Source: Fimbriimonadaceae bacterium
GTDB taxonomy: Bacteria; Armatimonadota; Fimbriimonadia; Fimbriimonadales; Fimbriimonadaceae
Length of the DNA: 64,000 nucleotides
Direction of reading: 5' to 3'
Assembly: GCA_020847855.1 (NCBI GenBank)
Contig: JADLBH010000029.1
Coordinates: 16,424 to 80,423, forward strand
Position numbers and translations under genes: made by a program. Position 1 is the stretch's first letter. Every line of letters starts with the position of its first letter. The notes beneath the pieces were generated by a model, which had not been told where the DNA came from, did not search any database, and saw only the letters and a program-made list of their open reading frames with translations. Below are positions 1-64,000 of this stretch, in pieces.

Positions 1-7
1 GGCGAAG

Positions 8-634
8 TTGACGGTGACGAAGCGGTTCGTGGTCACGTCCCTGGGCGCGCCTCGCTTCCAGCGCGATCTGGTGACCGAGCGACGCCTCTTGCCTGGGATG
101 GCAGTCGGCCTCGCTTGGACCCCCATGGGCGGAGACCTCCTCTTCGTCGAGACCGCCTTGTTGCCAGGCACGAAGGGCCTCCTTCTCACCGGGCAGGCAG
201 GCGATGTCATGCGGGAGTCGGCGACAACGGCGCTCTCCTATGTCCGGTCCCACGCCCGAGAGCTAAAGATTGAGCCGGAGAGCTTCGAGAAGAACGAGAT
301 CCATATTCACCTTCCCGAGGGTGCGGTTCCCAAGGACGGGCCCTCCGCAGGCATCACGATGGTCTGCGCGTTGGTGTCTCTTCTCACGGGTCAAGGGTTG
401 ACCAAAAGGTTGGCCATGACCGGGGAGGTGACGCTGGTGGGGCAGGTGCTACCGGTGGGTGGTATCAAGGAGAAGGTTCTTGCGGCGCATCGGGCCGGGG
501 TAGAGACTGTCATTCTGCCAGCAGAGAACCGGAAGGACTTCGAAGAGGAGATCCCGGAGAAGATCCAAGCCCGTCTCACGGTCCGGTACGTCTCGAACGT
601 GGGCCAGGTGATCCGCGCCGCGTTCCCAGACTAG
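8..634 (+). CDS. lon: Lon protease, C-terminal proteolytic domain (5' end outside window)
   Basis: Contains KDGPSAGITM (catalytic Ser) and GEVTLVGQVLPVGGIKEKVLAAHRAG (catalytic Lys) typical of Lon S16 domain; ORF runs to the window edge. Confidence 0.93.
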   Translation: MTVTKRFVVTSLGAPRFQRDLVTERRLLPGMAVGLAWTPMGGDLLFVETALLPGTKGLLLTGQAGDVMRESATTALSYVRSHARELKIEPESFEKNEIHIHLPEGAVPKDGPSAGITMVCALVSLLTGQGLTKRLAMTGEVTLVGQVLPVGGIKEKVLAAHRAGVETVILPAENRKDFEEEIPEKIQARLTVRYVSNVGQVIRAAFPD

Positions 635-939
635 GCTTCCTGCGAGACTTCGACCTTGATCCCGATCGTACCGACGACGTCCGCAACGCCTTGGCACTCG
701 CTCTCGTCGGCCCGGTGTACGACGCACTGGCCGTACTTGTCTATCTCCCAAGCCTCGATGTAGGCCTCTTCGGCCGTGCAGGCGGTGGCGATCATGAGGA
801 CAGTGATCACTTCCTCATAGGTGTTCGTGTCGTTGTCATAGACCGTGACTTGCCAGAGCGGCCCAAGCTCCTTTCGCGTAACGGGGTCGAGGACAGGGAG
901 CGTGCCTGGCAGCTCGAATCTCGTGCTCAATCGTTCCAC
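631..939 (-). CDS. ClpS-like adaptor, divergent copy
   Basis: WQVTVYDNDTNTYEEVITVLM...AYIEAWEIDKYGQCVVHR...VADVVGTIGIKVEV aligns to the ClpS fold; probable GTG start overlapping the upstream gene end; pocket residues differ from canonical ClpS. Confidence 0.72.
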   Translation of the reverse strand: MERLSTRFELPGTLPVLDPVTRKELGPLWQVTVYDNDTNTYEEVITVLMIATACTAEEAYIEAWEIDKYGQCVVHRADESECQGVADVVGTIGIKVEVSQEA

Positions 940-1223
940 TCCGGCATGACCTCGGCCTTCACCCCTATCGTTCCTATGACGTCGGCCGCGCCCTGGCAGT
1001 CGCGCTGGGACCCAAAATGAACCGGTGCCTTCCCGTAGTGGTGGGCTTCCCACGTCTCCATCTCTGCCTCCCCCCGGCTGCAGCCGGTGGCTCGGACAAG
1101 AACTTCGATGACGGCCTCGTACGGAGTGTGATCGTCGTTGTAAATGACGGTCATGTGCCGTGCGCTTCCGGCATTTTCCGGGCCTACTCCCAACGGTTGG
1201 GTCTGAGGTGCCGCGATCGCCAT
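927..1223 (-). CDS. clpS: ATP-dependent Clp protease adaptor ClpS
   Basis: MTVIYNDDHTPYEAVIEVLVRATG...METWEAHHYGKAPVHFG; NDDxTP motif and pocket His; AGGAGAG Shine-Dalgarno before ATG at 1223. Confidence 0.83.
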   Translation of the reverse strand: MAIAAPQTQPLGVGPENAGSARHMTVIYNDDHTPYEAVIEVLVRATGCSRGEAEMETWEAHHYGKAPVHFGSQRDCQGAADVIGTIGVKAEVMPEWND

Positions 1224-1230
1224 CTCTCCT

Positions 1231-3438
1231 CTACGATTGTACTGCATTCTTCTGCCGTTCCCCTAGCTTCATCGCAACTCCAAGTAGGACGGGGAGCCCG
1301 AGCAGAGGGAGAAGGGCGAGGTGGGCCGGGAGGTAGGAGAAGGTCACGGTGTGAGTGCCTTCGGGCAAGCTCACGGTACGCCATGGGCCAGGGCCGAGGG
1401 GAACGGGTCGGCCCTCGATCCGCGCCTCCCAACCGCTTGCAGGTGCGTCCCGAAGTACGAGCATGCCCGGCCCGGTCGCCTTGACGACGACGCGGGCGGC
1501 CGTGTCCGTTACGATCTCGGCGGGCCCCTGCGGCGTTGATGCTCGGCCCGGCGAAAGGTTGTAGACGAACAAGTTGCGCCAGACCTTCGTTGGTTGGCCG
1601 AGTGCTTCGATAGCGGTTCGACTCACCACTTGGTCAGCTCCCAGCTCGGCAATCTTGGACATATCGGCGGTGGGTTTGACCAGCATCATGTTTCCATTGG
1701 CCTGTGGGGCGGGATCGCCGCCGACCGCGGCCGCCAAGCGATCCACCGAGGCTTTAGGGAGCAAGGAGTCATAGCCGCCCACGTCCTGGACCCCGAGCAA
1801 GACCGCCGAATTGGGCGGCGCGGCGACGGGGGCCATGCCGAAAAGGGACCAATCCTCGTTGACGAACGCGACCCGGCCGCGGAGCGGCGAGTCCGGGGGA
1901 AGGCTCGGTACCTGTCCGGTGGGGACGATCACGAGTTGGCCTAAGAAGAACTGGGCAGCCAAACCCAGACCGAGTGCGAGGGGCCGCTTACCGCGCTCGA
2001 CGAGCCGGATCGCTACCAGTGCGAGCAGCGTTCCCAACGCCACGCCTGGCAGGGCGACGAGCAGGGCGTTCACCGTCGCTTCTGGGACGATCGGCGCAAA
2101 GGCGGGTAGCCATGCCTGCGCCCGAGTGCCGACCGCATAGGCGACCACCACCGAGAACGCGGCCCCCGCGAGGAGCAGCACAACGGGCCGACGAGGGCAT
2201 GGGGATTCCTCGGGCTCGGGCCACGCCAAGCCCGCCGCGATCGCTACCGCGACTAGGGCAAGGATCAGGGCACGCCCAGGGCTTCCTGAAGCGGCCCAGC
2301 CTGGGAGGAATTGATACAGGACAACACTGAGGGGCCCGAAAGCAAGGAGCACCCCCAGCAGGCCCAGGATCATCGCCTCCCCGGCGCGCTTCCTCCGGAT
2401 CCAGGCGAGGAGACCAAGCGCAAACGGCCCGACGCCGAGCGCGGACTCGGCGAAAGCATCGCCGCGCTGGGTGTAGGAGGGCCAGTAGCCAGACATCTGG
2501 GCAACGTCGGTTCCGGGAAAGGCGGGTTGCCCAGGTAGGCCCAATACTGTAGGGAAGGCGGCCGTGGCGAGCCTCCAGGGTTGCACGGCGGAACCAAGAT
2601 AGGCGGCCTGGCCCTCTGTGGAGACGATGGACCGCCTGTGCCCTTCGCGAGCCAAGGCGAGGGAAGGGCCGACCTGGGGCCAAGCGCCCGCCACGCCGAC
2701 AAGACAACCGAGAGCGACCGCGATCACCGATCCGACGGGCCTTCGATGGAGGATCGCTCGACCGAGCGCGATCGCAGCGACCCCCATGAGCCCATAGGCC
2801 GCGATTTGAAGGTGCCCGGCCAACAGCATGCAAGCGATGCACGGGGCGAGGGCAGGGTGGATTCGCCAGCACTCGCGCTCGCTCGGAAGTGCGGCCCCCA
2901 GGGCCCATGGGATCCAAGAAGCGGTCGCCAGCACGGTGCCTAAGGGCGACCACGCGAGCATCCACGGGGACATCGAGAAGACCGCCCCGGAAAGGAACGA
3001 TCCGGTCTCGTTCGCCCCCAGCCTCCGGGCGAGCCACGCCGAACCAAGGCCCGCGAAGGCGAGGTGAAACCAAGCCAGGAGGTTCAGCGCAACAGGGGTC
3101 GGGGTTCTCAGCAAGCCCAAAACGACATGGGGCGGGTAGAGGCCTCCGGATTGGGAGTTCGCTAGCAAGGGGATGCCGCCGAGCTCCGTCGAGTTCCACA
3201 GAGGTACCTCGCCTCGGGCCCAAGACTTCAGGACAAGGTCGCGCCATAGGTACGTTTGCAAGGCCCCGTCCATTTGCAGGACATCAAAGGCCCTCGGGTC
3301 AGCCGGGGAGTCCCACGGGGCGGCCTGTGCGAGATGCCCCCACGGGCCTATGACCTCGCCGCGCAGAACCGCCTTCCAGAGCGGGAACGCGGGCAGCAGG
3401 AGGAGCAGGAAGAGGAGCGAAGGTCGCCGGAGTGCCAT
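1231..3438 (-). CDS. YfhO-like multi-pass membrane protein
   Basis: 735 aa, many TM segments, N-terminal DGALQTYLWRDLVLKSWARGEVPLWNS...GLYPPHVVLGLL typical of YfhO family. Confidence 0.7.
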   Translation of the reverse strand: MALRRPSLLFLLLLLPAFPLWKAVLRGEVIGPWGHLAQAAPWDSPADPRAFDVLQMDGALQTYLWRDLVLKSWARGEVPLWNSTELGGIPLLANSQSGGLYPPHVVLGLLRTPTPVALNLLAWFHLAFAGLGSAWLARRLGANETGSFLSGAVFSMSPWMLAWSPLGTVLATASWIPWALGAALPSERECWRIHPALAPCIACMLLAGHLQIAAYGLMGVAAIALGRAILHRRPVGSVIAVALGCLVGVAGAWPQVGPSLALAREGHRRSIVSTEGQAAYLGSAVQPWRLATAAFPTVLGLPGQPAFPGTDVAQMSGYWPSYTQRGDAFAESALGVGPFALGLLAWIRRKRAGEAMILGLLGVLLAFGPLSVVLYQFLPGWAASGSPGRALILALVAVAIAAGLAWPEPEESPCPRRPVVLLLAGAAFSVVVAYAVGTRAQAWLPAFAPIVPEATVNALLVALPGVALGTLLALVAIRLVERGKRPLALGLGLAAQFFLGQLVIVPTGQVPSLPPDSPLRGRVAFVNEDWSLFGMAPVAAPPNSAVLLGVQDVGGYDSLLPKASVDRLAAAVGGDPAPQANGNMMLVKPTADMSKIAELGADQVVSRTAIEALGQPTKVWRNLFVYNLSPGRASTPQGPAEIVTDTAARVVVKATGPGMLVLRDAPASGWEARIEGRPVPLGPGPWRTVSLPEGTHTVTFSYLPAHLALLPLLGLPVLLGVAMKLGERQKNAVQS

Positions 3439-3445
3439 CGGCCTC

Positions 3446-3793
3446 TCAGCCGCAGTACACCATTTGGCGGTTTGCGTTCTCGTGGTCCGGATTGATCGCC
3501 ACCAGCCTGCGAAAGGCGGTGCAAGCCTCCTCGGTGAAGCCCAGCATCATGTAGGTCATCCCAAGGTCGTTGAGGACGTCTTGGTTCTCAGGGTGTTCTT
3601 CATGGAGCGATTTCAACGCCTCGAGGGAGCCGTCGAAGTCCCCTTCGAAGCCTTGGATGAGGGCAAGTTGCCAACGAGCCCCGGTATGGCTTGGTTCCAC
3701 CGCGACCACTCGCTCAAATGCGCTTCGGGCTTCTCGGTACCGCCCCTCGCACCGTAGCTGGAAGCCCTCGCTATAGATCGCTTCGACACTCAT
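3446..3793 (-). CDS. TPR repeat protein
   Basis: MSVEAIYSEGFQLRCEGRYREARSAFERVVAVEPSHTGA...; TPR consensus spacing; start chosen at internal ATG 3793. Confidence 0.7.
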   Translation of the reverse strand: MSVEAIYSEGFQLRCEGRYREARSAFERVVAVEPSHTGARWQLALIQGFEGDFDGSLEALKSLHEEHPENQDVLNDLGMTYMMLGFTEEACTAFRRLVAINPDHENANRQMVYCG

Positions 3794-3842
3794 TTGCCAC
3801 GAACCAAGAGCCGAACTATACCAAACTGGAAGTAGCGATTCG

Positions 3843-5798
3843 CTATGCGGTGCCGGGCTCGAGCCTCGGGCTAGGGTGCTTGGACACGGCAGCCTCGTCG
3901 GTGGCCGCTGGCGGGGCACCGTCCAACGTGGTCTCAGCCGGCTTGGGCTCGGGAAGCTCACGCCCTGCGAGAATGGCCTCGAACTGCTCGCGGTCAATGG
4001 TCTCGTGTTCGAGGAGGGTGGAGACCACACGGTCGAGCTTGTCCCGGTACTGGGTGATGATGTCGGTCGCGCGCTGGTGGCAGTGGTCCACTATGGAGCG
4101 AACCTCTTCGTCCACTTGGCGAGCGATCTCCTCGCTGTAGTTCCTTTGCTCGACATAATCGCGTCCCAGGAAGGGGTTGCGCGAGCTTCGGCCGATCGCG
4201 AGCGTGCCCAGGCGCTCGCTCATCCCGTATTCGGTCACCATGGCCCTGGCGATCGCGGTCACCCGTCGCAGGTCGTCATAAGCGCCCGTGGTCACCGAGC
4301 CTTTCACGACCTCTTCCGCGACGCGCCCGCCCAAGAGGGCAGTGATCTCGTCCAGCAGCTTCTGCTTCGCGGTGAGGTAGGTGTCCTTCTCGGGTAGGTA
4401 CCAGGTGGAGCCCAGCGACATGCCGCGCGGCAGGACGGTGACCTTCTGGACCGGGTCGCAGTGCTCGAGGAACGAAGCGACCACGGCGTGCCCCGCCTCA
4501 TGGATGGCGATGGTCTCCCTCTCGTCCGGGTCCACGACGCGGCTCCTCCGCTCGGGCCCGGCCATGACTCGGTCGAGAGCCTCGTTAATATCGGACATCC
4601 CGATCTTGGACCGGTCGTTCCGTGCGGCGAGCAGGGCGGCCTCGTTCAAGCTGTTCGCCAGATCGGCCCCGGTGAAGCCGGGAGTTCGTTTGGCGATGGT
4701 CTCGAAGTCCACGTCGCCGGAGATCGGCTTGCCCTTGGCGTGAACCTTGAGGATTTGTTCTCGACCCTTGGCGTCGGGCATGTCCACTACGATCTGCCGA
4801 TCGAAGCGGCCGGGCCGCAGGAGCGCTGGGTCGAGCACGTCGGGCCGGTTGGTCGCCGCGATCATGATGACGCCGCTGTTGGGGTCGAAACCGTCCATTT
4901 CGACCAGGAGCTGGTTGAGCGTTTGCTCGCGTTCGTCGTGGCCCCCGCCGAGTCCGGCTCCTCGCTGTCGCCCGACGGCGTCAATCTCGTCCACAAAGAT
5001 GAGGGAGGGCCGATGGGCCTTCGCGGTCTCAAAGAGGTCGCGCACCCTGGCCGCACCCACGCCGACGAACATCTCGACGAAGTCGGAACCGGAGATATGG
5101 AAGAAGGGCACGCCGGCCTCGCCCGCGATCGCACGGGCCAAGTGGGTCTTGCCCACGCCGGGGGGCCCGGTCAAGAGGATGCCTTTCGGGATCTTCGCGC
5201 CGAGCGCGACGTACTTCTTCGTGTTTCGCAGGAAGTCCACGACCTCGAAGAGCTCCGCTTTGGCCTCATCAATCCCAGCGACGTCCTCGAACGTGATCTT
5301 CGGCGTGTTCTCGCCCGCCCGCTTGGCGCGGCTCCTCCCGAAGCTCATGGCTTGGTTCCCCCCCGCCTGGGCGGCGCGGGAGATCATGAGCCACAGGATG
5401 AAAAGGAAGCCGAGCAGGACGAGCAGGTTCAAGACTACGGGCAACCAAGTGAGCGCGGCGGGGGCGTCCTCGAGGGTGACTTCCACTCCCTTGGCCTCCA
5501 GGAGCTTCTGTAGCTCGCCGCCTGCGTAGGAGTCCGAAGTGTTCGCTTTGGCAACGTAGGGCTTGCCGTCCACCATCTCGCCTCGGATCGTCTTCTCCTG
5601 CCACTTGGCCGAGGAGATGTTGCCCGACTCGACCTCCTTTCGGAGTTGGCTGATTGTGAGTTCCTCGGGCGCTTGCGAGGCGATTCCCAGGCTGCCTGCC
5701 GTTCCGGAAAACATCCGGCTCATGAGAATCACGACCAGTACCGCGACTGCGGTGAAAAGTAAGCCTCTAACTCCTCGATTGTTCAAGTTTCCACCCAA
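3843..5798 (-). CDS. ftsH: ATP-dependent zinc metalloprotease FtsH
   Basis: N-terminal [25 protein letters not shown] Walker A, HEAGH zinc motif, AAA SRH. Confidence 0.97.
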
Positions 5799-5878
5799 AG
5801 GATGCGGGCACCCCGCGTTTGTACACGGTACCTACGTTCGAGCCAAGGCTACCGTTCCGCGCCATTACGACTCATGGC

Positions 5879-7183
5879 CTATGCGTCGAGCCCCAGGTTC
5901 AGACGGATTGCACCCACCTCATGTTCGGAAACGGCGTCAGCACGGCTTAGTGCTACACCAGGGATCCAAACCGGGCCCTCTGGTCCCCGAAAGACAGGAA
6001 CATGGGGCCTGGCAACCGGCCCGATCCTCACGTCAGCGAGGGCTTTGGACACCTTCTTTGTCCCTGTCATCCCAATCGGGGAGATCCTCTCGCCCTCCTG
6101 GCCGGGGCCGACCTCGGTCACCGATCCCCTTCGTACGAAGACGCTCAACGTTCCCACCTCGTCGCCGATCCATGCCCTCCACGCTGGCCCACAAGCGGGG
6201 TGGTGCTCCGTGAGTTCCTGTCGAGGGAAGGGCTCTGCCCGCCGTTCGCAACGAATTCGGGAATGGTTCCACACGATCCTCCCACCTGGAAGGCTCACCG
6301 AGCCCGAATCCCCGCAGACGGCTTCCGCCGCCGCAGAGCCCAGGGTCAAGGGAGAAACCGCGAGGCGGAGGCAACGGTAACGGATGGCTGGGGGCAGCTC
6401 GCCCCACAGTGCCCGGTCAATCCTAGTCTCGTATCTTGTGACGATCTCCGCGATGGGGCCGTCGGGCTCCTTGCACTCGATCAGTGCCTTGGCCGCAAGG
6501 GTGTCGAGGAGCGCTTCGTCCTCGCGAGCGTGCCGGGCCGCACGACCCGCGGCCTCGCGCGCACCGGGATAGAGGTCGGCGAGGAGCGGCACGACCTGGG
6601 CACGGATTCGGCTACGGGCGAAGCGAGGGTCACAGTTCGCAGGGTCGGTGAGGAACGCCAAGCCGTGGTCGGCACAATAGCGGTGGGTCTCGGAGCGGGG
6701 CACATCAAGAAACGGCCTGAGGAAGCGTCCGGAAACCGGGGCGATGCCCCCCAATCCGCGGCCGCCCGTGCCACGCGAGAGACGCATGAGGAGCGTCTCG
6801 AACTGGTCGTCGAGCGTGTGGGCCGTGACGATCCACTCCAGCCCCTGCCGCTCCCGAGTCGCCTGGAGGAACTCGCGCCGCGCGATGCGCCCGGCCTCCT
6901 CGATGCCGATCCTCAACCTTGCTGCCAGGTCAGGCACGGACCGGGAGTCCGTAACGAACCCGCAACCGAGCGATTCGGCGAGCCGGGCACAGTGCTCGAC
7001 CTCTGAGCCCGATTCCTCGCGCATCCTGTGATCCAGGTGGGCTGCCACCACAGGGACTTCCGCGGATGCGAGCATGTGTAGGAGCGCGGTCGAGTCTGCG
7101 CCCCCGCTCAGGGCCAGAAGCAACGGCCTGTCGCCCAGGTTCACGCCAAGGTGCGCAAGGACAACCCTCCCTGACTCAGGCAC
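5879..7183 (-). CDS. tilS: tRNA(Ile)-lysidine synthase
   Basis: LLLALSGGADSTALLHML PP-loop, AAHLDHRMRE, VTAHTLDDQFETLLMRLSRGTG; located next to ftsH as in many bacteria. Confidence 0.93.
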   Translation of the reverse strand: MPESGRVVLAHLGVNLGDRPLLLALSGGADSTALLHMLASAEVPVVAAHLDHRMREESGSEVEHCARLAESLGCGFVTDSRSVPDLAARLRIGIEEAGRIARREFLQATRERQGLEWIVTAHTLDDQFETLLMRLSRGTGGRGLGGIAPVSGRFLRPFLDVPRSETHRYCADHGLAFLTDPANCDPRFARSRIRAQVVPLLADLYPGAREAAGRAARHAREDEALLDTLAAKALIECKEPDGPIAEIVTRYETRIDRALWGELPPAIRYRCLRLAVSPLTLGSAAAEAVCGDSGSVSLPGGRIVWNHSRIRCERRAEPFPRQELTEHHPACGPAWRAWIGDEVGTLSVFVRRGSVTEVGPGQEGERISPIGMTGTKKVSKALADVRIGPVARPHVPVFRGPEGPVWIPGVALSRADAVSEHEVGAIRLNLGLDA

Positions 7184-7214
7184 GCTTGAATCTTACCGGT
7201 ACTATCCACGAGGC

Positions 7215-8606
7215 ATGCCAGGGCCGATTGACCGCATACCGAACCTGCTCGCGAGGATTCGTCGTGCGGTTCGAAGGCCCGAGCCCGAGGCACTGCCCAC
7301 GGAGCTCCGGGAACAGAGGCCAGAGGACGTTGCGGACGCCCTCGAACGAATGACCAAGGACGAGGCCCTTGAGTCCTTGTCGCAAATGGAGCCGGACATG
7401 GCGGCGGAGGTCTTGGTCGAGCTCTCGGACGACACCGCGAAGACACTGGTGGCCGACCTGCCCGACCCGACCGTCGCGTACTACCTCGACGTCCTTCCGA
7501 TGGACGACGCGCTCGACCTCGCGGAGGACATGGATCCGGAGCGGCTCGAGAGCCTGCTCATGGTCGTTCCTGACGAGGACGCGGCCGAGATTCGACGGCT
7601 GATGCGCTTCCCCAAGGGGAGCGTGGGCCGCGTGATGACGGAGAGGTTCTTCGAGGTGGGTCCGGAGACTACCGTGGAGGAGATCCTCTTGGATCTTCGG
7701 CTGGCTCCCGAGGAGAAATATGAGACCGTCAACGACGTCTACGTGCTGGACGGCGAGCGAAGGCTTCTCGGACTGTTCAGCCTGAGGCGCGCACTGCGGG
7801 CCGAGCCGCGCACCCAGGCGAGCCAACTCTTGAGAGCCGACTTCGAATCGGCGCAAGCGGACGAGCCGGAAGAGGCCGCGGCCCGTCGGATGGCCCGATA
7901 CGGCTTCTATGCCCTCCCGATCTTGGACGGCGAAGGCCGCATGATCGGGATCTTCACCGGGGACGACGCCCAAGAGATCTTGCGGGACGCAGAATCCAAG
8001 GACGTGCTCGCGCTCGGCGCGGTGAGCGGCGGGGTCGAGTCCTATCTCTCCTTGTCCGTGTGGAACCTTGTGAAGCGGCGGGCACCATGGCTCATGATCC
8101 TCTTCGTCGCAGAGTCCATGACCGGGGTGGTGCTTCGGCACTATGGACAGCAACAAGCCAACGAGAAGGTGACGCGCCTCCTCTTGCTCATGCCGTTCGT
8201 ACCCTTGATCATCGGTGCCGGGGGCAATGCCGGCTCCCAGGTGACAACGACGATCACCCGTGCCCTTGCGGTGAACGAGGTCTCCACGGGGGACTGGTTC
8301 ACCGTTGTTCGTCGGGAACTCGCAACCTCCATCCTGATCGGAGCGTTGCTCGGGGTGATCGGACTGCTCCGGGCCGTCTATGTCTGGGGCGGTGCCCCGC
8401 AGGTCGGGCTTGTCGTCGGGATCTCCCTTCCCTGTGTGGTTCTTTGGGCGGCGGTCGTCGGCTCCGTCCTGCCACTTGGCGCCAAGCGGGTGGGGATTGA
8501 CCCGGCCGTCATGAGCGCACCGTTCATCACGACCTTGGTGGACGCCACCGGCCTAGTGATCTTCTTCGAAGTCGCCCGGGCCATGTTTGGCGGCTCGCTC
8601 GCGTGA
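7215..8606 (+). CDS. mgtE: Magnesium transporter MgtE
   Basis: MgtE_N, CBS pair, and C-terminal TM domain with PLIIGAGGNAGSQVTTTITRALA; start at ATG 7215. Confidence 0.95.
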   Translation: MPGPIDRIPNLLARIRRAVRRPEPEALPTELREQRPEDVADALERMTKDEALESLSQMEPDMAAEVLVELSDDTAKTLVADLPDPTVAYYLDVLPMDDALDLAEDMDPERLESLLMVVPDEDAAEIRRLMRFPKGSVGRVMTERFFEVGPETTVEEILLDLRLAPEEKYETVNDVYVLDGERRLLGLFSLRRALRAEPRTQASQLLRADFESAQADEPEEAAARRMARYGFYALPILDGEGRMIGIFTGDDAQEILRDAESKDVLALGAVSGGVESYLSLSVWNLVKRRAPWLMILFVAESMTGVVLRHYGQQQANEKVTRLLLLMPFVPLIIGAGGNAGSQVTTTITRALAVNEVSTGDWFTVVRRELATSILIGALLGVIGLLRAVYVWGGAPQVGLVVGISLPCVVLWAAVVGSVLPLGAKRVGIDPAVMSAPFITTLVDATGLVIFFEVARAMFGGSLA

Positions 8607-8691
8607 TAGGCTCTGGGCACGTTTTTGCGACGGATTGCGTATGCAATCAAGCCGGATGAACCCACGGCACCCTTTAGCCGACTATACGTCT

Positions 8692-9945
8692 ATGAGATTC
8701 CGAATGCTCACGAACCGAACGATCCTCGCCCTGGCCGCGACCACCTTCGCCGCCCTCGCCATCGCGCAAACCACGCCCGACACCCAAGCCAAGCCGTTCA
8801 GTTCCGAAACGAAGCAGGCCGTGCTCGCCAGCATCGAGAAGGTCCTCACCACGACCGCCTTTGTCCCTGGCGTGGACTTCACGAAGTGGCCTGGAATGAT
8901 CGAGAAGAAGAAGGGCGAGATCGAGGCCTCCGATAGTGCCAACCAGTTCACGAACGTCGTGAACGGTGCCCTGCACGAGTTCGGATTCAGCCACTGCGTG
9001 CTCTATTCACCGACGGTCGCCCAGGCGAGGACGAACCGAAAAATGGTGGGGCTCGGAGTCAGGATTCAACCCGAGGAGAAGGGAATTCGCATTGTGTGGG
9101 TCTTTCCGGAGAGCCCTGCGATGGAGTCTGGAATCGAGCCCGGCGACCTGATCTTCGAGGCCGACGGCAAGGCGGTTCGACAGGCGGGCGACTTGGGAGG
9201 CGAGGAAGGGTCCACCGTGAAGCTCAAACTCACGAGGGACGGCAAGGAACTGACCAAAACGATCACGCGACGGGCGTTTTCCACCGACATTCCGGAATCC
9301 GTGACTTGGGTGGACAAGGAGACCGCGGTCTTGACGGTCCCGACCTTCGACCTTGGCTATAACAAGAACAAAGCACTGGACAAGGCGATGAAGGAGGCGA
9401 TGACCGCGAAGCGGCTGATTCTCGACCTTCGCGGGAACGGTGGCGGCTCCGTCGTGAACCTGCTTCACCTCGCGGGATACTTCTTGAAGCGGGACGAGCC
9501 GCTGGGCACGTTCATCGGCAAGTCCTTGGTGAAGCGGTATCAGGAGGACACGGGCGACAAGTCCACGGACGTGCTCAAGATCGCGGCATGGCCGGAAGCA
9601 AGCCGCCTCAAGCCTGCCACTCGGGTCGAGCGGTACGCGGGCCAGGTCGCCGTCCTCGTGAACGGAGGGACGGGGAGCGCGAGCGAGATGATGGCGAGTG
9701 CGATGCGCGAGTATCGTGGTGCCAAGGTGATCGGCACGAAATCGGCCGGAGCCGTGCTGGCCAGCTACATGTGGCCGGTCGCCGAGGGCTTCACCCTCCA
9801 GTTCCCGGTCACGGACTACGTGACGATCAAGGGCTATCGCATCGAGGGGAACGGGGTCAAGCCGGACGTCGAGGTGGACGCTCCCGTCCGGTTCGGTGAA
9901 CCGGACAAGGTGGTCCTTGCTGCGGTGAAGGCGCTCTCCGGCTAG
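8692..9945 (+). CDS. S41 family peptidase (PDZ + tail-specific protease domain), secreted
   Basis: Signal peptide MLTNRTILALAATTFAALAIA; PDZ; LILDLRGNGGGS; GGTGSASEMMASAMREYRGAKVIGTKSAGA. Confidence 0.88.
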   Translation: MRFRMLTNRTILALAATTFAALAIAQTTPDTQAKPFSSETKQAVLASIEKVLTTTAFVPGVDFTKWPGMIEKKKGEIEASDSANQFTNVVNGALHEFGFSHCVLYSPTVAQARTNRKMVGLGVRIQPEEKGIRIVWVFPESPAMESGIEPGDLIFEADGKAVRQAGDLGGEEGSTVKLKLTRDGKELTKTITRRAFSTDIPESVTWVDKETAVLTVPTFDLGYNKNKALDKAMKEAMTAKRLILDLRGNGGGSVVNLLHLAGYFLKRDEPLGTFIGKSLVKRYQEDTGDKSTDVLKIAAWPEASRLKPATRVERYAGQVAVLVNGGTGSASEMMASAMREYRGAKVIGTKSAGAVLASYMWPVAEGFTLQFPVTDYVTIKGYRIEGNGVKPDVEVDAPVRFGEPDKVVLAAVKALSG

Positions 9946-10814
9946 TTCACTCCGAGGCTCGCGGGCCCGCCTCCACGTCCCTTGCGGAAGAGCAAGGCGA
10001 CCAAGGTGGCGAGGTAGGGTAGAGCGTTCCACGCCTCGGTCGGGATCGCGACCCCCAGCAAGAGCGTGCCCTGGAGCTGGAGCTGCAGGGCCTCGGTCAT
10101 ACCGAACGCGAGGCAGCCGGCGAGCGCGGGCAAAGGCCTCCATCCACCCAAGATCAGCGCGGCGAGGGCGATGAAGCCTCGCCCAGAGGTCATCCCATCC
10201 GTGAAGCTCCCGGCATTGGACGCGATCAGGCAACCGCCCAGTCCGCACAAGAGCCCTGCCGCGAGGAGCGAGACGATGCGGATGCGGAGCGGATCGAGGC
10301 CCATCTGCCTCGATTTCGAGGGCGAGTTGCCGACCGCCATGAGCCTGATTCCGCCTCGCGTCCTGGTCAGATACCAGACCAGGTAAAGGACGGCGACCAA
10401 TGCAGTGACCCAATAGGCGGCGACGGGCAGGAACACCGGTGCCGCCGCACCCTCACGATCAAAGACCCCCTTGACCAGAAGGCTCGTGCCCCCGGCTGCC
10501 AAAGCGTTGATCCCCATGCCGCTCACGATGTGATCCGCCTTGAAGTGTTGCGTGACCAGGGCGTGCACGAGGCTGAGGGTGACCGAGGCGGCCACGCCCG
10601 CGGCCACCCCTGCCCAAGGGTTCCCAGTCGAAGAGGACACTACTGCGGTCAAGCAAGCGGCCGCGAGCATCTTGCCTTCCAGGGCGATGTTCATCACCCC
10701 CGACCTTTCACTGAGCAACCCTCCCATCGCGGCCAGGACCAAGGGCGAACCCAATACGACCGTGCTCCCGAGCAGGAGGAGCAGGTCATTCATGAGCGAT
10801 CCTCTTTCTGGCAC
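9942..10814 (-). CDS. ABC transporter permease (BMP/nucleoside-type, YufQ-like)
   Basis: GGLLSERSGVMNIALEGKMLAAA and hydrophobic profile; operonic with second permease and double ATPase. Confidence 0.82.
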   Translation of the reverse strand: MPERGSLMNDLLLLLGSTVVLGSPLVLAAMGGLLSERSGVMNIALEGKMLAAACLTAVVSSSTGNPWAGVAAGVAASVTLSLVHALVTQHFKADHIVSGMGINALAAGGTSLLVKGVFDREGAAAPVFLPVAAYWVTALVAVLYLVWYLTRTRGGIRLMAVGNSPSKSRQMGLDPLRIRIVSLLAAGLLCGLGGCLIASNAGSFTDGMTSGRGFIALAALILGGWRPLPALAGCLAFGMTEALQLQLQGTLLLGVAIPTEAWNALPYLATLVALLFRKGRGGGPASLGVN

Positions 10815-11796
10815 CCGCGACCGCCGCTACCCCCAAAAGCGTCAACCCTAGGATCACTCCGCTCAAGCCGCGCGGCACCCCGAGGGTCTGGATGGAAGCC
10901 GTCCCGGTGGAGATGACCGCGAAGGCCAGAGCCGCGGGAACGAGGGCGGGGACGCCTGACACGGCGAGCATCGCGACCCCGAGCGCGTCGAAACCGTATC
11001 CTGGCGACAAGTTCGCATAGAACCTGTGCTCGTGGCCCAGCACGAAGATCGCCCCTGCGAGGCCCGCGACCGCACCGCTTGCGAGCATGGCTCCTAGCTT
11101 CACCCGCTTGGCAGACACCCCGGCGACGGAGGCAGCAGTTGGGTTCGCACCCACAAGGTTCAGCTCGTAGCCTGCGACTGTCCTCCTCTCCCAGATCCAG
11201 AACCCAACCACAACGAGGAGACCCACGACGAGACCTGAGGTCACAAGGGTTCCACTAGGAAGAGTGATCTCAGGAAGCGACGTGCTCGTTGGAAACGTGG
11301 CCGTGGTCTGCCCTTGCTGGTCTGGATCCTTGATCGGCCCCTTGACCAGGTACAAGGTCAGCAACCTGGCTATGTTGTTGAGCATGATCGTGGAGATCAC
11401 CTCGTGGCCGCCCCGGTAGGCTCGGATCCAGCCCGCAGGGAGCGCCCATAGAGCCCCGAACGCGAGACCGGCGGCAAGGCCCAGCAACATCCCGGAAGCA
11501 CCACCGAGCCGCAGGACGACCACGGCTGCACCAAGCGCGCCCACCGTGAACTGCCCGTCGGCACCGATATTGAAGAGGCCCGCGCGCAACGCGACGAGGA
11601 CCGCGGTACCCAGCATCAAGAGCGGCAGGAACTCCTTGAGGGTCCGGGTCCACGCCGCCGGTCCGCCGAGACTCCCCCGGACAAAGAACTGCGCAGTCTC
11701 GCCGAAGTCGGCACCCGTTGCGCGGACGCTCAGGAAGATCAAGACCAGGCTTGCCGCGATGAAGACGCCGTGAGTCCAGCCGAGCCGTGTCCTCAT
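10786..11796 (-). CDS. ABC transporter permease (BMP/nucleoside-type, YufP-like)
   Basis: LVALRAGLFNIGADGQFTVGALGA...GHEVISTIMLNNIA; ATG at 11796 overlaps the stop of the ATPase gene. Confidence 0.84.
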   Translation of the reverse strand: MRTRLGWTHGVFIAASLVLIFLSVRATGADFGETAQFFVRGSLGGPAAWTRTLKEFLPLLMLGTAVLVALRAGLFNIGADGQFTVGALGAAVVVLRLGGASGMLLGLAAGLAFGALWALPAGWIRAYRGGHEVISTIMLNNIARLLTLYLVKGPIKDPDQQGQTTATFPTSTSLPEITLPSGTLVTSGLVVGLLVVVGFWIWERRTVAGYELNLVGANPTAASVAGVSAKRVKLGAMLASGAVAGLAGAIFVLGHEHRFYANLSPGYGFDALGVAMLAVSGVPALVPAALAFAVISTGTASIQTLGVPRGLSGVILGLTLLGVAAVAGARKRIAHE

Positions 11797-13280
11797 TCGA
11801 CCTCCGTCATGAGCTTGCCGATCGCGGAGCGGTCCATCTCGGCCCCTCTTGGCGGGGCGACGATCTTGCCCCGGGACATTACGACGACACGGTCGCACTG
11901 GGAGAGGAGCTCGTCCAGGTCGAAGCTGGCGATGAGAGCGGTTGCACCTGCCCGACACTCGGACCGGATGGCCGCGAAGACGTCTTCGCTACCGCGGATG
12001 TCGAGTCCTCGTGAGGGTTGGAACGCCAAGACGAGCTTGGGGCTCATCTCCAATGCCCGTGCCGCTACGAACCTTTGCTGGTTGCCGCCGCTCAGGGAAG
12101 AGATCGGGTAGTCGAGGCCGCCATGGCGCGTCGCGAACCGCTCCGTGACCCTCTGTGCGATCGCGGTCGCCTGGGTTCGGTCGAGCCAGGCGGCTCGGGC
12201 AGGTCCCGGACACCGCTGCAGGCCCAGGATCGAGTTTTCCACCAGGCTCCAGGAATCCACAGCTCCTTCCTCGTGACGGTCTTCGGGAACAAGCCGGAGC
12301 CCATCGGCGATTCGGCGGGCCGTGCCCTGACCCGACCAATCCTCGTCTCGGAAACGGATCGTGCCTTCGCTGGGGAGGGTCCCGACCAAGGCGTGGAACA
12401 GTTCTCTCTGGCCGTTGCCGTCCACGCCTGCGAGCCCTACCATTTCGCCTTCGTGGAGCGTCAAATCGGCACCGTCCACAGCCCAGTCCCCACGGTAACC
12501 CTTCGCGCGCAGGCCAACGACCTCCAGCACGGGTTCGCCCGGTATAGCGCTGCCGTGATTGCGAGCCTGAACCTGCTGCCCAACGATGAGTTCGGCCAGG
12601 CTCGCAGCTTCCAGGTTTTTCACGGGTTGTGCGCCCACCTGTTTGCCACCTCGCAGCACCGTCACTTGCTCGCAGTGCTGGAGGACTTCCGGTAGCCGGT
12701 GAGTCACCACGATCACCGTCGCTCCTTGGTCAGCGAGGCTGCGGAGGCTCTGGAAGAGTCCCTCGGAATCGGCTGGGGAGAGCATGGCGGTCGGCTCGTC
12801 GAGGATCATCGTCCTCGAGCCTCGCCACAGGAGTTTGAGGATCTCGAGCTTCTGGCTCCCTGCCGGTCCGAGGCGGTCTGCGCTCGCCGCCCAGTCGAAC
12901 TCGTAGCCCATCTTCGCTGCGAGTTCTCTCGCACGCTGGATCGTGGCGCCGCGGTGGAGAGCCCATCCCGGCTCGGCACCCAGGATCAGGTTCTCCAAGC
13001 AGGTCAGTTCGGGGATGACGCTGTAGTGCTGACTGACCATGCCGATCCCGGCCGCGATCGCCTCACCGCTGTTGCGGAACGAGACGCGCGACCCAGCGAC
13101 GTGGATCGTTCCGGCGTCGGGCACCACCGCTCCATAGAGCACGCGCATGAGGGTGGTCTTGCCTGCCCCGTTTTCGCCCACCAGCGCGTGGATCTTGCCT
13201 TGGTCGGCCACGAACGAGACGCCGTCCAACGCGACGACGTCGCCGAACCTCACCGTGATGTCGTGAAGCTCGACCGTCAA
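11793..13280 (-). CDS. ABC transporter ATP-binding protein with two ABC domains (BMP/nucleoside-type)
   Basis: GENGAGKTTLMRVLYG Walker A, second domain with LSGGNQQRFVAARAL signature; probable TTG start. Confidence 0.88.
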   Translation of the reverse strand: MTVELHDITVRFGDVVALDGVSFVADQGKIHALVGENGAGKTTLMRVLYGAVVPDAGTIHVAGSRVSFRNSGEAIAAGIGMVSQHYSVIPELTCLENLILGAEPGWALHRGATIQRARELAAKMGYEFDWAASADRLGPAGSQKLEILKLLWRGSRTMILDEPTAMLSPADSEGLFQSLRSLADQGATVIVVTHRLPEVLQHCEQVTVLRGGKQVGAQPVKNLEAASLAELIVGQQVQARNHGSAIPGEPVLEVVGLRAKGYRGDWAVDGADLTLHEGEMVGLAGVDGNGQRELFHALVGTLPSEGTIRFRDEDWSGQGTARRIADGLRLVPEDRHEEGAVDSWSLVENSILGLQRCPGPARAAWLDRTQATAIAQRVTERFATRHGGLDYPISSLSGGNQQRFVAARALEMSPKLVLAFQPSRGLDIRGSEDVFAAIRSECRAGATALIASFDLDELLSQCDRVVVMSRGKIVAPPRGAEMDRSAIGKLMTEVE

Positions 13281-14141
13281 TCGTTGGATCCTACGTAGAC
13301 ATCGAACAAGGCTGCGGTGGACTCTTCGCTCCGCCCCTGCTCCTCCAACTGTCGGAGCAGGTCGTCGGCGAGCTGGGTGCCCGGTGTGGCTGCGTGCACC
13401 GAGTCGGCCTCAGCTAGCGCGTATTGCAAGTCCTTGCGTTGGTTTCGCACGCTGAATCCGGGGCTCCAGTCGCGATCCAGGATCTTGGGGCCATAGTTCT
13501 GAAACGCCCATGATCCGGCCGCCCCCGACCCGATGAGCCGGTGCGCCTGTTCGAGGTCCAGCCCGGCCCGCTCACAGAAGGCGAGGGACTCGCAGAGGCC
13601 GATGAGCGCGCCCGCGACCGCGATCTGGTTCGCGACCTTCATGGTTTGTCCGGCACCGTGGCTGCCTACGCGCTCCACGGTGCGGGCATAGGCGCGCAGG
13701 GTGGGCGTTGCCTCCGCGATGTCGTCCTCGCTGCCTCCGCAAAAGACGGTGAGAGTGCCTTTCACGGCGCCCATGGAGCCGCCGGTCACCGGAGCATCCA
13801 CGAATCGGTGACCGACCGCTGCCAGCTCCGTCGCGAGGGTCCTTGCGATGTTCGGCGAGGTCGTGCTGTGGTCCACGAACAGGGTTCCTGGTCTTGCGGA
13901 CCGGGCCAGTTCCCGAACGAGGAGGGCAACTTCCTCATCGCCCGTCACGCACGTTACGATCATGTCGCAGAGCAGTGCCATCTGGGACAAGGAGTCCGCG
14001 ATCCGTGCGCCCTTGCGTCCGATCGCCCTCGCCTTCTCGATCGTCCGGTTCCACACCGTGAGGTCGGTGCCGCTTTCCAACAGGTGGCCCGCCATAGGCA
14101 AGCCCATCACTCCCAAGCCGACGAATCCAACCCTCTGCACT
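13277..14141 (-). CDS. NAD(P)-dependent 3-hydroxyisobutyrate dehydrogenase-family oxidoreductase
   Basis: VQRVGFVGLGVMGLPMAGHLLESG Rossmann, FVDAPVTGGSMGA, GAGQTMKVANQI; GTG start at 14141. Confidence 0.87.
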
Positions 14142-14218
14142 GGCTCATTGTAGCCAAGTAGCGCGGGCGCAAGAAGAATTCTAGTTGGATGGCCGTATTC
14201 CTGTGATACGATCGAAAC

Positions 14219-15131
<913 letters not shown>

Positions 15132-15145
<14 letters not shown>

Positions 15146-15326
15146 GGCCCTCCTCGCCTTGCTCGTGCTCGTGGCGGGTTGCGGGGCTCCGCCCGACTCA
15201 CGCTCGAGCACGTATTCCAGGGAGATCTCGAACGAGATGCCCAAGGGCGACGACACGCCGCTCTTCGACCCGCCTCCCCACGTCTTGGAGCGCGATGGGG
15301 GCGGCAAGGTGCCCGACGGGGGCTAG
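15132..15326 (+). CDS. Small lipoprotein
   Basis: MTWTKALLALLVLVAGCGAPPDS: signal peptide with lipobox LVAGC; overlaps the pilin-like stop. Confidence 0.6.
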
Positions 15327-16816
15327 GCAGGCAAGGATCCGAGAGCGGAGTCGAGCCTGACCACCATCCGGTCGCGACCGAGGAAGGCCATGAGCTCGAA
15401 GAGTCCGGGCCCGATGGTCGTGCCGGTGAGGGCGACCCGGATCGGATGGACGACCGGACCGAGCTTGTCCAATCCGAGGGTCGCCTGAAGCGCTCGTGCC
15501 GTTGCCTCGCACCACGCTTCGTCCGGATCGTCGGGCAGGGCAGCGACCTTCTCGCGCAGGGCGCGGAACAATTCTCGGACGTGGGGCTCGCCGAACCACT
15601 TCGCGGTCGCCGAAGGATCCATGGCGGGCTGATCCACAAGGAAGGGCTTGCACGCCACGGAGAAATCGCTCAGTCGCGTACACCGTTGCTGGAGGAGCCC
15701 GATCGCGCCCATGAGCCGCGCCTCGTCCTGTGCGGCGAGAAGGGCCAGGCCCTCGGCAGCGGCCTCCTCGCCTTTGGCTCGTAGGAAGTCGGAGTTTTCA
15801 AGTTCGCTTGCGTATTCGCGCACCTTCCGGGTCAAGGCACCGGTGGGCAGCGAGCGCACGTATTCGCCTTGCATCCAGTCCAGCTTCTCCGGGTCAAAGA
15901 CGCCCGAGGAAGGCTGGATCCCTCGGATTTCGAACGCCTCCGACATTTCGTCGAGGCTCATGACCTCGCGGTCGTCCCCAGGGGACCAGCCGATGAGCGC
16001 GATGAAGTTCGCCAGAGCTTCCCCTAAGAAGCCAGCCCGCCGGAAGTCGAGGCAGGCGGTGTCCCCGTGCCTCTTGGAGAGCTTGGACCCGTCTTTGCCC
16101 TTGATCACCGGGAGGTGGACGAGCACGGGTGGCTCCCAACCCAGGGCACGGAACAACACGATGTGCTTGGGGGCGCTAGCGATCCACTCCTCGCCTCGGA
16201 AGACGTGAGTGATGCCCATGAGGTGGTCGTCCACCATCGCGGCAAAGTGGTAGGTCGGCATTCCGTCGGCCTTGATGAGCACAGGGTCGTCAAGGACGTT
16301 CGAGTCCACCTCGATATCGCCTCGAACGGCGTCTTGGAACGCGATGGTCTCGTCCCGGGGGATTCTCAGGCGCAGCACTCCTGGCTGACCTTCCGCGCGG
16401 GCGCGCTCGACATCGCCGGGACCAGCGTCTCGCCAGGCTCCGCCGAAATAGCCCGTGGCCAGCTTGAGGCGCGACTGCTCCTCCCGCATCGCGGCGAGCT
16501 CTTCCGGCGTCTCGAAGGCGAAGTAGGCGCTCCCGGACTCCACGAGGGAGTCTATGTAGGGCTGGTAAACGCCTTGCGCGGAGCGCTCACTCTGGCGAAA
16601 GGGGCCCTCCTGCCATTCGACGCCCACATAGGCAAGGCTCTCAATGATCTCCTCCTCGCACCCCGGAACGGCACGGGCGCGGTCCGTGTCCTCGATGCGA
16701 AGCAGGACGGTGCCTCGGTGCCGCCGGGCGAAGAGGGAGTTGTAGAGCGCGGTTCTGATGTTGCCGACGTGAGGGCTGCCGGTCGGGCTCGGGGCGTATC
16801 GCACTCGGACGGACAT
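15323..16816 (-). CDS. gltX: Glutamate--tRNA ligase
   Basis: VRYAPSPTGSPHVGNIRTALYNSLFARRHRG (HIGH-like) and GSKLSKRHGD (KMSKS-like). Confidence 0.95.
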   Translation of the reverse strand: MSVRVRYAPSPTGSPHVGNIRTALYNSLFARRHRGTVLLRIEDTDRARAVPGCEEEIIESLAYVGVEWQEGPFRQSERSAQGVYQPYIDSLVESGSAYFAFETPEELAAMREEQSRLKLATGYFGGAWRDAGPGDVERARAEGQPGVLRLRIPRDETIAFQDAVRGDIEVDSNVLDDPVLIKADGMPTYHFAAMVDDHLMGITHVFRGEEWIASAPKHIVLFRALGWEPPVLVHLPVIKGKDGSKLSKRHGDTACLDFRRAGFLGEALANFIALIGWSPGDDREVMSLDEMSEAFEIRGIQPSSGVFDPEKLDWMQGEYVRSLPTGALTRKVREYASELENSDFLRAKGEEAAAEGLALLAAQDEARLMGAIGLLQQRCTRLSDFSVACKPFLVDQPAMDPSATAKWFGEPHVRELFRALREKVAALPDDPDEAWCEATARALQATLGLDKLGPVVHPIRVALTGTTIGPGLFELMAFLGRDRMVVRLDSALGSLPA

Positions 16817-16891
16817 CCTGACAAACTTACCCTTGGACTGGGCCTTTTCTCGGGGCCGCCGACAAAGAGTGAAACCCAGGGCCACAATCGA

Positions 16892-17434
16892 ATGTCTTCC
16901 GCTACTAAGGCGAGCATGTCAGGCGAAACCGCTTCCGCTCAGTGGTACTACGTGGGTCACTATGGGCAGCTTGGTCCGCTCACCCTCCAACAGGTGGGTG
17001 AACTGATCCAAGACGGCGTTGTCGGGCCTGACACCTTCGTTTGGCAGATCGGGATGTCGGACTGGGTGAAGGCGTCGGTCTGCACCGAGCTTGCCCAGTT
17101 TGGCCTCGGCCCTTCCTCGTTCTCCGTCCCGCCTCCAGTCCCGACCGCTGGGGCTCCGATCACGTACCATCCCGCGGTCGCGACGGCGCCACCCCTGGCG
17201 CAGTGGGCGAGCAGCTCCCCAGTGAGCGACCGCAACCGGACCCTCGGCGGAGTTCTGAACTTCATCCCTGGGGTGGGTCGCATCTACCTGGCCTATCCGG
17301 CGATCGGCGTACTCCAGCTTCTCTCCACCGTCCTTTGCGGGGTCGGGGCGATCTGGGCCGTGATTGATGCGATCTATATCCTGGCCGGGGGACTGAAGTT
17401 CGATGGTTACGGTAGGCAGTTCTCGGACTCGTGA
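16892..17434 (+). CDS. GYF_2-like domain plus TM2-like domain membrane protein
   Basis: WYYVGHYGQLGPLTLQQVGELIQDGVVGPDTFVWQIGMSDWVKA (GYF_2-like) followed by C-terminal paired hydrophobic helices. Confidence 0.72.
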   Translation: MSSATKASMSGETASAQWYYVGHYGQLGPLTLQQVGELIQDGVVGPDTFVWQIGMSDWVKASVCTELAQFGLGPSSFSVPPPVPTAGAPITYHPAVATAPPLAQWASSSPVSDRNRTLGGVLNFIPGVGRIYLAYPAIGVLQLLSTVLCGVGAIWAVIDAIYILAGGLKFDGYGRQFSDS

Positions 17435-17480
17435 CCCATCTTGCAAGTACCTCTGGCGCCTCAGGGTCGTCATAGTAGAC

Positions 17481-18038
17481 ATGAAGACGAGAATCTGGAT
17501 TGTGCTCGCGATGGTGGCCGCCATCGTCACCCTGGCATTTGCCCAGGTTGTGAAGGCGAAGCCGGGAGAGACCCTCATGGTGATGCAGGTCGCGGGGAAG
17601 GGTCAGATCGTCGTCCGGCTGGAGACGGCAAAGGCCCCGCAGACCACGGCGCACATATCCGGCCTCGTGGAGCGCGGCTTTTACAACAACCAGAAGTTCT
17701 TCAAGGTCGAAAAGGAACCGAGGCCCTATCTGGTTCGCTTTGGCGACCCTGGGACGAAGACCCGGCCCGTCACCGACCCTTCGATCGGGAGCGGCGGCAG
17801 CGGGGCGAGGATCCCCTTCGAGAACACGGGCCTGCCGAACGAGGCCGGTGCGGTCGGGCTCAGCACGAGGCAAGGGGATCCAGGGAGCGGTGATTCCCAG
17901 TTCTACATGCTTCTCGCCCCCGCTCGCTTCCTCGACGGCAGCTATGCCGTGTTCGGGACGGTGGTGCAGGGCATGGAAGTCTTGCAGAAGGTCGAGCTAG
18001 GTGATCAGGTAACTTCGGTGCGCCTCGTGCGCGGCTGA
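17481..18038 (+). CDS. Peptidyl-prolyl cis-trans isomerase, cyclophilin type, exported
   Basis: Signal peptide, MQVAGKGQIVVRLETAKAPQTTAHISGLVERGFYNNQKFFKV, GSGDSQFYMLLAPARFLDGSYAVFGTVVQGMEVL. Confidence 0.87.
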   Translation: MKTRIWIVLAMVAAIVTLAFAQVVKAKPGETLMVMQVAGKGQIVVRLETAKAPQTTAHISGLVERGFYNNQKFFKVEKEPRPYLVRFGDPGTKTRPVTDPSIGSGGSGARIPFENTGLPNEAGAVGLSTRQGDPGSGDSQFYMLLAPARFLDGSYAVFGTVVQGMEVLQKVELGDQVTSVRLVRG

Positions 18039-19003
18039 TGCCCCGGATCAAGACCACTCTAGCGAAGTCCCTTGCCCTACGAATCGGCTCAGGAATGCTG
18101 AGCTTGCTTTTCGTCGCGCTCGTGACCTTCGTGGCAGGAGAGATGGCACCGGGAGACGCGGCCCTCATGCTCGCTGGCGAGAAAGCTTCGCCAGCGGCGA
18201 TCGCGAGGATCAGGACGGAACTGGGCCTTGACCAGCCTTGGCCCCAACGGTTTGCCAGGTTCGTGGGCGACGCGGCGCGCGGAGAGTTCGGCCGTAGCTA
18301 TTTTGGGGTCAAAGAGCCCGTGCGCGACGTTCTCGCTCGAGCCGTCCCCTTCACGTTCAAGCTTGCAGCGCTCGCCTTGATCGTCGCAACCCTTCTCGGT
18401 GTGGGTCTAGGTGCCCTTGCCGCGGTTTACAAGGACACGTGGATAGACCGGGTCGCGCTCACGATCGGCACATTGGGGGTGACCGTCCCCAACTTTGTCC
18501 TGGCACCGATCCTGGTGTTTGTCTTTGTGATCAAGGCGGACTTGTTGCCGGTGAACTACGATCCGCAGCTGCCCGTCGCCGAGTTCTACTATTTGATCCT
18601 GCCAACCCTTGTGCTCTCCGCAAGGCCCATGGCGTCCCTCTCCCGGCTCACGCGGGCCAGCCTGCTCGATGCGCTCCGGCAAGACTTTGTCCGGCTGGCG
18701 ATCGCCAAGGGGCTCTCGCCTTGGCGCGTGAACATCGTTCACGGCCTCCGCAACGCGATTCTGCCGGTCGTGACCTCCATGGGCAGCTCGTTCGGCTTCC
18801 TCCTCACGGGCTCGTTCATCGTGGAGCGCTTCTTCACGGTACCGGGTATCGGCTTTGTCGGGATTGATGCGATTCAGAAGCGGGACACGCCGGTCCTCAT
18901 GGCGTCCGTGCTGGTCACGGGAGCCATGTTTATCGTCGTGAACCTTGTGGTGGACTTGATCCTGCCTGTCTTGGACCCTCGGATCCGCGAGGCGAGCATT
19001 TGA
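18038..19003 (+). CDS. ABC transporter permease (DppB/OppB-like)
   Basis: Six TM, RLTRASLLDALRQDFVRLAIAKGLSPWRVNIVHGLRNAILPVVT EAA-like loop. Confidence 0.87.
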   Translation: MPRIKTTLAKSLALRIGSGMLSLLFVALVTFVAGEMAPGDAALMLAGEKASPAAIARIRTELGLDQPWPQRFARFVGDAARGEFGRSYFGVKEPVRDVLARAVPFTFKLAALALIVATLLGVGLGALAAVYKDTWIDRVALTIGTLGVTVPNFVLAPILVFVFVIKADLLPVNYDPQLPVAEFYYLILPTLVLSARPMASLSRLTRASLLDALRQDFVRLAIAKGLSPWRVNIVHGLRNAILPVVTSMGSSFGFLLTGSFIVERFFTVPGIGFVGIDAIQKRDTPVLMASVLVTGAMFIVVNLVVDLILPVLDPRIREASI

Positions 19004-19800
19004 AGCTCGGCTGGATGTTCTGGGCCGGGGCACTGTTCATGGTGCTTCTCATCGTGGTCGCCGTCGTGGGCCCAACCATGCGGCACCACTACCTTGAGCC
19101 GGTAGCCCAGCCCTTCCTAGAACCCAGCTCAAAGTTCTGGCTGGGCACGGACGAGCAGGGTCGGGATCTGTTTGCCCGCCTCGCGTTCGGTGCGCGAATG
19201 TCCATCTTCATCGGCCTGACGGTCCAGGCGGTCGCCCTGATGGTGGGAATCCTTGTTGGGGTTGCGGGCGTGTTTGCGCCCAAGTGGGTCGCGGGGCCCG
19301 TAATGAGGCTAACGGACGCGATGTTCGCGTTTCCCGACATCCTCCTCGCGATCTTGATCATCGGAATCGTCGGAATGGGCTTCTTGCCGGTGGTGATCGC
19401 ACTGAGCGTGACGGCCTGGCCGCCGGTGGCGCGGCTTGTGATGACGCAGTGCCGCGCTCTCAAAGAGCGGGAGTTCGTGACCGCTTCCCGAGCGCTGGGC
19501 ACGCCGACGATCGCCCTGGTGAGGGGGCACGTCCTGCCGCACGTCTGGAGCGTGCTCTTGGCGGTCTCGATGGTGGAACTAGCGGGAACGATCCTGAGTG
19601 AGAGCGCCCTCAGCTTCCTCGGAATCGGTGTGCAAGCTCCCGATCCCAGCTGGGGCAGCATGATCAACGTCGGGCGCGCCGAGCTCCAATCGCACCCCAT
19701 GGTGCTGTTCTGGCCCTGCCTCGCCTTGAGCCTGACCATCTTCGCGCTGAACTTTCTCGGTGACGCGCTCCGCGAGCGAAGCGATCCCCGGAACCTCTAG
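19000..19800 (+). CDS. ABC transporter permease (DppC/OppC-like)
   Basis: FWLGTDEQGRDLFARLAFGARMSIFIG; EFVTASRALGTPTIALVRGHVLPHV; overlaps upstream permease. Confidence 0.87.
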   Translation: MKLGWMFWAGALFMVLLIVVAVVGPTMRHHYLEPVAQPFLEPSSKFWLGTDEQGRDLFARLAFGARMSIFIGLTVQAVALMVGILVGVAGVFAPKWVAGPVMRLTDAMFAFPDILLAILIIGIVGMGFLPVVIALSVTAWPPVARLVMTQCRALKEREFVTASRALGTPTIALVRGHVLPHVWSVLLAVSMVELAGTILSESALSFLGIGVQAPDPSWGSMINVGRAELQSHPMVLFWPCLALSLTIFALNFLGDALRERSDPRNL

Positions 19801-21050
19801 CGCCCTTTCGCCTGCCGCAGGTGTTCGATTGCGAGGTCGAGCTGGCTGTCGCGGCCAGGCTCGCCGAGGAGGGTGTCGGTCTCGATGACGAGGGGGACCT
19901 TGATGTCGGGGGTGAGTCCACCCGAGATGTACTGACCGTCCTCGTCCACTTTGCGCTCGATGTTCCGGCCCGAGGGGAGGTAGTACCGTGCAAGGGTGAT
20001 CTTCGCGCTAGACCCGTCCACCAAGGTGAAGACCGTCTGCACGGACGCCTTGCCATAGGTGTGTTCTCCCATGATCGTGGCGTGCTGGTAGTCCTGGAGC
20101 ACCCCGGCAAAGATCTCGGAAGCGCTGGCAGACTCCTCGTTGACGAGGACGACGATAGGGAAGGGCATGGCCTTCGTCTTCGCCCTCGGGGTCGTTGCGA
20201 TCTGTTTGGAGCCGTCTCGGAGCTTCATGGAAATCACCTCCTTGCCGTCCAGGAATGCACCGAGCATTTCGCTCACGGCGGGAAGGAGCCCCCCAGGATT
20301 GCCGCGAAGGTCAATCACGAGCCCCTTGGGCCTTTGCTGGACGAGATCGTCCAAGGCGTCGGAGAACTGGATGGGGGTGGTCTCGGCGAACTGGCTCACG
20401 GCGAGGTATCCAATGTGGTCGGGCTCGATCATCTTGCCTTCGGCGGTCGGGATCACGACGACCCCGCGCACGATCTCGAGGTTCACCGGTGCTACGACTC
20501 CTGGCCTCACCACGCGGATGGAGACCTTGGTGCCCGCCTTGCCGCGGATCTTGGCGACCACTTCGTTCACGTCCTCCCCGGCCGCGTCCTCACCGTCTAC
20601 GCTCACGACCATATCGCCGGGCTTGAGGCCCGCACGCTCGGCCGGTGCGCCCTTGAAGACGGTGGCGACGCGGGCGCCAATGGGATCGGGGCTCAATCGG
20701 GCACCGATGCCGACGAAGTCGCCTTTGGTCTCGAGCTTGAGGTCCTCGGCCGCGACTGGTTCGAGGAAGTTGGTGTGCGGGTCGCCGAGCGAGGCGAACA
20801 TCCCCTCCATGGCCCGATGCTTCAGCACTTCCGCGTTGATGGGGACCAGGGACTTGGCGAGGATCGCGTTGTATTCGTGGGTGAAGAGGGCGGTGGGGGT
20901 CTGCTTGGGCTGCGGGGCAAACCCTAGTAGCCTCGCGAAAGCGTCCCGCGAGACCTCCCTGCGGGAGGCGAGATCCCTGAACGCGAACCCCGTGCAGAAC
21001 ACCGCCGCGATCACGGCAAGGGCGAAGACGACGGTGGCGAATCGTTTCAC
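19797..21050 (-). CDS. C-terminal processing peptidase (S41A), catalytically intact
   Basis: PDZ domain; LVIDLRGNPGGLL; VNEESASASEIFAGVLQDYQHATIMGEHTYGKASVQ with Ser/Lys dyad. Confidence 0.92.
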   Translation of the reverse strand: MKRFATVVFALAVIAAVFCTGFAFRDLASRREVSRDAFARLLGFAPQPKQTPTALFTHEYNAILAKSLVPINAEVLKHRAMEGMFASLGDPHTNFLEPVAAEDLKLETKGDFVGIGARLSPDPIGARVATVFKGAPAERAGLKPGDMVVSVDGEDAAGEDVNEVVAKIRGKAGTKVSIRVVRPGVVAPVNLEIVRGVVVIPTAEGKMIEPDHIGYLAVSQFAETTPIQFSDALDDLVQQRPKGLVIDLRGNPGGLLPAVSEMLGAFLDGKEVISMKLRDGSKQIATTPRAKTKAMPFPIVVLVNEESASASEIFAGVLQDYQHATIMGEHTYGKASVQTVFTLVDGSSAKITLARYYLPSGRNIERKVDEDGQYISGGLTPDIKVPLVIETDTLLGEPGRDSQLDLAIEHLRQAKGR

Positions 21051-22288
21051 TTGCCCGCCCCCTCCGCCCAGCGAGCAGTGAGCAGCGTGTACCCTTTCGA
21101 CTCGGGAAGCTTCGTTGTTTCCACATAGAACGGCCGCGAGGCCGTTTTGCCGGTGAGCGTCGCTCTTCCTGCCTTTTTCAGGGCCAAGGCGAAGATCTCA
21201 GCTGCGCCTTCGGTGGTCTGGTCCACGATGAGGCGAAACGGTGGCCGCTCTGTCCCGGCCCCGACGGTCAAGGGCCTGGGAGTGCCGGCCATCCCCGCAG
21301 CGAGGACTCCGTACTGCCCGGTCGGGGCGGCGGCGGAGAGCGCAGGCACGATCTCCCGCGGATCGCCGATGCCGCTCTGCCGAAGGTCAATCACAGTCGC
21401 ACCGGCATCCAGGGCGGCTCGAAGGGCGTCCGCCGCCCCGCTGACGAACTGTAAGCGGACGGATCCATCCGGAGCCTTGTGGATTGCCGGGCGCGGGGTC
21501 TTGGCGGTGACGACCTGGAAGTCCAACTGTTTCCCGGTTCGGACAATGCTCAGTTCGTGGCGCTTTCCCAAGCCCGTGGTCAGGACGTCCCTGGCTTTGA
21601 CGGCGAGCTTGGCGTCATCGGCGCGCTTTTGGAACTCCTTGCGCGACTCGGTGACCTCTTCGGTGCTGGCCTTGCCTTGTGCCGCTCGTTCTCGGACTGC
21701 CCGGATCGCCTTGATGTCCTCGTAAGACAGGACCCACTTTCCGTCGAGCTTGATGACCCGGTCGCCAGCGCGGATGCCTGCCGCCTCCGCGGGAGATCCA
21801 GGAAAGACCGTGGTGACGATGAGATCGGGAAGCATGAGGAGCGGGTCGGCCTTGCGCAGGTTCTCGCGGGCGTCCTCCAGGGTCTTCGCGTCATAGCGAA
21901 GCGTGGTCTCGATACCGATCCCCTCGACGGTGCCGTGCAGTGCGTCCTCATGGGCTCGAAAGGCTTCGGCATCGAGGAACCTCGACTCCGGCTCGAGGAG
22001 ACCGTTCACCATCCCCCGGATCGCACCGTTCGCGAGGGCCGTCTCATCGTTGACTGGGTCAACGTACTCGCGCTCGAGCAGGAGGGTGAGTTGGAAGAAG
22101 AACTCCGCCTCGCCGACCGGCCGCACGTCGTCCTTGGCGGCGATGATCGAGCGAACGCCCAGGTTCTGAAGGGTGCTGATGCTCCTGCCCACATCTTGGC
22201 GCGTCCTTGCCTCGTTCCCGGCCACGAACGCTGCCACGACCGCGAGGAGGCCGAGAATAGGAACGACGTTTCGGCGAGGGTTGTTCAA
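21047..22288 (-). CDS. S41-like PDZ protein lacking the catalytic dyad (pseudopeptidase candidate)
   Basis: Same architecture as 19797..21050, but active-site segment reads VDQTTEGAAEIFALALKKAGRATLTGKTASRP. Confidence 0.75.
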   Translation of the reverse strand: MNNPRRNVVPILGLLAVVAAFVAGNEARTRQDVGRSISTLQNLGVRSIIAAKDDVRPVGEAEFFFQLTLLLEREYVDPVNDETALANGAIRGMVNGLLEPESRFLDAEAFRAHEDALHGTVEGIGIETTLRYDAKTLEDARENLRKADPLLMLPDLIVTTVFPGSPAEAAGIRAGDRVIKLDGKWVLSYEDIKAIRAVRERAAQGKASTEEVTESRKEFQKRADDAKLAVKARDVLTTGLGKRHELSIVRTGKQLDFQVVTAKTPRPAIHKAPDGSVRLQFVSGAADALRAALDAGATVIDLRQSGIGDPREIVPALSAAAPTGQYGVLAAGMAGTPRPLTVGAGTERPPFRLIVDQTTEGAAEIFALALKKAGRATLTGKTASRPFYVETTKLPESKGYTLLTARWAEGAGK

Positions 22289-22310
22289 TTCATTGCACCA
22301 AAGCCCAGGG

Positions 22311-22763
22311 TCAGGCCAACGCGCCTGGCCCCTCTAGTTTTCGGCGTCTGCGAGCATGCCGGTCACTGACATCTTCACTAGTCCGTAGGAACACGTCCAC
22401 GATCTCGAGCGCCAGATCCTCTGCGATCAGCCTAGCCCCGAGGCACAGCACGTTCGCCCCGTTGTGCTCGCGGGCAAGTCTTGCAGACTCCGTATTCCAA
22501 CAAACGGCTCCGCGGACGCTAGGGTTCCTGTTTGCTGCGATACAGACTCCAATCCCGCTGCCGCAAACCAGGATCCCGGTCTCGGCGCGGCCCGAGGCGA
22601 TCTCCTCCGCGACGAGGAATGCTGCGTCGGGATAGTCGTAGGGCGACTCGTCCGGCGCGCCGAGCTCCAAGGTTTCCATCCCCTGGCCCGCCAAGTGGGC
22701 GACGATCGCCTTTCGGAGGTGGAAGCCCGCGTGATCGGAGCCGAGGACGATGAGTTCTGGCAC
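22311..22763 (-). CDS. rpiB: Ribose-5-phosphate isomerase B
   Basis: LGSDHAGFHLRK, DYPDAAFLVAEEIASG, GILVCGSGIGVCIAANR. Confidence 0.93.
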   Translation of the reverse strand: MPELIVLGSDHAGFHLRKAIVAHLAGQGMETLELGAPDESPYDYPDAAFLVAEEIASGRAETGILVCGSGIGVCIAANRNPSVRGAVCWNTESARLAREHNGANVLCLGARLIAEDLALEIVDVFLRTSEDVSDRHARRRRKLEGPGALA

Positions 22764-22765
22764 GG

Positions 22766-23320
22766 CTAGAACCCCTTCGCCCTTGCGAGGTCGGTGTATG
22801 CGGCGCGGACCATCGGGTCTGGGTCGTCCTTTGCGTTCGCCACCTCCTCGGGCTTGACCGGGCCCGGCTGGGCGGCAAAGGCCCGGAGGGCGAGACTGCG
22901 GACCAACGGCATGGGGTCGGTGACGGCAAGGCGCAGGGCGGGCCGGTCGGCATCGGTCTTTCGCGCGGCGATCTTGGCGAGCAATTGAACCCGGACGACG
23001 GGGGACTCGTCCCGCACCCCGTTGTGCGCATCGCGAAGGATGCCGTTGTCCTCAGCGTCCAAGAGCTTCGAAAGGCACTCGACCCTCACGGCCTCGCTCG
23101 GGTCGTTCAATGCCGAGTACTGGAGCCTACGGGCCACGAGACCGACCTTCGGGTCCAGGAGTCGGGCGGTCTCTAGGCGAACGGAAGGGTCGGGCTCCTC
23201 GGCCAAGGAGGTGGCGAGAAGGATCTGTGAAGGCTGCCCCTTCATCTGACCCAGGGCGAGCACTCCGGAGAGCCGGGTGCTCCAGCTTCGAACCCCTATC
23301 TGGCTCACGACCGCCGCCAT
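22766..23320 (-). CDS. HEAT-repeat protein (possibly the 3' part of the 23384..25201 gene)
   Basis: Repeated helical units DPSVRLETARLL / DPSEAVRVECLSKLL / SPVVRVQLLAKIA / DPMPLVRSLALRAFA; same frame as upstream ORF across a single TGA. Confidence 0.6.
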   Translation of the reverse strand: MAAVVSQIGVRSWSTRLSGVLALGQMKGQPSQILLATSLAEEPDPSVRLETARLLDPKVGLVARRLQYSALNDPSEAVRVECLSKLLDAEDNGILRDAHNGVRDESPVVRVQLLAKIAARKTDADRPALRLAVTDPMPLVRSLALRAFAAQPGPVKPEEVANAKDDPDPMVRAAYTDLARAKGF

Positions 23321-23383
23321 GCTTTCTGCGAATCTGCCGCGGTATGCATCGAGAACGAACTTCCGACCGTGGTCGAACGGTGC

Positions 23384-25201
23384 TCATTCTAGCGACTCGA
23401 AGAGGACGGCCTGAGACTCGGGATCGGTGCGCCCGGCAAGGGCTTGGATCGCGAGAAAGCTCGTGGACGCGAGTGCGCTCTTGGCCTGCTCGTTCAGTGC
23501 GAGCAGGAACCCCGGCACCTGAGCGCGGCCGATGGCCGCGAGGGCGTTGAGCTTCATATCCGTCGCAGGGGATTCCAGGGCAGCCGTGATCAACGCCGTG
23601 TCCGATGCGCTGACGGGCGCATGGATTCCAGCGAGGGCCACCAACCGGGAATCGGCGGAGAGACGGGGAAGGGGCGGGGTCGGCTCTCCCTGTGCGGCCA
23701 CGGGCGAGGTGACGCCCAGGATGCCAGGGCCAGGATCGTCGCGCTCAAACATCCACGAGTCGGCTGCGGCCCCGATTCTCACCTCCACAATGTCCTCGAG
23801 TCCGAGGGGCGCCCCCACGAGCTTGACCTCGTGCCATTCCGAGTCCGCAGCGATGAGCGGTGCCATTGCCGCTCGATCCGGGCCCGCCTCGCCTGGAACT
23901 CGATCCAACCCGGCGATCAAGGTTTCTGCCTTCTTCCCCGTGCTGGAGAGAGCGGTCGCATACCAGGCCTCCGTGCCCGAAGCCTTGACCGAGAACGACA
24001 CAGCCGGAGAAGACGAGACCAGGAAGGTCGCATAGCCACGGCATTGGCGGCTCTGGCGCTCGATCACGAAAGTTCCTTCCTCGTCCCCGATTTTCACGTC
24101 GTGGAGGCCCACCGCCCTCGGGCTCGGTTGTTTCGGGGGCAGCTCACTGCCAGGCACCGCGAGAGCTTGAGGATCGAAGCTCGACGGGTACTCCATGAGC
24201 ACGGACGGGTCGGGAAGTCCAAAAACACCCTCGGACGCGACTTGTGCGCCCTTCTCGACGAGGAGATCGGCGTGTTCCAGCCTCACAGGTTGCAGCCCTG
24301 GTTGCCTCACGGTGCTGTCTCCCGTGTGCGCCATGCCTGTGAATCCCTCCGGGGTGGAGAGCCAGGCCCTCCAGGTCGGCCCGCCGTCCACGGTCGGTTC
24401 CGACGTGACCTCGGTGGCCGCGTCGAGGCTCTGTTTGGTCCGCCGCATGCCGACGTGCCTGCGGAAGGAGCCGTACATCGTGGTAGCGAGCGCGTCATCG
24501 GGGGCGAGCCCGTCGAGGCCGAAGTAAGGGATCAAGGTCACCGGCGTGTGGCCGATGTCGAAGTCCCTCGCGGTGCCGGAGAGACCGGCGTGAATGACGA
24601 ACGCTCCCGTATAGGGCCCGTGGTAGGCGCCATCGTCGGTCGGGAACGCGGCCCCGTTGATCTTGGCGGCAAGGTCTGGCACGATCTCTTCGAGGGTGAG
24701 GGCAGTCCCGATCGGCCCCTTCGTGAGGAACCTCGGGTCGTCGTCGGTGACGACTTCGAACCGGGTGTCCACCGTCCCTTCGCTCGAGCCGTCAATCATC
24801 GCCTTGAGGAGGGCAAGGGAGCGAAACACGGTGTCGAGCGCGGGCCTCTCGATAAAGCCCCGACGCTGGGAGACGATGCCGTCCTTTCCTAGGTCCAGGA
24901 TGAAGACCCTGGTCGGGACGATCACCTTGATGTGGATCGGCCGCCTCCCAGGGGCGGCCTTGGCGGCGTTCCACCGGGCTTTGATATCGCCCCAGCCACC
25001 GTCCTGCACGTACTTCCGACCGAGCTTGCCGTCCGCAGTGACCTCGTACTTGAACCCGCCACTCTCGATGTGGGCCGTCCACGGCCCGCACGGGCCTGGT
25101 GCGCTTGGAAACACCAACGGCGCCGCCCGCCCTGCGATGTCCACGGTCTCGACCGGGATGTCTTGCGGGCCGAGGAGCAGGCCGAGGAGGAGCGCGGTCA
25201 T
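23384..25201 (-). CDS. Secreted protein of unknown function with C-terminal HEAT-like helices
   Basis: 605 aa; N-terminal hydrophobic segment; C-terminal ATDMKLNALAAIGRAQVPGFLLALNEQAKSALASTSFLAIQALAG. Confidence 0.6.
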   Translation of the reverse strand: MTALLLGLLLGPQDIPVETVDIAGRAAPLVFPSAPGPCGPWTAHIESGGFKYEVTADGKLGRKYVQDGGWGDIKARWNAAKAAPGRRPIHIKVIVPTRVFILDLGKDGIVSQRRGFIERPALDTVFRSLALLKAMIDGSSEGTVDTRFEVVTDDDPRFLTKGPIGTALTLEEIVPDLAAKINGAAFPTDDGAYHGPYTGAFVIHAGLSGTARDFDIGHTPVTLIPYFGLDGLAPDDALATTMYGSFRRHVGMRRTKQSLDAATEVTSEPTVDGGPTWRAWLSTPEGFTGMAHTGDSTVRQPGLQPVRLEHADLLVEKGAQVASEGVFGLPDPSVLMEYPSSFDPQALAVPGSELPPKQPSPRAVGLHDVKIGDEEGTFVIERQSRQCRGYATFLVSSSPAVSFSVKASGTEAWYATALSSTGKKAETLIAGLDRVPGEAGPDRAAMAPLIAADSEWHEVKLVGAPLGLEDIVEVRIGAAADSWMFERDDPGPGILGVTSPVAAQGEPTPPLPRLSADSRLVALAGIHAPVSASDTALITAALESPATDMKLNALAAIGRAQVPGFLLALNEQAKSALASTSFLAIQALAGRTDPESQAVLFESLE

Positions 25202-25211
25202 GCGTTAGACT

Positions 25212-26051
25212 TTACTCAAAGAGCCGGAGATCCTCCGCTGCCACGGCGTGGCCGTCCCCTCGCGTGAAGCGTAGGGACTCCTTGTCCGCGAGCGGGGCCA
25301 GGTCGGTGGGCAGAGTACCGATCAAGTCGAGGATCACGGTGCGCGCCTTGGCGGAGTTCGCTTGGAACACCTCGAGCACGTTGTGCGCGGTAACGGCCTC
25401 GACCCCTGCCACGACCCCGCAGTCGAAGTCGGTGACCAAGGAGATGTTCACGACACCCATCCCCAATTCGCGGCAAAGATAGGCCTCGGGATACTGGGTC
25501 ATGTTGATCACTTGCCAACCCATCTGAGTGAACCAGGTGCTTTCCGCTTTCGTGGAGAACCGCGGGCCTTGGATCACGACGACGGTACCGCCGTCGTGCG
25601 CCGTGATCCCTGCCCTTTGGATCGCCTCCACCGCGAGCCTGCGAAGCTCGGGATGGTAGGTCTCGGCAGGAGAGACGTGGGTGGTGACGGGTCCGTCGAA
25701 GAACGTGTCCTTGCGGCCGCTCGTCCGGTCCACGAACTGATCGGCGACCAGGAAATGGCCGGGCTCGATATCGCGCTGGAGGGATCCCACGGCGCAAGGG
25801 CTCACGACGACCTGCACGCCGAGCTTGTGCATCGCCCATACGTTCGCCCGATAGTTCACCATGTGAGGCGGCAACGTGTGCCGTCGGCCGTGCCGCGGGA
25901 GGAACGCCACTTTGCGACCATGGACCTGTGCGAGGAAGACGGAGTCGCTTGGTGGACCGTACGGAGTGTCCACTTTGGCCTCGCGGACATCCTCCAGAAG
26001 GCTGTACAAGCCGGATCCCCCGAATACCCCGATCTCGGCGGTCTGGCTCAT
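25212..26051 (-). CDS. mtnP: S-methyl-5'-thioadenosine phosphorylase
   Basis: EIGVFGGSGLYSLL, LPRHGRRHTLPPHMVNYRANVWAM, GTVVVIQGPRFSTKAES. Confidence 0.92.
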   Translation of the reverse strand: MSQTAEIGVFGGSGLYSLLEDVREAKVDTPYGPPSDSVFLAQVHGRKVAFLPRHGRRHTLPPHMVNYRANVWAMHKLGVQVVVSPCAVGSLQRDIEPGHFLVADQFVDRTSGRKDTFFDGPVTTHVSPAETYHPELRRLAVEAIQRAGITAHDGGTVVVIQGPRFSTKAESTWFTQMGWQVINMTQYPEAYLCRELGMGVVNISLVTDFDCGVVAGVEAVTAHNVLEVFQANSAKARTVILDLIGTLPTDLAPLADKESLRFTRGDGHAVAAEDLRLFE

Positions 26052-26899
26052 CGCGCCTTCACCTTGGCCTCGCGAAGCCGGATGGACATGGGCTCGATCA
26101 ACGTCTCGATGCGGGTGCTGACCCTCAAGAGCGTCTTGTCGTCCACCTCGTACACCTGCTTTGCCTTCACTGCGGGCAAGCTAGCCAGTTGGGGGTTGCC
26201 GAGGAGCTTGAGGCCAGAGCCGTTGGGGGTGAAGACAACGTCGGGAGCCAGTTTGAGCAACTGTTCTGGGGACGTTTGGACGAACGTCGTTCCTTCCGGA
26301 CCGACCGGATCGCCGCCGGCAGAGCGAACGACGTCCGCGATGAAGCTCTCCTTGCCCGCGGCATAGAGGCTCCCGTCGGCCATGAGCACGGCGACCTGTG
26401 GCCGGGGCTCCTGGGCCTGGGACATGGCATTGACCCTGGCGGAGAGGATTTTGTCGGCGAGGTTCGACGCGTTGCTCTCCGCTGCGGTCGCCTTGCCGAT
26501 CTCATAGAGAAAGTTGACGAGGCCCTCCACCGTGTTCGCCTTCAGCTCGAGCGTCTTGAGCCCGAGCGACTTTAGTTTCTCGATCTCGGCGGGGGAGTAG
26601 AGCGTCGCGTCATAGACGACGAGGTCGGGTTGGAGGGCGACGATCTTCTCATAGTTGGGAGTCGTGCCGTTGACGACGATGGCGGCGGAGCCGATCCCAT
26701 AGTTGACGTCGCACGATGCGGTCCGGCCGCGGATGAGGCTGACCATTCCGACCTTGAAGAGGATGTCGGTAACACCGGGTGCGAGGCTGACTACGGAGTT
26801 GACCGTGCCTTCGCGCTTCTTTCCGCCGACGATCTCCTGTTGCTGGCATCCCGCGATCGCGAGCACCGCGAGGAGGAGTGGGACGAAGGCGCGTCTCAT
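26048..26899 (-). CDS. ABC transporter substrate-binding lipoprotein (BtuF/FepB-like)
   Basis: Lipobox LAIAGC; VVSLAPGVTDILFKVGMVSLIRGRTASCDVN; QPDLVVYDATL. Confidence 0.82.
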   Translation of the reverse strand: MRRAFVPLLLAVLAIAGCQQQEIVGGKKREGTVNSVVSLAPGVTDILFKVGMVSLIRGRTASCDVNYGIGSAAIVVNGTTPNYEKIVALQPDLVVYDATLYSPAEIEKLKSLGLKTLELKANTVEGLVNFLYEIGKATAAESNASNLADKILSARVNAMSQAQEPRPQVAVLMADGSLYAAGKESFIADVVRSAGGDPVGPEGTTFVQTSPEQLLKLAPDVVFTPNGSGLKLLGNPQLASLPAVKAKQVYEVDDKTLLRVSTRIETLIEPMSIRLREAKVKAR

Positions 26900-26961
26900 G
26901 GCTGGATTGTGCCTTAGGGAACCCTGGCCGCGTCGGGAACACCCAGTGCGCGGCGAATGGG

Positions 26962-27037
26962 TGGCAGGGGCGACAGGATTCGAACCCGCGACCTGCGGTT
27001 TTGGAGACCGCTGCTCTACCAGCTGAGCTACACCCCT
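26962..27037 (-). tRNA. tRNA-Trp (anticodon CCA), 3' CCA encoded
   Basis: Minus strand AGGGGTGTAGCTCAGCTGGTAGAGCAGCGGTCTCCAAAACCGCAGGTCGCGGGTTCGAATCCTGTCGCCCCTGCCA folds as a cloverleaf; anticodon loop CTCCAAA. Confidence 0.96.
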
Positions 27038-27076
27038 AGGCGGTGAGATTGTAGCACGAGGGCGGTGGCGTTCTTG

Positions 27077-27814
27077 CTAACGGGTGGACCGTAGGGTCTT
27101 AGCGACCTGGATCAACTCTTGCTCAGTCCGGTCTGCGGTGACCAGAAGCAGATAGCCCGAGTCTTGCCATGCGATCGCGGCCCGGCCATTGATCGCGCCA
27201 GAGCAGAAACCGTTGCCGATCGTGCGGTTCACACCCTCGACCTCGCTCGCACCCGAGAGGACGAAGAGAACGACCTGGCCCTCACCGTCGTGCATGGTGA
27301 GCCGCGCCGCCCTGCGCCCGCCAACGTTGCCCACGGCGAGGTCAATGACCCGCGCTTCGAGCTCGTCAATCCGGTTCGGGGCGATGCCTACGGCTTGTCG
27401 GACGTTCTCCGCGGCGGTGGACGGCGCCTGCGACCCCATGGGTGTAAGGCCTGTGTAGAGCCCGGCGATGTTCGAGCTCGGGACAGTGCCCGCCCCATGG
27501 ATCCGGTTGATTCCGGCGGCGGAGAGGAGCGCGACTAGAAAGATCGCACATAGGCCCCATGCATATTTCGAGACGAACCGCTCGGTCTTGGAGACCCGGT
27601 CGAGCTCGTCGAGTCGGCGGACACACGACTTCCAGAGCTCGGGGTCGGGGTTGCTGGCACACTTGCAGGCCAAGGCCTCTCGGACTTGGGTCGCACGTTG
27701 GAACTCGGCGGCCGCGGCAGGATCGTTGTGCTTGAGCGCCTCCGCCTTGGTGAGTTCCTCGCCCGACAGGTTGCCGTCGGCGAGCGCGTTCATGAGTTCG
27801 GTCGTATCGTTCAT
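27077..27814 (-). CDS. Anti-sigma-factor-like membrane protein
   Basis: MNDTTELMNALADGNLSGEELTKAEAL... with one TM (YAWGLCAIFLVALLSAAGI); overlaps the stop of the ECF sigma gene. Confidence 0.7.
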   Translation of the reverse strand: MNDTTELMNALADGNLSGEELTKAEALKHNDPAAAAEFQRATQVREALACKCASNPDPELWKSCVRRLDELDRVSKTERFVSKYAWGLCAIFLVALLSAAGINRIHGAGTVPSSNIAGLYTGLTPMGSQAPSTAAENVRQAVGIAPNRIDELEARVIDLAVGNVGGRRAARLTMHDGEGQVVLFVLSGASEVEGVNRTIGNGFCSGAINGRAAIAWQDSGYLLLVTADRTEQELIQVAKTLRSTR

Positions 27815-28365
27815 TTTCCTAGGTAGCCCTCCTCTCGGGCATAGGTCTCCAACTGCTTTCGCAAGAGCGTTCGTCCCCGCGCGATCCTTGATCTCACGGT
27901 TCCCACCGGCGCGCCGGTGGCTTCGGCGATCTCCTCATAGGTGAGCCCCTCGATGTCGCACAGGATCACAGCCATGCGGAACACCTCGGGCACCTGGGCG
28001 AGGGCTTCCTCGACCTCGGCCCCCAACATGCCGTCAAAGAGAGCCCTGTCCGGCACCGATTCTTCCGGCGCGGCGGGCTCCCAAGTTCCGTCTTCGTCGA
28101 GCGAGACGGCCGTGCCCTCTCGGGCGCGTTTCCGGTACTGGTTGATGTAGAGGTTCGTGGTGATCCGGAGGATCCACGCCTTGAAGTTGCGTCCGTCGAA
28201 GCGGTCGAAAGCCTCGTAGGCCCGAACGATCGCCTCTTGCGCCAGGTCGCTCGCCTCTTCCGGATCACGGGTGAGGCGAAGCGCAGTACCGTAGACCGAT
28301 GCGAAAACGCCTTCGGCCATCCGCTCAAATCGCTCGCGCTGCGGATTGCCGCGACGAGACAGCAT
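27811..28365 (-). CDS. ECF-type RNA polymerase sigma factor
   Basis: DLAQEAIVRAYEAFDRFDGRNFKAWILRITTNLYINQYRKR; EGLTYEEIAEATGAPVGTVRSRIARGRTLLRKQL. Confidence 0.93.
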   Translation of the reverse strand: MLSRRGNPQRERFERMAEGVFASVYGTALRLTRDPEEASDLAQEAIVRAYEAFDRFDGRNFKAWILRITTNLYINQYRKRAREGTAVSLDEDGTWEPAAPEESVPDRALFDGMLGAEVEEALAQVPEVFRMAVILCDIEGLTYEEIAEATGAPVGTVRSRIARGRTLLRKQLETYAREEGYLGK

Positions 28366-28458
28366 TGCTCGGATCGTACCATTCTCGCTACTCCCAACAC
28401 ACTTCGGCCCGCCATGGTTCCCGGTTCGAGAAACCTGGCACGAATACCGGTGCGTCGG

Positions 28459-29046
28459 TCAGTCCTTCAGGGCGGCGGCGAGCCGAAGCAAGGAGCGGAG
28501 GCTCTCGTCCAAGAGCGCGGCAAGGGCGTCCACGGTGGGCCTTCCGTCTTGGTCCAAGATCTCGTGGGCGCCGCCGATGCAGGCCTGCAGGGGGGAGACG
28601 ATGCATCCGAGCTGCACGAGGATCGGCCGAAGGTGCCCGAGCGAACGGATCCCGCCCAGGCGACCTGGCGAGGCAGAGGCCAGGCCTACGGGAAGGCCGT
28701 CGAAGGCGGTCTCGCCCTCGGCATCCCTCACCCGGCTCACGTAGTCAATTGCGTTCTTGAGCACCCCAGGGACCCCGGCGTTGTACTCGGGCGTGACGAT
28801 GAGCAACCCATCGGCGGCCCGCAAGGCGTCCGAGAGCTTGATCGCGTTCTCCGGCGGGCCGCCCTCCTTTTCCTCGTCGCCGTCATAGAGCGGGATGGGG
28901 TGATCCCTGAGCTCGAAGATCGTGGTACTCGCTCCGAGATCTCGTAACTGGGCAGCGCAGAAGCGGAGCAAGTGGCGGTTGTAGGAGCCTTCCCTGGTGC
29001 TTCCGGGAAGGCAGAGGATAGTGAGCGGGGCCGAAGGGGAGGTCAC
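28459..29046 (-). CDS. NAD(P)H-dependent FMN reductase family protein
   Basis: ILCLPGSTREGSYNRHLLRF; GLLIVTPEYNAGVPGVLKNAIDYVSR. Confidence 0.9.
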   Translation of the reverse strand: MTSPSAPLTILCLPGSTREGSYNRHLLRFCAAQLRDLGASTTIFELRDHPIPLYDGDEEKEGGPPENAIKLSDALRAADGLLIVTPEYNAGVPGVLKNAIDYVSRVRDAEGETAFDGLPVGLASASPGRLGGIRSLGHLRPILVQLGCIVSPLQACIGGAHEILDQDGRPTVDALAALLDESLRSLLRLAAALKD

Positions 29047-29145
29047 TGGTATCTATACGTGGGCGACATGGTTTCGTCGCAGAGGCCATTTCAAATCCTA
29101 TGCTAGAAGGTCAGCTCAAGGTTCGCTTCCGTCGGGAGGGTCAGG

Positions 29146-30096
29146 CTACCCGCCCAGCGCTGCCGCCACCGTGCGGTTGCCCTTCTGCCGGGCCACGTCG
29201 AGCGGCGTGCGGCCGAGCTGGTCCTTGATGGTCGGGTCGGCGCCGGCGGCGAGCAGGATCTTGGCGACTTCGGCGTTCTTGGCCGAGTCGCGCAGGGCGG
29301 CGCAGTGCAGGGCGGTGTAGCCCCGGCAGTCGTAGCCGCCGTCCTTCGGTTGCAGGTCCGGGCCCTTCGCGTTCGGCTTCGCGCCCTTGCGCAGCATGTG
29401 CCGCACCAGCCCAGCCTCGCCCCAGTAGCAAAGGCGCTGGAAGGGGATCTTGGCGAACATGCTGTTCTTCGGGTACCCGTCGAAACCTGGCGACATCGGA
29501 TCCCCGCCAGCATCCAGCAGCAGGGCGATGACGCGGCGGGTCAAGTTCACATCTCGAACCCTTTGGGAGAGCGAAGGAATCGGGCTGCTGAGGCGGCTGT
29601 AAAACGGGTAGGCGTGCACCATGCCGAAGGCGTAGTCGTTGTTGAACGTGACCGCAAGCCAGAGCGGCGCGGCGCCATGCTTGCTGTAGGACTTCCTTGG
29701 ACGGAAGTTGGGGTCGGCTCCTCGGCTCAAGAGAAAGCCGACAAGTTCGGGGTACGGGCGTACGACCGCGTGTGAAAGAGGTGTTGAGCCGTACTCCGTA
29801 TGGTAGTTGACGTCGGCCCCATGCCCGATCAAGCACTTTGCCATCTCCACGCCGAGGGCGGGACGACCTGGAAACTCTCGCTGGGCTGGCAGTTGCGCAA
29901 GAGCTTCCGACATTTCTCGCCTTGCAGTAGCGCCATTGCCAATCCGTTTGACCCGCTCTTGCACGATAGACAGGTCGTTTCCCATTACGAGCTTGCTCAA
30001 CCGCATGGTGGCAGATCCTCGCTGTGGGGTGTCTATCTGACCCAGCGCCACGAGCGAGCAAAGTGTAAGCGATGCCGCGGAACTCATCCGGCCCAT
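29146..30096 (-). CDS. Secreted ankyrin-repeat protein
   Basis: Signal-like MSSAASLTLCSLVALGQ; ankyrin units LIGHGADVNYHTEYGSTPLSHAVV, LLSRGADPNFRP, LLAAGADPTIKDQLGRTPLDVARQKG. Confidence 0.82.
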   Translation of the reverse strand: MGRMSSAASLTLCSLVALGQIDTPQRGSATMRLSKLVMGNDLSIVQERVKRIGNGATARREMSEALAQLPAQREFPGRPALGVEMAKCLIGHGADVNYHTEYGSTPLSHAVVRPYPELVGFLLSRGADPNFRPRKSYSKHGAAPLWLAVTFNNDYAFGMVHAYPFYSRLSSPIPSLSQRVRDVNLTRRVIALLLDAGGDPMSPGFDGYPKNSMFAKIPFQRLCYWGEAGLVRHMLRKGAKPNAKGPDLQPKDGGYDCRGYTALHCAALRDSAKNAEVAKILLAAGADPTIKDQLGRTPLDVARQKGNRTVAAALGG

Positions 30097-30101
30097 TCTC
30101 A

Positions 30102-30607
30102 CTATCCACCTCCTTCCAGGGGCTGCCCTGAGATCGGCTCGCGGCTCACCACGATGTTGGCGGGGGTGGCGCAAGCGCCACCGTTGGCGACTCGCACCTT
30201 CAGCCAAAGGTTGTCGTCTTCGTCCGTTAGAGCAGGCACCGCGACCTTGCTCCCGGTGCGTGCCTGCAGCAAGTCAACCGCGTCCCGGTTCAGCGGGTAG
30301 CCCGGCTCGAGGAGCTGCGGGACGTAGCGCTTGTCCGCCTCGGTGCCGCCGGGCTCCGCCGCATGGGCGGCGCCGAAGTACGTTTCCACGTGGCGCCCGA
30401 CGATGTTCGCGAACACGTTGCCGGTCGTGCTCGCGCTGTTGTTGACCAGCTTGACCCGGTAGCCGAGGTTCGCGCCGTAGCAGCCCTTGTTCGCCAGGTC
30501 GTACTCGTGCCCGGCGCCCGTCGGGGCACCAAATCCGTCGAGCAGGCGCTCGCGACGACCGGCTGGGTCGTCGTGAACTTGTCAAAAGCAGGTTTCGTGC
30601 AGGCCAT
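30102..30607 (-). pseudogene. Unknown small protein, probable frameshift
   Basis: MACTKPAFDKFTTTQPVVAS reads in one frame, then coding-like sequence continues in another: LLDGFGAPTGAGHEYDLANKGCYGANLGYRVKLVNNSASTTGNVFANIVGRHVETYFGAA...; break near 30540-30560. Confidence 0.45.
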
Positions 30608-30666
30608 CCGTCCGTCCCCGTCCATATTGACGTTTGGCCGGCAGCGGAGGTTTCGCCCCAGGGTGC

Positions 30667-30706
30667 GCGGGCTTGCCCGCTCGATGGAGCAGCCGGCTTG
30701 CCGGCT
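30667..30706. repeat. Twin short palindromes in intergenic gap
   Basis: GCGGGCttGCCCGC (30667-30680) and AGCCGGCttGCCGGCT (30691-30706), 10 bp apart. Confidence 0.6.
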
Positions 30707-30731
30707 AGGCGCGGGTGGGGGCGCAGCCCGG

Positions 30732-31490
30732 CTAGTCGCAGACTCCGTACCAGGTCCCCGACCAGCTGCCCGCCTCGGGGTCGTTCGAGCGGTGGCCGTC
30801 CGGGTGGACGACCTGGTTGTCGAACTGCCCGGCGTTCGAGGTGAAATTCGCGTGGCCGTCGGCGAACACCACCGTCCCGCCGGTCGGCGACCATTCGCGG
30901 TAGTAGTCGTAGGGGGCGTCGCAGTCGTAGCCGTACTTGGCGCAGCCCGGGTCCTTCGCCTTCGAGAAGAACGGGAACATCTCGGAGCGGATCACACGGC
31001 TCGCCGCCGGGTCGGCCATCGCGGTCTCGCTCACCGCGCTGGTGGCGGCGAGGGAAAGCAAGGCGTCGTTCTGGCGCGAGAAGTCCTTCACACGGGTGAA
31101 GAGGCACTGCGTGAAGCGGTAGCTCGAGCCAAAGGCGGTCCAGTAGTCCTTCTTGCCGGTCGTGCGGGACTGGTAGGGCCCGCCGTTGTCCATCGGCGAG
31201 CGGAACAGGTCTTTGTTCTTGGTGTAGGCGAGCAGCAGGTCCTCGGTGCCGAAGTGCCCCGGGTCGCCGGGGGGCGGCGCGGTGTTGTAGGCGTGGAAGA
31301 TCGGCATGGTGTCGTCGTGGTCGCCGAGGTACAGCTTTACCGCCATGCCGATCTGCCTCCCGTTGCTGAGGCAGGCGGTGTTCTTGGCCGCGACCTTGGC
31401 CTGGGCGAAGACCGGGAACAGGATAGCGGCAAGGATCGCGATGATCGCGATGACGACGAGCAGTTCGATGAGCGTGAACGCGCGTTTCAT
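30732..31490 (-). CDS. Prepilin-type N-terminal domain protein, DUF1559-like architecture
   Basis: [39 protein letters not shown]-terminal [25 protein letters not shown] start context. Confidence 0.9.
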
Positions 31491-31553
31491 GGTTTTCTCC
31501 GAGCGGAGCGCCGTCCCGCGATTGCTGGTCGGCGCTGCCCGGAGGCCGCCTCG

Positions 31554-31648
31554 CCGCAATCCCTACGCTGGCATGACCCAGATCCGGTTCGAAGGGACCG
31601 GTCGCGTTTCGCGACTCCTCGCAGCCCTCGTTCGGGCGCCCCTTGCGG
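31554..31648 (-). promoter_or_regulatory. TPP riboswitch-like aptamer (THI-box-like), copy 1
   Basis: CCGCAAGGGGCGCCCGAACGAGGGCTGCGAGGAGTCGCGAAACGCGACCGGTCCCTTCGAACCGGATCTGGGTCATGCCAGCGTAGGGATTGCGG: P1 CCGCAA/TTGCGG, CTGcGA motif, ACCxGATCTGGxTxATGCCAGCGTAGGGA core; 63 nt before the prepilin ATG. Confidence 0.8.
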
Positions 31649-31833
31649 ACGAGCACTCGGTGCTCTGTGCTCATTGTACTCTGCAGCCGGAACAGGCGCC
31701 GGTCCGGAGCTTCCAGGGTGGGCGAGCGTACCTGTGAGGCGTGCAGGGGCAATCGTTCGACCCCTCGGCGCCAGTGCCCCCAGCCGGACCGCCCTACGTC
31801 CGGACGGCGGGATCGTGCACAAGCCGGTGTCGC

Positions 31834-33021
31834 TTACCGGTAGAACGCCTGCCAGCGGGCGACATGCTCGTCGAGGCGCGGGTAGTCGTCCGGTAGGCTG
31901 TTGTGGAGCCCCTCCGAGCGCCGCTTCGGCTCGAGTGGCCGGTCAATGGGCAGTTGGCTCAACCAAAAGTGCCTGCATAGGATGTAGCGCATCTCGGGAT
32001 CAGGGCTGTCGAGCAGGGCGGCCAGCCTGCGGTTCTGGTCGTGGCTCAGCCTGCCTTCGAGCCCGCTGCGCAGCAGGAACATTCGGGCCTTCGGGTTCTT
32101 GAGCGAGAGCAGCCGCGACAGCCACTGCTCGGGGGTCGGCCATCTGCCGAGCATCCGAGCACGCAGTTCGGGCGAAAGGTCGAGCTCGTAAGTCTCTGCG
32201 ATCTCGTCGGTCGTAGAGTAAAGGATGCCCTCCGGCGGGTCACGGTCGAGCGCGGCATACTCCCAGCGCGCTTGGTGCTCTAATGGCATGACGCCCGACA
32301 CCTGGAGGTTCCGGAGAGCGCAAGCGGCGAAGAGACGCTCGGCGGGGCCGTGGCGGCGGGCCCAATCGGCCAGGCCGAGCGCGAACGCATTCGGGATCCG
32401 GCCTGCGAAGAGCCATTGGAATAGATCCGGAGGGACAGCCTCCTCGGAGAGGCCAAGGACTTCTGGGTCGGTGGACTCGAAGAACTCCTCGAGACCCTTC
32501 TTATAGACGGCCGGGTCGCCCTCGCGGGTGGCGAGCAGCGCCCGGCCGTACCACTCCTCCTTCGTTCCGCCGCTCCGGGGGGGGGAGCCGGAGAACGGGA
32601 GGGCCCAGCGAGGCCAGGCTTGTCCAGCCTCTCGAGCGTTGCCGATGTATCCTGTGTCGAACAGGTCTATCTCGAAACCTTCGCTCGGAAGAGTTGCCAA
32701 AACGAGGTAGGTGCGGCCCGGCTCGAGTGCCGGGCCAAAGGGGCCAGCGCCCGGCTTAACCAGCTCGGTCATCGCTCCGCTCCCGTCCGGTTTCGAGAGG
32801 ACTTCGACCTGCCAGCTGTCGGTGCCGGGCATCCTTGCCGGCTGCCGGAGCTCGTGCGACGTCACGCGCACGACCGCCATCGCGTCCAGACGGGCGAAGG
32901 TCTGGGCGTCTACGCCCTGGGTGAGGCCGGAGCGGAGCCGCTCGTTGAGCGCGGGCTCCTGAGCATTCGGCGTGCTCGATGAGAATACAGCACAGATGAG
33001 GGGAAAATGCGCGAGTGTCAT
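31834..33021 (-). CDS. Exported protein of unknown function, internal C9 tract
   Basis: Long ORF with N-terminal hydrophobic segment, 395 aa; contains TCC CCC CCC CGG at 32577-32585. Confidence 0.6.
   Translation of the reverse strand: MTLAHFPLICAVFSSSTPNAQEPALNERLRSGLTQGVDAQTFARLDAMAVVRVTSHELRQPARMPGTDSWQVEVLSKPDGSGAMTELVKPGAGPFGPALEPGRTYLVLATLPSEGFEIDLFDTGYIGNAREAGQAWPRWALPFSGSPPRSGGTKEEWYGRALLATREGDPAVYKKGLEEFFESTDPEVLGLSEEAVPPDLFQWLFAGRIPNAFALGLADWARRHGPAERLFAACALRNLQVSGVMPLEHQARWEYAALDRDPPEGILYSTTDEIAETYELDLSPELRARMLGRWPTPEQWLSRLLSLKNPKARMFLLRSGLEGRLSHDQNRRLAALLDSPDPEMRYILCRHFWLSQLPIDRPLEPKRRSEGLHNSLPDDYPRLDEHVARWQAFYR
32577..32585. repeat. Homopolymeric G9 (C9 on coding strand) tract inside CDS
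   Basis: cgctccggggggggggagccgg counted as 9 G. Confidence 0.85.
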
Positions 33022-33027
33022 GTGGCT

Positions 33028-34464
33028 TTAGAATCCTGTCTGGGTGCACTGCCCGGGCTCGCCTGGCACGAGTTGGATCGTGAGGCTGCGCTTCAGCAGC
33101 CCGCCGGTAGCGTGGTTCTCGGTCGCCACCCAATACTGCTGTGGGAATGAGATCGTCGGGAACTGGGGGCCCGGCCAGCGGTACCAAAGGTTGTCCGTCG
33201 CATGCCAGTTGCCGATCGGTGAGCTGACGCCGGTTCCGACGAGCGTGTGCCACACGAACCCAGTGTTCCGGTTCGAGATTCCGTCATCGGGCAAGCCTTC
33301 TGGAAAGCGTTCTTGGCAAAGTACTCCAGGCATGTTGCGGCCAATCGTGTCCTTGAGATTGCAACGGACGTAACGGCCGCACCGTTTAGAAGGAGGTCCA
33401 GGATCGTATGCGTCGTACTGGATTCGTGTCAACTCGCCTGGCTCGGCCGCTGTGATCTTGCTGACCATCTTGGTCTCGCTGTCCTGCTTGCCAGAGAACA
33501 CGCCGGCTTGGTAGTGGCTCTGCTCAGTGTCGTCTTGGCCGTTGGTCACGAATGCGCCGAGCGGGTAGCTTTGGGCCCAGGTTCCGCACTGGAAACCGTC
33601 CACGAGCTCGACATCCGTGTAGAAGTAGCATTTGACTTCGCTGTCTTCGAACGGCCCGGTTGCCTGGAGGTCAACCGTCATCGGATGGGGCGAGTTCGGC
33701 GGCAAGCCTGCGAGCGTGGCGCTGTACGTTCCCGCCACCGGCTGCCATATCCAGGTGACGCCTTCGGGCTGGCTGTACTTAATGGTGGCGGTCGCATCTT
33801 GAGTCTGCTGAAACCCGGCGGGGACAGGCTGGTCCGGCGGGTAGCCGAAGTACTGGAGGTACCAGGGGTTGTTGTTGGCCCCGTTTGGCTGGGAGTTAGT
33901 TCGCCCGATCTGGAGCCACGTCTGCCTTTCGGAGCCCGCGACCCCCAGTTGCAACGGCCCGCCGAAGGCGCAGCATTGCGCGGTGAGCCAGACTCCGGGA
34001 ACGGTCTCCGGCTGGCCGCCGGGGGGGATCCTGAGGATGCCGACCTTCGCCCAGAAGATGCCCGGCCCGGCAGCCCGGCCGGTCGCGTACTGGTTGAACG
34101 GCCCTTCGATGATCGTCAGAGCGTCGGCAGGGATCGCAGGTCCGCCGGGCGGCTGCCAGTAGTACTCCCACTTGAAGCCGGCCAGCCCCCAGTCTTCCGC
34201 AGGCTCCCAAACCGCTTTCAGCTTGAAGTCCGCTTGCTGGCGGGTGGGCGGCGCACCCATCGGGCCCGCCACGCTCGGGAGGGGCGATGCGCTGAGCTCC
34301 TTCACTCTGTCCCACACTAAGCCCGGCTGGCCAAGGAAGTCGAGGAACTCGATATAGCCTTGCCCGCCGAACTGGTCGCCGCCGTACGGCTGGGCCCCGG
34401 CCAGGCTAGCCCCAAAGGCGTACAGAGCGGCCACGCCACGCCACGCCACGCCACGCCACGCCAT
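33028..34464 (-). CDS. Secreted protein of unknown function; signal peptide start built from pentanucleotide repeats
   Basis: MAWRGVAWRGVAALYAFGASLAGAQ signal peptide; 478 aa. Confidence 0.65.
   Translation of the reverse strand: MAWRGVAWRGVAALYAFGASLAGAQPYGGDQFGGQGYIEFLDFLGQPGLVWDRVKELSASPLPSVAGPMGAPPTRQQADFKLKAVWEPAEDWGLAGFKWEYYWQPPGGPAIPADALTIIEGPFNQYATGRAAGPGIFWAKVGILRIPPGGQPETVPGVWLTAQCCAFGGPLQLGVAGSERQTWLQIGRTNSQPNGANNNPWYLQYFGYPPDQPVPAGFQQTQDATATIKYSQPEGVTWIWQPVAGTYSATLAGLPPNSPHPMTVDLQATGPFEDSEVKCYFYTDVELVDGFQCGTWAQSYPLGAFVTNGQDDTEQSHYQAGVFSGKQDSETKMVSKITAAEPGELTRIQYDAYDPGPPSKRCGRYVRCNLKDTIGRNMPGVLCQERFPEGLPDDGISNRNTGFVWHTLVGTGVSSPIGNWHATDNLWYRWPGPQFPTISFPQQYWVATENHATGGLLKRSLTIQLVPGEPGQCTQTGF
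34431..34463 (-). repeat. Pentanucleotide tandem repeat (GGCGT)6 plus GGC
   Basis: Minus strand ATGGCGTGGCGTGGCGTGGCGTGGCGTGGCGTGGCC; repeat begins in the start codon. Confidence 0.9.
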
Positions 34465-34595
34465 AGATTTAGAGACGATTGGCGGGCACGAAGGGTTCGC
34501 TATGCGGCGAGGCTTGCTGCGCCCGGCTCGCGGGCACGCTCGCCCTCCCCTGGCCGGGCCTCAAGGGAGGGCTGGAACGATGCATCGGTAGAGAC

Positions 34596-35140
34596 TTACG
34601 GGCAGGCCGTGTCTTCGCTGTCCGTGATCGTCGTGCCGGGCACGCCGTTGAACTTGTGGACCTCGCTGTGGCTGTCGGCAAAGTTGATCACGAGCCCTTC
34701 CTGGTGGCGGGCCATGCCCATGAACGTCCAGTATTCGAGCGGGGACGGATTGCTGCCGACTCGCTGGCGGATGTAGCCGTCGAAGAACCGGATCGTGCCC
34801 ACCACGTCGGGCAAGGACGACTGGCTCCCGGTCGACGTGAACTTGCGCAGTGCGGCGATCGGCGCTCCGCAGAAGTTCTCGCCGAACAGCCCGAGGTTCG
34901 GGATGTAGCTCGCGTACTGGGCCCCGCGGGCAGGGATCGTCAGGTTCAGGGCGTTCAGCCGTGCCTCCCAGTCTGGGCCGGGCGGGGTGTGGGGGGGGCT
35001 GACGAAGATCTGCTTGTTCTTCAGGTACGGATCGACTGCGCCACAGACGAAGAGGGTCACAGGTCGCCAACGTCTGGGGCCCGGAAGTACGCGCTCAGGG
35101 GGAACACGTCGTCGAGGTCGCCGCGATAGAGCAGCACGCC
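34596..35140 (-). pseudogene. N-terminally deleted, frameshifted prepilin-like/DUF1559-like gene
   Basis: [47 protein letters not shown]...[28 protein letters not shown] matches the intact 36053..36907 protein, but the first ~51 codons are absent and [24 protein letters not shown] lies in another frame. Confidence 0.8.
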
Positions 35141-35144
35141 CCGT

Positions 35145-35237
35145 CGCAATTCCTACACTGGCATGACCCAGATCAGGTTCGATGGGATCGGTCGCCATTC
35201 GCGACTCATCTCAGCCCCAGTTCGGGCGCCCTTTGCG
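35145..35237 (-). promoter_or_regulatory. TPP riboswitch-like aptamer, copy 2
   Basis: CGCAAAGGGCGCCCGAACTGGGGCTGAGATGAGTCGCGAATGGCGACCGATCCCATCGAACCTGATCTGGGTCATGCCAGTGTAGGAATTGCG: exact CTGAGA and ACCTGATCTGG, P1 CGCAA/TTGCG. Confidence 0.83.
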
Positions 35238-35281
35238 GACGAGCACTCGGTGGTCGAGGCCAGCAGGCGACAGAGCCGCGA

Positions 35282-35950
35282 TTAGTCGCTGGATCTAGGC
35301 GGGTCAAACCCAATCGAGTCGGCCATTCTCCGGAAGGTTTCTGAGTGTCGGAGGTGATCGTGTTCGTCGCAGGAGAGCATGAGCCGGAAAGTCCGGCCTT
35401 CTGGTTCCCAGAGGAAGCTTTCTGCGATGGAGGCGGGCCCCTCCCCGTACGGAGGTTCGTTTCGGACCACCGTGTGCATGGCCGGGCCGGCCTGGGTCTC
35501 GATCACTCGCGCGAGTAGGCAACCGGTCTCCCTTTGCTCGATGTCCGCGGCATCCTCCAGTGTCATCCCTCCTAGGTCGCCTGCCCACACCGCACTCCCG
35601 AAGACTTCCGAGCTGGAATCTGTGGCCTGGGGTCCTTCCAGAAACGTGACGTCTCCGGAGCCTTGGTCCATGAGCCGGGCCGCAGAGGGAAACCTTGCTG
35701 CGACCACCTCCGGATCGGCAAGCGACCAGCCTTCGGGAAGCTCGATCCAAGCTCCACCTGCGAGTGCGACCTTGGACTGGTTCGGCAAGGGCGCATTGGG
35801 TGGGGCCGTGGAGGGGCGTGCCGACGGCCAAAGATACTCCCGCAACTGGAACGCCGCCACGACCCCGGCGAGCAGGGACGCGGTGGTCAGCAGGATCGCG
35901 ACGAACCCAGGCCGCTTTCGCGGCCCCGTGCCAGGGTCAGGCTTCGCCAT
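35282..35950 (-). CDS. Single-TM protein of unknown function
   Basis: MAKPDPGTGPRKRPGFVAILLTTASLLAGVVAAFQL...; complete 222 aa ORF. Confidence 0.6.
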   Translation of the reverse strand: MAKPDPGTGPRKRPGFVAILLTTASLLAGVVAAFQLREYLWPSARPSTAPPNAPLPNQSKVALAGGAWIELPEGWSLADPEVVAARFPSAARLMDQGSGDVTFLEGPQATDSSSEVFGSAVWAGDLGGMTLEDAADIEQRETGCLLARVIETQAGPAMHTVVRNEPPYGEGPASIAESFLWEPEGRTFRLMLSCDEHDHLRHSETFRRMADSIGFDPPRSSD

Positions 35951-36003
35951 GCTCCCATTATGGTTCCCGATTGCTAGGTTAGGCTCGCGAGAGATGAAAG
36001 GAA

Positions 36004-36030
36004 ACGGGCCAGCGAGTGCAGCTGGCCCGT
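36004..36030 (-). terminator. Probable Rho-independent terminator of the prepilin-like gene
   Basis: ACGGGCCAGC-tgcactc-GCTGGCCCGT perfect 10-bp stem followed by TTCCTTTC on the minus strand, about 20 nt after the stop at 36053. Confidence 0.65.
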
Positions 36031-36052
36031 GGATGCGGGAACAGGCGACGAC

Positions 36053-36907
36053 TTACGGGCAGGCGGTGTCTTCGCTGTCGGAGATGTTCGTGCCGGGCAC
36101 CCCGTGCAGGTCGTTGTAGGGGTTCGTCGGGGAGATCGTGGTGCCTTCCAGCTCGGTCATCGTTCGCCGCAAGGGCTCGATGGCTGTGGAGCGCCAGGAG
36201 TAGTACTTCGGTGCACGGGCTCCTGCCTGGGTGTCGCCACCATCGGGAATGCCGCTGAACTTATGGACCTTGCTGTGGCTGTCGGCAAAGTTGATGACAA
36301 GGCCCTCGGCGTGTCGGGCCATCCCCATGAACGTCCAGTACTCAAGCGGTGCGGGGGAGCCTCCCACCTGTCGCCGAATGTAGCCGTCGAAGAACATGAT
36401 CGTCCCGACACTGTCGGGAAGCCCCGATTGGGAGTTCACCGGCGTGTACTTGCGGAGCGGCGGGAGCGGGGCGGTGCAGAAGTTCTCCCCAAAGAGGCCG
36501 AGGTTGGGGATGTAGCTCGCGTACTGCACGCCACCTTGTGGGATCGTCAGGTTCAAAGAGTTGAGCCGGGCCTTCCAGTCTTGGCCGGGTGTCTGGTCGG
36601 CAGGGCTGACGAAGATCGCCGTGTTCTTCATGTACGGCTGCACCGCGTCATAGACGGAGAAGATCACAGGTCGCGGATCGCCTTGTTCTGGGGTGCGGAA
36701 ATAGGCACTGAGCGGGAAGTAGTCGTCGTGATCGCCTCCATAGATGAGGGCAGCGGTCGCGATCTGCTTCTGGTTGCTGATGCTCTGGGTCTTCTTGGCC
36801 GCGTCCTTGGCCTGGGCGAACACAGGGAAGAGGATGGCGGCGAGGATCGCGATGATCGCGATCACGACAAGCAGTTCGATAAGCGTGAATCCGCGTCGAG
36901 TTTTCAT
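36053..36907 (-). CDS. Prepilin-type N-terminal domain protein, DUF1559-like architecture
   Basis: [41 protein letters not shown]-terminal [13 protein letters not shown]...SDSEDTACP. Confidence 0.9.
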
Positions 36908-37019
36908 TGGGTTCCTAGGTCGGGCACGGCCCCTGGAGAAGGTGGCTCGGGTGGGCCCCGCGCGTTTATACCGGATGGGTTCGTTGCGCATGTACTCGAA
37001 ATGGGTCAAGATGGGGCCA

Positions 37020-37751
37020 ATGAAGATCGGTCTTCAACTCTATACGCTTCGAGAAGCCTTGGGCAAAAACCCAGTAGAAACACTGGCACGGGTCGCCGGG
37101 ATGGGATACAAGTACGTGGAAACGGCAGGGCTTGGTGGCCTCACTGCGGAGGGTTTTCGGGCCGCTCTCGACCAACACGGCCTCCAGGCGGTCTCTTCGC
37201 ACCATGGGATCGAAGCATTCGAGGCGGAGTTTGTGGCCACGGTCTCGGAAGCAAAAGCAATCGGCGTCGGCACCTTGGTGCTACCGTGGATCGCGGAGGA
37301 GGTCTTCCGAAATCAACCTGAGTTTGGCAAGCGGCTTGGCGCGATCGCGGAACGACTTCGCGGGGAAGGGCTCCGCTTCGCTTATCACAACCACGCTTTC
37401 GAGTTCGAGCAGGTAGGGGCGAGACCCGCCTACGAGCAATTGTGGGAGCACGCTCCCAAAGCCGTGTTCGCCGAGCTCGACCTCTATTGGTGCCACTATG
37501 CCGGGCACGATCCCGTCTGCTGGCTGGACACTCTGGAGCACCGCGTGCCGCTCACCCACTTCAAGGACGGGCGAGACGGCAAGTTCACGCCAGTCGGCGA
37601 AGGGGAGTTGGACTGGGAAGCGATCATCCCGGTCGCCCGCAAGTCAGGGGTCGAGTATGCGATCGTCGAGTTGGACGAAAGCCCGCGCGATCCCTTCGAT
37701 TGTGTGAAGGCCAGCCGGGACTTCTTGGTGAAGATGGGCGTTGATGGCTAG
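37020..37751 (+). CDS. Sugar phosphate isomerase/epimerase (xylose isomerase-like TIM barrel)
   Basis: [58 protein letters not shown]. Confidence 0.87.
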
Positions 37752-38674
37752 CTAGCCAACTGGCCTTCTCGTTGGGAAAGCGTCGCAGCGAGGCCCTCGC
37801 GAAGTCCGATTCTCGGCTCGTAACCGAGCAGCCGTCTTGCGAGCGTCAGATCGGGTTTCCGTTGCCGTGGATCGTCAGGCGCGGCTGGGACGTGGACGAT
37901 CGGACTCTCAGAGCCTGTGGCTTGGATCACTGCCTCCGCCAGTTCGAGGATCGTGACCTCCTCGTCGTTGCCTAGATTCAGAGGGGATGCGTAGCCAGAC
38001 TCCATGAGCGCGATCACCCCGGCCACCACATCCGCAACATAGGCGAAGGATCGGGTTTGGAGCCCGTCCCCTTGGACCGGGATGGGTTCGCGGCGCAGGG
38101 CGTGGTCAAGAAACGTAGGCACCGCCCGGCCATCGTCGCGCCTCATCCTTGGGCCATAGGTGTTGAAGATGCGCACGATGCCGGCGTCCGACCCGTACTG
38201 TAGGGCGAAGGCTCGGGTAAGCGCCTCGGAAAACCGTTTCGACTCGTCGTAGCAAGAGCGCGGCCCCACCGGGTTCGTGTTGCCCCAGTAGCTTTCGGGC
38301 TGGGGGCTCACCAAGGGGTCGCCGTAGACCTCGCTGGTCGAAGCCATGACGATCCTGGCCCCTTTCTCCTTGGCGAGGTGCAGTGCGTTCCAAGCTCCGA
38401 GAGAGTTGGCTGCGGCGACGGCGACCGGGACCCTTGCGAAGTCTCTCGGCGAAGCGGGGCTCGCGAAGTGGAAGATTCGATCCACCTTGCCCTCGACATA
38501 GATCGGGTTGGCAACGTCCACGGTCAGCCGTGTGAGCCCCGGTCGTGCGGGGAGGTTGTCCCACCTTCCGGTGGAAAGGTTGTCCATCGCTACGATCTCG
38601 TGTCCTGCCAAATGGAGCGCGTCGCAAAGGTGAGAGCCTAGGAAGCCTGCCGCACCGGTTACAACGATTCGCAT
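37748..38674 (-). CDS. NAD-dependent epimerase/dehydratase (UDP-glucuronate decarboxylase-like)
   Basis: RIVVTGAAGFLGSHLCDALHLAGHEIVAMDNLSTG; ASTSEVYGDP; SCYDESKRFSEAL; RIFNTYGPRM. Confidence 0.88.
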   Translation of the reverse strand: MRIVVTGAAGFLGSHLCDALHLAGHEIVAMDNLSTGRWDNLPARPGLTRLTVDVANPIYVEGKVDRIFHFASPASPRDFARVPVAVAAANSLGAWNALHLAKEKGARIVMASTSEVYGDPLVSPQPESYWGNTNPVGPRSCYDESKRFSEALTRAFALQYGSDAGIVRIFNTYGPRMRRDDGRAVPTFLDHALRREPIPVQGDGLQTRSFAYVADVVAGVIALMESGYASPLNLGNDEEVTILELAEAVIQATGSESPIVHVPAAPDDPRQRKPDLTLARRLLGYEPRIGLREGLAATLSQREGQLAS

Positions 38675-38712
38675 GATCGGCCCTGTAGCCTCAAGACGTC
38701 CAAAGACATACT

Positions 38713-39348
38713 ATGCGTCTCATGCAGGTTCGCGCGGTTGCGCTGGACATCGGGGGAGTGATGGTGCGTATCGCCCGCACCTGGACTGAGGCGGCGGCTC
38801 ATGCCGGGGTTGCCGTAGAAGGAGGCGAAAGACCTTTCTCCGAGTTCGAGGAGTTTGAGGCCTACCAGGTCGGGGATCTGCCGGAAGACCAGTATCTCTG
38901 GGCGCTTGCGCGCAAGCTCGGCACGGATCTCCAGGGCGCGGCGTTGGTACACCGCCACATCCTACAGGAGGTGTCGCCAGGTGCCGAGCAGCTGGTCGAG
39001 GAGTTGGAGGGCCTTGGCATCGTATGCGGCTGCCTCTCGAACACGAACGCTCTGCACTGGCGGATTCTGGTCGAGGATGGGAGCTACCCAGCCCTTGCCC
39101 GGCTCTCGGTCAAGGTTGGGTCTCACGTGGCTCGGACTGCGAAGCCGGAACCTGAGATCTATCGGCTCTTCGAACGGCAGGCCGGGGCTTGTGCGGGCGC
39201 GGTAGCGTACTTTGACGACGTAGAGGAGTATGTTTTGGGCGGCAAGGCGATGGGCTGGCAAGTCGCTCGGGTTGTGCCGGGCGCTGATCCCATCGGGCAA
39301 GTCCGCTCCCACCTTCTCGACTACGGTGTCCCTTTGCGGACGGCTTGA
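38713..39348 (+). CDS. HAD-superfamily hydrolase
   Basis: VRAVALDIGGVMVRI; CLSNTNALHW; KPEPEIYRLFERQ; AYFDDVEEYV. Confidence 0.8.
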   Translation: MRLMQVRAVALDIGGVMVRIARTWTEAAAHAGVAVEGGERPFSEFEEFEAYQVGDLPEDQYLWALARKLGTDLQGAALVHRHILQEVSPGAEQLVEELEGLGIVCGCLSNTNALHWRILVEDGSYPALARLSVKVGSHVARTAKPEPEIYRLFERQAGACAGAVAYFDDVEEYVLGGKAMGWQVARVVPGADPIGQVRSHLLDYGVPLRTA

Positions 39349-39380
39349 CATAGCCGGGCCCACCGCCGTAACCTGCGGGC

Positions 39381-40511
39381 ATGCGGCTCGATCCGGCAAT
39401 TCTCCTTGACGTAGAATCCCAGTTCGGCAGGTACCTGGAAGGCGAGGATGTCCGGGCCTTTCTGGACCACTTCGGCATTCACATCGCCGCTGGGCATTGG
39501 TGCGCGGGCGAGTTCTTCGACCGCTTCGCCCCTGGCGGCTATAACGCGGACCAACCCGGATTCGATCGAAGCGAGGAGGCGCAGGTGGCGCGGATCGCTA
39601 AGGCGGGCATCGAGGGCGTCGAGTGGCACGAGGTCGTTTTTCTCGACGCTCACGGTGGGAAAGACCCATCGAGGGTCGGCTCGATCATGGGCGCCATGAA
39701 GGAGCACGGGGTCGTGCCCACGAACATGAACTTCAACACATGGAGCAATCCGAAGTACAAGTTCGGAGGCCTGACCCATCCCGATCCGGGGATTCGGCGG
39801 GATGCGCTCGCGCAAACGCTCCTGGGGGTGGAGATCGCCAAGGAGATCGGCTGTGGCAGTTGCAATATCTGGCCGGGCTCCGATGGCTGGGACTACCACT
39901 TCGAAGTGGACTACGGGAAGCGCCTGAACTGGTTCATCGAAGGCTGCGCCGAGCTCGCCCGCAAGTGCGACTCACTGGGGTTGAAGTTCGGCACGGAGCC
40001 GAAGCAGTACGAGCCTAGGGAGGGCAACATGATCTGCAATACCGTCGCCAAGGCCGCCCTGGTCGCCCAGGAGGTCAACCGTATGGTGGGTAAGACCGTG
40101 ATGGGGGTTGTTATTGACTACGGGCACGAGCAGATGGCCGGGAACACTCCAGCGGACTCGCTCTACGTCCTTCAACGCTTCGGCGTGCCGATTGCGAACT
40201 TCCACATCAATGGCGCGAAGTACAACGCCAACGACGAGGACCGGATCGCGGGCACGGACGATATCTGGCGCCTTGCGGAGTTTTGCTATGCCGCCGCTGA
40301 CACCGGCTACGATGGTTGGTTCGGGCTCGACCAGTTCACCTATCGCACCGAACAGACCGTCTCCATGGAACTCTCCGTCGAGTTTTTTGCGAACTGCATG
40401 AAGAAGGCGCTCACAATCTTCGCCCGACGGGACGACCTCCAAGCCGCGCAGGCGACGGGGGACGCGATCCGAACCATCCAATTGGTGAAGCGGGCGATCT
40501 ATTCGGGCTAG
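39381..40511 (+). CDS. Xylose isomerase-like TIM-barrel sugar isomerase
   Basis: WCAGEFFDRFAPGGYNADQPGFD...GIEGVEWHEVVFLDAHGGKDPS; KFGTEPKQYEPREG. Confidence 0.8.
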   Translation: MRLDPAILLDVESQFGRYLEGEDVRAFLDHFGIHIAAGHWCAGEFFDRFAPGGYNADQPGFDRSEEAQVARIAKAGIEGVEWHEVVFLDAHGGKDPSRVGSIMGAMKEHGVVPTNMNFNTWSNPKYKFGGLTHPDPGIRRDALAQTLLGVEIAKEIGCGSCNIWPGSDGWDYHFEVDYGKRLNWFIEGCAELARKCDSLGLKFGTEPKQYEPREGNMICNTVAKAALVAQEVNRMVGKTVMGVVIDYGHEQMAGNTPADSLYVLQRFGVPIANFHINGAKYNANDEDRIAGTDDIWRLAEFCYAAADTGYDGWFGLDQFTYRTEQTVSMELSVEFFANCMKKALTIFARRDDLQAAQATGDAIRTIQLVKRAIYSG

Positions 40512-41791
40512 CCGTATCGGTACGCGCCGTATGGCGTGAGTACGAAGAGCCCGTCGTCCGCCAGTGCGAAACCCGTCGTCTCCGTGTCGTCCGGGCCGAT
40601 CCGCTCCCATTCGCCAAGGCGGTTGGCCCAGGCGCCGTCGTTGCCACCGATCACGAGCGTACCGTGCCATACCGCCAAATGGTTGATGGAGCGCGTGGGG
40701 ACGGAGACCGCTTCTGCCCGATCTCCGTTGAGTCGGCTGAGCCCGCCGTTCGATGTTCCCACGTAGACCGTTCCGGCGAGCGTCGCGAGCGAAGTGACCC
40801 AAGTATCCTTGAGGCCCTGGAGAAGCCCGATGTTCTCGATCCCGGTTTTGGAGGTGCGAAACACTCCCGACGACTGGGTGCCGATGAATGTTCCTTCCGC
40901 ACCGGCGAGCATCGCGGTCACGACCTCGCCTCGCAAAGTCTCTGGCCTCGTTTCAGTGGTCGTCTTGGACGACTTCTCGACCCAGCCTCCGATCCCGCCG
41001 AAGAGCAGGTTCCCGCAAACGGAGAGTACGGATGTCCAGGGCCGCTTCGCCGCGCCGAAGAGGACGTCGTCGTATCGCTTGCCCGTAGACAGATCCAGCT
41101 TGTCCACCGAGCCGTCCCCGAACAGCACCCAGGCTGCCCCGGCGAACTGCGACACCTGGCGCACGGGCCGTTGGTCGAGCGACCTCCAGTTCCCCGGTTC
41201 TCCGTCCCACAGACCTTCGGGCCCACCGATCAGCCACTTCCGACCGAGGATCGCCAAGCCGTGGAGACGTTGCGTCGGGAGCGTGGAGGGTAGTTTCTCG
41301 CGAATCCAGCCGGAAGGTCCCTCGCTCCAAAGGCCTGCCGAAGTACCTGCCCAGAGCCGATCGCGGTACCACAGGAGCGCATAGACCTTCTCGGCGGGCG
41401 GGGCCGGCCTATTGCCGCTCGGGCAGATGAGGAAGCGGCTCGCCAGGAGCGACTCGACGCGGCCGTGAGGGGTGTCTCAGGCTACCGTGTCGCCCTTCGC
41501 CCCGAGAGTCGAGGCCCCCACCTCCACCCATCTCGAGCCCTGCACCCGCATTACGTTGCCCGACGGTGTCGTAACCGCCCCTTTGTCATAGAGAATCACC
41601 GAGCAAGGGAGTCGAGGTTCCACCTCAAACCATTCGCTCTGCCTTTGTTCGAGCAGGCCCCCACCAGTACCGGCGAGAAGAGTCCCCTGGTGTTCCCCGA
41701 GCCATCGGACCTCCTCGTGGCAGGCGTAGGTTGCCGTCTGCGCAGGTACCGGAACCCCGATCACGCCGAGCGCTATGCACGTGGCGAACAA
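40508..41791 (-). pseudogene. Beta-propeller-like secreted protein interrupted by an in-frame TGA at 41477-41479
   Basis: TTG start after GGGGAGG at 41791 with signal peptide; propeller-like motifs LLAGTGGGLLEQRQSEWFEV before and LWAGTSAGLWSEGPSGW, VYVGTSNGGLSRL after the TGA in the same frame; no start codon near the TGA downstream. Confidence 0.65.
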
Positions 41792-43365
41792 GCAAGCCTC
41801 CCCTTGTTCGATGCCCTGTCCTTGACGAGGACGAAGGCTACGGTTTCCGCTTTGCCGATCTCGGCCGAGTAGACCCCCGGCTCGGTCTCTGAGAGGACGA
41901 GCCGCTTGCCCGTGGCCGTATAGGCCTCGACCAAGGCCAATCCCGACTCGGAGGTGACCACGAGAGAATCCCCCCTCCAGGAGGCGAGCCCTGTCGGTGC
42001 CGTGCGGTCCACATGGTAGACGACAGACTCTTCGCGGCGGCTGCCGTCCTTTCGCACGACGACGATCCTTACCTTGTAGCTGCCTTCCGGGGCGTCGGCC
42101 GGGATCTCGAAGTTCACGGTCCACCACCCGTCCCCGAGGGCGCGGAGGGCGAGCACGCGGCCGTCCGGAAGAACCGCGAGGACCTTCTCCGCGTCTCGCG
42201 CAGCGAACATGATCTGGGGGTCTCCCCCTCGACTCCGGTCCCAGTTCACTTGGGGAGGCAAGGACCCGCCCCCTCCACGTTGGGCAGCGAGCCGATTTCG
42301 GCGCTCGGCCTTAGCCTTCTCGGCACGCAGCTGGGCAAGGAACTCCTTGCGCTTCTCATCGAAGAGCTTCCTTTCGGTGCTCGGGACGGCGAGCAACGCG
42401 GTGGATTGGCTCGGCACTTGATACTTCAAGCTGAAGTCCAGGAGCTTTCCTGGGGTACCGTTCACGATCTCCGCCTGGGCCCAGACTTTTGCGACATCAT
42501 TGCCGGGCGTGATTTTGCCGAGCCCGACCGTGACCGCGTTGTTCGCCTGGTGGACCGTAAGCGTCGGGCCGGTCGCGATCCCCGAGAAACGGACGATGGA
42601 AGGATCCATCTGGCTGTTCTGACTGCTCCCTACGGAATGAAACCGCCGAAGTCCGGTGATCCTGGGGATCCCGCGTCCCAAAGCCCCCATCGCAATGCCG
42701 GCGACGTAGACGTTCCCGTCCTTCCAGCGCTCGGCCACGACGTTCACGTAGATGTCGTTCTGGAGATTGACGACCTTTCGGTCCACCGTGATGGCTGCTC
42801 GCCAGTCGGACGTGATCACCGGCCTTCCGCCGCCGTCAATTTTCCACGCCTTTTCCACTTCGGGAGATCCGTCCGGCCAACCGGGCGGGGAGAGGTGCAT
42901 CCGATCGTATTCCATTTCCAGGTAGCTGATCGAAGTGAGCTGGATTCGGAGCGGGTACCCGACGGCCAAGGGGTAGATCTGGGCATGGAACGACTCGTTG
43001 GAGGTCATCTCCATGATCCCAGGGTCGCGGTTGCGCGAGGTGATCGCGGTGTAGATGAACCATGCCATCTGCTTGTCCATGAGGACCCCAGGCACGAACT
43101 CGTCCTTGTACCAGTACCCAAACGCACCGAGCACCCCACCGGTCGGGAGCGAGAAGTTGAACGAGGCCTCTGTGAGCCGAGTGTAGGGGTTGTCAAAGAG
43201 GTAGGTGGTCGTCGTCTTGACGAGAGGGCCGCGCACGACGCTGTACGCATGGACCTTCTTGAGCTGGAAGCTTGCACCGGTGTCGCGGTTATAGACCGAG
43301 GTCAGGTTTTGTGCAGGGGCGGTAGTGGCGATGGCTGCGAGAAGGGCGAGAGCAAGATTCCGCAT
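41773..43365 (-). CDS. Secreted VIT/marine-proteobacterial-sortase-type-like domain protein
   Basis: Signal MRNLALALLAAIATTAPA; VKTTTTYLFDNPYTRLTEASFNFSLPTGGVLGAFGYWYKDEFVPGVLMDKQMA resembles VIT domain. Confidence 0.6.
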   Translation of the reverse strand: MRNLALALLAAIATTAPAQNLTSVYNRDTGASFQLKKVHAYSVVRGPLVKTTTTYLFDNPYTRLTEASFNFSLPTGGVLGAFGYWYKDEFVPGVLMDKQMAWFIYTAITSRNRDPGIMEMTSNESFHAQIYPLAVGYPLRIQLTSISYLEMEYDRMHLSPPGWPDGSPEVEKAWKIDGGGRPVITSDWRAAITVDRKVVNLQNDIYVNVVAERWKDGNVYVAGIAMGALGRGIPRITGLRRFHSVGSSQNSQMDPSIVRFSGIATGPTLTVHQANNAVTVGLGKITPGNDVAKVWAQAEIVNGTPGKLLDFSLKYQVPSQSTALLAVPSTERKLFDEKRKEFLAQLRAEKAKAERRNRLAAQRGGGGSLPPQVNWDRSRGGDPQIMFAARDAEKVLAVLPDGRVLALRALGDGWWTVNFEIPADAPEGSYKVRIVVVRKDGSRREESVVYHVDRTAPTGLASWRGDSLVVTSESGLALVEAYTATGKRLVLSETEPGVYSAEIGKAETVAFVLVKDRASNKGRLACSPRA

Positions 43366-43403
43366 GGGGTCCTCGCTGGTCTGACGCGCCACTCGGGCCG
43401 CGG

Positions 43404-44159
43404 TTACGAGGGAGTCTCTTGTGACCAAATGGTGGCTTGGCGCTCGTGCTCGTCCTTTCGCCCAGCGATACGGTTCACCTCGGTGAGGGTGAGTGGAACG
43501 AGTGGCGAGCCGGTGGATAGTGCAGCGATGACGATCCTGGCTGCCTTCTCCGCCATCTGGAGCGCCGCAGCAACGACTCCGGGGCTCGGCCCAAGCGCGA
43601 TGGTGCCATGATTCTGGAGCGCGATCATCCGTGGGGGCTCGCCGTGCGCCTCCATCCAGGAGGAGCAACGGGCCGCAATCTCGCGAGCGAGAGCGAGGCC
43701 AGGATCCACGTACGGAATCCAAAGGGTGGCTGCACCGCAGAGGACGACCTCGTCGGGGAAGAACCGTTGGCGGCACCTGTCGCGGCCCATCTCGGTACAC
43801 AAAAGGGCGAGGGTCGCCTCCCCATGGACGTGGCCGACGAACTCGACCCCAGGCAGGCCCAGGAGCCAGGCGTGCATGAACGCCTCGACCGAGGGCTTGG
43901 GCCCTCGCTGGGACACGAGCAGGCCGTGGACCGCATGGTCGTCCATTGCGGCCCCGCTCGTCACGGCGCGTGAAAGCGCCTCTCGATCGCAGCGCGCGAA
44001 ACCGTCTGGACCAATGCCGTGGAGTCGGTGCCCGCTCGCCTTCACCCAAAAGAACGTGCCTTCCGCCCCGCTCGTATTGCCTTCGCCAAGGATCGCCAAG
44101 CGATATGCCGGGTCACCGACTTCGCAGGAGAGCCGGATCAAATGTTCTAGCACGGACAT
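43404..44159 (-). CDS. Class II aldolase/adducin family protein
   Basis: LAILGEGNTSG; FVGHVHGEATLALL; RMIALQNHGTIALG. Confidence 0.85.
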   Translation of the reverse strand: MSVLEHLIRLSCEVGDPAYRLAILGEGNTSGAEGTFFWVKASGHRLHGIGPDGFARCDREALSRAVTSGAAMDDHAVHGLLVSQRGPKPSVEAFMHAWLLGLPGVEFVGHVHGEATLALLCTEMGRDRCRQRFFPDEVVLCGAATLWIPYVDPGLALAREIAARCSSWMEAHGEPPRMIALQNHGTIALGPSPGVVAAALQMAEKAARIVIAALSTGSPLVPLTLTEVNRIAGRKDEHERQATIWSQETPS

Positions 44160-44262
44160 GCCGTGATTCTGGCCGACCAAAGACGCTCAATCGCCGACTG
44201 GCCCGTAGCTACTGCGAAGGGACGCTGCGGGACAAACGGGTATCGTTTTCCTTGGCCGATCC

Positions 44263-45423
44263 ATGCCGATTTCCCCACACCGTACCGTTTCGAGCGACCT
44301 CCACGACATCCTGAGCAAGGTTCTCTCCAACACCCGCCTTTCGCGCGAGGACGGGGTGAGGCTCTATCGTCACAAGGACCTGACCTCCGTGGGAACTCTG
44401 GCTAACCTGGTCCGAGAGCGGTTGCACGGAGCGAGGACGTATTTCGTTCGCAACCAGCACGTGAACTACACGAACATCTGCAACAAGTTCTGCAAGTTCT
44501 GTTCGTTCTATGCGAAGAAGGGTGGGCCGGACCCCTACGAGATGAGCATCGAGGAGGTTCGCCGCCGCCTCGAATGGCACCGGGACTCCCTGATCACCGA
44601 GGTGCACATGGTGGGCGGGATCAATCCGCGCTTGCCCTATTCGTACTACATGGACCTCGTACGGGCCGTCAAAGACGCCTTGCCGGGCGTCCATGTGAAG
44701 GCGTTCACCGCGATCGAGATCGAGGAGATCGCCCGGGTCGGCAAGGTGAGCCACGAGCAGGCGCTCCGCGATCTGATGGAAGCCGGGCTCGACTCGCTGC
44801 CCGGTGGAGGGATCGAAGTGCTCAGCGACCGGGTTCACCGCGAGCTGTTCGGCAAGAAGCTCGACGGCGAGGGCTGGAAGAGCGTGGCCCGGGCGGCTGC
44901 GAGGGTCGGACTCACCCAATACGCCACCCTGCTCTATGGCACGATCGAGACCGTCGAGGAGCGGGTTGACCATTTGGTGCAATTGCGCGAGCTTCAGGAC
45001 GAGACCGGCCACTTCGTCTGCTTCACGCCGTTGAGTTTCCACCCCGAAGGGACGGAGCTAGAGGACGTCAAGCCGCTCACAGGCTACACCGACCTGCGGG
45101 CGATCGCGGTCTCGCGGCTCATGCTCGACAACTTCGCCCACATTAAGAGCTTTTGGATCATGAACACGCCAGCCGTCACCCAGGCCTCACTCTGGTATGG
45201 CGCCGACGACGCCGACGGGCTCGTCCACGAGTACGAGATCACCTATAACGAGGGCGAGTTCGGCAACAAGACCCAGGCTCTGACCTACTCCAACATGGTC
45301 GCCATGATTCGGGAGGCTGGCCGAACCCCCATCGAGCGTGACTCGTTGTACCAAGAGATCGTGCGCGAAGGCGCAGAGCCCCCGCGTGCCCGTTCGCTGA
45401 CCCCGCTCACGGTTACGGGCTAA
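44263..45423 (+). CDS. mqnE: Aminofutalosine synthase (radical SAM), futalosine menaquinone pathway
   Basis: VNYTNICNKFCKFCSFYAKKG radical SAM cluster; EVHMVGGINPRLPYSYYMDLVRAVK; SLPGGGIEVLSDRV. Confidence 0.9.
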   Translation: MPISPHRTVSSDLHDILSKVLSNTRLSREDGVRLYRHKDLTSVGTLANLVRERLHGARTYFVRNQHVNYTNICNKFCKFCSFYAKKGGPDPYEMSIEEVRRRLEWHRDSLITEVHMVGGINPRLPYSYYMDLVRAVKDALPGVHVKAFTAIEIEEIARVGKVSHEQALRDLMEAGLDSLPGGGIEVLSDRVHRELFGKKLDGEGWKSVARAAARVGLTQYATLLYGTIETVEERVDHLVQLRELQDETGHFVCFTPLSFHPEGTELEDVKPLTGYTDLRAIAVSRLMLDNFAHIKSFWIMNTPAVTQASLWYGADDADGLVHEYEITYNEGEFGNKTQALTYSNMVAMIREAGRTPIERDSLYQEIVREGAEPPRARSLTPLTVTG

Positions 45424-45443
45424 GTCCCGGCCACGCGGGTAAC

Positions 45444-46169
45444 GTGGGGGTCTTGACGCGCAAAAAACCTTCCATCGCCGAGCCGGTCACCGAGCTTCGG
45501 CGTATTCCCATTCGCGAGAACGGGGAACCACTCGTCACCTATCTCGACCGTCATCCCAGACTGATCGTAGCGGCCCCGCGCTGGGACTATACGCGTGCGA
45601 CCTTTGCTCGGAGATCGGTCGTGGAGATGCTGGTGCGGGCGGCAGACGCCTTGCCCAAGGGCTATGCGATCGCGGTGATCGAAGGGTGGCGCCCTCCCTA
45701 TATCCAACACAGGATGTACATCTCCAACTGGGAGCGGTGGAAGGAGCGGAGACCGGATTGGTCCGACGCGCAGATTCGGAGGACGGTGAACCGGTACACG
45801 GCCCCGATCCACAGCAAAGTGCCTCCCCCTCACTCGACCGGGGGCGCCGTGGACGTGTTGCTCGCTACGCTCGACGGCGAGGAGCTCGACCACATGAGCC
45901 CCTACCAGTTTGGCCAGCACGAGTCCTATCCGTTCGATGCACCCAATCTGAGTGAACCCGCGAGCCAGCATCGGCGAATTCTCGGAGAGGCCCTGATCGC
46001 GGGCAAGCTCACGAACTACCCCAGTGAGTGGTGGCACTGGTCCTATGGCGACCAGGGCTGGGCCTACCGCAACGGATTCGAGGCTGCGATCTACGGCCCA
46101 GCGGAGCCAGAGGGCTGGGTTGGTGTCGAGGCCGACATGGTGGACGCGGTGATCAGCCGGTTCCCTTAG
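45444..46169 (+). CDS. D-Ala-D-Ala dipeptidase-like M15D (VanX-like) peptidase
   Basis: IEGWRPPYIQHRMY; PPHSTGGAVDVLL zinc motif; YPSEWWHWSYGD; GTG start. Confidence 0.85.
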   Translation: MGVLTRKKPSIAEPVTELRRIPIRENGEPLVTYLDRHPRLIVAAPRWDYTRATFARRSVVEMLVRAADALPKGYAIAVIEGWRPPYIQHRMYISNWERWKERRPDWSDAQIRRTVNRYTAPIHSKVPPPHSTGGAVDVLLATLDGEELDHMSPYQFGQHESYPFDAPNLSEPASQHRRILGEALIAGKLTNYPSEWWHWSYGDQGWAYRNGFEAAIYGPAEPEGWVGVEADMVDAVISRFP

Positions 46170-47347
46170 GGAACGCCCAGGTGTCGGGCCAAATCGGCGC
46201 AGTCCAGCCGGTTGCCGAGTTCGCCATCGTAGTCTGGGTTGAGAGGGTCAATATTCGTGCCGCTTTGCTCGACCTCGTCTCTTAGGATCACAGGAGGAAC
46301 CCTGGGCACCGACCTCAGCGCATCGGCAATGGCGCCAGCGACGAGGGGCGACGCAAAGGACGTTCCGCTCCAGATGCCGATGGTTCCATCCCACCATGCG
46401 CTCTTGATCCCGGTCGCGGGAGCTGCCTGCCTCGCCCCTCCGTCCCAATTGCTGAAGGGCGCCTTGATGTCGTTCTGGTTCACCCCGGTGACCATGACGA
46501 CCTTGCTGATGTCGGCCGGGTAGTTGGCTCCGCGGTAACCGTTGTTCCCGATTGCGGCAACGACCGTCGTTCCGCGATCCTCGGCGTAGTGCATCACATC
46601 AGAGAGCGCGGGGATCGCTTGCTCCGAACCAAGGCTGATATTCACGACCTCGCACCCGGCCAGGACGCTACGGGCGATCCCTTTGGTGATCGTCCATGCA
46701 TCGGCTTGGCCGTCGGCATCGGCGACCCGGCAGATCACGAGTTCCGCATAGGGAGCGATCTGAGCGACGAGCCCAGCGACCATAGAGCCATGGCCCAGTG
46801 CCTCGTCGAGCCTGAAGTTTCGGTTGGAATCCACGCCGGTGGGCATGTCCCATGCGTCTGCACGGTCTCGAGCGATAGGGAATAGGACGGCAACGCGCGA
46901 GAGCAGCCAGGGGTTCTGCCTCGAGATACCGGTATCGAGGATGCCGACCCTCACTTTGCGGTCGGTTCCGCGCCACGGCCTGAGGCTCCACTGGATCTGG
47001 GCGAGAAGGTTCGAGTTCTCCCCGTAGATTCCATCGTCAAAGACGGCACCGATCGTGCTGCCCTTCCCTGCGCCGATATGCTCGGGCATCGCGAGCGCCA
47101 CGTTGTCCTCGCAGAAGCGAACTCGTGGATCGGCCCGCATTTGAAGCTGGACCGCGATCGGGTCGAAGCCTGGCTTCACCTCTACCAGGGCGAAGGGTGC
47201 GGGCTTGACGATGTCTATCAAGCTCACGGGGTGCGATCGTGCGACCCCGAGAATCTGGCGATAGTCCTGAACCTCTACGATGAACCGTGCCCCCGCGTGG
47301 GACAGGGCCGAGACCAAGACGAGCAGCGCGACGAGAGACCTTTTCAT
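46166..47347 (-). CDS. Secreted S8 (subtilisin-family) serine protease
   Basis: Signal MKRSLVALLVLVSALSHAGA; catalytic DTGIS, GHGSMVAGL, GTSFASPLVAGA; ATG overlaps the stop of the CHAT gene. Confidence 0.93.
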   Translation of the reverse strand: MKRSLVALLVLVSALSHAGARFIVEVQDYRQILGVARSHPVSLIDIVKPAPFALVEVKPGFDPIAVQLQMRADPRVRFCEDNVALAMPEHIGAGKGSTIGAVFDDGIYGENSNLLAQIQWSLRPWRGTDRKVRVGILDTGISRQNPWLLSRVAVLFPIARDRADAWDMPTGVDSNRNFRLDEALGHGSMVAGLVAQIAPYAELVICRVADADGQADAWTITKGIARSVLAGCEVVNISLGSEQAIPALSDVMHYAEDRGTTVVAAIGNNGYRGANYPADISKVVMVTGVNQNDIKAPFSNWDGGARQAAPATGIKSAWWDGTIGIWSGTSFASPLVAGAIADALRSVPRVPPVILRDEVEQSGTNIDPLNPDYDGELGNRLDCADLARHLGVP

Positions 47348-49890
47348 ACCCCGTATCCTCCAAGAGTCGAGAACGGCGCCCAGAAATACGGATGGGGCAT
47401 CCGTTGGCGCACCTGTGCCCGCGCGGCACCGACCGCCTCCAACCAGCCCTGACCCGCTTCGAGGCCCTGATAAAGGTTCTTTACGAAGACGAGTGCCGCT
47501 TTGTCGTCCAAGGGCCAAATGGGACCTATCACGACGGAGGCACCGCGAGCAAGGAAGGCCCGCCCCAGGCCCTCTGGCTCAAAGGTATTCGTGCCTCCCA
47601 CGGAAGCCGCCTCGCACGCGGTGAGCACGACGGATCCAAACCGGGCTGAGGAGCCTTGGATCTCAAAGGCGCGCAAGTTGCCGTCTGGGAAGCTGATTGT
47701 GGAGAACAAGGGCGACGTCGGGTGGGCTCGTGCGTGGGTGGCGATGTGGCATAGGTTGTAGTCGCCTCCCTGCAAGCTCGTTCGTGCCTGTTCCAAGGTT
47801 CGACAGATCTCGGTATGTGGAAAGACCTTGAGCAGCAGATCGGTCTCGTCACGAAGGTAGGGCAGGTCGTCCCAATCCGAGGTCCATAGGAGGACGCGGG
47901 GGTTTCGGGGCAGGGGCCGCGGAGTGCCCGGAGCAAAGGGCGCGAGCGCCATGATCGGCTCTTGGGTCGGGCTCGTGAGGGCCGCCCAAGGCACACGCCA
48001 GAGCTGGCCTTCGGGGCAGAGGTGCCTTTGGGGGAGGCCCGGTGGCAAGAGACACCCTAGGTCACGGATCGCGGCAAGGGCGGGGCCCGGATCCTGGCTC
48101 TCCCCCAACGCGGCACCGACGATCTCGAACCGAAGCGCACGGAGTCGGCGGGAGATGGCCTCCCTTCCCAGGGGTAGGGTCGTGATCTTGTCGCCCGAGA
48201 GCACGTAGGTCTCGTTCACCGACTCGACCCAGGCGATGTCCGGCTCCGGGGCCCCTTCCAGGAACTTTCCCGATGTGCGGCGGAGTGAGAGGTGGGTCTC
48301 CGACCACTCGGTTTGGAGAGCGAGTTCGGCAGGCGTGGACTTCGCGGGACGCCGTGGGTCGCTGCCCTCCGACTCGGCGAAGGCGACCCTGAGCCTGGCG
48401 ATCGTTCTGGAGAGTCGTCTCGGCAGGATCCCCGTTCGCAGGGCACCGATATCCTCGGCCAAGCCGATCGCCCGGTGCTTCCGCACCGCTCGGATCGCTT
48501 CTCCTTCGGAATCTTTGCGCTGGGCCAGGGCTTGCACATATTCGCCCAGGAGGCCCTCCCTGCCCCTCATGAACGCCGACCGAAGGATAGGGCTTGCGAG
48601 GCGGTCACGGTGCGTGGCCAAGGCATCGAGGGCTGCCGAGAACAGTGCGGGCGAGCCTTCGACCCTCGCCTTGATCGCCGTCCATCGCCAGTCGAGGGCT
48701 TGATCCCCGAGGCGCTCGACGGCAGATCTGCACTCGTCGAGCCTATCCCGAGCGAGCGCTCCATGCCAGAGTTCCCACTCCGCCAGGTCCAGGACACACT
48801 CGGCGTAGAGTCGCCGGGCCTTTGCCTTCCCGAGCACTTGGGTCGCACGACGGAGCGCGGCCAGGCCGCCGCCGTCGAGGTGTAGCCGGGCCATGGCGGC
48901 ACGGGATCGAGCGTAGGCCAACCAAACATGGTTACCGACCCTACGAAAACCAGCGGCCGCTAGGCGGAAGCGGCGACCTGCGAGGGTCCACTTTCCGGCT
49001 TGCGCGAGCGAGAGACCGAGGCCCAGGTGGACGTCGGCACGGTTCAGGCCCTTGGCACCGCGCAAGGCTACGGTGCCCGCGTGGATGCTCTCGTCCAAGA
49101 GCCCGCACGAGCGATAGACATCGGAGAGAAGCTCGGCGGTCCTTGGGTCCTCGTCGAGCCCGCCGTCCTCTCGCAGGATCGCAAGGCCCGCCTCGACCTG
49201 TCCGGTGAGCGCGAGCGCATACCCCTGGTTCAGTCGGGCTAGCCGCGCATAATGAGCTTGCCCGAGGCCCTCGAGTTGCTTGCCAGCTTCTTTGGCTCGG
49301 CGGAGGGCGGCTGCCGCGCTCCCGCCAAACAGCTCGGCGGTGGAGAGCGCGAGAGTCCCCGCAGCGGCCTCGACTCCGCTCAGGTGAGGCATCGCGAGGT
49401 GCAGCATTCGGGATGCCTCGGCGTACTTGTCGCTCCAGAGCAGGGCGTTCGCGGTGTTCAGGAGGGCGCGGGCGGCGTCGGTGCTTTCTCCCATGCGAGT
49501 CAGGTCTCGCGCGAGCCGCCTGCCCAACCGAACCGCCTCCTCCGGCCTTCCGGCTCGCGCGAGGCTGTCCACGCGCCCGATGGAATACGTCAAGGCGAGC
49601 CGAGGGGTTTTCGCTGCCTTCGACGCGAGGCGAAGGGTCTCTGCGCTCCGGAGCCATAGACCTCGCGCCCGCTCGCCCACGGCACGGGCCCGCAGCGCGA
49701 GTGCCAGGTCGGCGGGGGCGAATACCTCCCACCGGGATGCAAGGCGGGAGGTGATCTTTGGATCCGATCCGGCGACCTGGGCCACGCGGAAGAAGAACTC
49801 CTCCGCATCGCGCATGGTGGCGCGTCCAAGGAACTTGGCGCACGCGCGTCTTGAACTCGCTGACTCGACCTGGGATACGAGGCTAGGCAC
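47344..49890 (-). CDS. TPR-CHAT caspase-like protease
   Basis: N-terminal ~600 aa of TPR-like helices; C-terminal YNLCHIATHARAHPTSPLFS and FGSVVLTACEAASVGG (His/Cys dyad), GLGRAFLARGASVVIGPIWPLDD. Confidence 0.9.
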   Translation of the reverse strand: MPSLVSQVESASSRRACAKFLGRATMRDAEEFFFRVAQVAGSDPKITSRLASRWEVFAPADLALALRARAVGERARGLWLRSAETLRLASKAAKTPRLALTYSIGRVDSLARAGRPEEAVRLGRRLARDLTRMGESTDAARALLNTANALLWSDKYAEASRMLHLAMPHLSGVEAAAGTLALSTAELFGGSAAAALRRAKEAGKQLEGLGQAHYARLARLNQGYALALTGQVEAGLAILREDGGLDEDPRTAELLSDVYRSCGLLDESIHAGTVALRGAKGLNRADVHLGLGLSLAQAGKWTLAGRRFRLAAAGFRRVGNHVWLAYARSRAAMARLHLDGGGLAALRRATQVLGKAKARRLYAECVLDLAEWELWHGALARDRLDECRSAVERLGDQALDWRWTAIKARVEGSPALFSAALDALATHRDRLASPILRSAFMRGREGLLGEYVQALAQRKDSEGEAIRAVRKHRAIGLAEDIGALRTGILPRRLSRTIARLRVAFAESEGSDPRRPAKSTPAELALQTEWSETHLSLRRTSGKFLEGAPEPDIAWVESVNETYVLSGDKITTLPLGREAISRRLRALRFEIVGAALGESQDPGPALAAIRDLGCLLPPGLPQRHLCPEGQLWRVPWAALTSPTQEPIMALAPFAPGTPRPLPRNPRVLLWTSDWDDLPYLRDETDLLLKVFPHTEICRTLEQARTSLQGGDYNLCHIATHARAHPTSPLFSTISFPDGNLRAFEIQGSSARFGSVVLTACEAASVGGTNTFEPEGLGRAFLARGASVVIGPIWPLDDKAALVFVKNLYQGLEAGQGWLEAVGAARAQVRQRMPHPYFWAPFSTLGGYGV

Positions 49891-50374
49891 CCTCAGGGTG
49901 CATCGTACCGAGTGGCGGTATTTCGAACTCGTCCGTGGAGTTCCAAAACCGCATGGCTTCGCCGCTGGGAACCATGTGCTCGAACCGGGTTCCCGCTTGA
50001 ATCTCGACCGGACCGTCGGCAGTGTCGAGGAACCAAGGCCCGCTGCCGATGCGCCCCTGCACCAAGAATCCAGCCTCGACCTCTTCGAAGCTCAACCGTA
50101 TGGTGGAGTCTCCGACCTCCATGACGACGTCGCCGCTACCGCTGGGCCCTCGGGCACCAGCCCATGCTTGGCCCATGTTCGCAAAGGAGACCGTCAGCCT
50201 CTTTCTCTCCTTGGCAGGCATAATCGCCTTCGCTTGCTCGACCCATTCCTGCGGGACGTCCTGGCCCATCGCTCGAAACGCTCGGGCAAGTCGCCCGGCG
50301 GCCTGCGGGGCTCCAAGCCCCTGCATTGCGTCGTCCAGTTCCTTCGCCCAGGCTTCCATGCGATCCATACTCAT
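49883..50374 (-). CDS. Small protein of unknown function linking sigma factor and TPR-CHAT
   Basis: ATG at 50374 overlaps sigma stop (ATGA), 3' end overlaps the CHAT start; helical N-terminus, beta-like C-terminus. Confidence 0.7.
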   Translation of the reverse strand: MSMDRMEAWAKELDDAMQGLGAPQAAGRLARAFRAMGQDVPQEWVEQAKAIMPAKERKRLTVSFANMGQAWAGARGPSGSGDVVMEVGDSTIRLSFEEVEAGFLVQGRIGSGPWFLDTADGPVEIQAGTRFEHMVPSGEAMRFWNSTDEFEIPPLGTMHPEGA

Positions 50375-50994
50375 TGGCCTTGTCCTTGGAGAGCCCCCGC
50401 GACCCCACTTTGATACGTCGGATCCTCGAAGAACCCAGACTTTTCTAGGACAGCCCGCAGCCGATCCAGGCACCGGGCCCTAGTCGGCCCTATGGAGCCG
50501 ATCGCCATCCTGAGGCGTGCCGAGATCTCCTCGTAGCTGGAGCCGTCTTCCGCATAGAGCATTCGAAGCAGCTCGCCGCACTTGCCGCCTAGATCTTCCA
50601 GCGCTTGCCGCACAAGCTCCCCTTCGAGCGATAGGGAGACGATCTCATCGGCCCGCCTTTCCTCGCTCGCCAAGACTTCGGAGAGCAGCTCGATGTCGGT
50701 CGTCGCTGTTGCCCGTTGCTTGGAAGCGAGCCTTACGGCGAGCCTGCTCGCCGTCACCGCAAGCCATCCGCCCAGGGCGGCGGGGTTCTCGATTCGATCC
50801 AGGGAGCGATAGAGCGCGAGGAAGGTGGCTTGGAACACTTCGGCCCGATCCTCCTCCCCCAAGCCGGAGTTCCTCGCCACCCCATGGACGAGCGTCCGGA
50901 ACTCGTCCACGATCCGCGACCAGGCGGCTTGATCGCCTGCTTGGCATCGGCGAACCAGCCCCGGAAGCGCGTGTTCGAGGTCGGGGGTCGGCAT
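50371..50994 (-). CDS. ECF-type RNA polymerase sigma factor
   Basis: RCQAGDQAAWSRIVDEFRTLVHGVARNSGLGEEDRAEVFQATFLALYRSLDRI; LRMLYAEDGSSYEEISARLRMAIGSIGPTRARCLDRLRAVL. Confidence 0.9.
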   Translation of the reverse strand: MPTPDLEHALPGLVRRCQAGDQAAWSRIVDEFRTLVHGVARNSGLGEEDRAEVFQATFLALYRSLDRIENPAALGGWLAVTASRLAVRLASKQRATATTDIELLSEVLASEERRADEIVSLSLEGELVRQALEDLGGKCGELLRMLYAEDGSSYEEISARLRMAIGSIGPTRARCLDRLRAVLEKSGFFEDPTYQSGVAGALQGQGQ

Positions 50995-51078
50995 GTTCGG
51001 TGCGGTCGTGCCGCTCCAGTATGGCCCAAGGCCGAACCGGGTTCCGCTCGACGGGCTCGGCGAGAAAGTTTACGCTTC

Positions 51079-52044
51079 TCAGGGACGGGAAGCGGCCTCG
51101 GGTGTGGTCTTCCAGCCATAGGGAACGTAGCGGTTCTCGAAACTCCCATCGTCGTAGAGGTCCACAAGGGTATAGCCGTAGGTGACCTCCTGGTAGTCGC
51201 CGTCCCACCAAGCCGCGCAGACGGCACCGTTGCAAAAGTAGTGGACTCCGTTATAGACCACCTCGTCCAGGAGGTGCTCGTGCCCGCTGATACAGAGCTT
51301 CACGTTCGGGTGCTTGCGGAAGAGGTCCTTGATCCGGCGGGCGTCAATGTGGACCCATGCGCCAGGGATCACCCAGTTCCCGGTCTTTTCGTTCTCACCG
51401 TCAAACATGGAGCACACGCCGAGGATTGGGATGTGACTGAGGACAAGGATCGGGGTATGGACCGGGGTCGTAGCGAGGTCGCCCTGCAACCACTCGAACT
51501 GTTCGTCGTCGAGCCGTGCTGTGTAGGAGTTGCCCTCTTTGGGGAAGGTGCTGTCCAGGACGACAAAGTGCCACCCTGCCTGGTCGAAGCTGTAGTACGG
51601 CTTCTCCAATCCGAGTTCGCTGCACGCCCAGGCCTTCCCAAACTTGGCCTCGTTCTTGTTCGCCTCGAAGTCTCCCCAGCCCCAGACGTCGTGGTTCCCG
51701 ACCGCGTGCCGTACAGGGACACCGAGGTCTTTGCCCAAGACGCTGTGGAATACGGCCCATTGCTCTTGGGTTCGCTCCTTTGTGGCTCGGAACGAGTCCA
51801 TCACCATGTCGCCGCCCGTCAAGATCAAACCTGGCTTCTCGGCCTGGCCCAGCGCATGCTCGAGTGCCTTTTCCATGCCCTTGGGCGCACCCCGTTCGGG
51901 CTGGACGTGGATGTCGGTGAGGTGGGCGATTCGCAAGGCTCGTTTCCGAGCGGGGGAGGCCTGGGCCATGCTGACTCCAGGCATCAGGGCGCCGGCAACG
52001 GCGGTGCCCAAGACTTGTCGTCGGCTCGGGTGCACTGAGGACAT
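51079..52044 (-). CDS. Calcineurin-like metallophosphoesterase, Tat-like signal
   Basis: SRRQVLGTAVAGALMPG; LRIAHLTDIHVQPE; LILTGGDMVMDS; AVGNHDVWG; LCISGHEHLLDE. Confidence 0.9.
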   Translation of the reverse strand: MSSVHPSRRQVLGTAVAGALMPGVSMAQASPARKRALRIAHLTDIHVQPERGAPKGMEKALEHALGQAEKPGLILTGGDMVMDSFRATKERTQEQWAVFHSVLGKDLGVPVRHAVGNHDVWGWGDFEANKNEAKFGKAWACSELGLEKPYYSFDQAGWHFVVLDSTFPKEGNSYTARLDDEQFEWLQGDLATTPVHTPILVLSHIPILGVCSMFDGENEKTGNWVIPGAWVHIDARRIKDLFRKHPNVKLCISGHEHLLDEVVYNGVHYFCNGAVCAAWWDGDYQEVTYGYTLVDLYDDGSFENRYVPYGWKTTPEAASRP

Positions 52045-52088
52045 TGTCCGACCTTACCAGCCCGTGACGGAAGGTTCGCAAGGTGCGG

Positions 52089-53054
52089 CTATTGCTGTTG
52101 TTGCTGCTGCGCTTCCACGGGGACCATCACGTCCACTGAGCTCGAGGTCTTGATCGGTAGCTTGGAGTACACCGGCAGGTCAATGGACTCGATCTGCTCT
52201 CGCAAGCCCGCGACGTCGGGCCGTGCCGTCGGCGTGGTGTGGACTATTGCCGTCAACGACTCCTGGGCGTTGCCGCGATAGACCCCCTTGTTGGGAGGGA
52301 CGTCGTCATAGTTGCGGCCGTGGGCGACGACGACGTACTTCGCGTCGGGGACGCAGTGGTTCGTGGGGTCGAACGCTTGCCAAGCGCCTTGGGGGTCGAG
52401 GTACTCGACCCAGGCGTGGCTCTCGGAACTCTGGCCTTGGTTCCGTTCCACGTGGAGGTATCCACTGACGTACCGAGCCGCAACGCCATGGATGCGGAGA
52501 ACCGCGATCATGATTTGAGCGAAGTCCTGGCAGACCCCGGCGCGGAGCCGAAGCGCGTCTGTGATCGCGGAGTGATAGGTCGTGACCGTGGGCTTGTAGC
52601 TCAGTTCGCTCTGGAGAAGGTTGGCCGTGGCGATCACGATCTCGGTGACCGACGGAGCTTGGGGTAGCTTCGCAGTAGCGGCGAACTCGTACACGATCGG
52701 CTCGTCCGCGATCGGTCCCCCGAGCGCGAGGAAGTCGCGGTCGCGCCCGGTCTTGGGCTCGACGGGCGGACCAGCAGCGATCTCGCTGGGTGCAGTATAG
52801 GGGTTCGTGGACTCGACGATGGAGCGAGCCGATATCTCGATCCTCTCGTGAAAGTTGGGAATGCCGAAGTGGTGAACCATGTTTCCGAGCCAGTCGCGGT
52901 GCTCGAACACCTTGGTGGGCGGTCCGACTGCGAGCACGAACGAATGGACCTGTTGCTGTTCGGTCTGCTTGGGTTCGATGCGGAGCTCCATCCACGACTC
53001 GCGGATGAAGTCGCTGTATTGGAACGAGATCGTGTGCTCGACCTGGAGGATCAT
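52089..53054 (-). CDS. Transglutaminase-like family protein
   Basis: LRLRAGVCQDFAQIMIAVLRIHGVAARYVSGYLH...SHAWVEYL...FDPTNH catalytic Cys/His/Asp. Confidence 0.92.
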   Translation of the reverse strand: MILQVEHTISFQYSDFIRESWMELRIEPKQTEQQQVHSFVLAVGPPTKVFEHRDWLGNMVHHFGIPNFHERIEISARSIVESTNPYTAPSEIAAGPPVEPKTGRDRDFLALGGPIADEPIVYEFAATAKLPQAPSVTEIVIATANLLQSELSYKPTVTTYHSAITDALRLRAGVCQDFAQIMIAVLRIHGVAARYVSGYLHVERNQGQSSESHAWVEYLDPQGAWQAFDPTNHCVPDAKYVVVAHGRNYDDVPPNKGVYRGNAQESLTAIVHTTPTARPDVAGLREQIESIDLPVYSKLPIKTSSSVDVMVPVEAQQQQQQ

Positions 53055-54016
53055 GGGTTCTGATCCGCATCGGTCAGCGCGGTGTGGACGGAGTTCAACG
53101 ATTCGATCGTGGAGCTGAAGAAGCTGCCGAGTTTGGGCATGTCCAGGATCGCCTCACGGTCATAGTTGAGCGTCGCCGCCAGCTTACCGATCTCGCGCTG
53201 GGCGAGCTTGATGCCCGGCCCTTCGATGGGGAGTTGGTTCAAATAGCCGAGCATTCTGCTGACGCCACAGTTCACGGACCGTGGGGCACCAGCGTTGAAG
53301 ACGAGGAAGTCCGTCACGTCGGTGCTGGTGAAGCGCGGGCCATACCTCTGGCGGTAGTTCTCGAGCGAAGCGAGGTGGGCGAGAAGGCTTCGCCATCCTG
53401 CAAAGTGCAACGGTGAGCCCGTCTCGCTCATATCCCGGAGCGTGGGAAGCCTTGCGCCCAGGACGATGAGGGTGCGCCATGTTCTTTCCAGGGCCTCACC
53501 GAGCTTCTGGTAGCACCAGCCTTGGTCACGAGTGAGCGTGTTCTCGATTGCACCCAGTGTGAGGAGGATCTGGCGGTTGGCGCGGTCCACTTCTTCATAG
53601 GCTTTTCCCGAGTCGCGGAAGGGCCTGCTTCCGAGCCGGGCGAGATGGACGTGAGTGTCGTTGAGATTGACGATCACTTCGCGTGTGAGGGTTTCCGAGG
53701 TGGCACGTGCGCAATCGCGGGCAGCGGCGACGGAGAATGCGACGGAGACGCTGTTCTTGGGGTTGGCGAGGTAGTGGTTCATATAGGCGAGAGCGATGTC
53801 CTTGGGCTTCGCCCTCACGTCCAGCAAGGGTTCAGGGCTGGGGAAGCACTGGGCAAGGAACCCCCACTCGCTCCTTGCCTTGGCCGCGCTCAGGCCCCCG
53901 ATCTCGCGATAGAAGTCCGCAGTGACCCTGATCTGGCGGCTACAGTTTTCGGCCCGCTCGACATAGCGTCCAAACCAGTACAGGTTCTGAGCGACCCTAG
54001 CGAGCAGGTACTGCAC
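53051..54016 (-). CDS. Alpha-E domain-containing protein
   Basis: VQYLLARVAQNLYWFGRYVERAENCSRQIRVTADFYRE; GTG start overlapping the ATP-grasp end. Confidence 0.88.
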   Translation of the reverse strand: MQYLLARVAQNLYWFGRYVERAENCSRQIRVTADFYREIGGLSAAKARSEWGFLAQCFPSPEPLLDVRAKPKDIALAYMNHYLANPKNSVSVAFSVAAARDCARATSETLTREVIVNLNDTHVHLARLGSRPFRDSGKAYEEVDRANRQILLTLGAIENTLTRDQGWCYQKLGEALERTWRTLIVLGARLPTLRDMSETGSPLHFAGWRSLLAHLASLENYRQRYGPRFTSTDVTDFLVFNAGAPRSVNCGVSRMLGYLNQLPIEGPGIKLAQREIGKLAATLNYDREAILDMPKLGSFFSSTIESLNSVHTALTDADQNP

Positions 54017-55445
54017 CGGCTTCCTCCAGCACCCATGTGTCCTTGCTGCCGCCCCCTTGCGAGGAGTTGACGACATACGACCCCTCGACGAGGGCGACCC
54101 GAGTGAGCCCACCCGGCAGGACCCGAATCCGATCCCCATAGAGCACGAACGGCCGGAGGTCAACCCGACGTGCCTGGTATTTCCCGTCGAGATAGGTGGG
54201 GTGGGCGGAAAGGTGCACGAGGGGCTGCGCGATGTAGCCGCCGGGGTTCGCTGTGACCGCCTTAGAAAACTCGTCCTGCTCCGCCTTCGACGACATCGGC
54301 CCCATGAGCATCCCGTAGCCGCCTGCGCCGCCCGTCTCCTTAACGACGAGCGTGTCCAAGTTCTCGATCATGTAACGGGCGTCGTCGGGTCGGAAGCCCA
54401 TGTACGTGGGGACTTGCCCGAGAAGGGGCTCTTCCGAGAGGTAGAAGCGAATGATCTCGGGCACATAGGCGTACATCGCTTTGTCATCGGCGACTCCTGC
54501 CCCCGGCGCGTTCGCGAGGGCCACGTTTCCGGCCCGATAGGCGCTGATCAGCCCCGGCACCCCGAGGACGGAGTCTCGCCGGAACACCAACGGGTCGAGG
54601 AACGGGTCGTCGGTGCGCCGGTAGATCACGCTGACTTGGCGCCGGCCTTCCGTGGTCTTGACGAAGACGTAGTTCTCCTCGACGATGAGATCGTGGTTCT
54701 CCACGAGCATCACACCCATCTCTCGGGCCAGGAAGCTGTGTTCGTAGTAAGCCGAGTTCGCCCGCCCAGGCGTGAGGACCACGCTCAGCCCGCGGGTGAC
54801 GTTGTGCGGCGAGACGTAGTGCAGGGTTTCGAGGAGCATGTCTGGGTAGTTGCGCACGGGCGCCACCGAGAGCGAGGAGAAGAGTTCCGGGAACGTACGC
54901 TGGAGGATGTTGCGGTTCTCGATCACGTAGGAGACGCCGCTCGGGCACCTACAGTTGTCTTCCAGGACCACGTAGCTGCCATCCTCGTCACGGATGAGAT
55001 CGGTTCCGACGACGTGTGTGAAGACGTCTCGAGGCGGGATGGCCCCCAGGAGCTCCCTCCTGAAGTCCGGCCGGGAAAAGATCAAGTCATAGGGGACGAT
55101 TTTCTCCTCGAGGATCCGCTGATCGGTGTAGACGTCCTTGAGAAAAAGATTGAGGGCGGTGACGCGCTGGGCCAGACCGTCCTCGATGCGCCCCCACTCC
55201 TCCATGGGGATCACCCTGGGAACGAAGTCGAACGGGAAGACCCTCTCCTCCCCCTCGCCGTCGCCGTAGACGTTGAAGGTGATCCCTTGGTTCCGCAGCG
55301 AGACCTCCTGGAGCTTGCCGCGATGCTTGATCTGACGGGTCGTGAGGTGCCCTAAGGACTCGACGACCGAGGCATAGTGGGGCCTGGGAAACCCGTCCTT
55401 GTCAAAGGCCTCGTCGAACCCGGTGAGCGAGGTCGTCCATTGCAC
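53997..55445 (-). CDS. Circularly permuted type 2 ATP-grasp protein
   Basis: GITFNVYGDGEGEERVFPFDFVPRVIPMEEWGRIEDGLAQRVTALNLFLKDVYTDQRIL; standard cluster with alpha-E and transglutaminase. Confidence 0.92.
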   Translation of the reverse strand: MQWTTSLTGFDEAFDKDGFPRPHYASVVESLGHLTTRQIKHRGKLQEVSLRNQGITFNVYGDGEGEERVFPFDFVPRVIPMEEWGRIEDGLAQRVTALNLFLKDVYTDQRILEEKIVPYDLIFSRPDFRRELLGAIPPRDVFTHVVGTDLIRDEDGSYVVLEDNCRCPSGVSYVIENRNILQRTFPELFSSLSVAPVRNYPDMLLETLHYVSPHNVTRGLSVVLTPGRANSAYYEHSFLAREMGVMLVENHDLIVEENYVFVKTTEGRRQVSVIYRRTDDPFLDPLVFRRDSVLGVPGLISAYRAGNVALANAPGAGVADDKAMYAYVPEIIRFYLSEEPLLGQVPTYMGFRPDDARYMIENLDTLVVKETGGAGGYGMLMGPMSSKAEQDEFSKAVTANPGGYIAQPLVHLSAHPTYLDGKYQARRVDLRPFVLYGDRIRVLPGGLTRVALVEGSYVVNSSQGGGSKDTWVLEEAGAVPAR

Positions 55446-55485
55446 AGATAGAGATCAGGTTACCAGTTCGCGCCGGGTCTCGCGC

Positions 55486-55812
55486 CTATTTGCTCGCCTC
55501 TTCCAAGAAGGCGTTCAGGGCCCGGACGCCACCCTTGAGGGAGCAGACGTTGCCATGCCCTGCGGCCCGCAATCGAACGGCGGCCTCCAGGCTCCGCCGC
55601 CCGGTCCTGCACATGAGGATGAGCGGCTTTCCATCCAGGGACTGGGCGAGTTCCGGGAGTTTCGACTCCCTGGAGACGATGGGAACCTCCCGCTGGGGCG
55701 GCTCCCCTTTCGCCTCGAGCTTGGGCCGGATGTCCACGAGCATTCCCTCGCCGATCTCCTCTGGCGAGAGTTCCAGCGGCAAGGGGGCGTGCGTGGTGTC
55801 GTCGCATGCCAT
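55486..55812 (-). CDS. Rhodanese-like domain protein
   Basis: PLILMCRTGRRSLEAAVRLRAAGHGNVCSLKGGVRALN. Confidence 0.87.
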   Translation of the reverse strand: MACDDTTHAPLPLELSPEEIGEGMLVDIRPKLEAKGEPPQREVPIVSRESKLPELAQSLDGKPLILMCRTGRRSLEAAVRLRAAGHGNVCSLKGGVRALNAFLEEASK

Positions 55813-55847
55813 ACGTGGGTAGCATGCCATGCCGAGGCTGCTCGCCG

Positions 55848-56207
55848 CTAGCTGTCGGGCCGATCGTCGCCGGTGTCCTCCCAATGGAACTTGTGGAGCA
55901 ACCGGTGGGCGAAGGGGGCGACCAAGAGGCCCGCGACGGCGATGAACACGAGGCCCGAGAAGAGGGCGTAGAACGCGGCGAAGACCTTCGCCGCGTCCGT
56001 GGGCAACGGGTCAATCGGGCCCATCCCGCCGAGGATCATGGAAGCGTTCAGCAAGGCGTCTATCCACCCTAACCGGCCGAGGACGTGGTAGCCGACCACG
56101 CCGATCCCCAGGGCCGCGACGAGGATCCCGGTGGTCCAACCGACCTGGCGTGCGACACGGAGTCGAAACTGCCGCTTAGTGAGCAACGGGGTGCGAACGG
56201 GCTCGAA
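55848..56207 (-). CDS. Small two-TM membrane protein, ion-channel-like pore segment possible
   Basis: TTGILVAALGIGVVGYHVLGRLGW...SMILGGMGPIDPLPTDAAKVFAAFYALFSGLVFIAVAGLLVAP. Confidence 0.55.
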   Translation of the reverse strand, partial: FEPVRTPLLTKRQFRLRVARQVGWTTGILVAALGIGVVGYHVLGRLGWIDALLNASMILGGMGPIDPLPTDAAKVFAAFYALFSGLVFIAVAGLLVAPFAHRLLHKFHWEDTGDDRPDS

Positions 56208-56583
56208 CATAGCTCCATGACAAGGACGGTTCTCGCCGTCGCTGGGAGTCGGGCTGTGAGCCATTGGCGGATGAAACCGGTGGAGCCAAGGCCCTCATCT
56301 TTGGCGCCGGGTCCGGCACGGCAGGACGAGGGGCCGCCCCCTGAGGTCGGCCTCATGCATCGCTGCGCTATTGGGATTCGACTACGTCGCCCGCCAGCCC
56401 AAGGCACAGTCGCCGTTGCTATGGCTCCAGTGACATTCAGGCAGGGGCGAGTGTGAAGGTGATTTGGGGCCGTGAATTGCCACCTGGAAAGTGCGCTTCC
56501 GTACTGCAGACCCTTGAGGTGGCCGCGCCGACGCATTTGCGATTTGCCGTCAAGCTCCGGGAAATGGTACGTGACACTCGGGG

Positions 56584-57738
56584 CTACTTTCCGCCCTTCG
56601 TCCGGTTGCAGGCGCGGCAGAGCATCTTGCAGTTCTCGGCGTTCGTCTTCCCGCCTTCGTGCCAGGGCTTGATGTGGTCCGCCTCCATATCCCCGATCTC
56701 GAACTTCTTCTTGCAATCCCGGCAGACGCCCTGCTGCTTCTCGTAAGTAGCGATTTTGATCTTGTCGGGAAAAGCGCGTAGGTTGAGTGTCTTCTCGTTC
56801 CCGGTCAGGAGATACTCATAGATGCCCTTCTTGTTCTCGACCTCTTCGTCATCGATCAACTCCTTGATGCGGGTCTCCAACGTGTTCGCGTTGAGGTCGG
56901 TTCTCGCCCCGTGATCGCGATAGAATTTGCCCCAGTCAAGCCCTTTCATCAGTCTTACGCGAGCGCTCGTGTCGTTCGGAAACACTTTCCTCACCCATTC
57001 GATAACGGCTTCGAAGTGCTTCCATAACGATTCAGCATCATTGTCATGCTGGTGCGCGGCCATGTACGGCTCCACAGCGCCGCCGTTGATCCATTCCAGC
57101 GCCGTCTCCAAGAACTCCTGCCGGATCGGCGAGCCGGTCACGTACTTCTCCCCGATCACATAGGCCGGGCAGCCCGTCTTGGAAAACCACTTCTTCGCGT
57201 CCGCCAGCCAGGGCCCGGTGTAGATCGCGTTGCGAAGCTCCTGGTCGGTCAGCTTGATGCTCGCGATGTTGATGATCTTGAACCAGTCCAGCTTCTCCTG
57301 GTCCTCGCCCTCGCAGACGTAGACCTGCAGCTCGTAGTCCAGGATCGCCTGCTTCTTCTCCGCCGTCAGGTTCGTGAAGAAATACGGCGAGCCCTCGATC
57401 GTCACCGCGAAGTTGCCCTGCACGTACTGGCATAGGCTGATCGTGCGCTGCTGCCCGTCCATCAGCTCGTACTCCCCCTCCTCGTTTTGGTTCGTAAATG
57501 AGGAGGGGGGCAGGGGGGTGGAGCTTCCCACCTTCGCCCAATACATCGTGTTCAGCGGGAAGCCCTTGCGCGCGGTGTGGATCACCTCCTCGCGCTGCTT
57601 GTCCCTGTAGATGAACTCGCGCTGGTAGGCGGGGCGGATGTTCAGCTTGCCGCCGTAGCCGCGCACCCCCTCCTCCCCCGTGTCCGAGTAGCCGTCCACC
57701 AACTCGGAGACCTTGACCGATTTGAGTTGGATGTCCAT
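56584..57738 (-). CDS. DUF262 (ParB/GmrS-like) plus C-terminal HNH endonuclease
   Basis: IRPAYQREFIYRDKQREEVI, YELMDGQQRTISLCQYV; QQGVCRDCKKKFEIGDMEADHIKPWHEGGKTNAENCKMLCRACN. Confidence 0.9.
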   Translation of the reverse strand: MDIQLKSVKVSELVDGYSDTGEEGVRGYGGKLNIRPAYQREFIYRDKQREEVIHTARKGFPLNTMYWAKVGSSTPLPPSSFTNQNEEGEYELMDGQQRTISLCQYVQGNFAVTIEGSPYFFTNLTAEKKQAILDYELQVYVCEGEDQEKLDWFKIINIASIKLTDQELRNAIYTGPWLADAKKWFSKTGCPAYVIGEKYVTGSPIRQEFLETALEWINGGAVEPYMAAHQHDNDAESLWKHFEAVIEWVRKVFPNDTSARVRLMKGLDWGKFYRDHGARTDLNANTLETRIKELIDDEEVENKKGIYEYLLTGNEKTLNLRAFPDKIKIATYEKQQGVCRDCKKKFEIGDMEADHIKPWHEGGKTNAENCKMLCRACNRTKGGK

Positions 57739-57768
57739 TAACGTTGGTTCCCGTAGTAGTTCACGCGA

Positions 57769-58791
57769 CTACACGCCCCCAGCCTCTTCCGCCAACACCC
57801 AAACCCGCTTGAGCGGAATCTCGGCCCGAATGCTCTCCGGCAGTTGGTCGTAGACCGCGAGCATTTCTCGAATTACTTTGTCGCTATCCCACAGCCTGAT
57901 TCGAAAAAAAGACTTGCGACGTTCATCTTCAAAGCTGCCCTTAAAGCCTCCCCAGGCGATCAACAGACCATGCGTGGCCCCGACATCGTTCATCGCACCC
58001 TTCAAGTGCTGGACGACTGCATGCTCGACAGGTGAACTCTGGCTCTTGACCTGCACGGCGATCCGCGGCTCTTGGAATCCGAGTGGGCCCTGACAGGCGA
58101 GTAGGTCGACGCCTTTGTCGGCCCCCTCCGGGCTTCTATAGACTGTGTAAGACTGAGCCTTCAAGATTTCTTCGACAAGGACGGCCATCTTGTGCCCCGC
58201 GAATTTCGCGTAAAGCCGCTGCCGGATCTGATCGAGGCTGCTTTCCTCAAGATTCGTTAGGTCTTCCGGCCCGATCTCGTCAGCGGGAAACGCCTCCGGC
58301 AACGATTCGACTGGCTGGGTCAGCAGTTTCCGTATGCGGTTCTCCGCATCATTCCGAGAGATGCGACAAATAGTGCTGAAGGCGCCAAGGCTATGGAGCA
58401 AGTCTTGGTCGATTTTCGAGCGTGGCACGTCGCGCCACTTCCACTCGATATCGCGATAGTGAAAATAGGGCTCAGGGCCGGTCGGATTGGGTTGGTAGGG
58501 TCCGGCGACGCGGCCAAAGTGGATGACAGGTGCGAACTTACTGGGCATCGCGGCAATGTCGTCGATCTGGAATCCATGCGCGAACGCCCACACCTGGTTG
58601 GCGTTTTGGATCAGGCGGCCCGCCTCCTTCCATTGAAAGTGGGCGAGCAAACTCTTCTTGAGGTCGTCCTTCGACATCATCTTGCCGACGTCTTCGGCGT
58701 AGTCGCCCCAAGTGAGATACCCGCGATTATCAGCGAGAAACTTCGCCTCATGCTCGCCATATCGGCCGGCACGCAGAAGCCAGATCGCCAT
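57769..58791 (-). CDS. Mrr-like PD-(D/E)xK restriction endonuclease
   Basis: EILKAQSYTVYRSPEGADKGVDLLACQGPLGFQEPRIAVQVKSQSSPVEHAVVQHLKGAM. Confidence 0.82.
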   Translation of the reverse strand: MAIWLLRAGRYGEHEAKFLADNRGYLTWGDYAEDVGKMMSKDDLKKSLLAHFQWKEAGRLIQNANQVWAFAHGFQIDDIAAMPSKFAPVIHFGRVAGPYQPNPTGPEPYFHYRDIEWKWRDVPRSKIDQDLLHSLGAFSTICRISRNDAENRIRKLLTQPVESLPEAFPADEIGPEDLTNLEESSLDQIRQRLYAKFAGHKMAVLVEEILKAQSYTVYRSPEGADKGVDLLACQGPLGFQEPRIAVQVKSQSSPVEHAVVQHLKGAMNDVGATHGLLIAWGGFKGSFEDERRKSFFRIRLWDSDKVIREMLAVYDQLPESIRAEIPLKRVWVLAEEAGGV

Positions 58792-58794
58792 CCC

Positions 58795-59400
58795 CTACAC
58801 CGGAGCAACCCGCGTCGCCGGGTCGCTCCACTCCGCGCTCTGCCCGCCCCGCACCGGCCGCACGCGGCACCAGTACTGCGTCCCCGAGACCAGCCCGGAG
58901 ATCACGTAGTCGCTAGCCGACGCCGAGGTCGCCGAGCCCACCACCGTCGCGAACGTCGAGACCGTGGACCACTGCACCTCGTACGCCGCGCCCTCGATCG
59001 TCTCCCAGTCGAACTTTAGCGAGCCGGGCACCGGCCCGTCCGTCAGCACGAGCGTGACCAGCTTGTGCAGCGGCTCGATCGGCGCGCCTTTGGGCGGAAG
59101 GCCGAAGTTGTTCTTCTCCGCGCCCGAGGGCGTGTAGAGCGCGTCGGTGAACTCGTCGATCTTGACCATGATGTCGGCCCCGGCGGCGATGCGCGTCACC
59201 TTCAGCTGCCCCGCCACCTTCCAGGCGTCCTCTTTCGCGTCGGTGTCGGTGATCGAAGTGGCGAGGTTGTCCCTCGCCGTGGTGACCGTTGCCACGGTCG
59301 GCGCGCCCGCCGGCCAAGACGGCCCCGCTCCCGTGATCCCCGCGATGGCCTGCGTCAGCTGGTCGCGCAGCCCCGGCCCGTCCCTTTTGATTCTTGCCAT
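58795..59400 (-). CDS. Fibronectin type III domain protein
   Basis: SLKFDWETIEGAAYEVQWSTVSTFATVVGSATSASASDYVISGLVSGTQYWCRVRPVRGG FN3 signature. Confidence 0.72.
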   Translation of the reverse strand: MARIKRDGPGLRDQLTQAIAGITGAGPSWPAGAPTVATVTTARDNLATSITDTDAKEDAWKVAGQLKVTRIAAGADIMVKIDEFTDALYTPSGAEKNNFGLPPKGAPIEPLHKLVTLVLTDGPVPGSLKFDWETIEGAAYEVQWSTVSTFATVVGSATSASASDYVISGLVSGTQYWCRVRPVRGGQSAEWSDPATRVAPV

Positions 59401-59497
59401 GACGCAGAGTGTATCCAAAACGCGCATCTTGCGGGCGGTTTCCGGCTCGCCGGGCGCTGCCGCAGAACCGGCGCAGGCCGCTGCGGGGTCGGCGTGG

Positions 59498-59660
59498 GCT
59501 CTGGTCGGGCTTGCGGGAGCGATTGTGAGGCTGACGGGAGCTCTTGTCGGGCTGGCGGGAGCTCCGGTGAGCTTGGCGGAAGCTCTTGTCGGGCTGGCGG
59601 GAGCCCTTGTCGGGCTGGCGGAAGCGATTGTGAGGCTGGCGAAGCAATTGTGAGGCCCGC
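59498..59660. repeat. 21-bp minisatellite, about 8 imperfect units
   Basis: Units such as gctcttgtcgggctggcggga repeat with 21-nt period. Confidence 0.85.
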
Positions 59661-59872
59661 CGGGGGGGTTTTGAACCTGCCGCCGGGCGCGGGGACGGGG
59701 GTTTTGAGGCGGGCGGGGCCCCTCGACTTATTTGCGCTTGGCGCATTCCGGTAAAACTCAAGCGTTGGCATGAGGGTCCCGCTGCCAGCGAGGTGGAGAT
59801 TCGGGATCTGCGGACGGTTATTCGAAAGGTGCTCCGGACGACCAAGCTAACAAGGATGAATTAGGAGAGATC

Positions 59873-60784
59873 GTGCCGATTCCCGACTATCAAACGGTGA
59901 TGTTGCCCCTGCTCCAATATGCCGGAGACGGGCAAGAGCATTCCTTGCGCGAGACCATCGATGCTCTCGCCGAACAGTTCCAGTTGACATCAGAGGAGCG
60001 GAAGGAACTCCTTCCCAGTGGGCAACAAGAAGTCTTCGACAACCGGGTGGGTTGGGCTCGGACCTATCTTTCGAAGGCGGGGCTTCTTACGAAAACACGA
60101 CGAAGCCACTACGCTATCACGCAACGAGGGCGAGACGTTCTAGCTAAAGGACTCGTGAGGCTCGACGTTAAGTTCCTAAAGCAATTTGAGGAGTTCCGCG
60201 AGTTCCAGGCACTCAAGAGAACGCGATCTGGGACAAACGGCATGCTTGAAGGGGCGAACCGTGATGATACGACGCCGGAAGAGGCGTTGGAGTCTGCCTA
60301 CGAACGGCTGCGAGACACGCTGGCCGCTGATGTTCTTCAACAAGTGAAGCAAGCTCCTCCCAGCCTATTCGAGAAGCTTGTTGTTGAATTGCTTCTGAAA
60401 ATGGGGTACGGCGGCAGTAGGCAGGACGCGGGCCGAGCCATTGGAGGTAGCGGTGATGAGGGCATCGACGGCATCATAAAGGAAGACCGCCTCGGGCTCG
60501 ACATCAACTATATTCAGGCCAAGCGCTGGGAAGCAAACGTGGGGCGACCCGAAGTTCAAAAGTTCGCAGGCGCCCTTCAAGGGCAACTAGCAAAGAAGGG
60601 CATCATGATCACCACCTCCTCGTTCTCGAATGACGCCCGCGACTATGTCTCGAAGATCGATAACAAGATCGCCTTGATTGATGGCACTCAGTTGGCGGAC
60701 TTGATGATTGATCACAACCTAGGTGTCAGCCCAATGGCGAGTTACGAAGTGAAAAAGATCGACACGGACTACTTTACCGCGTAG
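59873..60784 (+). CDS. Mrr-type restriction endonuclease
   Basis: N-terminal winged helix; FEKLVVELLLKMGYGG...GGSGDEGIDGIIKEDRLGLDINYIQAKRWEANVGRPEVQKFAGALQGQLAKKGIMITTSSFS. Confidence 0.93.
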   Translation: MPIPDYQTVMLPLLQYAGDGQEHSLRETIDALAEQFQLTSEERKELLPSGQQEVFDNRVGWARTYLSKAGLLTKTRRSHYAITQRGRDVLAKGLVRLDVKFLKQFEEFREFQALKRTRSGTNGMLEGANRDDTTPEEALESAYERLRDTLAADVLQQVKQAPPSLFEKLVVELLLKMGYGGSRQDAGRAIGGSGDEGIDGIIKEDRLGLDINYIQAKRWEANVGRPEVQKFAGALQGQLAKKGIMITTSSFSNDARDYVSKIDNKIALIDGTQLADLMIDHNLGVSPMASYEVKKIDTDYFTA

Positions 60785-61089
60785 GGCTCCTTGGACTTTG
60801 GCTTGAGGCCCTCGATCTCGAAGAGGGGGAGCTGCCCGCCGACGACGGGTGAGCCGGCGTAGGTGGTGGCGATGAGCTTTTTGAGCTTGAGGTCGTTGAA
60901 GTTGAGGGCGAAGTACTTGAAGAAGTTGGACTCGTAGGGGTCGTCGCAGTTGCAGAGGACGGTCTTGCCCTCGAGGTGTTTGCGGTAGTGGCGGAGTTCG
61001 TTGGCGATATCGGCCATCTGGGTGTAGAACTCGTCCTGCTTGGCGCGCTTGGCCTGGGAGAGGGTGCGGTTTCCGGCGGTGGCGCTCAT
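60769..61089 (-). pseudogene. Truncated EcoRI-family adenine-specific methyltransferase (N-terminal fragment)
   Basis: AKRAKQDEFYTQMADIANELRHYRKHLEGKTVLCNCDDPYESNFFKYFALNFNDLKLKKLIATTYAGSP; ORF stops after 106 aa, overlapping the mrr 3' end. Confidence 0.78.
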
Positions 61090-61209
61090 GGTTGAGGGAT
61101 TATGGCGCGGGGGCTTCGGGGGGCTCTGGTCGTGTCGGCAAGCGCGGATTCGAACTCTGCGGCGGCTCTTGGCCCCCGTGACGGGAATCTTGGTGGCTGA
61201 GGTGTCGCC

Positions 61210-61340
61210 ATGAAGGCTTTCGGTCTCGTGTACGGGCTGGCCGCTTATGTCGTGTTCCTGGCCGCGTTTCTTTACGCGATCGCGTTCGTCTCGAACAGGG
61301 AGGTCGCAATGTCCGGCGCCTTGCTCGTCCCGTTCACGAT
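61210..61340 (+). pseudogene. N-terminal remnant of a membrane protein (isoprenylcysteine methyltransferase/NnrU-like)
   Basis: MKAFGLVYGLAAYVVFLAAFLYAIAFVSNREVAMSGALLVPFTIDG then coding character is lost. Confidence 0.45.
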
Positions 61341-61369
61341 CGACGGGAAGGCGGGCGCGGCCGCGCCGT

Positions 61370-61648
61370 TCGCCTGTTGGTCATCGCGACGCCGGACAAG
61401 GCTCACGCTCAGGAGATCCTCGACGACGCTCGGAAGGCGGACCCCGAGATTGGATACGTGCGCGCACGCGAAGGTTCTCTCAGATAGCCTACTTTAACGA
61501 GCTAGGGTTGCGGCGGGTTTTCATGGGCGAAGCGGCCGTAGCCATCGAGATGAGCGAATTCGCGCTTACCTCAGTCGGTGTTCCCGAGGAAGAAGTGAAA
61601 CAGATGATGGGCGAGCTTCGAGTCGCAGTGAAAGAACCGCTCCCTTGA
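61370..61648 (+). pseudogene. Decayed remnant of a KefB/C-type antiporter TrkA-N region
   Basis: LLVIATPDKAHAQEILDDARKADPEIGYVRAREGS* then, in another frame, FNELGLRRVFMGEAAVAIEMSEFAL, resembling 'LVIATPD...ELGVxRVxMGExELA'. Confidence 0.55.
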
Positions 61649-61702
61649 TGCACGCCGAGGTGGGATTGGTAGAGGCACTTAGAACCGGTTCCGGGCCCAT
61701 TG

Positions 61703-63364
61703 CTAGCCGAGGGCCAAGAGTTCCTTAGCTCTACTCATGGCGTGGTCTAACGACGAAACGGTATTTGCCTCTCCGATGTGACGGTGGAATTCCGTCCTTT
61801 CGATCAGCCTGCCTGGCTGTTGACGCATTCCGCAGAGGATGAGGTGCCGCCCCGAGGCGTGCAGGACATCTGCAAGGTTTTCGAGAGCGTGAAGGCCCGT
61901 GCTGTCGATGGCCGTCATGTTGCGCAAACGCACGACGACCACCGGAGGAAGCTGATCCAGGTCGTCTTCGACGATGGATAGTTTGTCGGACGCGCCAAAG
62001 AGAAAGGGGCCGTGAATCCTGTAAATCGCGACTCCATTGGGAATCTCCACAGATTGGAGACTATGTTTTCGTCCCTCTTCAATGTACTCCTCGCTTACAC
62101 GCTCCACGGTGGTAGTGGACGTGACCCGGCTGATATAGAGGAGCGCCGCTAAGATCATGCCCACTTCGACAGCAACCGTCAGATCGGCGAATACTGTGAG
62201 TGCAAAGGTGATGACCCAAACGGCAACGTCCGCCTTGCTTTGCCGGAGAATCGCCGGTATCTCCCGCCACTCTCCCATGTTGTAGCTGACCACAAAAAGG
62301 ATGGCTGCTAGCACGCTGAGTGGGATCAGCTTTGCCAGCGGCGCAGCAAAGAGGAGAATCGCCAATAGCGTTAGGGCATGAATCAGCCCTGCGACCGGTG
62401 TCTTCGCGCCGGAACGGATGTTGGTTGCGGTGCGGGCAATCGCGCCTGTAGCTGGCAAGCCACCAAAAAACGGCGAAACCAAATTCGCGATCCCTTGGCC
62501 CGTCAGTTCGACGTTTGGGTTGTGGCGGTCGCCTGACATCCTGTCCGATACGACTGCCGACAGAAGCGACTCGATCGCCCCGAGCATTGTCACGGTGATC
62601 GTCGCCGACATCAGCGGCATGATGAGTTCCGGCCGGAACGCTGGCAGTTGAAATGCAGGAAGCCCCTGGGGGATGCCACCAAACCGTGATTCGATGGTTT
62701 CAACCGGCAGGTGGAAGATCATGGCGGTGATGGTTCCCAGAAAGAGCGCCACGATGGAGCCTGGGATACTTCGGGTAACGCGCAACATCACGACGATGAC
62801 GGTGAGGCAAGATGTCGCCAACAGAGTTGATGCGAGCGAGAGAGTCCCGAAAGATGTGGCAAGCGCCTCCATCCGGGGTAAGAACTCGCTCGGAACCTTG
62901 GCGATATTTAGCCCAAAGAAGTCTTTGATCTGGGTGCTCGCGATCAGCACCGCAATGCCGTTGGTAAACCCAATGACGACCGGGCGAGGAATGAATTTGA
63001 CAGCGCTCCCCAATCCTGTCGCTCCAAGGATCACGAGCAAGATTCCGGCCATGACGGTACACATGTAAAGGCCATCCAGCCCATGCTTCTGGACGATTCC
63101 CGCGACGACTACCACAAACGCTCCTGTCGGTCCGCCGATCTGCGTAGTCGAGCCGCCTAACGCGGAGATAAGGAAACCCGCGACAATCGCGGTGTAGAGA
63201 CCGGCCTGTGGAGGCACGCCACTCGAAATCGCGAAGGCCATCGCGAGGGGCAGGGCAACCAGCCCGACGGTGACACCAGCGGTGAGGTCGTGGGTGAAAG
63301 TAGCAAGCGTGTAGGTCCGCAGCGCGGTGACTATCTTTGGAACGAATCTGGGTGGTGGCTTCAA
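61703..63364 (-). CDS. SulP family anion transporter with C-terminal STAS domain
   Basis: TAGVTVGLVALPLAMAFAISSGVPPQAGLYTAIVAGFLISALGGSTTQIGGPTGAFVV; STAS VVVVRLRNMTAIDSTGLHALE. Confidence 0.95.
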   Translation of the reverse strand: MKPPPRFVPKIVTALRTYTLATFTHDLTAGVTVGLVALPLAMAFAISSGVPPQAGLYTAIVAGFLISALGGSTTQIGGPTGAFVVVVAGIVQKHGLDGLYMCTVMAGILLVILGATGLGSAVKFIPRPVVIGFTNGIAVLIASTQIKDFFGLNIAKVPSEFLPRMEALATSFGTLSLASTLLATSCLTVIVVMLRVTRSIPGSIVALFLGTITAMIFHLPVETIESRFGGIPQGLPAFQLPAFRPELIMPLMSATITVTMLGAIESLLSAVVSDRMSGDRHNPNVELTGQGIANLVSPFFGGLPATGAIARTATNIRSGAKTPVAGLIHALTLLAILLFAAPLAKLIPLSVLAAILFVVSYNMGEWREIPAILRQSKADVAVWVITFALTVFADLTVAVEVGMILAALLYISRVTSTTTVERVSEEYIEEGRKHSLQSVEIPNGVAIYRIHGPFLFGASDKLSIVEDDLDQLPPVVVVRLRNMTAIDSTGLHALENLADVLHASGRHLILCGMRQQPGRLIERTEFHRHIGEANTVSSLDHAMSRAKELLALG

Positions 63365-63717
63365 GGCTGCATGCCTCGCAGCATCGCCAACGATTCCTCC
63401 AAGTGGGACTTAAAGTATTTCCTCATGGCGTCCAACACCTCTGTGAGCAGCGGGTCTCGGAGTGAGTAAAACACCTGATTTCTTTCCTTTCGCGTAAGCA
63501 CAAGTCCCTTGGATCGAAGAATCGCAAGGTGTTGGGAAGTGTTGGAGGCCTCGACGCCAAGATGTTCCTGAATTGACTTTACGGACCACTCCCCTTCGCG
63601 TAGACACTCGATGATGTGGATTCGGGTGGGATTGGCAAGGGCCCGGAAGACATCGGCCTTGAACCTTCGCAGGCTGCATTGAAGGTCGTCGTCACTGTCA
63701 AGGTCTGCCGCTACCAT
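63361..63717 (-). CDS. ArsR-family HTH transcriptional regulator
   Basis: FRALANPTRIHIIECLREGEWSVKSIQEHLGVEASNTSQHLAILRSKGLVLTRKERNQVFYSLRD; overlaps SulP start. Confidence 0.92.
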   Translation of the reverse strand: MVAADLDSDDDLQCSLRRFKADVFRALANPTRIHIIECLREGEWSVKSIQEHLGVEASNTSQHLAILRSKGLVLTRKERNQVFYSLRDPLLTEVLDAMRKYFKSHLEESLAMLRGMQP

Positions 63718-64000
63718 AAACTTGAGTATATGCGAATCATCTAATTTAAGTCCAGAGCAGCTTGCCGTCGAGCCAGGAATGACGCACAAAAGCGAGGGTC
63801 ACATTAAGGTCAGCGCGTTCACAGCAGATGTACTGGAAGTGCCTACCAGCAATCCCGATAGGCAGTGGAGACTGTCAAACTCGCCAAGACCGCCCATCTT
63901 AGGTTCAAATCTGCCGGTCTGGACGGGAAACGCCAAATCGTCTCTGCCATGCTCTCGAACTGCAAATTCGACGGTGAATAGGTGGTCGCAGCCCTCCAAG

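Follow-up and report, generated by a model that had tools for sequence, protein, structure and literature searches.

Four overlapping genes on the minus strand of the DNA analyzed here, a stretch of 64,000 nucleotides hereafter called the window, encode in this order an ECF sigma factor, a small soluble protein, a TPR-CHAT protease and an S8 subtilase (table 1), and we judge the chances to be about even that they constitute a proteolysis-triggered sigma switch, in which the CHAT protease would cut the small protein, a predicted anti-sigma factor, and thereby free the sigma. The source genome is a MAG of the Armatimonadota (Fimbriimonadia-like), 2.5 Mb in size and 97% complete. Re-reading of the open frames and of the DNA reproduced the coordinates of the four genes and all three of the overlapping junctions reported in the initial annotation: the stop of the sigma and the start of the small protein share four bases in CAATGAG (ATGA, 50371-50374), the TAG of the small protein overlaps the GTG start of the CHAT gene by eight bases (GGTGCCTAG, 49883-49890) and the stop of the latter shares four bases with the start of the subtilase (GTATGAAA; ATGA, 47344-47347). 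Overlaps of 4, 8 and 4 bases are in keeping with the translationally coupled operon proposed in that annotation, and the four genes are probably co-transcribed. On the same strand, genes for transglutaminase-like, Alpha-E and circularly permuted ATP-grasp proteins lie in a row (window 52089-55445).

Table 1. Features of the operon and its surroundings (window positions unless loci are named)
Feature	Position	Strand	Basis
ECF sigma factor, 207 aa (sigma2 + sigma4)	50371..50994	-	TIGR02937 E 2.5e-15
Small soluble protein, 163 aa, predicted anti-sigma	49883..50374	-	Family profile matches ZAS anti-sigma factors
Degenerate ZAS-like helical region, residues ~1-56	50207..50374	-	AF2 helices, alignments A1/A5
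Beta-sandwich domain of small protein, residues ~80-152	49919..50137	-	AF2; CarboxypepD_reg-like in relatives
TPR-CHAT caspase/separase-like cysteine protease, 848 aa	47344..49890	-	CHAT E 6.2e-25; AF2; Csx29 match
N-terminal TPR-like helical array, residues 1-534	48289..49890	-	AF2 secondary structure
CHAT protease domain, residues 624-844	47359..48021	-	Pfam PF12770
S8 subtilase, 393 aa, signal peptide + prodomain	46166..47347	-	PF00082 E 4.5e-26
Predicted subtilase signal peptide, MKRSLVALLVLVSALSHAGA	47288..47347	-	Hydropathy and eye; hydrophobic N-terminus in 12/12 aligned orthologs
M15 (VanX-like) peptidase gene	45444-46169	+	Converges on subtilase, ends overlap
A8 divergent gene	L022, L026, L027, L028, L031, L033, L034, L038, L043	opposite to sigma	

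The linkage of the four genes was analyzed in 60 related genomes (titled Armatimonadetes, Fimbriimonadaceae and Chthonomonadaceae MAGs), which together with the window genome form a sample of 61. Whole-protein orthologs of TPR-CHAT, full-length or cut by contig ends, are present at 13 loci in 12 of the related genomes (28-35% identity; G034 has two), and the fetched flanks keep the order sigma/small protein/TPR-CHAT/S8 at all 13 loci wherever the contig allows; the locus of G048 is split across two contigs, one of which ends with the sigma and the small protein. A profile built from the operon sigmas gives best-class matches of 235-285 bits in 15 of the 61 genomes, a patchy distribution that includes all 14 genomes carrying a TPR-CHAT locus, the remaining genome (G054) having a contig that ends 164 bases past the sigma. 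The next-best sigma scores 138 bits and itself belongs to an operon copy that has diverged (L117), with all remaining sigmas at 96 bits or below. This wide gap in bit score and the co-occurrence of sigma and CHAT by genome (P ~7e-13, ignoring phylogeny) indicate that the sigma is dedicated to the operon. Chance adjacency of the four genes is ruled out by the order kept in distant genomes together with the co-occurrence. The initial annotation had made its proposal depend on conserved linkage in related genomes; with the order kept and a co-occurrence far beyond chance, the proposal was not refuted on this ground. Outside the four genes the neighbors vary between loci, save for pairs of related loci and a divergent secreted gene that is considered below.

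The same gene set is found in a second phylum, which was entered via a contig titled Candidatus Eisenbacteria (L049/L064). The sigma profile matches 20 of 47 genomes there, and the 20 loci fetched contain 12 complete copies, in 11 loci, ordered sigma/small protein/CHAT/S8, the other loci being cut by contig ends or rearranged. Nonomuraea gerenzanensis (Actinomycetota) has one locus in the order S8/sigma/small protein/TPR-CHAT (L054), the proteins of which match the Armatimonadota profiles with E values of 4.5e-37 for CHAT, 3e-33 for the sigma and 2e-33 for S8, and another with S8/sigma/small protein, where a CHAT gene is encoded on the other strand (L050). The small proteins of Nonomuraea were assigned by position and by eye, without a significant profile match. 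Sigma matches on Streptomyces plasmids (L051, L053) were not counted as the same system, since neither CHAT nor S8 lies nearby.

The assignment of the small protein emerges from the comparison of its families. Taken alone, the window protein matched no family or anti-sigma model in family scans, and its Armatimonadota orthologs align weakly with it (15-29% identity). An H-x3-C-x2-C zinc motif (HLKKCPNC, HLTTCTEC and similar) occurs in 11 of the 17 Armatimonadota relatives; of 17 small proteins from the second phylum, 15 have it, together with an N-terminal His. The profile of the second-phylum family aligns along its N-terminus with the solved anti-sigma factors RsiW (E 2.5e-5), RslA (3hug; 1e-3) and ChrR (0.04); its individual members show N-terminal matches to NCBIfam anti-sigma models (9/17, best 8e-7) and to zf-HC2 (8/17), and C-terminal matches to Pfam CarboxypepD_reg (7/17), the NOMO2 match being likewise C-terminal. 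The window family and the second-phylum family align with each other over 163 columns (hhalign probability 98.4%, E 7e-15; alignment A7), whereas the Armatimonadota profile (A1) by itself reaches RsiW only with E 0.045. Likeness to known anti-sigma domains is seen at the family level, and on the basis of these alignments we conclude that the family, combining a ZAS domain with a CarboxypepD_reg-like beta domain, is a predicted soluble anti-sigma family; by homology and position, we infer that the window protein is a putative anti-sigma factor as well. Its earlier designation as a candidate anti-sigma thus gains support at the family level.

The zinc motif is absent from the window copy in alignments A1/A5, as it is from its nearest relatives, those of L022 and L034. 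Since the same two loci group with the window in the tree of CHAT plus sigma (support 0.91), loss of the zinc ligands is probably older than the window genome. The AF2 model of the window protein contains N-terminal helices (residues 3-19, 22-35 and 42-51; pLDDT ~60-69) followed by a confident beta-sandwich (pLDDT ~85-92), which is the best-conserved and confidently modelled part of the protein. No membrane segment was found in any of the small proteins examined, the highest hydropathy over 19 residues being 1.6. Foldseek with the model returned no significant match, cupins and other folds at E >=0.05 being set aside, and dodecin matches of the A1 profile were taken as chance. Of note, the small proteins of L103 (3119-3595) and L104 (6274-6771), which lie beside the sigma, lack the zinc-binding helical domain and consist mainly of the beta domain, as do those adjoining the sigma in the Nonomuraea loci L050 (9557-10027) and L054 (~4643-5086).

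The sigma has a Sigma70_r2 match and scores 56.5 bits against a cut-off of 42.9 with the ECF superfamily model TIGR02937 (sigma70-ECF) over residues 24-181; sigma2 and sigma4 are its only domains, as befits an ECF sigma, and sigma4 carries the signature GSIGPTRARCL. Its orthologs are 34-48% identical, and the sigma profile is nearest in the PDB to SigW, the partner of RsiW. Inspection by eye of the region upstream of the sigma in 17 loci showed no shared ECF autoregulatory promoter, and this candidate was discarded; what recurs instead (in L022, L026, L028, L031 and others) is a housekeeping-like extended -10 element of the TGATACAAT type, lying by eye ~10-20 bases before the start codon of the sigma. 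Such proximity suggests very short or leaderless transcripts initiated from a housekeeping promoter.

The CHAT gene of the operon is the only one found in the window genome. Its CHAT domain carries the His/Cys dyad of CHAT proteases, with H715, H719 and C759 invariant in 13 of 13 aligned orthologs, and the subtilase has the Asp/His/Ser triad and oxyanion Asn of S8 peptidases (D138, H186, N268 and S330, invariant in 12 of 12), in agreement with the intact active sites described earlier for both proteases. The AF2 model of TPR-CHAT (pLDDT 86, pTM 0.82) finds as its first two fold matches in the PDB the Csx29 subunits of Cas7-11 complexes (8eey, 8eex), followed by separases. The best of these, 8eey_B, has E 3.8e-14 with moderate TM scores of 0.40/0.45, so that, as modelled, the domains would match those of Csx29 rather than the exact arrangement of the domains. 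Sequence similarity to Csx29 is limited to the CHAT region, and the Csx29 model scores 21 bits against a cut-off of 300. No RAMP (PF03787) match was found in the window genome (G000, 97% complete), the control genomes being positive; Cas1 is present on another contig. Craspase proper was rejected given the lack of a RAMP in the genome and a score far below the Csx29 cut-off. TPR-CHAT thus shares its type of scaffold with Csx29 without being part of a Craspase. The initial annotation had likened the operon to the Craspase circuit (Csx29/Csx30/CASP-sigma) while placing it outside CRISPR, a view now reinforced by Csx29 being the best match of the AlphaFold model. The analogy needs correction for the small protein, the family of which is similar in sequence to ZAS anti-sigma factors and has no Csx30 match.

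The subtilase orthologs in Armatimonadota are 34-47% identical, and 12 of 12 aligned have a signal-peptide-like N-terminal segment by hydropathy and eye. Their second-phylum homologs, inspected by eye in the open frame, have mostly lipoprotein-type or signal-type N-termini (e.g. LVALAGCSRE), and no export signal was seen by eye in the N-termini of the Nonomuraea subtilases. Predicted export implies that the subtilase has no direct contact with the cytosolic sigma, anti-sigma and CHAT proteins, certainly not in Armatimonadota and the second phylum if the prediction holds, and because of this separation we read the enzyme as a probable output of the system.

From the observed gene content, conservation, active sites and family assignments, the proposed switch would operate as follows. 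At rest, the sigma would be bound and kept inactive by the small protein; the TPR array may sense a cytoplasmic signal or partner and so activate CHAT, which would then cleave the small protein, and the free sigma would transcribe the target genes of its regulon. Output or outward-facing roles would fall to the exported subtilase and to a divergent secreted protein that many relatives encode, because an export signal puts both on the far side of the membrane, away from CHAT, the sigma and the anti-sigma. A precedent exists in Csx29, which cleaves Csx30, the inhibitor of CASP-sigma (PMC10028731). The switch is favored by the conserved gene order, the co-occurrence of sigma and CHAT, the ZAS family profile, the SigW-like sigma, the Csx29-like model and the invariant sites. 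Against it stand the window small protein, with neither anti-sigma model match nor zinc ligands and with no significant Foldseek match for its model, and the small proteins of L103, L104 and both Nonomuraea loci, which keep only the beta domain, so that inhibition of the sigma there would need another surface. Conservation of a cleavage site would be uninformative in this context, given that the positions cut by Craspase orthologs are themselves not conserved (PMC11106740).

The retention of the beta-sandwich, best conserved and confidently modelled in general and the sole part left in some members, would also suit a different scheme, in which this domain senses a ligand and frees the sigma without proteolysis, the sigma turns on the operon, and CHAT and subtilase act as effectors in a self-digesting or defence response rather than as trigger. 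The match of CHAT to the anti-phage protein BovA (E 2.9e-7) and the probable co-transcription of the overlapping genes point the same way. However, positive autoregulation was not seen, the loci having by eye a housekeeping-like TGATACAAT-type -10 and no common ECF promoter, and Csx29, the closest structural relative, acts upstream of its sigma; we consider this scheme rather unlikely. The resemblance of CHAT to Csx29 and Borvo, combined with the patchy distribution of the operon (15/61 genomes), might alternatively indicate an anti-phage system without CRISPR, with direct sensing of the phage by CHAT followed by death or dormancy of the cell. This seems improbable to us, for the flanking genes are variable and are not defence genes, and a system that exports both S8 and the divergent small protein is unlike typical abortive infection.

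Similar neighbors (carboxypeptidase, subtilase and CHAT) have led to the proposal that ECF54 sigmas are under proteolytic control with no anti-sigma (PMC8999054), and the proteases could by the same token degrade the sigma itself and hold it off. To this we give little credence, given that in two phyla the product of the small gene belongs to an anti-sigma family and that the subtilase, with its predicted export in Armatimonadota and the second phylum, could not reach a cytosolic sigma there. The sigma studied here does have CHAT and subtilase genes nearby, as in the ECF54 context, and the 'carboxypeptidase' domain described beside ECF54 (PMC8999054) is, we suspect, the small protein's own CarboxypepD_reg-like domain. 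The difference is that ECF54 is presented in the review without an anti-sigma (PMC8999054), whereas the operon contains a small protein of an anti-sigma family. The association had thus been described in part, this type of neighborhood being already known from ECF54 (PMC8999054). The additions made here are that the small protein is assigned to an anti-sigma family, that the gene order recurs in a second phylum, that the model of TPR-CHAT has a Csx29-like fold and that a secreted protein is encoded divergently beside the operon in some loci.

Cleavage of the anti-sigma by CHAT, the reading that we prefer, can be compared with other known systems. The Craspase circuit of Csx29, Csx30 and CASP-sigma shares a TPR-CHAT protease of the same predicted fold with a His/Cys dyad, its gene being accompanied by those for an ECF sigma and for a candidate sigma inhibitor (PMC10028731); it differs in that the operon genome has no gRAMP/Cas7-11, the small protein has no Csx30 match, the likeness to Csx29 in sequence lies only in CHAT and the operon has four genes, an exported subtilase being added. 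ZAS anti-sigma factors (RsiW, RslA, RsrA, ChrR) resemble the small protein in having an N-terminal helical domain, a His/Cys zinc motif (here in the relatives) and a gene adjoining that of their ECF sigma. In ChrR, too, the C-terminal domain is soluble and rich in beta structure. Unlike the transmembrane segment of RsiW or the cupin of ChrR, the C-terminus of the small protein is CarboxypepD_reg-like, and neither the window copy nor its nearest relatives retain the zinc ligands. Separase has a protease domain related to CHAT, and the human enzyme ranks among the best fold matches of the model, but the bacterial operon has no cohesin context.

The recurrence of the four-gene set in at least three phyla without the RNA-guided part of CRISPR suggests that switches from protease to gene expression exist well beyond CRISPR. 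We advance more tentatively, as possible though somewhat short of an even chance, that CRISPR-independent sigma/anti-sigma switches triggered by TPR-CHAT are widespread in at least three phyla, that the Craspase circuit may be an offshoot recruited by CRISPR and that the exported protease and a cognate secreted protein form an outward arm. If true, the logic of protease, sigma and inhibitor would be an older general module, and the origin of transcriptional control by a caspase-like protease in Craspase would be explained. The anti-sigma assignment would modify the published view of such a sigma as lacking an anti-sigma; the operon offers a handle on the function of bacterial TPR-CHAT proteins, and the four-gene sets, including a natural zinc-less variant, are small and concrete sets of proteins that can be tested.

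The divergent gene encodes a small secreted protein (~125 aa, alignment A8) just upstream of the sigma in nine Armatimonadota loci (table 1), within ~200 bp where measured, with one open frame overlapping the sigma. A search of the 61 genomes found the family in eight, seven of which carry the operon (P ~1e-4, ignoring phylogeny), and not in the window genome; in G019, the gene is on another contig. It is possibly a fifth part associated with the operon. In both the window and L022, an M15 peptidase gene borders the operon, and G007, which has no such sigma, contains a homologous M15 gene followed by an A8-type small secreted gene and no operon (L118, 4024-5175); this pair looks like a possible relic of operon loss. 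Several genomes carry at least two copies of the operon, namely two adjacent in tandem in L097 and several loci in G034 and G064, suggesting parallel circuits within one genome.
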